A DNA stretch of 25,847 nt, taken from the IMG/VR virus record IMGVR_UViG_3300032093_000748, positions 1-25,847 of that record; one strand, 5' to 3'. The DNA is from a virus. A program made the position numbers and the translations under genes. The notes beneath the pieces are model-generated. The model did not search any database and had not been told where the DNA came from. It worked only from the letters and a program-made list of their open reading frames with translations. This document shows positions 1-25,847 of the stretch, piece by piece (within the stretch, counting starts at the first letter, position 1; the number at the start of each line of letters is the position of its first letter).

Positions 1-267
1 ATTTATTCTGTAATAATGCGATACGCCTGGTTCTGTGTATTCAGAACCGCAATTAACTTCTGTGCTAATTGTAATCCTGATTGCATACACATCATATTGA
101 TCAGTTCCATAATAACCATAATTAGTTACACATGGAAAATCATTAAATAAAATTGATGTAGTAATTGTCAATTTATTATCCGTTGTAGATGTTACTTCGC
201 TAATAGCATCTGCAACTTTTGCCCTTGCATGTGATTTAACTATTTGTTCTTGTGTTGCTGTTGTCAT
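1..267 (-). CDS. Hypothetical protein, C-terminus cut by window start
   Basis: An open frame of 89 codons begins with ATG at 267 and runs off the left edge without a stop. The protein starts MTTATQEQIVKSHARAKVAD and continues with a short helix followed by a beta-rich stretch (KLTITTSILFND, YDVYAIRITIST) with two cysteines. I recognise no family. The start is well supported: GGAAGG lies 10-15 bases upstream on the minus strand, just after a strong 9-bp hairpin (289-311). It is separated from the next gene upstream by a structured 99-base gap, so it may be transcribed or controlled on its own. Reality of the gene is fairly certain; function is unknown. Confidence 0.7.
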   Translation of the reverse strand, partial: MTTATQEQIVKSHARAKVADAISEVTSTTDNKLTITTSILFNDFPCVTNYGYYGTDQYDVYAIRITISTEVNCGSEYTEPGVSHYYRIN

Positions 268-288
268 ACGGTTTGCCTTCCGTTAATA

Positions 289-311
289 AGTAGTACCACG
301 GTGGTACTACT
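289..311. promoter_or_regulatory. 23-bp perfect dyad upstream of the leftmost gene
   Basis: AGTAGTACCAC at 289-299 is the exact reverse complement of GTGGTACTACT at 301-311, around one central base. As RNA on the minus strand it forms a 9-bp stem with a 5-base loop, directly followed by TATTAACGGAAGGCAA, the ribosome site of the 267 start. As DNA it could be a dimeric repressor site. The position just ahead of the ribosome site matches the leader hairpins at 999-1013, 2355-2369 and 6574-6587, though I see no -10/-35 pair above this one. Confidence 0.6.
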
Positions 312-360
312 AGCGCCCGCCGCAGAGATTGCATCTGCGCTGGCCCACTAGGGGCGGGCT
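312..360 (-). other. GC-rich nested stem structure between two genes
   Basis: GCCCGC at 315-320 pairs with GCGGGC at 354-359, enclosing CGCAGA at 321-326 paired with TCTGCG at 334-339. The two six-bp stems share a continuous strand and could stack coaxially, with a single-stranded or weakly paired CCTAGTGGG segment opposite. It starts six bases after the stop of the upstream gene. It may be a terminator lacking a T-tract, an RNA processing or stability element, or a small structured RNA. It is far more GC-rich than its surroundings. Confidence 0.45.
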
Positions 361-366
361 GTTAAA

Positions 367-702
367 TTAAACGCCGCGTACCTTATCTTCATAAATGTTT
401 GCAATTCTGAATTGTGCTGGAACTAATTTAATGCACTCAGATCCAACTGGAAACCAACCCATATCGCCACCATCTTTAGCCTTGTCATAATCTTCAGGGT
501 GAATAATTGTTGCGCCACCACCACTAACCATTACGCCATTTGAATTACCTTGTTTAGATGTATCGCGGCCACAAAATACACAAGATAAAAAACCAACTTT
601 GCCTTGATCTGATTTAATTTGATATTTAGCACCAAACAATAAATCTGTATCAAATGCACGGGCTTCTTCACCTGTGCGGTGATTTTTGTACATATACTCC
701 AT
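367..702 (-). CDS. Small CxxC zinc-binding-like protein (111 aa)
   Basis: The protein starts MEYMYKNHRTGEEARAFDTD. Cysteines C41 and C44 (CVFCGR) plus C90 in the segment FPVGSECIKLVP suggest a small metal-binding fold. Proteins with this CxxCGR and later GWFPVGSEC pattern occur in actinobacteriophages as uncharacterised small proteins (family recollection, not searched). A longer frame opens at 789, but the internal ATG at 700-702 is preferred: the upstream gene stops at 704-706, one base away, and an AAGCAGG ribosome site lies above it. It is probably co-transcribed with the 704-982 gene from the promoter at 1023-1051. Function unknown. Confidence 0.7.
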   Translation of the reverse strand: MEYMYKNHRTGEEARAFDTDLLFGAKYQIKSDQGKVGFLSCVFCGRDTSKQGNSNGVMVSGGGATIIHPEDYDKAKDGGDMGWFPVGSECIKLVPAQFRIANIYEDKVRGV

Positions 703-703
703 G

Positions 704-982
704 TTAGAAACCTGCTTTCTTGTCATGTGCAACTGCAATTGCACCTGCGGCATCATTAAGTTTTTCACCTGCGGCAAGAATGTCAGCACCTATTAAATTA
801 AACATTTCTGCTGGCATTGTTTGTAGAATTTTTGTTAATTGATTAACTGTGCGTTGTAATTGTGTTGTCTTGGTTGCTAATGATTTTAGTGAAATTGTTG
901 ATGCAACCATTTGATCAACTGCATAGTAATTAAGATCTTGAAAACCGTTACCGCCAATTGATCCTGTGTACTTCTTGTTCAT
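704..982 (-). CDS. Hypothetical helical protein (92 aa)
   Basis: Starts MNKKYTGSIGGNGFQDLNYY. The centre (residues 28-60) is a regular run of polar and hydrophobic residues (LKSLATKTTQLQRTVNQLTKILQTM) that looks like an amphipathic helix or short coiled coil, and the C-terminus is alanine-rich. No family recognised. This is the first gene of its transcript: a TTGACA-17-AATAAT promoter lies at 1023-1051, a hairpin at 999-1013 and a GGAGAAGG ribosome site just before ATG 980-982. The strong promoter and ribosome site suggest high expression. Confidence 0.7.
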   Translation of the reverse strand: MNKKYTGSIGGNGFQDLNYYAVDQMVASTISLKSLATKTTQLQRTVNQLTKILQTMPAEMFNLIGADILAAGEKLNDAAGAIAVAHDKKAGF

Positions 983-998
983 TTGCCTTCTCCTTTGT

Positions 999-1013
999 GG
1001 GGATCTTTTCCCC
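999..1013 (-). promoter_or_regulatory. 5' leader hairpin, copy A
   Basis: The minus-strand RNA reads GGGGAAAAGATCCCC: a GGGGA/TCCCC stem with a 5-base loop. It begins about three bases after the transcription start predicted from the -10 box at 1023-1028 and is followed by ACAAAGGAGAAGGCAAATG. Copy B at 2355-2369 is nearly identical in sequence and placement. Confidence 0.6.
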
Positions 1014-1022
1014 TATGGCGTA

Positions 1023-1051
1023 ATTATTGCCTTTTTGGGAAACAATGTCAA
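1023..1051 (-). promoter_or_regulatory. Strong sigma70-type promoter for the 982 gene
   Basis: On the minus strand a perfect -35 TTGACA (1051-1046) is followed by exactly 17 bases and the -10 AATAAT (1028-1023, 5 of 6 to TATAAT). Predicted start of transcription is near 1016. It sits just past the stop codon of the 1065-1256 gene. Confidence 0.75.
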
Positions 1052-1064
1052 ACACATTTTGGAA

Positions 1065-1256
1065 CTATTTTTGGGATAAACACCTGCGGCAGATCAGGGG
1101 GTGAACCTGAGCCTGGTCAGGCTGGACATGTATAGGGGCTTGGGAGCGGTCTAGGACCACCATTGGGGCGCAGGTGGCAGTTCCCAGGATCTTGCACCCC
1201 GTATGCCACTTGCCTGCCCCGCTAGAGGCTGGAAAAAAGATTTTGTAGCCTCTCAT
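1065..1256 (-). CDS. GC-rich small zinc-finger-like protein (63 aa)
   Basis: Residues H18, C21, C29 and the pair C56/C59 (ICRRCL) give a metal-binding pattern; GKWH followed by spaced cysteines and a C-terminal CRRCL is common in tiny actinobacterial and actinophage proteins. The coding DNA is clearly different from its neighbours: 98 of 160 bases (61%) are G or C in 1081-1240, against 17 of 60 in 1381-1440, which suggests recent arrival from a high-GC genome. AGGAG lies eight bases before ATG 1254-1256, and the ATG overlaps the stop of the preceding 27-codon frame as TAATG. Binding partner unknown. Confidence 0.65.
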   Translation of the reverse strand: MRGYKIFFPASSGAGKWHTGCKILGTATCAPMVVLDRSQAPIHVQPDQAQVHPLICRRCLSQK

Positions 1257-1339
1257 TATTTGGACTCCTGGGTGAGTTCAATCAGCCTTTGGGCCAAGTC
1301 AGCCAATTCTTGTAAAGATGGCAATAGTTCTTCTGACAT
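1256..1339 (-). CDS. 27-residue microprotein, translationally linked
   Basis: Encodes MSEELLPSLQELADLAQRLI followed by ELTQESK. It is one acidic amphipathic helix. Both ends are TAATG overlaps: its ATG shares a base with the stop of the 1339-1548 gene and its stop shares a base with the next ATG at 1256. This chain of exact stop/start overlaps is the main reason to call it a gene. No domain is recognisable; it could be a binding peptide, or a leader that mainly carries ribosomes to the next gene and supplies its AGGAG site. Confidence 0.55.
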   Translation of the reverse strand: MSEELLPSLQELADLAQRLIELTQESK

Positions 1340-1548
1340 TAGACGGTTGCTCCCCAAATTTCTTTAACTGGTACTGCATCACCGTAACTATAAATGTGAT
1401 GAAAAATTGTAATTTTTTTATTGTCACAAATATGACGGCGGCCAGCCCGTATTGCAGGGTGAAAATTTACAAACAATTGTGAATCAATCCCGCAAGTATC
1501 GCAATGAGATGAAAAATAATGTCTAGGTGGAGGTAAAATTTTATCCAT
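1339..1548 (-). CDS. Small Cys/His protein (69 aa)
   Basis: Starts MDKILPPPRHYFSSHCDTCG. C16 and C19 (CDTC) with H39/C41 (RRHICD) form a likely zinc-binding set. A longer frame opens at 1671, but ATG 1546-1548 is chosen because it overlaps the upstream stop as TAATG and has GGAGG eight bases ahead. Its stop overlaps the start of the 27-residue gene in the same way. One of three consecutive small Cys-rich genes (1065-1742). Function unknown; DNA or RNA binding would be a guess. Confidence 0.65.
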   Translation of the reverse strand: MDKILPPPRHYFSSHCDTCGIDSQLFVNFHPAIRAGRRHICDNKKITIFHHIYSYGDAVPVKEIWGATV

Positions 1549-1742
1549 TACTTTGCCTCCGCGTGATAATCGCAATCGCCTGGTTTTGGAACTCTGCATT
1601 TGTGAGCAAATGGAATTATTTTGTTGCCGCCGTATGTAGTAGAAACGGCGGCTGGATCGCTTAAATACCAATTGCCCTTGGCGCTAAAAACCCAAACAAG
1701 ATTTTCAACGCCACATTTTTTGCAAGTGATGTATTTAGTCAT
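1548..1742 (-). CDS. Small zinc-ribbon-like protein (64 aa)
   Basis: CKKCG at residues 7-11 and HKC at 47-49, with further C57 and H60, frame an aromatic core (NLVWVFSAKGNWYL). This CxxCG...W...W.L...HxC layout is seen in many short actinophage proteins of unknown role. The start ATG 1740-1742 has no good ribosome site but lies two bases after the preceding stop, so translation is probably coupled. The stop overlaps the next ATG as TAATG. Confidence 0.7.
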   Translation of the reverse strand: MTKYITCKKCGVENLVWVFSAKGNWYLSDPAAVSTTYGGNKIIPFAHKCRVPKPGDCDYHAEAK

Positions 1743-1744
1743 AA

Positions 1745-2107
1745 TTACTTGGCCAACATTTCTCTAGTAACAAGTTTGCCTTGGTAGTAATTAACTTGTG
1801 ATTTGTTTAATGGGCAAAGAATTCCTTTGTTGCAACGGCATGTAACTGACTCAGGGTGAATATTAATGACAACCTGGTAATCAACTTTACCTGTTTGATC
1901 AAGTGTTGTCTGAGTTACAATTACTGGATATTGTTGTTTAATCAAACTAGCAATGTGTTCTTCCATGTTAGATTTATCATTCATAACTTTTGAATCCCAA
2001 GAAAGGTAATCGCCTTCAATAAATTTTTCCATATTGACTGCACCTGTTGGGCTAATTGCTGTAACAACATATTTATTCGCTTCGTTAAATCTAGGTAGTG
2101 AATTCAT
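1745..2107 (-). CDS. Hypothetical protein with CxC..C tail (120 aa)
   Basis: Starts MNSLPRFNEANKYVVTAISP. A basic and beta-rich body (YPVIVTQTTLDQTGKVDYQVVINIHP) is followed by C90, C92 and C98 near the C-terminus, which may bind metal. No family recognised. It lies two bases after the stop of the 2110-2337 gene and two before the next start, so it belongs to the operon that starts at the promoter at 2380-2408. Confidence 0.65.
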   Translation of the reverse strand: MNSLPRFNEANKYVVTAISPTGAVNMEKFIEGDYLSWDSKVMNDKSNMEEHIASLIKQQYPVIVTQTTLDQTGKVDYQVVINIHPESVTCRCNKGILCPLNKSQVNYYQGKLVTREMLAK

Positions 2108-2109
2108 AA

Positions 2110-2337
2110 TTAGTTACCCACCTTCTGAATTACAACTGGGCGGGAATCAATAAAGCGGATACCGTATTCACGGGCTAATTGTGTTGCTTCAACTTTGTTG
2201 TTAGCCCAAATAGTTTTAAAAGTTAATTGACGGGCTACATCTACATCTTGAAAAATTACATTGTATTCAAAGCGAGCGTTCATACGCTTGCCTGTAAATA
2301 TTAATTGCAACTTGTCATCTGATATTACTGTGTTCAT
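2110..2337 (-). CDS. Hypothetical protein (75 aa), first gene of its operon
   Basis: Starts MNTVISDDKLQLIFTGKRMN. The sequence alternates beta-like and helical stretches (ARFEYNVIFQDVDVARQL; KVEATQLAREYGIRFID), with no cysteines and no recognised domain. It follows promoter 2380-2408, hairpin 2355-2369 and an AAAGGAGCAAGGCAA ribosome site; this leader is a near copy of the one in front of the 982 gene, though the proteins are unrelated by eye. Confidence 0.7.
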   Translation of the reverse strand: MNTVISDDKLQLIFTGKRMNARFEYNVIFQDVDVARQLTFKTIWANNKVEATQLAREYGIRFIDSRPVVIQKVGN

Positions 2338-2354
2338 TTGCCTTGCTCCTTTTT

Positions 2355-2369
2355 GGGGAACTTTTCCCC
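2355..2369 (-). promoter_or_regulatory. 5' leader hairpin, copy B
   Basis: RNA on the minus strand reads GGGGAAAAGTTCCCC, a GGGGAA/TTCCCC stem with a 3-base loop. It begins three or four bases after the predicted transcription start and is followed by AAAAAGGAGCAAGGCAAATG. It differs from copy A by one base inside the hairpin, which keeps the stem intact. Confidence 0.6.
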
Positions 2370-2379
2370 TACAAAAGAA

Positions 2380-2408
2380 ATACTAGGACTTTGGCAAGAT
2401 GATTGCAA
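2380..2408 (-). promoter_or_regulatory. Promoter for the 2337 gene
   Basis: Minus strand: -35 TTGCAA (2408-2403, 4 of 6), 17-base spacer, -10 TAGTAT (2385-2380, 4 of 6). The boxes are weaker than at 1023-1051 but spacing and the position of the following hairpin are the same. Confidence 0.5.
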
Positions 2409-2426
2409 GCATTTGTGGCACTTTTT

Positions 2427-2834
2427 TTAGGATTTTTTACGCTCATTTTCCTGGGAAAAGGGTGATTTGGGCCACACTTGCACCCAAACCCCAGGTTCAG
2501 GGCCATATTCCTTGGTAGCCCACAGGTTAGTTACCTGCCCATCATCACGGTATGCAATTGCAGTTAGTCCATCTAAAACTGCTCTAACTAATTTATCTAA
2601 ATCAGGAGCAACAGATGGATCTTGTCTTGTAACAGTTTTTGGTTTTACAAATGTAAATATCATTTCAATCATTACTGCTTCGCTATGTGGTTTTGCACCC
2701 GCTTGTTTTGCGGCTAATGCAATTGCGCTTCTCCATGATGCGAGCGCTGATCCTTGTGAATGAATAACACGGCCATGAATAACTTTCATAGATCCCTGTG
2801 GGATCGGTTGTCCTTTTACTTCAAAAGTTATCAC
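2427..2834 (-). CDS. rusA: RusA-family Holliday junction resolvase
   Basis: 135 residues, the usual RusA length. RusA is a dimeric endonuclease that cuts four-way junctions during phage recombination and replication. The N-terminal PQGSMK segment (residues 12-17) and the acidic core are present: PDLDKLVRAVLDG gives D78, D80, K81 and D88, followed by YRDDGQVTNL with D97/D98 and K108, matching the family's metal-binding aspartates. The start is GTG at 2832-2834, overlapping the upstream stop (GTGA). There is no ribosome site, but a TACACT box sits exactly six bases before the GTG, so a leaderless transcript is possible in addition to coupling. Confidence 0.88.
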   Translation of the reverse strand: MITFEVKGQPIPQGSMKVIHGRVIHSQGSALASWRSAIALAAKQAGAKPHSEAVMIEMIFTFVKPKTVTRQDPSVAPDLDKLVRAVLDGLTAIAYRDDGQVTNLWATKEYGPEPGVWVQVWPKSPFSQENERKKS

Positions 2835-3019
2835 ATATAAAGTGTAACTAAATCCGTCACAATTACAATTTGGTCATGTCCAGTTTGATCTATTCCGTAA
2901 ATATCATAAGCGCCACATCTGTCAGGGCCTTCAATGTATTTGATAGTTAGATCTTTATTTTTAGCAACAACATGATCACCTGGTTGTAAAACACCTGGTT
3001 CAACAGTATGCGCTTTCAT
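2831..3019 (-). CDS. Hypothetical small protein (62 aa)
   Basis: Starts MKAHTVEPGVLQPGDHVVAK. The N-terminal half, with VLQPGDHVVAKN, looks like a small beta-barrel opening of the kind seen in SH3-like folds, but no family is assigned. TAGGAG lies five bases before ATG 3017-3019, a good ribosome site. The gene overlaps rusA by GTGA. Two short dyads lie just upstream (3033-3045 and 3052-3062), suggesting its own regulation. Confidence 0.65.
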   Translation of the reverse strand: MKAHTVEPGVLQPGDHVVAKNKDLTIKYIEGPDRCGAYDIYGIDQTGHDQIVIVTDLVTLYM

Positions 3020-3032
3020 TACAACTCCTATC

Positions 3033-3062
3033 TGTAATAATTACATTAATGGTAACAGTTAC
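3033..3062. promoter_or_regulatory. Two adjacent short dyads upstream of the 3019 gene
   Basis: TGTAAT-A-ATTACA (3033-3045) and GTAAC-A-GTTAC (3052-3062) are each perfect odd-length palindromes, seven bases apart in the 57-base gap between the replication-initiator-like gene and the 3019 gene. They resemble paired operator half-sites. No convincing promoter boxes were found in the gap. Confidence 0.4.
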
Positions 3063-3076
3063 GGATAATGTTTGCG

Positions 3077-3871
3077 TTATTTTGTAGCAATCTTTTTGAC
3101 AAGTTCCCGTAATTCTTGTGGTGGTGGTACGGCTCTTTGTCGCTGTAATTCTTGTTCCCTCTGCCACTCCACAAATTCCTGGCGCTCGCGTTCTGTTTTC
3201 TCTTTGCTTTGTTGTAATTCTTTTTCCCTCTTTTCTTCAGGAGATAAATTACGCACTGGCAAAGCGTCATCAAGCCACCTGTGAGCGTTTATCCATGTTG
3301 CGGGGTGTGCTGTGTATGTTGGAACTCTATTAGGGTCTGATAAGTACCTTGTAGCCCCTTCTATGATGATCTGTGGTTCAGTTGTTTGAATTGCTTTTAG
3401 CCATGACTTGAAAGCGGCTTGTTTAGCAACTTTGCGTGGATAGATTTTCCAAAATTCTTCAAACAACTCTGATGGTTTAATTGATGTTTCTCTAGGGTGG
3501 TTCATAGGGCGTGATTGTCCACCCGTTACTGCCGTCAATGTCACCCCGTTAGCGTCATTGCTACGCCCCGTCACAATGTCAGCCCGTAATTTATTTATAT
3601 TAATCTGATAAAGATGCGGCCTGCGGTCCTCTCTGCAATTAGCAGAACCGCCAGCGCCTTTAAACATTCTGATGAATCCCCGCTCAACCAAATTGTTTAC
3701 AGATCGCTGTACGGTCCTGATGCTGATAGATGCTTTGGAAGCAATAGTGGCTTGTGATGGATACGATTGCGTTCCTTCATCATTTGCGTGATCAGCAATT
3801 ACCAACAGAACCATCTTCTCCACTGTTGGCAAACTTGTTCTCCAAACATCTGACATCAATCTGATGCTCAT
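3077..3871 (-). CDS. HTH replication-initiator-like DNA-binding protein
   Basis: About 264 residues. Residues 31-80 form a winged-helix domain of the HTH_36 type (YPSQATIASKASISIRTVQR, then LVERGFIRMF), a family common in phage replication-initiation proteins. The C-terminal half has the pattern FEEFWKIYPRKVAKQAAFKSW and YTAHPATWINAHRWLDD typical of such proteins, followed by a long charged helix (EEKREKELQQSKEKTERERQ). It likely binds an origin or loads replisome proteins. Start: GAGGA lies six bases before ATG 3869-3871, whereas the in-frame ATG at 3875-3877 is only one base from it, so the shorter form is preferred. That ATG overlaps the stop of whiB as ATGA. Confidence 0.75.
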   Translation of the reverse strand: MSIRLMSDVWRTSLPTVEKMVLLVIADHANDEGTQSYPSQATIASKASISIRTVQRSVNNLVERGFIRMFKGAGGSANCREDRRPHLYQININKLRADIVTGRSNDANGVTLTAVTGGQSRPMNHPRETSIKPSELFEEFWKIYPRKVAKQAAFKSWLKAIQTTEPQIIIEGATRYLSDPNRVPTYTAHPATWINAHRWLDDALPVRNLSPEEKREKELQQSKEKTERERQEFVEWQREQELQRQRAVPPPQELRELVKKIATK

Positions 3872-4194
3872 AGACATTCCTCAATCTGATCTAAACTAAT
3901 TCCTAATTTTTCAAAAGAATCAATGGCGCGTTTTAATTGATTTGGGTATTTGCTAGGAAATCTGATGCCCACTCTTTCAATGCTAGTCATTCCGCCCCAC
4001 ACTCCGTAATTTTCATTCTCCATGGCGTAAGTTAGACAATCTTTCCAAATAGGGCAAGCCGCGCAAATACTGCGTAATGCGTTGATGTTTTCATACGCCA
4101 ACACGCTCCGTTCTTCTTCTACGCGGTAAAAAAGATCAGTGTAAATTTCTTTACAACCTGCTTTTTCCCAATCTACTTCGCTGTACTTGGGCAA
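3868..4194 (-). CDS. whiB: WhiB-family Fe-S transcription factor
   Basis: WhiB-like proteins are actinobacterial regulators carrying a 4Fe-4S cluster and acting with the primary sigma factor. The four cluster cysteines are present: one in EKAGCKEIY, then CAACPIWKDC (CxxCx5C), followed by the GVWGG turn that defines the family and a basic C-terminal region (RFPSKYPNQLKRA). The longest frame begins at 4239, but TTG at 4192-4194 with GGGGGAG upstream gives 108 residues beginning LPKYSEVDWEKAGC, closer to normal WhiB length. It overlaps the end of the nuclease gene. In phage TM4 a WhiB is known to interfere with host WhiB2 and superinfection; a similar role here is inference. Confidence 0.93.
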   Translation of the reverse strand: MPKYSEVDWEKAGCKEIYTDLFYRVEEERSVLAYENINALRSICAACPIWKDCLTYAMENENYGVWGGMTSIERVGIRFPSKYPNQLKRAIDSFEKLGISLDQIEECL

Positions 4195-4841
4195 CCTATC
4201 TCCCCCGTTGGATCGTAATACGGACAATAAGATGCACAAAATGCAATTGGCTTTTCAGGTTCAGGTGCAGTTTTATTTTGCGCCACAATATCTTTGATTT
4301 CCTGTAACCAATCCAATGCGTCTAATGCAATTGCGGGGTTATATGGTTCTTTGTGTACCAAGATGTCCTTCATGCCGCCATCACGGGGAATACCGACTAG
4401 GGCAACATCTTTTACTTCATAACCATTGTTTGCTAATAGCCAACCGTAAAGTTGGATTTGCCAGCGTTGTTGTTGATTGCCAAAGTATCTAGCGCCTTTT
4501 TTTGTAGTTGTTTTCCAATCTACAACCAGCCCTTGATCTTTAATAAATAAATCACAATGACCTTTTAGCCCTTCGTGACTTACTTCTAACTCAATTAAAT
4601 AATTATCACCAAATGGATCTAAACGCTGTATTGATTTTTCTACACCGCTATGAATAAAAGTACCCAAGATTGCGGCAAGAGTTTCAGTCTGATTTGTTTT
4701 TTCCGTCTGTTTTAAATCATGCCAAACCCTGCGCCTGCAACCGCCAGCACTTGATGGACCTATCTCTATTTGTTTAGATCTAGCCCTGGATTGATCATGG
4801 CCAACTAATGATTTAGTTAGCAGATCTTGTAGATCAATCAC
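4173..4841 (-). CDS. Cas4/RecB-like Fe-S exonuclease (PD-(D/E)XK)
   Basis: 222 residues. Nuclease motifs in order: GTFIHSGVE with H64, GHCDLFI with D97, VVDWKTT with D108 and K110, and QIQLY (Q128-Y132). An N-terminal SSAGGCRRRVW (C35) and a C-terminal FCASYCPYYDPTGEIGC (C202, C206, C217) supply the four cysteines that hold the iron-sulphur cluster in Cas4- and AddB-like nucleases. Such phage enzymes resect DNA ends for recombination or processing; no CRISPR genes are near. The start ATG overlaps the upstream stop as ATGA. Together with the annealing-protein candidate (5978-6553) and RusA it forms a recombination set. Confidence 0.88.
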   Translation of the reverse strand: MIDLQDLLTKSLVGHDQSRARSKQIEIGPSSAGGCRRRVWHDLKQTEKTNQTETLAAILGTFIHSGVEKSIQRLDPFGDNYLIELEVSHEGLKGHCDLFIKDQGLVVDWKTTTKKGARYFGNQQQRWQIQLYGWLLANNGYEVKDVALVGIPRDGGMKDILVHKEPYNPAIALDALDWLQEIKDIVAQNKTAPEPEKPIAFCASYCPYYDPTGEIGCPSTAK

Positions 4842-5044
4842 AGTTTGTCCTCATTCCATTGTTCTTCACCAAAAATTGCGCGGGTGTCTAAAACCATTTT
4901 GTCCATATCCAATTGCACTGACTCCATTAAAATTTCTGCCTCTTTTAATGTTTTCTGCGCCTGCATTAAATGAAAAAACATGCGTGCGTAATGAAACCAA
5001 TAACCAAAAAATAAACCAAAGCACAAAAAAATTATTGATCTCAT
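4838..5044 (-). CDS. Single-pass small membrane protein (68 aa)
   Basis: Residues 4-27 (IIFLCFGLFFGYWFHYARMFF) form one hydrophobic, aromatic-rich segment at the N-terminus, followed by a charged helix (AQKTLKEAEILMESVQLDMD) likely on the cytoplasmic side. It is placed unexpectedly inside the recombination operon, with ATGA overlaps at both ends. It could anchor a complex at the membrane or act in superinfection exclusion; neither is shown. No family recognised. Confidence 0.7.
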   Translation of the reverse strand: MRSIIFLCFGLFFGYWFHYARMFFHLMQAQKTLKEAEILMESVQLDMDKMVLDTRAIFGEEQWNEDKL

Positions 5045-5409
5045 GTTAGGTCCATACTGGTGCGGACTGAAGTTCCAACGGATCTTGCAATCTCTACCTG
5101 GGTTTTGAGCCGTATAGTATTAGCGCGAGCCGCTTTTACCAAAGCCTCTACTGTTCCCATACGCTCATGTAATTCAGCATTTTCAATTAATGCTAAATCC
5201 TCACGCTCTCCTACTGTGTAATTTTTTCCATTAGGTGCAGATTTTTGAGTAAGGCTAATGCGTGTACGGGCTACGGCTAATTCATATTTAGATTTAGTTT
5301 GGTGATAATCCAATTCCAAATCAACCATATTTTCATGCGCTTGGTCTATTTCTTTAGATAGTTCCCGCAAACGCTTTTCTATCATTGCAGGTGTAATTAT
5401 TTCATTCAT
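5041..5409 (-). CDS. Coiled-coil protein (122 aa)
   Basis: Starts MNEIITPAMIEKRLRELSKE. Almost the whole protein is predicted helix with heptad-like spacing (residues 10-55 and 75-110), broken by a turn at SAPNGKNYTVGERED. This two-helix layout resembles small phage proteins of unknown role found beside recombination genes. The frame is open from 5484, but ATG 5407-5409 is preferred because GGAGAG lies eight bases upstream and it overlaps the previous stop by eight bases. Stop overlaps the membrane-protein start (ATGA). Confidence 0.7.
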   Translation of the reverse strand: MNEIITPAMIEKRLRELSKEIDQAHENMVDLELDYHQTKSKYELAVARTRISLTQKSAPNGKNYTVGEREDLALIENAELHERMGTVEALVKAARANTIRLKTQVEIARSVGTSVRTSMDLT

Positions 5410-5677
5410 CAGCAGGCTCTCCTTGCGGTACAGGATCTTGTACAACTTGTAAGTTTGAGTTCTTATGTTTTTCTTGCAATGCAATTACTTTGCCTGCATC
5501 TGAAGATAGGTTAAAAGGATCAGGTATAAATTGAAATCCCATTTCCTCCATAGCCTCAGCCAATGCTTCAGGGAAGATGTCCAGGGCTGATGCAACCGCT
5601 CTAATGCCCAGGATATTTTGATGCACGGCTACTACAAATCCAGCATCAGGTTTGAACTTTTTTTGTTTATCACTCAT
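5402..5677 (-). CDS. Hypothetical small protein (91 aa)
   Basis: Starts MSDKQKKFKPDAGFVVAVHQ. The middle (NILGIRAVASALDIFPEALAEAMEEMGFQFIPD) looks like a helical domain with a possible HTH-type turn; the tail is polar and proline-rich. No family recognised. The longer frame from 5716 is rejected: ATG 5675-5677 overlaps the preceding stop as ATGA and GAGGAAGG lies about nine bases upstream. Confidence 0.65.
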   Translation of the reverse strand: MSDKQKKFKPDAGFVVAVHQNILGIRAVASALDIFPEALAEAMEEMGFQFIPDPFNLSSDAGKVIALQEKHKNSNLQVVQDPVPQGEPADE

Positions 5678-5985
5678 AGCAACATGCCTTCCTCTGCTGA
5701 TCGCCAAACAATGCAATCATTTCCGTGTTGGTTTTTTCTTGTTGTTCCTGTGTCCATAATAAATCCATCTTTAACAAGACTTATCCTGGTAGGTCTGATG
5801 GTGTTGCCATCTATGTTTAGTGTGGTTTCCATTTCTTGATCTGTTGCACCGCGTAGCCCTTGGTTCAAAATGTACTCATATACCTTGCGGCGTAGTGATC
5901 CTGTTTTTGGCAGGATCTTTTGAGCGGCGGCAATAGATGTGCGCTGTGCGTTATGGGCAATTACAACCTTGTTGTCATCAAGCAT
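5674..5985 (-). CDS. Winged-helix DNA-binding protein (103 aa)
   Basis: Residues 30-90 fit a winged helix: RRKVYEYILNQGLRGATDQE (helix 1 and start of helix 2), MEMTT-like turn, GNTIRPTRISLVKDGFI (recognition helix) and the wing MDTGTTRKNQHGNDCIVW. This kind of domain is frequent in phage regulators and primosomal helpers. It overlaps the end of the annealing-protein gene by eight bases. It may regulate the operon or act with the replication protein; the domain assignment is from pattern only. Confidence 0.65.
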   Translation of the reverse strand: MLDDNKVVIAHNAQRTSIAAAQKILPKTGSLRRKVYEYILNQGLRGATDQEMETTLNIDGNTIRPTRISLVKDGFIMDTGTTRKNQHGNDCIVWRSAEEGMLL

Positions 5986-6553
5986 TTAATTCATTTTTCT
6001 TTGCAAGGATTGCATCACGCAATGTAGTGCCATCAACACTTACATCTAGAAGATCAGCATTTAATTGCCAGGCTGATTTAAGTTCATCTAAATCAGTAGT
6101 GCCATCAATCAAAGCCATTATTGCGGTAGCGCTAGCCACTTCTTCTTGTGTGTATTCGCGTTTTGCTTTTGGAGTTTTTGCTTCAGGTGCTTCTACGCGC
6201 TGTGCCTTTTCCATATCTTGACGCAAAGGCCGTGTTGGTTTTTTTGTATTTGGATCTGTACCTAAATAACCAGCAAGACTTAATGCTCTGCCAGTTGCGC
6301 TTGTAGATGCGTTTTCTAGTGCTGATGATTTGTTTACAAAAGAACTGCCAACCATTTCTTCTGCTACATCAACAAACATTAAAACATCACCGTAATAAAT
6401 TTGGCTTTCAACAATGTATTGAATGGGCCGTAATGTTTCAGGATCACGCACTACATCAATAATTTTTGCGTGAATCCGTAGATCTTTGTGGTCTGCATGA
6501 ATTCGTACTAGACGCTCTGCGGCGGTTTCGTAGCCTTCAAAGTTTCCTGCCAT
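5978..6553 (-). CDS. Probable single-strand annealing/recombination protein
   Basis: 191 residues starting MAGNFEGYETAAERLVRIHA. The segment SALENASTSATGRALSLAGY (residues 77-96) matches the E(N/T)xxTSAxGRALxxxGY signature found in ERF/Rad52-like phage annealing proteins and relatives. The C-terminal 80 residues are a charged linker (EAPEAKTPKAKREYTQEE) and a small helical domain. Being first in an operon with a Cas4-like exonuclease fits an exonuclease/annealase pair. ATG 6551-6553 is chosen over the open frame to 6631 because GGAAGG lies upstream and a promoter (6599-6627) falls inside the extension. Family assignment is moderate. Confidence 0.6.
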   Translation of the reverse strand: MAGNFEGYETAAERLVRIHADHKDLRIHAKIIDVVRDPETLRPIQYIVESQIYYGDVLMFVDVAEEMVGSSFVNKSSALENASTSATGRALSLAGYLGTDPNTKKPTRPLRQDMEKAQRVEAPEAKTPKAKREYTQEEVASATAIMALIDGTTDLDELKSAWQLNADLLDVSVDGTTLRDAILAKKNELNA

Positions 6554-6573
6554 TGCCTTGCCTTCCTGTATGT

Positions 6574-6587
6574 GAGCCTTGTGGCTC
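6574..6587 (-). promoter_or_regulatory. 5' leader hairpin, copy C
   Basis: The minus-strand RNA GAGCCACAAGGCTC forms a 5-bp stem with an ACAA loop about five bases after the predicted transcription start and is followed by ACATACAGGAAGGCAAGGCAATG. The sequence differs from copies A and B but the placement and the AAGGCAA ribosome site agree. Confidence 0.5.
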
Positions 6588-6598
6588 TTGGTGGGGAA

Positions 6599-6627
6599 AT
6601 TATGGGGGGCGGGTCTGACAATTACAA
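6599..6627 (-). promoter_or_regulatory. Promoter of the recombination/WhiB operon
   Basis: Minus strand: -35 TTGTAA (6627-6622, 4 of 6), 17-base G/C-rich spacer, -10 CATAAT (6604-6599, 5 of 6). Predicted start near 6592. It would drive the genes from 6553 down to about 3077. Confidence 0.6.
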
Positions 6628-6632
6628 GCACC

Positions 6633-6679
6633 GTAATTAATGCCCTGGGAGCGTGTCGGGAAAAGAATTCATTAATTAC
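6633..6679. promoter_or_regulatory. Perfect 10-bp inverted repeat in the divergent control region
   Basis: GTAATTAATG (6633-6642) and CATTAATTAC (6670-6679) are exact inverse copies with 27 bases between them. They lie between the minus-strand promoter at 6599-6627 and the plus-strand gene at 6721, in the 167-base gap separating divergent genes. The arms are far apart for a simple hairpin but suit two repressor half-sites or two separate operators. I found no convincing plus-strand promoter boxes in the gap. Confidence 0.5.
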
Positions 6680-6720
6680 CCCAAAAAGTGAGAAAATCCC
6701 AGGTGAGAGGCGGTTGATTT

Positions 6721-6939
6721 ATGGCTACACAATCAGGATCAGCAGGTGCAAGAGTTCATTTATCTCTATTTAATTTAATAATTGAGGTAGAAAGTGACGC
6801 AATTTATCCCGATCAAATGCACGATATGACTAATAGGGCTTTGGGTTTATTTGAAGGAGCGCTAGAAATCTGCAAAGTGAATAATTTAGACATCAGATCA
6901 GATGATGTAGATGATTATATTGAGGGTGAAGATGTGTAA
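6721..6939 (+). CDS. Acidic hypothetical protein (72 aa), plus strand
   Basis: Starts MATQSGSAGARVHLSLFNLI. It has 15 acidic and 4 basic residues, with a strongly acidic tail (SDDVDDYIEGEDV). No family recognised. A GAGAGG ribosome site lies about eleven bases before the ATG. It is the first of only two plus-strand genes in the window and stands across a divergent control region from the recombination operon, the usual position of a phage regulator. The charge would also fit a DNA-mimic or a partner of a basic protein; this is speculation. Confidence 0.75.
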   Translation: MATQSGSAGARVHLSLFNLIIEVESDAIYPDQMHDMTNRALGLFEGALEICKVNNLDIRSDDVDDYIEGEDV

Positions 6940-7018
6940 AAATTGTGGTACATGCAGTTCAGAACACCCTAAAAATTTAGATGATGCAGTAGATGCAATT
7001 GATCTACTGGGAATTTAA
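6932..7018 (+). CDS. 28-residue CxxCxxC peptide, plus strand
   Basis: Begins MCKNCGTCSSEHPKNLDDAV and ends with DAIDLLGI. Cysteines 2, 5 and 8 plus H12 could bind one metal ion; the rest is an acidic amphipathic helix. ATG 6932-6934 lies inside the last codons of the 72-residue gene and has GAGG seven bases upstream, encoded within that gene, so translation is coupled. Its stop overlaps the stop of the minus-strand 7015-7182 gene by four bases. The ribosome site and cysteine spacing support a real gene despite the length. Confidence 0.6.
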   Translation: MCKNCGTCSSEHPKNLDDAVDAIDLLGI

Positions 7019-7182
7019 ATAGAGGTCCAACCAATATAACCCGCATCAGGGTTATTTATTTTCCATTCTTCCTGTAATTTATTTTGTACTGTCCAATTTA
7101 TATCGTGCGTACATTGTGCGCACAGTGGGCAAATTTCAGATCCCATACTTTTGTAAACATGTTCACAAATTAATCCAGCCAT
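7015..7182 (-). CDS. Small Cys-rich zinc-ribbon-like protein (55 aa)
   Basis: Starts MAGLICEHVYKSMGSEICPL and ends GYIGWTSI. C6, H8 and the CPLCAQC cluster (C18, C21, C24) suggest a zinc site, followed by a tryptophan-rich helix (INWTVQNKLQEEWKINN). Short proteins with CxH...CPxC openings are common in actinophages. It overlaps the metallophosphoesterase stop by 13 bases; the ribosome site is weak, so it is probably coupled. Its 3' end meets the plus-strand peptide gene tail to tail. Confidence 0.65.
   Translation of the reverse strand: MAGLICEHVYKSMGSEICPLCAQCTHDINWTVQNKLQEEWKINNPDAGYIGWTSI
7036..7064 (+). terminator. Candidate terminator for the plus-strand pair
   Basis: ATAACCC (7036-7042) pairs with GGGTTAT (7049-7055) around GCATCA, followed by TTATTTTCC on the plus strand. 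It lies 18 bases after the stop of the 28-residue gene. Only three G-C pairs, and no T-tract on the minus strand, so it would act on the plus transcript only. It sits inside the coding part of the opposing 55-residue gene. Confidence 0.4.
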
Positions 7183-8201
7183 ACTTTGTACGCCGCAGTT
7201 ACGCGCCCTTTTACTGGGTCAATAAAATGTAATCTTTGTGATGGTGTGGCGCTAGCGGCTAACATAACTCCAGCGTATCTGTTCTCTGACTCAGTTGATC
7301 CAGTTTGGAATACAGATCCTTCACCATTAGCCAAAGCCCACTCTGCATGTGTGTGGTAATGACCAATATAAACATCTCTAAAATCCCAAGGGTAAGCACC
7401 TGACCGCCAACGGTTTACATGCTGAACAATTGCACCAGGAGATGCAAAACCGTTCCTGCCAACTTCATCACCGTGAATCAATAACGCTTTGTAATTGCCA
7501 ATCTCTACCCGTTGAATATCATCAGGGCAATCTTTCCATTCCAAACGCTTTTCATCTTTAAGTAATTGGCGTGCTAATTCATAACACATGCGGTCAAAGT
7601 TATCTGATCTAGGAACATTATCCCGCTTAGATCCTATGCGCCCATGGTTACCCCATTCTGCAATGACCGTAACTTTCTCATAATTAGCCAACGCAACACG
7701 CACTAAGTCCATACATAAGCGGCTTACATTCACATATTGTTCAAACAATGTGCTGTCAATTTCAAACACTTGTCCTGGGAAATTAAATAAACCTTCAACC
7801 ATGTCACCGCCAAACATAATTGTGCAATCTTTTACGGCGTGATCTGCTCTTTGAATTTCTGTAATTCTTACAGCCTTAGCCGCAAATTCTAAAACTCTTT
7901 GACGCATAATTTCTGAGTTGTAACTAGGTGTTCTTTTAGCGCCTTGCCAATCTGTCATGTGCCACAAAGCAACTTCTGCTTTTCTACGGGCATCAACAGG
8001 CGGCGGTGTAACTGGTGGCACTTTGCCCAATGTAAGCATGGCATCATGTGCGCCCTGATAGGTACTACTAACTAAATCTTCTGTGCGTTCTTTGGCTTTC
8101 TTTAATTGTTTTTGCAAACGCATCATTGCCGCACGCAATTCTTTTACATCTTCTGACTCAACACCTTCAGGGAATTCTTCTAATCGTTTTTCAAGACTCA
8201 T
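7170..8201 (-). CDS. Calcineurin-like metallophosphoesterase
   Basis: 343 residues. After an N-terminal coiled coil (15-45) and a proline-rich linker (61-70), all two-metal phosphoesterase motifs are present: HMTDWQG (H81, D84), MFGGDMVEG (D133), AEWGNHGR (N185, H186), LIHGDE (H243) and GHYHTHAEW (H281, H283, H285). The family hydrolyses phosphodiester bonds; phage members related to Mre11/SbcD may act on DNA, others on nucleotides or RNA. It shares an operon with a DUF6378-like protein (overlap of 11 bases), which hints at nucleotide or DNA metabolism. Substrate cannot be read from the sequence. Confidence 0.88.
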   Translation of the reverse strand: MSLEKRLEEFPEGVESEDVKELRAAMMRLQKQLKKAKERTEDLVSSTYQGAHDAMLTLGKVPPVTPPPVDARRKAEVALWHMTDWQGAKRTPSYNSEIMRQRVLEFAAKAVRITEIQRADHAVKDCTIMFGGDMVEGLFNFPGQVFEIDSTLFEQYVNVSRLCMDLVRVALANYEKVTVIAEWGNHGRIGSKRDNVPRSDNFDRMCYELARQLLKDEKRLEWKDCPDDIQRVEIGNYKALLIHGDEVGRNGFASPGAIVQHVNRWRSGAYPWDFRDVYIGHYHTHAEWALANGEGSVFQTGSTESENRYAGVMLAASATPSQRLHFIDPVKGRVTAAYKVWLD

Positions 8202-8448
8202 TGTTAAACACTATTGCCTTTCCGTGGTGGATATAACCTTCTTTGTCCAACCAAGAATCTTCATGTTTAGGATTGGCTGTAATTCTTATTGATTTAGCGG
8301 CATCAAACATCAATGCCACTATCTCAGGTTCAATATCTTCAATATCTAATAGAGCGCCCCACATTCGCCCGATAGATATAAAATTTTTGTGAGCGCTTCC
8401 GTATTCACTTTGGCGATCATCAAGAATTTCTTTTACTCTTTTGGACAC
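8191..8448 (-). CDS. DUF6378-like phage protein (85 aa)
   Basis: The pattern LDDRQSEYGSAHKNFISIGR near the N-terminus, PEIVALMFDAAKSIRI in the middle and DSWLDKEGYIHHGKA near the end matches DUF6378, a small helical family widespread in tailed phages and often beside nucleotide-metabolism genes. Its biochemical role is not established. ATG overlaps the previous stop by 16 bases and the gene overlaps the phosphoesterase by 11, so all three are one operon. Confidence 0.75.
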   Translation of the reverse strand: MSKRVKEILDDRQSEYGSAHKNFISIGRMWGALLDIEDIEPEIVALMFDAAKSIRITANPKHEDSWLDKEGYIHHGKAIVFNNES

Positions 8449-8681
8449 TTACAAGTTCCCATTCTGTGCGTTCTGATTGTGTCAGCACTGCACTTGTGTC
8501 CATCTGCCCTTAATGCTTGAACTAATAAATTAACTGGGTAATTTTTTGCCCATGCGTCATCTAAAGTTTTTTGATCTTCTTTACTTAAAGAATCATAAAG
8601 AGCCTGGTAAGCACATTTACCCAAGCCGTTATGCACCTTTCTTGAATCCAAGATTGATTGTATTGCTTTGTCTAATGCCAT
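8433..8681 (-). CDS. Small HTH-like protein (82 aa)
   Basis: Starts MALDKAIQSILDSRKVHNGL. Residues 49-75 (VNLLVQALRADGHKCSADTI then RTHRMGTC) resemble a short helix-turn-helix of the kind seen in small actinophage proteins, and CxC (TCKCPKE) ends it. GGGAGG lies seven bases before the ATG. It is the first gene after the late terminator, so a promoter should lie at 8682-8730; only a fair -10 (TGTAAT) is visible there with no good -35. Function unknown, DNA binding plausible. Confidence 0.65.
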   Translation of the reverse strand: MALDKAIQSILDSRKVHNGLGKCAYQALYDSLSKEDQKTLDDAWAKNYPVNLLVQALRADGHKCSADTIRTHRMGTCKCPKE

Positions 8682-8729
8682 ATAAACCTCCCACGCATAG
8701 ATTACAGCATGATCCCTAAAAGCAAGAAA

Positions 8730-8747
8730 GCCCCGCCGTAGCGGGGC
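8730..8747 (-). terminator. Rho-independent terminator after the lysis cassette
   Basis: GCCCCGC (8730-8736) and GCGGGGC (8741-8747) form a 7-bp G/C stem with a 4-base loop, followed on the minus strand by TTTCTT. It stands seven bases past the stop of the last lysis gene and ends the late transcript. The flanking AAAG and GTTTCTTT would also allow some function in the other direction. Confidence 0.9.
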
Positions 8748-8753
8748 GTTTCT

Positions 8754-9008
8754 TTATGCCTTCTTTTTAGCGGACTTCTTCTTGTCTGCCTTCAGCAATT
8801 TATTTAGTTCAGCAGTTACCGCATCAGCAACAAATCCAAATGCGGGATCTTTGACATTGATTGCGCGTATTGCAGGACCAGCAATTGCGGCTAGGCCAGC
8901 AAAAGCCATAGCCTTTAGGCTTGTTTCTCCAGTGCTATAAACAGCAACGCTAGCAACAATAAATGAGCGTGCGTAAGATGCTAGAGCGGCTTTCATTTTT
9001 GTATTCAT
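8754..9008 (-). CDS. Holin-like small membrane protein (84 aa)
   Basis: Starts MNTKMKAALASYARSFIVAS. Two weakly hydrophobic helices (residues 12-26 and 33-48, AMAFAGLAAIAGPAIRAI) are followed by KDPAFGFVADAV and a lysine-rich tail (KADKKKSAKKKA), which fits small holins: membrane helices plus a basic cytoplasmic end. It directly follows the CHAP endolysin, two bases after its stop, and AAGGGG provides the ribosome site. Holins make the holes that release or activate the endolysin. The hydrophobicity is modest, so the assignment rests largely on position. Confidence 0.65.
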   Translation of the reverse strand: MNTKMKAALASYARSFIVASVAVYSTGETSLKAMAFAGLAAIAGPAIRAINVKDPAFGFVADAVTAELNKLLKADKKKSAKKKA

Positions 9009-9010
9009 TT

Positions 9011-9484
9011 CTACCCCTTTGGGCGTGCTATTGCCATGATGGTTTTGTAATCACGCCTGCGTAAATAATACCCGTCACCGTTGCTTTGGCTACCTGATTT
9101 TCCGCTAGATGTGTTGCCCTCATATACTTGTATGTATTTAAGCGCTTTATTGTGCCATTTGACTATGCCTACATGGTCTGCGGCGGCATCATCATCAAAC
9201 TGGAAAAACACAAGATCGCCTGGTTGAGCCTGGCCCACGGGAATTATTTGATTATTTTTTGTTAAATATTTTAACCATAAATCACAAGATGCGTAACCTT
9301 TTGATTTGTCAGATACGCTTTTAATTATGCCTGCATCAAAATACATTTTAGATGCGGCCATAGCGCACCATGGTTGATTATTTAATCCAAACCATTTACC
9401 AAATTTTGTGTCATTGTTTGGGCCTTCTGTGTAATTTAATTCTGCCTTGCATAAATTTAAAATTTTGTTTACATCAAGTGTCAT
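9011..9484 (-). CDS. CHAP-domain endolysin
   Basis: 157 residues, nearly all one CHAP domain (cysteine/histidine-dependent amidohydrolase/peptidase), which cuts peptidoglycan stem peptides or amide bonds. Catalytic C40 lies in NNQPWCAMAA, H104 in AADHVGIV and E122 with N124 in YEGNTSS; PGDLVFF (88-94) is the usual strand before the histidine. There is no signal peptide and no separate wall-binding domain, so export should depend on a holin. It sits between two holin-like genes. AGAAGG precedes ATG 9482-9484. Confidence 0.9.
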   Translation of the reverse strand: MTLDVNKILNLCKAELNYTEGPNNDTKFGKWFGLNNQPWCAMAASKMYFDAGIIKSVSDKSKGYASCDLWLKYLTKNNQIIPVGQAQPGDLVFFQFDDDAAADHVGIVKWHNKALKYIQVYEGNTSSGKSGSQSNGDGYYLRRRDYKTIMAIARPKG

Positions 9485-9485
9485 G

Positions 9486-9623
9486 TTAAACCTTCTTTGG
9501 GCGGCCTGGGCGGTATGGTTCTATCTTAGATTTAATTCTTCCGTCTTTGCGTACTTTAACAATCCAACCATCTTTAATAACTGTGTCATTGAACGGGTGT
9601 TTTGTTTTAGATTTTTTAGCCAT
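9486..9623 (-). CDS. 45-residue basic peptide with AT-hook-like tail
   Basis: Starts MAKKSKTKHPFNDTVIKDGW and ends with EPYRPGRPKKV. About one third of the residues are lysine or arginine. The tail PGRPKK resembles the core of an AT-hook, a minor-groove binding motif, with P in place of the first R of RGRP. GAGG lies six bases before ATG 9621-9623; the gene overlaps the upstream gene by eight bases and ends one base before the endolysin ATG. Short basic proteins in this place may instead bind lipid or cell wall. Function unknown. Confidence 0.65.
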   Translation of the reverse strand: MAKKSKTKHPFNDTVIKDGWIVKVRKDGRIKSKIEPYRPGRPKKV

Positions 9624-9873
9624 TCTTTTCCTCTATGTGTTGATCAAAACGGCCAGTAAGTTTTGCTAAATCTCTGTCCATACGATCAACTGCATCTCTT
9701 AATGATGATCCACCATTTCTATGAAACTGACTTTCAATGCGTATTAATCTGTTTTCTTGTTCAACTAATCTTGTATCTAACTTGCGCCATATTTTAAATA
9801 CGCCATAAGGAAAAGCCACTAGATATGTAATTAATTGAATAGCAACAAGTGCGGTATCCATATTGATTTGCAT
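9616..9873 (-). CDS. One-TM plus coiled-coil protein, holin-like
   Basis: A hydrophobic segment (residues 7-27, ALVAIQLITYLVAFPYGVFK) is followed by a coiled coil (RKLDTRLVEQENRLIRIESQ) and the sequence RNGGSSLRDAVDRMDRDLAK. The GSSxRDAVDR phrase occurs in DUF2746-type proteins of actinophages, which lie beside lysins and are suspected holins. It opens the lysis cassette. There is no ribosome site before ATG 9871-9873; instead a TACAAT box ends six bases upstream, suggesting a leaderless mRNA. An in-frame ATG four codons later is a possible alternative. Confidence 0.7.
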   Translation of the reverse strand: MQINMDTALVAIQLITYLVAFPYGVFKIWRKLDTRLVEQENRLIRIESQFHRNGGSSLRDAVDRMDRDLAKLTGRFDQHIEEKNG

Positions 9874-9879
9874 GGAATT

Positions 9880-9885
9880 ATTGTA
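9880..9885 (-). promoter_or_regulatory. -10 box for a leaderless lysis transcript
   Basis: Minus-strand TACAAT (9885-9880, 5 of 6 to TATAAT) is followed by AATTCC and then the ATG at 9873, so RNA would begin at or next to the start codon. A fair -35 (TTGCTT) lies 15 bases upstream. Leaderless mRNAs with a TAnnnT box 6-7 bases before ATG or GTG are common in actinobacteria. Confidence 0.45.
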
Positions 9886-9889
9886 ACAA

Positions 9890-10510
9890 TTAAGCGATTA
9901 AAGCAACGCCATTAAGAACAATTACAGAAGTTGTATCTAAAACTGTTGGAGAGTTGTAATCTACAATGTCTGACCCACCGTTAGAAGTAGGGCTAAATAA
10001 ATACATTTTGTTATCACCCTGAGTAATAACCCCAAAAATTGTGTAAGTTGTTCCGTTATCTGTTATAGCGCCTGGGGCTACAACATCATGTGCAAATGTA
10101 GGAAAACCTGCTGGCAGTTGAAAATAAATTTGTCCTGTTCCCCAGTTGCTCACAGTAGTGCCTGTAATTTCAGCATAAGCAGAAAGCAATTTTCCAACGC
10201 GTTGCGATTCAATAATAAGCGGTTGTCCAGTAAAAACAATGTTGTTGTTGGTTGTTTTTAAAGTGGCGTTACTGGTTGTAATAATTGATGTTCCCAGGTT
10301 GTTGTCTGCAAACTCTACCCAGGCTGTGCCGTTCCAATATTTCATTAAATCAACTGCGTTGTCATAAATGATGTCACCCACCCGTGGATAAGTTGGTTCT
10401 AATGCAACACTTGGTGCTGTAAATCTAGCGGCTGTTTCTAGTTTGCGTAATCTTTGTTCTAAGTCAGCAAACATAGCCTGCAATTGAGGCGGTTGATTTA
10501 TGTAACCCAT
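9890..10510 (-). CDS. Tail/baseplate accessory protein (206 aa)
   Basis: Starts MGYINQPPQLQAMFADLEQR: a short trimer-type coiled coil (residues 8-30) followed by the common fibre module PRVGDIIYDNAVDLMKYWNG and TAWVEF, then a beta-rich C-terminal domain (60-206). The layout fits a short virion fibre or a baseplate decoration that ends in a ligand-binding beta sandwich. The longer frame to 10534 is rejected since ATG 10508-10510 overlaps the upstream stop as TAATG. It is the last structural gene before the lysis cassette. Confidence 0.7.
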   Translation of the reverse strand: MGYINQPPQLQAMFADLEQRLRKLETAARFTAPSVALEPTYPRVGDIIYDNAVDLMKYWNGTAWVEFADNNLGTSIITTSNATLKTTNNNIVFTGQPLIIESQRVGKLLSAYAEITGTTVSNWGTGQIYFQLPAGFPTFAHDVVAPGAITDNGTTYTIFGVITQGDNKMYLFSPTSNGGSDIVDYNSPTVLDTTSVIVLNGVALIA

Positions 10511-11622
10511 TACTGCACCGTTCCTGTTGTACATGAAAGCGTTACGCGTTCAGGTCCATCTTCTCCTGGTTGAACTGTTAAACCAACTATACGGAAAACT
10601 TCATCAAATCCATTAGGAAAACGGTCATCTCTAATAATTATGCGGCAGTCATCTCCGACTGCGTAAGATCCAAATTCAGGATCTACATAAGCAGGTACAA
10701 CTATCTTCATAGTTATTGGTGGATAGGCCAGGGCTGTTACTGCACCTACCGCTAGATTATCTAACACGGTTTGATCCGTAACATCTGAATAGTTAGCCTG
10801 GTCCTCTAGTAATGCCCAACCATCAACAAATTTTGTGGCATCTTGTGCGTTAGAAACTAATTTACCTTCATTAGATCCAGCGCCTAATGCGTAAACTGAA
10901 TTAGCCGCAATAGATCCATCTTCAGGATATTCATACTCAACAATGTTACCTGCGGGAAATTCAAATACTGGAACATCTATGTCATCAGGATCATAAACTA
11001 AACCGCTACGGGGATAATAAGTGTTAAATGATTTAGCAGGTAAGCCTGTGATTGGGTCATAAAAAACATCAATATAAAAATCAAACCCATCTGACTGACG
11101 GGATAAATCCTGGATTGCTTGAAACACGCCTTTAATTTCATAATAATAATAAACGCGATCAACAAGAACTCCTGAAACTGTTTGACCTGATTGGTTATAC
11201 AACACGCCAATGTCACCATAAGCGGCGGTCTGTGCATCTTCAATTAATGTTTTGGCTATAACTAATTGATCAATTCCTGTAAATTCAACATCTTGGGTAA
11301 TACGCCTACGCTCAAAATAAGATAACCATTCACGGGCATAGTAAGTAACTGTTTGATCAGTGCTGTTATATGAGCGCCCCCAAATAACTCCACCCCATAC
11401 CAAAATTCCGTTGCGATCTACATAAATACCGCATTTGCCTGGGATAGTAGATGGATCAACATTAAATTGAAATGTGTTAATACCTGACAAAAGTAAGTGG
11501 CCCTGGAAAGTTCCAGGCTGATTTAACTGTTGGGTAAAGCCAACCTCTGTTAATGGGAGTTCAGCAATGATCTCATTGGTTAAAAGATCAACCAATAAGT
11601 ATCGGTATGTGGTTACTGGCAT
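10510..11622 (-). CDS. Gp37-like minor tail protein
   Basis: 370 residues starting MPVTTYRYLLVDLLTNEIIA. The opening domain (ELPLTEVGFTQQLNQPGTFQ...LVWGGVIWGRSYN) and the segment TYYAREWLSYFERRRI match the Gp37-like tail proteins of actinobacterial siphoviruses (ReqiPepy6 Gp37 type), related to the baseplate-hub or tail-associated fold. The C-terminal part (residues 285-365) is an all-beta domain with PPITMKIVVPAY and RVTLSC. Such proteins close the tail tube tip and carry the fibres. Family call from pattern; role as hub is inferred. Confidence 0.7.
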   Translation of the reverse strand: MPVTTYRYLLVDLLTNEIIAELPLTEVGFTQQLNQPGTFQGHLLLSGINTFQFNVDPSTIPGKCGIYVDRNGILVWGGVIWGRSYNSTDQTVTYYAREWLSYFERRRITQDVEFTGIDQLVIAKTLIEDAQTAAYGDIGVLYNQSGQTVSGVLVDRVYYYYEIKGVFQAIQDLSRQSDGFDFYIDVFYDPITGLPAKSFNTYYPRSGLVYDPDDIDVPVFEFPAGNIVEYEYPEDGSIAANSVYALGAGSNEGKLVSNAQDATKFVDGWALLEDQANYSDVTDQTVLDNLAVGAVTALAYPPITMKIVVPAYVDPEFGSYAVGDDCRIIIRDDRFPNGFDEVFRIVGLTVQPGEDGPERVTLSCTTGTVQ

Positions 11623-11626
11623 ACCG

Positions 11627-11857
11627 CTAGATTACCAGTGCGGCGGCTTCTTCCTCAGTTAAAGGTGTTCCAGCAACTAATTTAGCCTTTGCTGACTCTT
11701 TAAGAGCGGCATGTGCTTGGGCTTGGGCCTCACGCTCTGCCTGTTCTTCTGCATATTTAGCGGCGGCTTGATCTCTTTCAGCAATCTCTTGTGCAGTCAA
11801 AGGCACAATAGTTGTCTTGCCAGTTGAGCAATCTACAATCATTTTATTCAGTGACAT
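11627..11857 (-). CDS. Small helical accessory protein (76 aa)
   Basis: Starts MSLNKMIVDCSTGKTTIVPL, then TAQEIAERDQAAAKYAEEQAEREAQAQAHAAL, an alanine- and glutamate-rich helix. The opening VDCSTGKTTIVPLTAQEIAE is seen in short proteins encoded among tail fibres of many phages; similar C-terminal helices serve as fibre-assembly helpers. It overlaps the preceding gene by 14 bases and stops four bases before the Gp37-like start. Assembly helper is a guess. Confidence 0.65.
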   Translation of the reverse strand: MSLNKMIVDCSTGKTTIVPLTAQEIAERDQAAAKYAEEQAEREAQAQAHAALKESAKAKLVAGTPLTEEEAAALVI

Positions 11858-12188
11858 TTACAATCTCCCATTCTTGGTTTTCTTCATTCCAGTTATAGAT
11901 ATTTTCATCATCAGGTTTGGCTACTGGTGCTTGCCAATCATGGTTATCATCTAATGTCCATGAGTCAAAAGGTTTTGGCGCAATAAATACATCAGCATCT
12001 GCGTCATACTTGAATCCAACACCAGCATATTGTTTGCGTATGCGGTTGTTGTATGAAGTCTGAACCCATGTACCACCAAGTCCTAGATCATTAGCAAGAA
12101 AATCATGACCTCTATGTTCTTGGTCATCTCCTACTACTAGAACTCTAAGTACAGTTCCGTTTTCATCTATTTCAGCAAAGTGTGCCAT
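11844..12188 (-). CDS. Conserved tail-fibre-region protein (114 aa)
   Basis: Starts MAHFAEIDENGTVLRVLVVG. The run HRGHDFLANDLGLGGTWVQT, SYNN-R-RKQYAGVGFKYD and the tryptophan repeats FDSWTLDDNHDWQAP and YNWNEENQEWEIV are characteristic of a protein found near tail fibres in many marine and freshwater phages; it is thought to be a virion or fibre-associated protein but its role is not settled. The frame opens at ATG 12197, only two bases after AAGGAG; the ATG at 12186-12188, eleven bases after it, matches the usual MAHFAEID start. Confidence 0.8.
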   Translation of the reverse strand: MAHFAEIDENGTVLRVLVVGDDQEHRGHDFLANDLGLGGTWVQTSYNNRIRKQYAGVGFKYDADADVFIAPKPFDSWTLDDNHDWQAPVAKPDDENIYNWNEENQEWEIVNVTE

Positions 12189-12203
12189 GTTATTCATTTC
12201 TCC

Positions 12204-13589
12204 TTATTTCGCATATCTTACTATGACTAGACCTGAACCACCTGAGCCACCACTATTACTAGCATTTGCTCCAGTTCCGCCACCTCCACCACCTGTGTTT
12301 GCGGTTGCGTTTATACCATTACCACTATTAACACCAATTGCTCCGCCACCATAACCAGCCGCACCGCTAGTAGTGCCATTTGACCAAATTCCACCAGCGC
12401 CACCACCAGCATAATAAACAGTTCCTGAAACATTTTGACCAGTATTAGTTGCTAATCCCCAACTAGATGCAGAAGATGAACCATTACCACCAACACCGCT
12501 CACATGAGTTGCAGTTGTTCCGCCACCAACAGCGCCAGCACCGCCACCGCCACCACCGCCAACATTTGTACTACCTGGTGATCCTGTTCCGCCAATTCCG
12601 CCATCAAATCCTTCTACTGGACTATAACCACCTGAATTACCTGTTCCGTTACTTCTTGTCCAACCACCGCCACCACCTGAACCACCATTATTAGCAGTAC
12701 CGCTAAATTGTGCAGAACCAGCACCACCACCTGAAGAAGTAATTGTAGAAAAGCCTGAACCTGCTATTGAAGAAGTAGAACCATTACTTCCAATACTATT
12801 AGTAGCACCTCCAGCGCCACCAGCACCAACTGTAATTGTATATGCGGTTGTTGTCATTGATTGGCTGGTTAATAAACGGTAACCACCAGCACCGCCACCA
12901 CCTGAACCTCCGTCATTACCGCTACCAGTACCGCCTGCGCCACCACCACCTGCAATTACTAATGTATCACAAGATAATGATTGCGTTGGAGTAAATACGC
13001 CTGATGTACCAAATACATGATAAAAATAATTAGCATCTTCCATTATTGCGCCACCAGTTGCTTTAGCGCCAACAGATGCAGAAGTTATGCCGTATAAATA
13101 AACTTTTGTACCTACTTCTAAATTTCCAGTATCGGCTTTAATTGTTACGGTATTTATTGCTGATGTATTTGACCAAATTGAATTAGTAAACATGTAATAA
13201 GATGAAGTGCCGTTATTTTCTGATGTTCCGTCTATTGAAACAATTTTATTTATAGATGTGTTTGCGTAATTTGGTATGTAAATTTCACCATTACCAAATA
13301 TTAACGCTGTTTGACTTGAATCAGTGATTGAAGTGTTAGAAACATAAGTAGTTCCAAAAGTGTCTGTTGCCATATTACCAGTACCGCCACCATACAAACG
13401 CCTAGAATTGTAACCACTACTTGTGCTATTAAATGTGACCTCAATACCAGTAGAAGTATATGAATTTCTACCTGATATTAGAATTTTCAAATCAGTGTAT
13501 GTTTGTGGAATAGTTGTAAAAGATACAGATGACACAGCCACACTTACAGTTTTAGCCTCAATTAATGTCATGTTTGGATTAAGTGCCAT
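12204..13589 (-). CDS. Glycine-rich tail fibre, paralogue 1
   Basis: 461 residues. Residues 10-170 form a beta domain (SFTTIPQTYTDLKILISG ... VYLYGITS) shared with the next two genes. YFYHVFGTSGVFTPTQSLSC and DTLVIAGGGGAGG then open a glycine-rich domain (about 210-450) of GGG-rich repeats that ends GGSGGSGLVIVRYAK. Glycine-rich domains of this kind form polyglycine-II bundles in known phage adhesins and bind cell-surface receptors through variable loops. The ATG overlaps the stop of paralogue 2 as TAATG. Likely receptor-binding fibre of this phage. Confidence 0.8.
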   Translation of the reverse strand: MALNPNMTLIEAKTVSVAVSSVSFTTIPQTYTDLKILISGRNSYTSTGIEVTFNSTSSGYNSRRLYGGGTGNMATDTFGTTYVSNTSITDSSQTALIFGNGEIYIPNYANTSINKIVSIDGTSENNGTSSYYMFTNSIWSNTSAINTVTIKADTGNLEVGTKVYLYGITSASVGAKATGGAIMEDANYFYHVFGTSGVFTPTQSLSCDTLVIAGGGGAGGTGSGNDGGSGGGGAGGYRLLTSQSMTTTAYTITVGAGGAGGATNSIGSNGSTSSIAGSGFSTITSSGGGAGSAQFSGTANNGGSGGGGGWTRSNGTGNSGGYSPVEGFDGGIGGTGSPGSTNVGGGGGGGAGAVGGGTTATHVSGVGGNGSSSASSWGLATNTGQNVSGTVYYAGGGAGGIWSNGTTSGAAGYGGGAIGVNSGNGINATANTGGGGGGTGANASNSGGSGGSGLVIVRYAK

Positions 13590-14890
13590 TAGACCGCATA
13601 CCTCACAATCACAATACCTGAACCACCGTTACCGCCATTACCGCCAGCAGTACAACCACCACCACCGCCACCACCTGTGTTTGCAGTTCCAGCAGTTCCT
13701 GTTCCTGATGTTGCACCAGCACCACCACCGCCAGCACCACCTGCACCAGCAGTACCATTTTGTGCGCCACCGCCACCACCACCAGCATAAGTTACAGATG
13801 AACCAGTTATTGATGTTGCTACACCTGCGCCACCCACTCCTGCTTGTGTACCACTAGCGTTTGCGCCGACTGCATTTGCACCACCGCCGCCACCACCAAT
13901 AGAAACAGAAGGACTTGTAAATGAACCAGTTCCACCGCCATAACCTTGCGATCCAGTAATTCCTGTACCGCCAACAGATGCTGAATTACCAGCACCGCCA
14001 CCACCAGAGCCACCATTTGCACCAGTTCTTTGGCCTGAAGTATCACCACCACCACCTCCGCCACCAGTTGATGTAATGGTACTAAATACAGAATCAGAAC
14101 CGTTTACACCTCTATTACCATTAATTGTTGCACCTGCACCACCAGCGCCAACAGTCACAGCGTAAGCCTGAGCAGTCACAGATAAAGCAGTTTCTAAACT
14201 GCCGCCACCGCCAGTTGCAGTAACAGTTGAGCGAAGTCCACCAGCACCACCTCCGCCTGCATTGTCATCTCCACCACCAGCACCACCAGCAACAACAAGA
14301 TAATCAACAGTTAATGCTTTTGTTGGAGTAAATGCACCTGATGATAAAAATGTGTGATACCAATAAGTTCCATCTGTTGTAACAATATCTCCACCAAGAG
14401 CGTATCCGCCACCTGATGCAATTCCATATAAATTAAAAGTTGAATTGGCTAAGAAATTTGCGGCTTGCGGTGTAAGTGTTATGGTTGTAATTGGTGAAGT
14501 GCTTCTATAACTACCTGCTGCAACTTCAATTTCATTAGCGGATACTGTGGCGCTTCTACCTATTACTTGTTTGTAATTTGTTGTATTACGGTAATCCATC
14601 AAATTGATCATGGTATATGTTTCACTTGAACTTAAATACCAGCCTCTTAAAAAGTTAGCATTATTGTGAACACCACCAGCCGCAGTTGAAACATACCCAA
14701 CTATTAACACATCTGCATAATTAGCACCTGTATCATTATTGAATTGCAAACCAATATCAGCAAAACTTGTGCTTATTTTTGATTGACAAACCAAAACTAA
14801 ATCTTGATATGTTTGCGGAACATTAGTAAAAGATATTAATGCTGTTGTTCCAGTTGTAGTTTGAGATGCTATTGGTGTGTATGTACTCAT
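13589..14890 (-). CDS. Glycine-rich tail fibre, paralogue 2
   Basis: 433 residues, with the same architecture as its neighbour: N-terminal beta domain (SFTNVPQTYQDLVLVCQS ... FNLYGIAS), the linker YWYHTFLSSGAFTPTKALTV with DYLVVAGG, a glycine-rich domain (about 205-425), and the end GGNGGSGIVIVRYAV. The two differ widely in the glycine-rich middle, as expected for receptor-binding loops. The domain boundaries coincide, so recombination between the two genes could exchange specificity. Ribosome site is weak; the start lies three bases after the upstream stop. Confidence 0.8.
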   Translation of the reverse strand: MSTYTPIASQTTTGTTALISFTNVPQTYQDLVLVCQSKISTSFADIGLQFNNDTGANYADVLIVGYVSTAAGGVHNNANFLRGWYLSSSETYTMINLMDYRNTTNYKQVIGRSATVSANEIEVAAGSYRSTSPITTITLTPQAANFLANSTFNLYGIASGGGYALGGDIVTTDGTYWYHTFLSSGAFTPTKALTVDYLVVAGGAGGGDDNAGGGGAGGLRSTVTATGGGGSLETALSVTAQAYAVTVGAGGAGATINGNRGVNGSDSVFSTITSTGGGGGGGDTSGQRTGANGGSGGGGAGNSASVGGTGITGSQGYGGGTGSFTSPSVSIGGGGGGANAVGANASGTQAGVGGAGVATSITGSSVTYAGGGGGGAQNGTAGAGGAGGGGAGATSGTGTAGTANTGGGGGGGCTAGGNGGNGGSGIVIVRYAV

Positions 14891-14893
14891 TGA

Positions 14894-15445
14894 TTAACCC
14901 AACAATCCATATAGAGATATTACTGTGCCTTGTAAAAAATTATTACTAGGGTACGCCTGTATAGAAATCGTAGTTATTGCGTTAGTGTTGCGCCAGTTGC
15001 TGCTAATAGCATATAAATTACCTTGACTGTTGTTTTGGAAAGCACTTATTGCTCTACTTGTTTTGTAAATGCTTGTATTCTTGTATTCTAATATATCGCA
15101 TATAAATGATGCAGGTCCAGCAGATTGTCCTTGAATTCCGCAACTAGCATAACCATAATTAATGTTATTGTAAGAACTTGCATTTGTTCCGCCAGTAAAA
15201 TTTCCATGTAAAGAATAATTATTTCCAGTATCGCTGTTATATCTCATAATTAAATCTGACCCTAAACTAGCGCCAGTTATAGTTATGCCTCTTAATTGTA
15301 AATGTGTATAAGTTGAAGGTATGTTAGAAAATGTTATTGATGCCGCAGTAGAAGTTACTGTTGTAGTAAATATAGGAAACATAACACCAGTATCAGTAGC
15401 CTGACCTTGGCGTGTAGATGAAGCAATAACTCCTAGAATTGGCAT
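14894..15445 (-). CDS. Tail fibre paralogue 3, without glycine-rich part (183 aa)
   Basis: Starts MPILGVIASSTRQGQATDTG. From TVTSTAASITFSNIPSTYTH to the end (FLQGTVISLYGLLG) it matches the N-terminal beta domain of the two glycine-rich fibres, including the IPxTYxxL, nYS, TSxYKTSR and TNAITTIxI positions, and then stops. It may be the ancestral single-domain form, a cap, or a truncated fibre. The longest frame from 15523 is replaced by ATG 15443-15445, which overlaps the previous stop as TAATG and has GGGAG ten bases upstream. Confidence 0.75.
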   Translation of the reverse strand: MPILGVIASSTRQGQATDTGVMFPIFTTTVTSTAASITFSNIPSTYTHLQLRGITITGASLGSDLIMRYNSDTGNNYSLHGNFTGGTNASSYNNINYGYASCGIQGQSAGPASFICDILEYKNTSIYKTSRAISAFQNNSQGNLYAISSNWRNTNAITTISIQAYPSNNFLQGTVISLYGLLG

Positions 15446-16092
15446 TAGGCAATATCTCCCATGGCGTACCAAGTATTTGCGGCTGTTTTTAAAACTGTTA
15501 TTGCAGAATATTGCGCTCTGCATTTAGGTGTGGTTGATGTAGCACCTGTTGAATAGATAGTAGTTGTGGCAGGAGTTGTTGCTTGAATAGTTAATTGACC
15601 TGCACCAGTTTGTAAAATAGTAATTTGAGTTCCTAGTGCAAAGTTAAAAGTTGCATCTGTTGGAATGTTTACTGATCCTGCGGTTGCGCCATTTGATGCA
15701 AGAAGTAATTTTCCAGCATCACTAGAGGCTAGTGTGTAAGCGTTTGCAGAAAATGATGGTGTTGCTTGACCTTGTGTAATAGTGGGTGTAGTTAAAGTTT
15801 TGTTTGTTAATGTTTGTGCGGTAGATACATCAACAGTTGTAGCAGTATCAATAGCAATAGTGCCTGTGCTTGTAATTGTTCCGCCTGATAAACCTGTGCC
15901 AGCAGTAATGCTAGATACAGTTCCTGTACCGCCAAAATAAGATAAAGAGTTCCAGGCAGATGATCCATTACCAATTTTTGCTTTGTTGGTATCGCTTTCA
16001 TAGCCCCACTCACCTGCGGCTAATACTGGATTAGTTGCCGACCATTGAGAGGCAGTTCCTCTGCGTACTTGAATTTGGGTTACTACGGCCAT
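15445..16092 (-). CDS. Tail fibre with Mtd-like N-domain (215 aa)
   Basis: Residues 5-53 (QIQVRRGTASQWSATNPVLA through KIGNGSSAWNSLSY) match the N-terminal domain of major tropism determinant-like fibres (Mtd_N), which attaches to the virion. A linker with AGTGLSGG, the TAQTLTNKTLTTPTI repeat common in phage fibres, and a C-terminal beta domain (about 110-215, ending TAANTWYAMGDIA) follow. The C-terminal half is a paralogue of the C-terminal half of the 16343-17311 product. No reverse transcriptase or template repeat is nearby, so it is not a diversity-generating system. Confidence 0.78.
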   Translation of the reverse strand: MAVVTQIQVRRGTASQWSATNPVLAAGEWGYESDTNKAKIGNGSSAWNSLSYFGGTGTVSSITAGTGLSGGTITSTGTIAIDTATTVDVSTAQTLTNKTLTTPTITQGQATPSFSANAYTLASSDAGKLLLASNGATAGSVNIPTDATFNFALGTQITILQTGAGQLTIQATTPATTTIYSTGATSTTPKCRAQYSAITVLKTAANTWYAMGDIA

Positions 16093-16346
16093 TATGGAGT
16101 ACCTCCGTTAAAAGTTTGTGTTGCTGTATCGCTAGGGAAACCGCCTTGATATGGGGCAATGCTATCAAATACACCAGCATCTAGTTCATTTGTAGTTGAT
16201 GTGCTAACCGCTACCCAAGCAGTACCGTTATAGACCATCAAACCTGTTGTAGTGTTGTAATAAAGATCGCCTTGGCGCAGGGTGGGATTATTAATATCTG
16301 TTGCGCTTGCAGGTACATTTGTTGGGGTTAAGGCTAATCTACTCAA
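16092..16346 (-). CDS. Small fibre-module protein (84 aa)
   Basis: LALTPTNVPASATDINNPTL then RQGDLYYNTTTGLMVYNGTAWVAV is the widespread short virion module that precedes fibre domains (also seen in the 9890-10510 product). Here it is a free-standing protein with a polar tail. The start codon is TTG at 16344-16346, overlapping the upstream stop as TTGA, with AGGTGA six bases before it. Its stop overlaps the next ATG as TAATG. It may be a linker or trimerisation piece of the fibre complex. Confidence 0.7.
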   Translation of the reverse strand: MSRLALTPTNVPASATDINNPTLRQGDLYYNTTTGLMVYNGTAWVAVSTSTTNELDAGVFDSIAPYQGGFPSDTATQTFNGGTP

Positions 16347-17311
16347 CTTATATCACCTGCAATTAACCAATTGTCCGCAGATGTACAGATTGCAGTTGCT
16401 GAAGAATATTGAGCGCGTAATGCAGGGGCTGATGCTGTTGCGCCAGTTGAAACAATAGTTACACCTGCGCCTTGCGCAAAAGTAACTTGACCTGCTCCTA
16501 GTTGTACAAAGTTTAATTGTGCGCCTACTGGATAAGCCACGCTACTAAATGGAGGAATAGTTACAGTTATTGAGCCAGCATTACTTAAAGTTACAAGTTT
16601 TCCATTATCTCCAATAGCAGGAGTAAATGCCGTAGTTGTATCTGTTGTAATTCCAAGATTTATTCTTGGTGATGTTAATGATTTATTTGTAAGTGTTTGC
16701 GCAGTTGTTAAATCAGCCGTTACTGATGTATTAATTGAAAGAGTTACAGTACCGCTTGTACCACCACCGCTTAATCCCGTGCCTGCTGTAACACCTGTAA
16801 TGTCACCTGTTACTGGAACATTGGTTGTGGTTTCAACTCTTTCATCTGAAATATCACCGCTTGATATAGAAAGAGCGCCAGCAGGTACTGTTACCTCTGC
16901 TAAAGCAATTGAGTTAGCAGGAGTTGCAGGTGGTACTGGAGATGCAATTGCAGTTCCAGCAACAACTTGCAAAATAACATTATCTGAAGCACCTGAATAA
17001 TAAGAATCATTTACGGTCATACACACAAGATCAATGCGTGGGTGTGTAGGGTTAGCGGTAGTAATTGGTAAATTTACGGTTGCGTCATTGTAAGCAACAT
17101 AAGTACCCATGTTTGGCTGAGTAGTACCAACAATAGCGGCCCAACCACTAGCCACATTTACAGACATGTTTACAGGAGAATTTGCAGTTACCGCCAAAGA
17201 GGAAGTATTAATAATTCCAGTAGTTGCCCACAATGCTTGTGTAGTTAGACGGTCATTTTCCGCAGGGTGAGATCCGTTTTGCAACCAACTTGGTGGGGTA
17301 TGTAATGTCAT
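16343..17311 (-). CDS. Minor tail/fibre protein (322 aa)
   Basis: N-terminal MTLHTPPSWLQNGSHPAEND with RLTTQALW is typical of the upper baseplate or fibre-anchor proteins of actinophages. A first beta domain (residues 40-150) is followed by AGTGLSGGGTSGTVTLS, TAQTLTNKSLTSPRI and a C-terminal domain (about 225-322) ending TSADNWLIAGDIS that repeats the last half of the 15445-16092 product. AGGAGAGAA precedes the ATG. It probably bridges baseplate and distal fibres. Confidence 0.75.
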   Translation of the reverse strand: MTLHTPPSWLQNGSHPAENDRLTTQALWATTGIINTSSLAVTANSPVNMSVNVASGWAAIVGTTQPNMGTYVAYNDATVNLPITTANPTHPRIDLVCMTVNDSYYSGASDNVILQVVAGTAIASPVPPATPANSIALAEVTVPAGALSISSGDISDERVETTTNVPVTGDITGVTAGTGLSGGGTSGTVTLSINTSVTADLTTAQTLTNKSLTSPRINLGITTDTTTAFTPAIGDNGKLVTLSNAGSITVTIPPFSSVAYPVGAQLNFVQLGAGQVTFAQGAGVTIVSTGATASAPALRAQYSSATAICTSADNWLIAGDIS

Positions 17312-17318
17312 TTCTCTC

Positions 17319-18185
17319 CTAAATGTAAGCGGAATACCAGGTAATAGTAGCCTGAGTTTGGTTAATCACGGTGCTTCCAGCATCACCAGTCAATGTGAAT
17401 ATGGAGTTACCTGGGGGAGCGGCAAACCAAGTTCCTGATGCCAATAAATTACGGGCAGGATTACCATTAAGTGTGATTAGTTTATTGTAAAGATCTACTA
17501 CAAGAGTGTCCGCACCAGTCAATGTGCAGTTAAATTCTAATGAATCACCAGTTGTTAAATTTCCTAGTATTGGATCAATGATAGGACCAACCAAAGTGAT
17601 AGTTGGATAGGTAGTAGCCCAACCCACATTGTTTACGGTAGTAGTAATAACCGCAGTAGAAGGGTCATAAACAAGGTTGTAAATGCGGTTATAGGTACGG
17701 CCAGTAGGAGGCAAATAGGCAAGTGTGGCTGTCTGCAAGTTGTTGTTGTAATAGTTAGGATCAGGACAAAAGAATTGAACTTGGCTTGTAATGTATCCAT
17801 AAGTGTAGTTAGGGTCAATGCTTGTATTAAATTGACGCACACGGGCATCAATAAATTGTTCTTGTACTACCTGAGAAGGCAATTTAAAATATAACGGAGT
17901 AGTGCCTTGTTGTTGAGGTAATAAGGTGGACTGAATTGTGTTTAAATTTGTTTGAGCAGAGTTATTGCCTTCTCCAAAAGTGTTAAACAAAATAGTTACA
18001 TTACGGCCAGCCAAGAAATCTCTACCTGTAAACATGCCATCTGCATATCCACGGTTATCATCTTGATTACGGATACCTGGCAGACTTTCTAAGCCATCTA
18101 CGCTAAGTATTTGATAGGGGGAATTAGCGCCTCCAAAAGTTAAACCATTAAATGAAAAGGAATATACCTGTGTTAAGACTGTCAT
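17319..18185 (-). CDS. Distal tail protein (Dit-like)
   Basis: 288 residues. The opening SFSFNGLTFGGANSPYQILS, the central GYADGMFTGRDFLAGRNVTI and the N-domain strand pattern match phage tail-family Dit proteins, which form the ring between tail tube and baseplate. The C-terminal 130 residues form a second beta domain (galectin-like in known Dit proteins). Its position directly after the tape measure gene is the standard one for Dit. The ATG overlaps the tape-measure stop as TAATG. Confidence 0.8.
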   Translation of the reverse strand: MTVLTQVYSFSFNGLTFGGANSPYQILSVDGLESLPGIRNQDDNRGYADGMFTGRDFLAGRNVTILFNTFGEGNNSAQTNLNTIQSTLLPQQQGTTPLYFKLPSQVVQEQFIDARVRQFNTSIDPNYTYGYITSQVQFFCPDPNYYNNNLQTATLAYLPPTGRTYNRIYNLVYDPSTAVITTTVNNVGWATTYPTITLVGPIIDPILGNLTTGDSLEFNCTLTGADTLVVDLYNKLITLNGNPARNLLASGTWFAAPPGNSIFTLTGDAGSTVINQTQATITWYSAYI

Positions 18186-20923
18186 TATTTAGTTTTCATT
18201 CCGTATAGAGGATTGCCTGATCCGTAGGTAAATGTAGATGAAGGTTTAGGCGCTACAACAACTGGAGATTTAGGATTGCCAGCGCCATAAGTAAAATTAG
18301 ATGTAGGAACAATTGCCGCTCCATATTTAATACCACTTACTGCCGCTTGGCTCACTGTATTTGGATTAGGTGGCGTAGTTGAATTAAATTGATTGTTTAC
18401 TGTTACTGAACTTGATGGACCATAAGGAGTATTGCCAACGCCACCGTTTGCATTAAATGGTCCGCTAGTCACATAAGGAGAAACAGTAGCACTAGCCATA
18501 GATGCCGCCGCCGCTTGTGCCGCGCTTATAGCCGCAATTAATGCCATAGTTTCTCTTAACTTAGCCTGTAAATCATCTAACTTCTTTTGTGTGGCCTTGT
18601 TGATTTCATCAATCGCCTTTTCATATTCTTTCTGAGCCTTTAATAAAGCATCAGTTAAATCTTTTTGTGCTTCAGCAAGTGCTTCATCTCTGACTATCTT
18701 TGCTTCAGTCATGGCTTCTGAGTAAGCCTTATTAGCCTCTGCCATGCTTTGTAATAATTCAGCATCTACTTCCGCTAAAGAGTTTTTGAGATCTATTGCC
18801 ACCTGTGAATAAGCGGTGCGTAATTCATCAGTGGCCAATTTTCCGCCAGCGTTCATAGTTGCCGCTAGTGCATCTAATCCAGTTCTTGATGTTGTATCTA
18901 CTGCGCTCCAAAGATCTTGTAATTCTTTAGTTGCTTCAGGGCCTGCGGCTTTGAGAGCCTCAGCAATTTTGTTGCCAATCTCAGGACCGTTCTTAACTAC
19001 TTCTTCAATAAATACTTGGCTATAACCTTTACCAGCAAGATCTGCGGCGTTTTCTTGTAATTTTTTAGCGCCAGTTAAACTTTCTTTTAGTTTAGTAATT
19101 AAACCAGTAGCAGTAGATCCTGTTCCAAAAGCCTCAGTTAAATTGAATGATGTCTTAGATGCAAAGGCTGAGCGTAAACGGTCAATAGATTGTTGCAGAA
19201 TAGAGCGTTCTTTTTCTGCGGCAGACTTGACTAAATCAGATCTTTTTTCTGCGGCAACTTTTTGCAGATCTGTAATTCTTTCTTGTTTTTCTTTTTCTAT
19301 CTCTACAATTTTTTTATTGTAAGACTTAGTAATATCTAATACGCGTTCATCATAACGCTTGTGTAATTCAAATTGTTTGTCTTGGTAATCTTTTAATTCT
19401 TCAGCCTTTTTCTCAGCCGCCTCAGCAGTTACCTCATTCATTTGGGCATAAATTTCTTTTACATCTTTCATATACCCATCAATTTTCTTTTTATCAGCCG
19501 CGCTTATTCCGCCGCCTTTGCTTGCGCCGCCAGTGGTTGTACCTTTAACTGCTGTATCAACTTTCTTGGCAGATTTGTCAGCCTCTTTACCTAATTTATC
19601 TAAATTAGAGGCTAGTTCTTTAGCCTTTCTAGCCGCTCCGTCAGCAAAATCAGATATGCCATTTAGCCCTTTGTTCATAACATCTAGGCCAGCCTTGGCG
19701 TATTTACCCACACCAGGAAGATGTGAAAGAGCAGACAACAAGGCACGCAATGGACCTGTTGCTACTTTCATAATGCCTTCAAATACTTTACCGATCATAG
19801 GCACAATAGATGCAAACGCCATTAAGCCTGCTTTGCCAGTAGCAATCACAGCATTTCTAAACGCTTCATTGGATTTAAATAATCTAACTAAACCTACGGC
19901 TACTAAACCAATAGCGGTAGCAATAGCCACCATAGGATTAACTTTTAATACAGCGTTAAATGCCGCTTGTGCAATCTTGGCCGCATTAACAGCAATGGTG
20001 TAAGCACCCCAAGTGGCGGTAAAAGTGGCTATGGCAATAACAAATACTTTTACATCATCTTTATTTTTAGAAAGAAAATTACCAAACTTTTCTAAGCCAC
20101 TAATAATAGGTTTTAAAACTAACAATAAACCTTGAAACACAGGTAGTAATCCAGCACCCAATGCGGCTTTAGCGTTCTCCATTTTGGCTTGCAATATCTT
20201 CATAGTGTTTGCAGTGCCATCAGCAGTTCTTGCAAAGTCACCTTGTGCTAATGCTGAGTCTTTCATAGCCAATGAGAAAGCCGCTTGTGCCTTGATTGCA
20301 GGAGGTAATACACCGCTTGTAGTCTTGATCAGACCCATACTTAGCGCTTCTTCTTTTAATCTAACCTCAGATAAAGCAATACCAAATTTCTTTAATGGTT
20401 CTGTTTCACCTGATAGACCTGAGCGTAATGCTAGTAACGCATCATCAACAGATGTGTTGTTGAAAGAGGCCATGTCAGATGCCAATTGCACAAGGCTAGT
20501 GGACATCTTTGTAGCGCTATCTTGACCAATACCAAATGCTTGGAATAAGTTTCCGTAAGTACCAGCCGCTTCAATGGTTTTTTGTTTTGATAAACCCATA
20601 GCCTCAGCAGATGTATTTGCCCATTTTTCAACAGCCTGTGCGTTTTCACCAAAGACTACATTCATCTTAGATAAAGATTCATTCATATTGCTTGCCGCCA
20701 ATATGGTGTCTTTACCAAACTTAACTATTGCTGTACCAGCAAATGCAACACCCATGGTTGCGCCTACTTGTTTGATCTTTGTAATAAAACTAGACATGCC
20801 TGTTGATGCAGTTTTCACACTGTCATCTACACCTTTAATTGCATTTGTAGCCTGGGCTAGACCAGCCTTCAAATCATTGACATCTGCTTGTAATTTAATT
20901 ACTAGGGGGTCAATTGTTGCCAC
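18185..20923 (-). CDS. Tape measure protein
   Basis: 912 residues, the longest product in the window. It sets tail length; at about 1.5 angstrom per residue a tail near 135-140 nm is expected. The conserved N-terminal core is clear (NVVFGENAQAVEKWANTSAE, ASDMASFNNTSVDDALLALR, GETEPLKKFG), followed by hydrophobic segments (about 257-276, 292-315, 330-350) and long charged coiled coils (480-580, 730-800). The C-terminus is a proline/glycine tail with two FTYGxGNP repeats. Start is GTG at 20921-20923, with GAGGGG five bases upstream and one base after the previous stop. Confidence 0.92.
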   Translation of the reverse strand: MATIDPLVIKLQADVNDLKAGLAQATNAIKGVDDSVKTASTGMSSFITKIKQVGATMGVAFAGTAIVKFGKDTILAASNMNESLSKMNVVFGENAQAVEKWANTSAEAMGLSKQKTIEAAGTYGNLFQAFGIGQDSATKMSTSLVQLASDMASFNNTSVDDALLALRSGLSGETEPLKKFGIALSEVRLKEEALSMGLIKTTSGVLPPAIKAQAAFSLAMKDSALAQGDFARTADGTANTMKILQAKMENAKAALGAGLLPVFQGLLLVLKPIISGLEKFGNFLSKNKDDVKVFVIAIATFTATWGAYTIAVNAAKIAQAAFNAVLKVNPMVAIATAIGLVAVGLVRLFKSNEAFRNAVIATGKAGLMAFASIVPMIGKVFEGIMKVATGPLRALLSALSHLPGVGKYAKAGLDVMNKGLNGISDFADGAARKAKELASNLDKLGKEADKSAKKVDTAVKGTTTGGASKGGGISAADKKKIDGYMKDVKEIYAQMNEVTAEAAEKKAEELKDYQDKQFELHKRYDERVLDITKSYNKKIVEIEKEKQERITDLQKVAAEKRSDLVKSAAEKERSILQQSIDRLRSAFASKTSFNLTEAFGTGSTATGLITKLKESLTGAKKLQENAADLAGKGYSQVFIEEVVKNGPEIGNKIAEALKAAGPEATKELQDLWSAVDTTSRTGLDALAATMNAGGKLATDELRTAYSQVAIDLKNSLAEVDAELLQSMAEANKAYSEAMTEAKIVRDEALAEAQKDLTDALLKAQKEYEKAIDEINKATQKKLDDLQAKLRETMALIAAISAAQAAAASMASATVSPYVTSGPFNANGGVGNTPYGPSSSVTVNNQFNSTTPPNPNTVSQAAVSGIKYGAAIVPTSNFTYGAGNPKSPVVVAPKPSSTFTYGSGNPLYGMKTK

Positions 20924-20924
20924 T

Positions 20925-21401
20925 TTATCCCCTCAATTTCTCTTTAATAGCAGTTACAAATACACGCTGAACTGTACCGTTTCTAATTAACATTAGAGCG
21001 GCAGGTTCTAAGTATGGATATTTTACACTTGGATTCTGCCGTAAGCCTTGCTCAACAGCGCGGGCATAAACCATAGATGCGCTGATCTCTGCAATATAAG
21101 TTCCAAATCCTGTACGGGTAGTTGTATGTATGGATCTTTTTAAATTACCAGTGACTGTATTTGGTCCACTGCCACCAACATGGCGGGGTGGTGTAATTCT
21201 CAACCAGGCATTGCCAGTCTTTTTACTTACTCTTTTCTCATAAGATCTTGTGCCTTGAAAATTTAATTTAGCCTGGCGTTCTACGGCTAGACCAGCCCGC
21301 ATGATTCCAATTTGAACGCCTTGCTCAATTGCTTGGCCCGTGACTTTAAAATCTTTTAGGACTTCATCAAGATTCTTAAATACAAAAGCGCCACCAGCCA
21401 T
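20925..21401 (-). CDS. HK97 gp10-like tail completion protein
   Basis: 158 residues. The pattern FKNLDEVLKDFKVTGQAIEQ, AGLAVERQAKLNFQGTRSYE, VTGNLKRSIHTT and YARAVEQGLRQNPSVKYPYL matches the HK97 gp10 family, which joins the tail to the head connector. In most siphoviruses this gene lies upstream of the tail tube gene; here it sits between the chaperone and tape measure genes. The ATG overlaps the stop of the frameshifted chaperone reading frame as TAATG. Confidence 0.8.
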   Translation of the reverse strand: MAGGAFVFKNLDEVLKDFKVTGQAIEQGVQIGIMRAGLAVERQAKLNFQGTRSYEKRVSKKTGNAWLRITPPRHVGGSGPNTVTGNLKRSIHTTTRTGFGTYIAEISASMVYARAVEQGLRQNPSVKYPYLEPAALMLIRNGTVQRVFVTAIKEKLRG

Positions 21402-21957
21402 TAATCCTTTAACCTTTCAGCCTTCACCTGTTCAACAACTGTTGCTATTGCTAACAACCAATCTACCGTTCCAGCAGGAAGGTTATCTACCTGTTCAGGT
21501 GTCCAACCAAACTTGTCTGCCATGAAATAGTAGTTCCATTGTTCATCAGGAAAGTCAAACGCCTCATGGCGCTCGCCACCCTCTAACAGCCATTTTAACC
21601 GTTGGAGTTGGCGATAATCGCTTTTGGGTTTGCCTCATTCTCAGGAGTATCTGAAAGGCTAGGGAATAGCGCTTTCTGAATTTCCTTTGTCTTTTCAACT
21701 AGAGCATCAAAATCAGCAATGGATAATTCTTCTAAACTGTCTTTCTTAATCATTGGTATTGGTAGATCAAAACTCCACTCAACAACTAGCATCTGAATTA
21801 ATGTTTCAGTCATGGCTAGTGCTTTGCCTAGTTCGCTATCTGTTTCTTGATCAACTGTTTTGTACAGCATTTTACGGTCCTTGTATCGGATCGTATTTCC
21901 ATCACGCAAAGTTACGGTTGCGCCTGATGGTAGTGTGATTTTCTTTGCCTCTGACAT
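21401..21957 (-). CDS. Tail assembly chaperone, -1 frameshift fusion (about 185 aa)
   Basis: The 0-frame protein is read to codon 112 (AAA, 21624-21622), slips back one base on CCCAAAA and continues in the -1 frame through 73 codons to TAA at 21403-21401. The extension reads SDYRQLQRLKWLLEGGERHE and later FPDEQWNYYFMADKFGW, DNLPAGTVDWLLAIATVVEQ. There is no stop in this frame between the slip site and its end. The pair corresponds to lambda gpG and gpGT, needed to assemble the tape measure and tail tube. The extension has no start of its own with a ribosome site, which supports the fusion. Confidence 0.85.
21595..21957 (-). CDS. Tail assembly chaperone, unshifted form (120 aa)
   Basis: Starts MSEAKKITLPSGATVTLRDG; the LPSGATVTLRDGNTIRYKDR opening and helical centre fit gpG-like chaperones of actinophages. 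AGGAGG four bases before ATG 21955-21957 is one of the better ribosome sites in the window. It ends normally at TAA 21597-21595, eight codons past the slip site, and is the abundant product; the fused form above is made by a minority of ribosomes. Confidence 0.85.
   Translation of the reverse strand: MSEAKKITLPSGATVTLRDGNTIRYKDRKMLYKTVDQETDSELGKALAMTETLIQMLVVEWSFDLPIPMIKKDSLEELSIADFDALVEKTKEIQKALFPSLSDTPENEANPKAIIANSNG
21622..21628 (-). other. -1 slippery heptamer CCCAAAA
   Basis: On the minus strand C CCA AAA fits X XXY YYZ with CCA and AAA as 0-frame codons (21627 is a codon first base). Directly 3' lies GCGATTATCGC, able to form a small GCGA/TCGC hairpin. Confidence 0.85.
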
Positions 21958-22000
21958 TATGCCTCCTGGTTAAATAGCCTTCCTACAATCATACTTGAAG

Positions 22001-22056
22001 GAGTAAGCGGGCGGGAGAGCGGGAAGGCAATCGCCCTACAACCGCACCGCTTACTC
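22001..22056 (-). other. Long intergenic stem-loop between tube and chaperone genes
   Basis: GAGTAAGCGG (22001-22010) and CCGCTTACTC (22047-22056) pair perfectly over 10 bp. The 36-base loop is G/C-rich and contains GGCGATTGCC (GGC/GCC) and other short pairings. It lies in the 109-base gap after the tail tube stop. No T-tract follows, so it may be a partial terminator or an RNA-stability element that lowers chaperone output relative to tube protein. Confidence 0.6.
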
Positions 22057-22066
22057 TAGGATTTAT

Positions 22067-23053
22067 TTATGCGTATGTGCCTGATGGTTTAGCGTTCTGC
22101 AACACCCATTTAATAGGTGAGAAACCGCCTGAAGAACCAGCATCAGTAGTATTTGATTGACCATTTAGATCAATAGTTACCTGTACAAAATCCTCTCCGC
22201 GCTCAATCACTGCGGCTGTGTATGCACCCTTAGTAATTGTTGCTTGGATTTGTACTGCTGACGCGCCTGCACCATAAGCCCAGTTAAGGACAATTGCAGG
22301 TTGGCTGTTGTTTAAGAAGTTGAGTAATTGGCTGTCATCTTCCATAACAAATGTAACTTTGCCAGTTACCTCTAATGGTCCAAGAAATACCTGGTATGGA
22401 TCTTGGGTATTTGAGATACCGTAAATTGGAGTTACAGGGCGCTTCATGTCAATGTTTCCTGACATTGCAGTGCTTACCGCAGAGCCACCAATTGAAACAG
22501 TACCGCGCCATACTGGAGTAGGTAGGACTGTTGAGAATGAAGGTGATGGATCTGAAACTAATTCAGAGGCAAAACCTGTTGCCTTGCTGTCATATTCCAA
22601 CATGCCATCTGCGTTAAATTTCAATGAAAAATCAGAGAATTGGCAACCAGGATATGAGCGCACATCAACAGCGTAGAAATCTGTCAATGTGTAAGAGATT
22701 GGCTGTACATCAACATTAGAAGTAAGGCTGTTGAATAAAGAAATTGTGTGGGTAAATGGAGCAGATGCGCCTGATGTTGCAACTGAGCCAAGTAATCCTG
22801 CAATTCCATATCCAACGGTGTCAGCAAATACTGCGCCACCATAATCAACTGTTGAACGGGTACGGCCTGGAATGTAGTTGTAATTCAATACATTTGATCC
22901 ACGCAAACCTTGATCAAATAATGGGTCAATAATATCTACGGGTTTTAATGAGTCCTTAGATACTGGGATAAAATCGGTTGGTGCTACGGCAGTACCTTTG
23001 GTTGCTTCTTTAGCAATACCAAGGTACGACCTAACGGATTGTTGCACGGCCAT
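22067..23053 (-). CDS. Major tail (tube) protein
   Basis: 328 residues. The opening VRSYLGIAKEATKGTAVAPT with DFIPVSKDSLKP is the usual start of siphovirus tail tube proteins, followed by the all-beta tube fold. Its place directly upstream of the chaperone pair also fits. Subunits stack as rings around the tape measure to form the tail. AGGAGAGTAACCAA precedes ATG 23051-23053. A structured intergenic region follows the stop, common after highly expressed genes. Confidence 0.88.
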   Translation of the reverse strand: MAVQQSVRSYLGIAKEATKGTAVAPTDFIPVSKDSLKPVDIIDPLFDQGLRGSNVLNYNYIPGRTRSTVDYGGAVFADTVGYGIAGLLGSVATSGASAPFTHTISLFNSLTSNVDVQPISYTLTDFYAVDVRSYPGCQFSDFSLKFNADGMLEYDSKATGFASELVSDPSPSFSTVLPTPVWRGTVSIGGSAVSTAMSGNIDMKRPVTPIYGISNTQDPYQVFLGPLEVTGKVTFVMEDDSQLLNFLNNSQPAIVLNWAYGAGASAVQIQATITKGAYTAAVIERGEDFVQVTIDLNGQSNTTDAGSSGGFSPIKWVLQNAKPSGTYA

Positions 23054-23057
23054 TTGG

Positions 23058-23255
23058 TTACTCTCCTAATTTCTTGTCTGTTGTTACAGACACTTTTGTT
23101 GTTTCAGATTCTTTTGTAAACGCAGGTTTTGCTCCAGCAGGCGTTACATCTTTTGCAACAAATCCTTCAGGTGCTTCAAATTCATCACCAGGTTTTACAG
23201 TGATCCCAACACTAGGGAACACGCGTTCATCTGTTCCATTGTACTTATATTTCAT
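23058..23255 (-). CDS. Small conserved structural-region protein (65 aa)
   Basis: MKYKYNGTDERVFPSVGITV then KPGDEFEAPEGF is an opening found in short proteins between head completion and tube genes in actinophages. The tail (KPAFTKESETTKVSVTTDKK) is disordered and basic. Two adjacent ATG codons are available (23256-23258 and 23253-23255); the second gives a four-base distance to AAGGAG, the first only one, so the second is chosen. Role unknown; possibly a virion accessory or decoration protein. Confidence 0.7.
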   Translation of the reverse strand: MKYKYNGTDERVFPSVGITVKPGDEFEAPEGFVAKDVTPAGAKPAFTKESETTKVSVTTDKKLGE

Positions 23256-23263
23256 CATGCTCC

Positions 23264-23761
23264 TTATGCTTGGATCATCTGTGTTACGGGGAATTGTATC
23301 TCAGCAAAGATTTCCGTAAGGCCATCTTTCTCAGTGCTAGGTTCACCGTAGCGGGCTTGTATAACTGGTTCAGCGCCTTGCCATACAAGATTGCCTGAAG
23401 TATCGCCAAAGTTATGATCTGATCTGAGGCGCTCTTTAATGTTATCTACAACATTGTCAAAATCAGACATAACCAAAAGGCTATCTCTATGAAATGAAAC
23501 GCAAAAGATCTGAAGAATTACGGTGTAATCAATACGCTTCCAACCGTTAGTTGCGCCGCCAATAGCCAAACGGTTTTCATATTCATCAGCAATAAAAACT
23601 ACTACTGCACTGCGGGTCATCTGACCAGCCTGTGCATTTACCTCATAGTTAATAATCTTAGGAAAGGAAGTAAATACCTGATTTACATTTTCAATAGGTG
23701 GGTTGGCTATAAATTCTGACAATGTAGCGCGGACCGCACTGCGACCTGTAAGAGTAGTCAT
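23264..23761 (-). CDS. Tail terminator-like protein
   Basis: 165 residues. A helix-strand pattern (RSAVRATLSEFIANPPIENV ... IDYTVILQIFCVSF ... DFDNVVDNIKERLRSDHNFG ... LTEIFAEIQFPVT) fits the alpha/beta fold of tail terminator or gpU-like proteins, which cap the tube at the head end. Its place between the head-tail connector and the tube gene agrees. ATG 23759-23761 overlaps the previous stop as TAATG. Assignment by pattern and order; no unique motif. Confidence 0.65.
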   Translation of the reverse strand: MTTLTGRSAVRATLSEFIANPPIENVNQVFTSFPKIINYEVNAQAGQMTRSAVVVFIADEYENRLAIGGATNGWKRIDYTVILQIFCVSFHRDSLLVMSDFDNVVDNIKERLRSDHNFGDTSGNLVWQGAEPVIQARYGEPSTEKDGLTEIFAEIQFPVTQMIQA

Positions 23762-24651
23762 TATCTAATCCTGCGGTACTTGTTCACCATATCCAAAGCC
23801 AAAGCAATCTCATTGCCAAAGCGTTCTGTGTTAGGCGTGTTGCTAGCAGGAGTAGTTGTATATTGCATAGTTGTAGATCCTGTACCACGCATCTTGATAA
23901 AGGCAGATGTAATTAATACACAAGCCTCTTTTAAAACATTTGGTAGATTGCTAAACACTGCATCAGCATCATGTGCAAAAACTAATGGGCTAGTCAGAGT
24001 CACGGTTGAGTTTCCGTAGGTGTAGTTAGGGCTAACTGTGACCCATTCATTCTTGTAAGTATCAATAATTCTGTATTTTTGTCCTGGGATAATGCCTACT
24101 GGGTTATCTACCACTATGGAGGTTGCTCCAATGGCTGAATTTGAGGCTAGGAAGGTGTTTACATAGCCTGCTACATAGGTGTACTTGGTAAAGGTCCAAC
24201 CCGTAGGTGACACCCCTCCAAAGGCCAATGGGCCTTGGGAACTGATGTTAAAGCCTATAAGCGGGCTAGGAACAATGATTTGTTGGCCCTCAAACCAGCA
24301 TTTAGAACAATCTGAGATGGCAAATAACTGATTGGGATTCTGTCCATATTCAAAAGAAGATAAAGAAATAATTGGTGAGTTGTTTGGGTGCAATGCGTAA
24401 TACCCGCTTGATGCTGAGTATCTGATTCTTTGTGTTTCTGTGTACTGATCTGCTACTAAATTCTGATTTAAATATTCATTCATGTATGAAGATGCACGCA
24501 AAATTACATTTGCTAATTCCGCATCTTGTGCTTGTTGATTACCGTTTACAACTAGGGTGCTTAAAGGCAAAGATGTAGGCGCGTTCTTGTATTCCGTTAC
24601 AGAAATATATGCGTTTTCTCTGAAGGTATCGGGGGTTATGCCTACGGCCAT
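23761..24651 (-). CDS. Head-tail connector protein
   Basis: 296 residues starting MAVGITPDTFRENAYISVTE. Helical segments at the N-terminus (ELANVILRASSYMNEYLNQN) and C-terminus (VLKEACVLITSAFIKMRGTG, ALDMVNKYRR) resemble gp6/Ad1-type connectors. They surround an inserted beta domain (about residues 165-230, SAIGATSIVVDNPVGIIPGQ ...) of the type seen in tail adaptor proteins. Such proteins form the ring under the portal. GGAG lies seven bases before ATG 24649-24651. Confidence 0.7.
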   Translation of the reverse strand: MAVGITPDTFRENAYISVTEYKNAPTSLPLSTLVVNGNQQAQDAELANVILRASSYMNEYLNQNLVADQYTETQRIRYSASSGYYALHPNNSPIISLSSFEYGQNPNQLFAISDCSKCWFEGQQIIVPSPLIGFNISSQGPLAFGGVSPTGWTFTKYTYVAGYVNTFLASNSAIGATSIVVDNPVGIIPGQKYRIIDTYKNEWVTVSPNYTYGNSTVTLTSPLVFAHDADAVFSNLPNVLKEACVLITSAFIKMRGTGSTTMQYTTTPASNTPNTERFGNEIALALDMVNKYRRIR

Positions 24652-24654
24652 TTG

Positions 24655-24930
24655 TTATTCTCCATCTCGCTGTGGCGTAGAACTTTCATGTCCGCAACGG
24701 CCACATTTTCTAAACCAACCATCAAAGCCACATTCTACGCAAGTAAATCCGCGTTTGCGGTCCTCAGCAGAAATTGGATTTAATGATGCCTCAAAAAAAC
24801 CTTCAGCCTTCATTGCTTTTTGATGCGCCTTGTTTTCTACATGATAAATTCCTTGGCGGTCTGTGTAATAACTTTTGCCACCAATTACAGTTTCTTTTAC
24901 ACCCCTGTCAGGTGCTACAAATCTAGACAT
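24655..24930 (-). CDS. Zinc-ribbon protein in the head module (91 aa)
   Basis: Starts MSRFVAPDRGVKETVIGGKS. A beta hairpin (YYTDRQGIYHVENKAHQKAM) is followed by CVECGFDGWFRKCGRC, with C64, C67, C76 and C79, a complete four-cysteine zinc ribbon. Similar small proteins follow the capsid gene in actinophages. A very strong ribosome site (AAAGGAGG, six bases before the ATG) and its place after a hairpin suggest high expression. It could be a head completion or scaffold-like protein; no role is established. Confidence 0.75.
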   Translation of the reverse strand: MSRFVAPDRGVKETVIGGKSYYTDRQGIYHVENKAHQKAMKAEGFFEASLNPISAEDRKRGFTCVECGFDGWFRKCGRCGHESSTPQRDGE

Positions 24931-24949
24931 GCCTGCCTCCTTTTAAAGA

Positions 24950-24984
24950 GAAAGGGTGCGCCTTTTCGGAGGACACACCCTTTC
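24950..24984 (-). terminator. Hairpin after the capsid gene
   Basis: On the minus strand GAAAGGGTGTGTC (24984-24972) pairs with GGCGCACCCTTTC (24962-24950) over 13 bp including two G-U pairs, with a 9-base loop, followed by TCTTTAAAA. It is 16 bases past the capsid stop. It is probably a partial terminator that makes capsid the most abundant message, since the following genes have no visible promoter. Confidence 0.7.
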
Positions 24985-25000
24985 TTTATTTAGTTGTAAC

Positions 25001-25847
25001 TTACGCTGAAACGATACCTGAAACTGCGCCGTTCCATGCAGGAGCGGTACAGAAGAATGTTCCACGGAAGTAAGTTGAGAAGTCATAAGTGAACTGAGTT
25101 ACAGGCCATTGGATACCCATGTAATCCTGTACTAAGAAGTTCGCCCAAACATCAGAAACTTGTGTATCAGGAATTGGCAAAGTGAATGATAGAACTGGGG
25201 CTACGCCTGAGTTCAACCATGGGTGAACCATGATGTCCACTGCTTTTCCTGTTACTTCGTTCTGCAAACCAGTAACAATAGAACCGTATGTAGTTCCACT
25301 CTCACCTGGTTGGTTAATTACCAAACGGTAGTTAGCAGTTGAGCCTGACTTGATCGCATCAGAAAGTTGCTTACGATCATTTCCGTTCATAAGAACCATG
25401 TCAGGATCAGCCTTAACATTTTGGTACAAGTTAGCAAAAACAGTTTGGAACTCAGCGCCTGGATTAGAGGTTGAGAATGTGCTGTTGATTGCGTTGTTGT
25501 AACCTGTGTTTGGACCTAGAACTGTTGGAAGGATTCCGTCATAACCTGTTGCGTATGCAGAGGTATTTGTTGCGGCGCGTGAAGATAGTGCGCCTGAAGT
25601 GGAGTAGGCCGCGTTGTTACCAGTTAGGCCAGTTGTTCCAAATCCCTGGATTGTAAATGTTCCAGTTCCTTTTAGAGTTCCTTGGTATCTCAATGCGTTT
25701 GCATCATTGGTGATACCTACATAAATGTTGTAGCCAAGTGCGCCTACTACTGGAGTAGAAACAGTAACAGTTAGAACATCACCTGATGCAACTGCTTCTG
25801 AAACTACTGCGCTGATGATGGACTCACCAAAGCCGTTACCTGAAATA
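25001..25847 (-). CDS. Probable major capsid protein, N-terminus beyond window
   Basis: The frame is open from the right edge (282 codons with stop), so the TTG at 25693 is not the start. The visible part begins ISGNGFGESIISAVVSEAVA. Residues about 20-70 (DVLTVTVSTPVVGALGYNIY ... TFTIQGFGTTG) look like an Ig or fibronectin-III-like insert; the rest contains PDMVLMNGNDRKQLSDAIKS, KAVDIMVHPWLN and FLVQDYMGIQWPVT, consistent with the C-terminal part of a major capsid protein. Order (capsid, hairpin, connector, tube) and the strong terminator agree. Capsid fold is inferred from position and pattern. Confidence 0.65.
   Translation of the reverse strand, partial: ISGNGFGESIISAVVSEAVASGDVLTVTVSTPVVGALGYNIYVGITNDANALRYQGTLKGTGTFTIQGFGTTGLTGNNAAYSTSGALSSRAATNTSAYATGYDGILPTVLGPNTGYNNAINSTFSTSNPGAEFQTVFANLYQNVKADPDMVLMNGNDRKQLSDAIKSGSTANYRLVINQPGESGTTYGSIVTGLQNEVTGKAVDIMVHPWLNSGVAPVLSFTLPIPDTQVSDVWANFLVQDYMGIQWPVTQFTYDFSTYFRGTFFCTAPAWNGAVSGIVSA

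Follow-up and report, generated by a model that had tools for sequence, protein, structure and literature searches.

Three gene starts in one stretch of viral DNA are preceded by a promoter, a short hairpin just behind the predicted RNA start and a ribosome site, and the question raised by the locus is whether this hairpin is a genuine, shared element and, if so, what it does. The window, by which we mean the whole 25,847-nucleotide stretch analysed (IMG/VR record IMGVR_UViG_3300032093_000748), supplies the candidates, and related phages provide the means to judge them.

Layout of the leaders in the window

The starts at 982, 2337 and 6553 all lie on the minus strand, as do all features given here, and each sequence contains the layout stated in the preliminary description: a promoter with a 17-nt spacer, a hairpin of 5–6 bp placed 9–12 nt downstream of the −10 hexamer, and a ribosome site. 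In the 982 leader, the −35 TTGACA (1046..1051) and the −10 AATAAT (1023..1028) are followed by the hairpin GGGGA-AAAGA-TCCCC (999..1013), the ribosome site AAAGGAG/AAGGCAA (AAGGAG and AAGGCAA, 983..995) and the ATG of a 92-aa gene of unknown function (704..982). The comparative evidence is strongest at the 2337 leader, which combines TTGCAA (2403..2408) and TAGTAT (2380..2385) with the hairpin GGGGAA-AAG-TTCCCC (2355..2369) and the same ribosome site as at 982, and its first gene encodes 75 aa, again of unknown function (2110..2337). At 6553, TTGTAA (6622..6627) and CATAAT (6599..6604) precede the hairpin GAGCC-ACAA-GGCTC (6574..6587) and GGAAGGCAAGGCA; the 191-aa gene behind them (5978..6553; PHROG 11717, unknown function) is the head of the replication/recombination gene block.

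Not all that had been read from the window held up equally well. The 982 and 2337 copies were said to keep their stem despite a base change: both have the hairpin, but the A/T change is not compensatory and costs the 6-bp stem one pair, leaving 5 bp. Start 267 had been named as a fourth member; because its 10-bp hairpin (289..311) sits inside a larger folded gap of 99 nt and no promoter stands in register, it does not share the layout and is not counted with this leader type. The view that the leaders are used across the early genes is partly right: the starts they mark are promoter-proximal and lie in the region of the replication and small genes, with start 267 outside. The motif AAGGCAA is indeed enriched before starts, occurring within 20 nt upstream of 5 of the 47, against 0.4 expected from its density, but because relatives have GAAGGC, GGAGGC or AAAGGC at the same place, it is one version of the ribosome site rather than a motif in its own right.

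Folded one by one, the leaders do little better than their shuffles (z = −1.40, −1.13 and −1.30), and the window by itself is therefore insufficient to establish the hairpins; it is the relatives that make the case. A search of the window against Rfam returned no family at the gathering score, megablast against known phages gave no match, and the closest named phages have only single proteins in common with this one.

The stem among relatives

The proposed common structured leader recurs in relatives at the same position. Of 39 non-redundant viral contigs, 34 have at the 2337 position a GC-rich hairpin that ends 12–22 nt ahead of the next gene; shuffled sequences give 5.1 (sd 1.8). Among these hairpins, 19 distinct stems and 28 distinct loops occur, and the leader stands ahead of different genes in different relatives. 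In the commonest form, 15 nt long, 110 of 110 cells are paired, a percentage biased upward by the restriction of the alignment to leaders with a 15-nt hairpin. Paired changes keep the stems, which is what the preliminary description had suggested looking for: four of the five pairs have changed on both sides, in 24 cells altogether compared with 4.4 in shuffles, and the covariation score of 0.661 contrasts with 0.131 in shuffles and at most 0.279 for slid structures. When arms are swapped between leaders, 22% pair. Counting was done on an alignment of the hairpins only (A6), because the MAFFT alignment (A5) had put stems one base off. Chance is far from accounting for these results among relatives. 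We take them to show that the stem forms in RNA, at a fixed place behind the −10 of promoter-proximal genes, and that selection maintains its pairing while its letters are nearly free.

The geometry around the stem is regular. The distance from stem end to start codon falls in a narrow range, mostly 16–22 nt, the core of the ribosome site lies ∼8 nt downstream of the stem in the commonest class, and the site itself varies at this position (GAAGGC/GGAGGC). The stretch behind the stem is A/G rich and T poor, with T at 0–6% at each of seven positions of the coding strand, and the loops, read on the RNA strand, are 57% A and 6% T. Measured between their centres, the arms are 7–12 bp apart. The 34 stems contain no G–U pairs, an absence that counts against an RNA-level reading, as it would also be expected of a DNA palindrome.

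Stems are somewhat more alike within one genome than between genomes (0.667 vs 0.517; 0 of 5000 permutations), a likeness that pure structural protection does not require. Most genomes have different repeats at their two leaders; a minority have nearly the same repeat at both, as at 982 and 2337 in the window, and one relative (G015) has an identical 18-nt repeat at two leaders with differing flanks. The idea of a common operator was considered and set aside, the resemblance within genomes being weak and the repeats mostly different. A phage or host RNA-binding factor, earlier proposed as the reader of the leader, fits poorly if it is sequence specific, as stems and loops differ among relatives and usually also among the leaders of one genome.

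Promoters and transcript starts

Genome-wide, a stem ending 16–23 nt ahead of the start accompanies 19 of 71 promoter-type starts, compared with ∼2.9 expected, whereas operon-internal starts have no excess (12 of 246 vs 9.0 expected). In the relatives, whose genes were called with a custom script that gives approximate starts, −10-like hexamers are concentrated 9–11 nt upstream of the stem and rare elsewhere, and most leaders have TTGnnn 16–18 nt upstream of that hexamer. Rearrangements are informative here. In three relatives (G004, G005 and G017), a small gene has been inserted ahead of the 6553 homologue; promoter and hairpin precede the inserted gene, and the old start of the homologue is without them. 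In three others (G001–G003), the 6553 leader has a stem-to-ATG stretch that is 5 nt longer with the promoter–stem part unchanged, and G001 has a near-identical 982 leader ahead of a different gene of 278 aa. Because the hairpin moves to the new first gene upon insertion, it is, as far as gene order can tell, part of the transcript 5′ end and not of any one gene. In this uncultured lake phage group, nearly every gene group with its own promoter seems to open its RNA with a small hairpin.

Possible roles and known counterparts

Between the two roles put forward at the outset, mRNA stability and translation control, analogy makes stability the most likely, and our best reading, which we consider slightly more probable than not, is that of a 5′-terminal stem-loop protecting the mRNA. 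The RNA would begin just upstream of the stem, with 2–4 unpaired bases predicted because the −10 to stem spacing is 9–11 nt; next would come a GC-rich hairpin of 4–7 bp and then an unstructured, A/G-rich stretch holding the ribosome site. The stem would conceal the 5′ end from host enzymes that start decay, by pyrophosphate removal and then 5′-end-dependent RNase E/J, polycistronic phage messages would thereby last longer, and the hairpin would leave the ribosome site open. Precedents exist: the Mycobacterium tuberculosis RNA DrrS is stabilised by a 5-bp GC stem-loop at its 5′ end, and lacZ expression in M. smegmatis tripled when this stem-loop was added directly behind the RNA start (PMC5360333); 5′ hairpins hinder RppH and stabilise bla mRNA in Escherichia coli (PMC3997798); and a report cited in PMC8948821 has T4 gene 32 mRNA stabilised by a 5′ hairpin. 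Against protection, the addition of at least two 5′ bases destabilised DrrS in mycobacteria (PMC5360333), to be set beside the 2–4 predicted here, and E. coli RppH accepts two unpaired 5′ bases and prefers three or more (PMC10667835).

The same features could, with a low but appreciable probability, reflect a leader acting on ribosome loading, by keeping the site single stranded, blocking leader–gene pairing or forming a standby structure, and with stability secondary. The narrow distance to the start codon, the placement of the ribosome-site core and an A/G-rich stretch that looks selected for openness would all suit it; operon-internal starts, however, need ribosomes equally and are without the hairpin, the extra 5 nt in the 6553 leader of G001–G003 lie between stem and ATG while the promoter–stem part is constant, and upon gene insertion the hairpin goes with the promoter. 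We regard as slightly less probable a DNA operator, in which a dimeric phage regulator, with a specificity particular to each phage group, would bind the inverted repeat (roughly +3 to +18). Its location would be typical, the lack of G–U pairs and the near-same repeats at two leaders in a minority of genomes (982/2337; the 18 nt of G015) agree with it, and the authors who described start-associated inverted repeats in actinobacterial phages interpreted them as sites in DNA (PMC3203893, PMC4351075). Yet most genomes have different repeats at their two leaders, the variation in arm spacing is beyond the usual tolerance of a rigid dimer, the loop bases are strongly strand asymmetric (A 0.57, T 0.06), and the window proteins scanned include no obvious CI/Cro-type repressor, WhiB being the sole regulator found.

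A hairpin at the very start of operon transcripts might also act on RNA polymerase as a promoter-proximal pause or antitermination signal, in the manner of the put RNAs of phage HK022. Those are recognised via a conserved sequence and two stem-loops; a single short stem of free sequence is unlike them, no antitermination target was found, and we think such a role improbable. Least credible of all are intrinsic terminators belonging to the gene upstream, or inverted repeats that arose by chance in GC-rich gaps: a pattern scan lists 995–1018 and 989–1003 as terminator-like, on the plus strand, but the coding strand has no T run behind the stem, and stems that far exceed shuffles and are coupled to −10 sites already contradict both.

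Returning to protection of the mRNA, we can offer, with considerable doubt, a broader suggestion, that freshwater actinobacterial phages of one whole group begin nearly all promoter-proximal messages of their replication region with a generic, freely drifting hairpin. It would be a structural cap that shields them from decay enzymes in a streamlined host that has been little studied, and its sequences may have diversified to escape recognition by nucleases or regulators. As for the host, a RusA-based scan of genome contigs gave no match, and an exonuclease-based scan recovered a single related phage contig, which belongs to an Actinomycetota MAG whose own starts have a weak hairpin excess (8 vs 4.0); phiPsal1 and DSL-LC01 had no clear hairpin pattern, the numbers being small. 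To our knowledge, mRNA-protecting structured 5′ ends have so far been described individually. A phage group with a hairpin behind most promoters and dozens of natural stem variants at one site would amount to a leader set tested by evolution, suited to a direct test of 5′-end-dependent decay in Actinobacteria; and because the hairpin would mark the predicted RNA start, it could serve as a sequence-independent finder of promoters and operon starts in phages known from metagenomes only.

Stabilising 5′-terminal stem-loops of single RNAs include those of E. coli ompA/papA and engineered bla, Bacillus subtilis aprE and M. tuberculosis DrrS. The leaders share with them a short, GC-rich stem ahead of the ribosome site, in our case predicted to lie at or close to the 5′ end of the RNA, and the likeness to DrrS, from an actinobacterium and portable to a reporter, extends to a stem of 5 bp. 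While those are single RNAs tested by experiment, ours is a layout repeated across a phage group and read from sequence, and its predicted unpaired tail of 2–4 bases may weaken protection. The leader of T4 gene 32 mRNA and the CUUCGG hairpins of T4-type phages offer a phage parallel, a 5′ hairpin on the mRNA that confers stability, but T4 hairpins reuse one extra-stable loop, whereas here loop and stem vary freely. The SAS and ESAS of Cluster K phages resemble the leaders as repeated elements just ahead of non-structural gene starts, and in having inverted repeats that precede the ribosome site. SAS in these actinobacterial phages is, however, a single conserved sequence of 13 bp that overlaps the ribosome site, and changes in ESAS repeats do not, according to the authors, support RNA pairing (PMC3203893); in contrast to SAS, with GGGATAGGAGCCC repeated within the genome at the ribosome site, stems here differ between leaders in most genomes and the ribosome site varies, and in contrast to ESAS, pairing is fully preserved and the sequence free. 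The 18-bp inverted repeats of Microbacterium Cluster EG phages stand at a near-equal distance, 14–22 bp ahead of start codons, but have one invariant sequence (GATCAACCNNGGTTGATC) where we count 19 distinct stems at one position, and most of the sites examined come after the preceding gene has ended and lack a −10 in register. Cluster EG and O repeats are one invariant inverted repeat at many sites, and HK022 put is a pair of stem-loops of conserved sequence near a promoter; the leaders of this phage group have one stem, and its sequence is free.

Gene layout, host and leaders

The 25.8-kb virus record (IMG/VR) has a G+C content of 41%, and almost all of its genes lie on the minus strand; a megablast search of the window against known phages returned no relative. 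The structural genes, including those of the tail, extend from ~25 kb down to 9 kb, upstream of a replication/recombination block that has start 6553 at its head and encodes a PHROG 11717 protein, a Cas4/PD-(D/E)XK-type exonuclease, a WhiB-type transcription factor (PF02467; 3868-4194, minus), a replication initiator and a RusA resolvase (2427-2789). Small genes of unassigned function, with starts at 2337, 982 and 267, follow the block. The same gene order is found in a related phage or prophage segment (RGDC01000007.1) of the Actinomycetota MAG WB6_1B_195, and window proteins match those of Arthrobacter and Pontimonas phages; together with the WhiB gene, these resemblances point to a putative actinobacterial host, and the MAG may help to trace the host group. 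The WhiB protein may act at the leader promoters, and CTTGTnnTTGTC is retained in the −35 region of the 6553 family. The gap that separates the replication initiator gene from the gene that follows (3020-3076, minus) contains a block conserved across relatives, CAAACATTATCCGTAACTGTTACCATTAATGTAATNATTACAG, with repeated palindromes GTAACnGTTAC and GTAATnATTAC, which could serve as a replication origin or as a binding site for the initiator. At 8730-8747, between genes, a perfect 7-bp GC-rich inverted repeat scores as terminator-like on both strands.

Re-reading of the sequence bore out the layout given in the preliminary description for the leaders of starts 982, 2337 and 6553: a promoter with a 17-nt spacer, a hairpin (999-1013, 2355-2369 and 6574-6587, respectively, all minus) and a ribosome site. 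The base change between the 982 and 2337 hairpins, said to leave the stem intact, is not compensatory and costs the stem one of its six base pairs, leaving 5 bp; folded alone, each leader has a nonsignificant z of −1.1 to −1.4. AAGGCAA does precede starts of the window more often than expected (5 in 47 starts versus 0.4) but is not fixed across relatives, which have GAAGGC, GGAGGC or AAAGGC in its place, and we therefore take it as a form of the ribosome site. Start 267, earlier counted as a fourth member, has a 10-bp hairpin but no promoter in register, so the 99-nt gap before it (268-366, minus; a two-part fold of −40.4 kcal/mol, z −2.6) is another kind of element. As the related contig G008 retains the GGCGGGCGCT core near 12102 with a different 9-bp hairpin (AGAAATACC/GGTATTTCT versus AGTAGTACCA/TGGTACTACT), this gap may be a separate conserved RNA.

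Pairing behind promoters

Because the upstream RusA gene is conserved, the gap containing the 2337 leader can be compared across many viruses, at 80 loci. Among 39 nonredundant leaders, 34 have a hairpin whose stem has 4 bp or more, three or more of them G-C, and ends 12-22 nt upstream of the start, versus 5.1 in shuffles (sd 1.8, maximum 9). These hairpins comprise 19 stems and 28 loops, the stems including GGGGAA/TTCCCC, GGGAG/CTCCC, GGGAC/GTCCC, GCCCCA/TGGGGC, GGAAC/GTTCC, GGTTC/GAACC, GGATC/GATCC, GAGAC/GTCTC and GGGAAGC/GCTTCCC; every stem has G-C as its outermost pair, and swapping arms between leaders gave pairing in 22% of cases. In an alignment of 22 distinct 15-nt hairpins (21 from this position and the 982 hairpin of the window), all 110 of 110 cells are paired, a figure biased upward by selection on hairpin length, the unbiased test being the 34 of 39 versus 5.1. 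The covariation score is 0.661, versus 0.131 (sd 0.038) in shuffles and at most 0.279 for slid structures, and both sides have changed in four of the five pairs; the compensatory changes that the preliminary description proposed to look for in relatives are thus present.

The hairpin follows the promoter and not the gene. Hexamers resembling a −10 element lie 9-11 nt ahead of the stem and hardly at other distances, with a TTG-type −35 another 16-18 nt upstream in most leaders. The gene behind the 2337-position leader varies, being a homologue of window gene 2337, 2107, 1742 or 702 in different viruses, and in contig G001 a leader nearly identical to that of 982 precedes a different, 278-aa gene. 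Where an extra small gene is inserted ahead of the 6553 homologue (G004, G005 and G017), a promoter and a GGGCT-type hairpin precede the extra gene, with none at the homologue itself; the MAG-borne phage has hairpins at two starts, with GGGGC-AGAGC-GCCCC before its 6553 homologue. We also surveyed whole contigs of relatives found by protein-guided scans, using gene calls from our own script and dinucleotide-keeping shuffles as the null. The comparison covered 71 nonredundant ATG starts preceded by a gap no shorter than 45 nt, of which 19 have a stem of 5 bp or more that ends 16-23 nt upstream, versus ~2.9 expected; distance classes closer to the start show no excess, and smaller excesses, some terminator-like, appear at 24-27 and 40-43 nt. 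Operon-internal starts have a hairpin at 12-26 nt in 12 of 246 cases versus 9.0 expected, and the hairpins thus mark promoter-type starts. These comparisons show that pairing is kept by selection at a fixed place behind promoters while the sequence is almost free, and we regard the hairpins as almost certainly selected structures.

Alternative roles of the inverted repeat

A role in translation is possible and would agree with the narrow stem-to-start distance, but operon-internal starts do without the hairpin and the conserved part is the spacing between promoter and stem. The inverted repeat could also be a DNA operator, as is possible given stems free of G-U pairs and the repetition of the same hairpin in a few genomes, namely the window and contig G015. 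In the latter, the leaders of starts 2322 and 5674 share the identical 18-nt hairpin GGGCTTTACCCGAAGCCC within differing flanks, to be explained either by recent copying or by a recognition site common to both; such identity within one virus is atypical of most genomes, though stems do resemble each other more within genomes than between them (0.667 versus 0.517; 0 of 5000 permutations). An operator is harder to reconcile with the different repeats that most genomes carry at their leaders, with an arm spacing ranging from 7 to 12 bp and with loops rich in A on a single strand (A 0.57, T 0.06). No T run follows the stems, which excludes terminators.

Proposed transcript protection and known systems

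The structured leader is real and well supported; its function is what we infer. By analogy, we lean slightly towards the hairpins acting mainly through mRNA protection: the RNA would start 2-4 bases ahead of the stem, which would slow 5'-end-dependent decay, matching the established behavior of 5' stem-loops in Escherichia coli and Bacillus subtilis (PMC3997798). The weak point of the protection model is the predicted unpaired tail, as mycobacterial DrrS is destabilized by two or more extra 5' bases (PMC5360333) and E. coli RppH acts once at least two bases are unpaired (PMC10667835); an RNA start one or two bases closer to the stem would remove the conflict.

Among the open-access papers searched, we found none describing a hairpin leader that is locked to promoters, free in sequence and shared across a phage group. 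SAS/ESAS (PMC3203893; Cluster EF in PMC7302621), the 17-bp repeats of Cluster O (PMC4351075) and the 18-bp repeats of Cluster EG are similarly placed, but the leaders here lack their defining features; the Cluster EG sites that we read lie mostly after the end of the preceding gene, with no −10 in register. In function, the leader hairpins would be matched by 5'-terminal stabilizing stem-loops, the closest likeness being that of DrrS, whose 5'-terminal GC stem-loop of 5 bp confers great stability and, placed just after the RNA start, tripled reporter expression in mycobacteria (PMC5360333).

Follow-up and report, generated by a model that had tools for sequence, protein, structure and literature searches.

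Bacterial [4Fe-4S] ferredoxins (1clf, 1fdn) carry the motif CxxCGxCxxEC. In the available part of PMC10946529, a CXXCXXC trio of cysteines together with a fourth cysteine is described as the host of the cluster, and short peptides with CXXCXXC spacing are described as forming clusters. The available text of PMC12648291 presents designed half-ferredoxins of 28 amino acids and, from anaerobes, rare natural counterparts of about 30 amino acids, and a term search of that text returned no mention of phage or virus. According to the accessible part of PMC11323111, small unknown genes are abundant in phages. The gene whiB serves as an actinophage marker in work on freshwater actinophages (PMC10202952 and PMC6802176, in the portions available), and WhiB and Lsr2 are regulators widespread in actinobacteriophages (PMC8612146, portion available).

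The second gene of the locus described here, ORF2 (Table 1), encodes a peptide with the layout C2-x2-C5-G-x-C8-x2-E-H12, followed by a DDAVD helix. It shares with the bacterial ferredoxins the loop CxxCGxCxxE and a fourth ligand position at the same spacing, and some of its relatives have HP where ferredoxins have CP. It differs from them in having His as the fourth ligand, in its single site, in the DDAVD helix that makes up its C-terminal half, in giving no Pfam match and in having no strand before the first cysteine: C2 is the second residue, with only Met before it. With semidoxins and protodoxin-1, as the available text of PMC12648291 describes them, ORF2 shares a length of about 28–30 residues, one CX2CX2CX3-type site, a mostly acidic composition and a stand-alone gene, whereas semidoxins have a fourth Cys, a beta-alpha-beta half fold and an origin in anaerobes. 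The peptide thus has the size of a semidoxin (about 30 residues, stand-alone), the cluster itself being presumed, with His in place of the fourth Cys. TraR-type phage proteins, which act on host RNA polymerase (PMC11323111, part available), resemble ORF2 in being small and acidic with a possible metal site. No sequence match links ORF2 to the TraR type. In TraR the acidic DxxD precedes the Cys loop, whereas in ORF2 the DxxD segment comes after it. The WhiB-like proteins of actinophages occur in the same genomes as ORF2, are small and share its cysteine and metal theme, but their cysteine spacing and length differ from those of ORF2, and the peptide gave no WhiB match in Pfam and PHROG.

Gene Organization

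The window (the whole stretch of DNA analysed, 25,847 bases long and an IMG/VR virus record) contains 43 ORFs of at least 45 aa in a greedy list, 41 on the minus strand and two on the plus strand. One of the two is ORF1; the other (23074–23319, 81 aa) is possibly spurious and overlaps an ORF of the minus strand. With that doubtful ORF as a caveat, the initial annotation was right that the pair opposes all other genes in strand. ORF1 and ORF2 overlap by 8 nt and have net charges (K+R−D−E) of −11 and −3, respectively, the former value agreeing on recomputation with the one first given. The ribosome site of ORF2, which had been called proper, is weak: GAGGGTGAAG lies just 5′ of the ORF2 ATG, inside ORF1, and for this reason coupled re-initiation is no less likely a route to translation of ORF2 than a ribosome site of its own. 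The three-cysteine start of the window peptide is present as first described; overlooked at that stage were H12, four residues past the third cysteine, and the variability of the cysteine trio among relatives.

Table 1. Coordinates of the gene pair, its neighbours and nearby signals in the window.
Feature	Positions	Strand	Remarks
WhiB-like regulator	3868-4239	-	Marker of actinobacterial host
Divergent neighbour, phrog_11717	5978-6556	-	Unknown function; first gene of early replication/recombination run
Perfect 10-nt inverted repeat, GTAATTAATG / CATTAATTAC	arms 6633-6642, 6670-6679		Divergent intergenic region
Extended -10-like element, TGAGAAAAT	6689-6697	+	23 nt before ORF1 ATG; candidate promoter
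ORF1	6721-6939	+	ATG 6721, TAA 6939; 72 aa, acidic; alignments and purifying selection
ORF2	6932-7018	+	ATG 6932, TAA 7018; 28-aa microprotein, MCKNCGTCSSEHPKNLDDAVDAIDLLGI
Convergent neighbour, 55-aa Cys-rich ORF	7015-7182	-	Stop overlaps ORF2 stop
Terminator-like hairpin, then TTATTTT	7036-7055	+	18 nt past ORF2 stop
Metallophosphoesterase/exonuclease-like, phrog_284	7170-8201	-	Constant convergent neighbour; bait for distant ORF1s

Relatives keep both frames, and differences that change an amino acid are far fewer than silent ones. Within clades, dN/dS is 0.01–0.14 for most pairs of ORF1 and about 0.1–0.4 for ORF2. A peptide frame broken in relatives had been named beforehand as a sign against the pair; the frame is intact. 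Judged from these alignments, both ORF1 and ORF2 are under protein-coding selection, and the pair is real, beyond chance. It had also been placed in no known family, in agreement with the families searched here, none of which matched ORF1 or the peptide.

To the left of the pair lie divergent early genes, among them those for an exonuclease, WhiB, a replication initiation protein and a RusA resolvase; the phrog_11717 neighbour looks by eye like an Erf-type annealing protein. To the right, again by eye, lie a lysin-like gene and structural genes. The pair would form a small plus-strand operon between the end of the late genes and the early replication genes. In relatives, other genes take the place of the 55-aa Cys-rich neighbour. 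Look-alikes of this neighbour are found in several larger phages (L253, L267, L272), and in L138 and L139 a second plus-strand gene behind ORF1 resembles its C-terminal half. In the L017–L030 group, two Pfam DNA_methylase ORFs of the C5 type separate the pair from the phosphoesterase; in L018 the N-terminal and C-terminal parts of the DNA_methylase are separate, overlapping ORFs (6254–7033 and 7005–7856), and an antisense extension of the L017-type peptide reaches into the DNA_methylase region.

Distribution and Predicted Fold of ORF1

Scans of viral contigs with ORF1 yielded 41 + 3 + 4 = 48 contigs besides the window. Distant ORF1s were sought beside the phosphoesterase, a scan for which gave at least 598 relatives, the best 80 being used. 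Among these best 80, an ORF1 match (E < 1e-3) was found in 66 of the 76 loci with at least 500 nt beyond the phosphoesterase; in all, the 80 loci hold 69 ORF1s, every one of them (69/69) in opposite orientation to the phosphoesterase. As 11 of the 69 had already been counted, ORF1 is present in a total of 107 viral contigs, including the window, a distribution that shows it to be a conserved core gene of the phage group, as judged from the matches in these contigs. The invariant core across 24 diverse rows comprises M1, L16, L19, E22, Y29-P30-D31, D35, R39 and D57 (window numbering), and the net charge of 66 distinct ORF1s ranges from −12 to −9 with a median of −10. In one 12,326-base contig (L035), ORF1 is duplicated internally and a frameshift leads to an early stop, while the peptide frame is intact; the duplication and frameshift could be an assembly fault.

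The AlphaFold model of ORF1 obtained from a relative, L020 (pLDDT 70.9), combines a beta hairpin with a long helix and an acidic helix or tail; an earlier model built with fewer sequences was all-helical (pLDDT 67.9). Foldseek searches with the ORF1 model against viral and PDB structures returned nothing at E < 0.001, and the best Z in VIA-align was 3.7. The histone-fold rows in the latter (Z 3.7 and below) were too weak and were not read as homology. At the sequence level, ORF1 had no meaningful match in Pfam, PHROGs, NCBIfam or PDB sequences and no convincing match in named phage records or cellular genome contigs, and the WhiB-like profile PF02467 matched neither ORF1 nor ORF2.

With its predicted hairpin, long helix and acidic tail, ORF1 may act through protein–protein contact rather than by binding DNA. 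We regard the case for a core acidic protein that works by contact with another protein as evenly balanced. A different role, that of an anti-defence protein (an acidic DNA mimic or inhibitor) with ORF2 as an add-on, would suit a protein this small and acidic, and one clade carries two C5-methyltransferase-matching ORFs beside ORF1; however, its core status and very low dN/dS set ORF1 apart from most anti-defence genes, which are fast-evolving and accessory, and none of the families searched matched it (the defence library PADLOC lies outside that set), so that we hold the anti-defence role to be quite unlikely.

Occurrence of ORF2 With and Without ORF1

The presence of ORF2 behind ORF1 was tallied by hand, with a detection pattern consisting of G-x-C and later acidic residues, so that the pattern itself contributes to the invariance of C8, while C2, C5 and H12 lie outside it; ORF1 loci without a pattern match were read by eye. 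ORF2 is present in 73 and absent from 33 of the 106 assessable contigs, one further contig being cut. The 40 distinct ORF2 peptides found beside ORF1 fall into 31 with C2, C5 and C8 and nine with C8 only, and H12 accompanies all of the former (31/31) and none of the latter (0/9). On a tree of ORF1 (72 rows, 69 columns, many forks unresolved), the one-Cys type appears in at least three places, and supported branches force all five changes that it requires. Gain or loss of the peptide accounts for at least eight changes. Given these counts and changes on the tree, ORF2 is, in the aligned sequences, an optional gene whose site residues C2, C5 and H12 are either all retained or all lost. In L137 and L146, a different short ORF (MSEAGY..TDDLRIVAVQSNQIL) stands behind ORF1 in place of the Cys peptide, so the slot behind ORF1 serves different small genes.

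A scan with eleven three-Cys peptides gave 239 relatives, and the counts below refer to the 80 best. The pattern scanned for was either the Cys motif or EH..DDA, and the constancy of those residues in this set is a selection effect. Among these best 80 of 239 loci, ORF1 lies upstream of the peptide in 30, and none was detected in the other 50 (E < 0.1 in the fetched stretch, on contigs of up to 115 kb). In 26 whole records with a stand-alone peptide, ORF1 was found in none (0/26); as a control, the ORF1 profile was found in 2/2 known carriers and in 0/10 random contigs. The stand-alone peptide is 28 or 29 aa long in 46 of the 50 loci without ORF1. Its 33 distinct DNA sequences translate into 25 distinct proteins, with pS of 0.75 against pN of 0.20 over 312 pairs at least 60% alike, and in the 16 loci that were read the neighbours vary by group. 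Taken together, the loci and substitution counts show ORF2 to be an autonomous accessory microprotein that also occurs without ORF1 in many other actinophages. No relative of the peptide was found in cellular genome contigs with a nine-residue Cys pattern, which covers close forms only. Literature listings on phage microproteins, CxxCxxC small proteins of phages, ferredoxin/WhiB phages and semidoxins contained no description of the peptide, which does not prove its absence from the literature.

This pattern of occurrence is at odds with the initial proposal that the coupled pair is one new kind of regulator, since the peptide is missing behind 33 of 106 ORF1s and, in turn, ORF1 is missing from 50 of the best 80 peptide loci and from all 26 whole records. 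It bears as well on a toxin–antitoxin module with the acidic ORF1 as antidote and ORF2 as toxin, for which one could cite the small overlapping genes and the acidic first member. ORF1 occurs alone in 33/106 contigs and ORF2 alone in 26/26 records, and no hydrophobic or known toxin feature is present; the independence of the two genes strongly disfavours such a module, which we consider very improbable.

The Cysteine Loop and Its Possible Metal Centre

Residues C2, C5, C8 and H12 of ORF2 would hold one metal centre in a loop laid out like that of a [4Fe-4S] ferredoxin, and the conserved residues of ORF2 also include two non-ligands that occur in ferredoxins too, G6 and E11. In searches against the PDB, all six matches of the window peptide (P0002) are Fe-S proteins (ferredoxins or Fe-S subunits; best E 0.34), as are all ten matches of the L204 peptide (best E 0.006), four of these chains, two for each query, being presumed to be Fe-S proteins; both matches of the L157 peptide are ferredoxins (E 1.6 and 7.8). 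The L163 peptide had no PDB match, the L178 peptide matched only zinc-finger proteins (PRDM9, E 1.3 and 2), a 13-row peptide profile matched three unrelated chains outside the Cys loop, and a one-Cys peptide matched nothing in the PDB. Thirteen peptides searched against Pfam gave nothing up to E 10, including no match to the Fer4 profile; Fer4 has four Cys ligands (C-x2-C-x2-C-x3-C), whereas the fourth is His in 31/31 three-Cys peptides. The ferredoxin resemblance of ORF2 is on this evidence weak and uneven. An NrdR match (E 5) was not taken to indicate relationship, and a TraR/DksA-like DxxDxA reading of DDAVD was dropped, the position of the A not being kept.

Of the metal-binding peptide first proposed, the site remains plausible because C2, C5 and H12 co-vary, while the binding itself is a supposition; the nine one-Cys variants indicate that it is dispensable in some lineages. 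Judging by the residues kept, ORF2 probably binds a metal, an Fe-S cluster being slightly likelier than zinc. Were the metal zinc, ORF2 would be a miniature finger, C-x2-C-x2-C-x3-H, with a purely structural role, docking by its helix and having no Fe-S chemistry. The joint loss of C2, C5 and H12 fits any metal, the L178 peptide matches PRDM9 zinc fingers only, and freshwater surface hosts meet oxygen, by which exposed [4Fe-4S] clusters are harmed. On the other hand, a span of 11 residues that contains all four ligands, at C-x2-C-x2-C spacing, is the layout of a [4Fe-4S] site and not of the usual zinc finger, G6 and E11 are conserved as in ferredoxins without being ligands, and three of the five three-Cys queries match Fe-S proteins only. 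We regard the zinc finger as a tenable but tentative alternative.

For the locus as a whole, we lean slightly towards a divergent mini-operon of a conserved acidic protein and an optional microprotein with a putative Fe-S or zinc site, the metal centre and the docking of the peptide being the conjectural parts. Early in infection, the short acidic helix presented by the loop of ORF2 would dock on a protein of the host or of the phage.

Expression Signals

Transcription of the pair probably starts at a promoter of its own and runs divergently from the early operon. The extended -10-like element TGNNANANT occurs 19–23 nt before ORF1 in 31/31 distinct near upstreams (shuffle mean 0.39) and at 0/40 other gene starts in the window, the pattern having been read post hoc from the same near upstreams on which it was scored. 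At 15–26 nt it is found in only 7/46 distant upstreams, and another -10-like form, NATA[AC]T, at 14–30 nt in 26/46. In a further twelve upstreams of the distant set, TGNNANANT lies 5–6 nt before the start chosen by the script, and some start positions of distant ORF1s are probably wrong. The TGNNANANT element supports, without proving, transcription of the plus strand.

The plus-strand hairpin behind ORF2 is present in the window, in L002 and in the L003 type and not in other relatives; as it is confined to the closest relatives, the terminator was dropped as support. No RNA families were found in the window. In many clades, GCGTGTCG or GGCGAGTCG occurs upstream of ORF1 at a varying distance from the start; in the window this element is at 6651–6658, and GCGTGTCG is present as a single copy. 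In the MAYSQ group (L191, L170, L178 and others), an operator-like tandem direct repeat of the ATTACAGGC type lies just before CATAAT, upstream of ORF1.

The perfect inverted repeat in the divergent region is likewise operator-like and is confined to close relatives. A regulator of the phage switch could be read from this arrangement: ORF1, expressed from the divergent promoter, would exert feedback on the transcription of early genes, with host RNA polymerase or WhiB as examples of what it might bind, and ORF2 would be its metal-sensing partner. The fixed place beside the early operon, the inverted repeat and the presence of WhiB in 24/24 ORF1 contigs searched speak for such a regulator. However, ORF1 and ORF2 separate in both directions, ORF1 is strongly acidic and has no match to a DNA-binding family, and the inverted repeat occurs in the closest relatives only; we judge the switch regulator unlikely. 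A control function of the pair is only suggested by its position next to the early operon in WhiB phages.

Association With WhiB and the Host Group

WhiB was found in 24/24 records with ORF1 and in 24/26 records with the stand-alone peptide, compared with 0/10 random viral contigs (drawn by random 15-mer). Because of these counts, the peptide is placed as a microprotein of actinophages. The link with WhiB is one of co-occurrence and may reflect nothing beyond the host group. A bolder reading makes the peptide a natural half-ferredoxin-like microprotein with a Cys3His [4Fe-4S] cluster, used as a takeover factor on host or phage WhiB by cluster delivery, theft or redox sensing, in freshwater actinophages of several lineages in which the gene has gone unannotated. 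We consider this takeover reading a long shot in all its parts.

Biological Significance

The peptide alone is more interesting than the pair. What is unusual about it is a widely spread, ferredoxin-like C3H loop in 28 residues that is kept or lost as a unit. The ORF2 gene measures 87 nt including the stop and the default minimum of a common gene caller is 90 nt, which would explain why such genes have been missed in annotation. ORF1, a conserved core gene that lies opposite to its neighbours and belongs to no known family, makes a knockout a clean question, and the joint loss of C2, C5 and H12 provides a ready natural control. If a cluster is bound, few natural metalloproteins would be smaller than ORF2, whose carriers are viruses that infect abundant freshwater bacteria, and the peptide would serve as a test of a free-standing CX2CX2CX3 loop in aerobic hosts.
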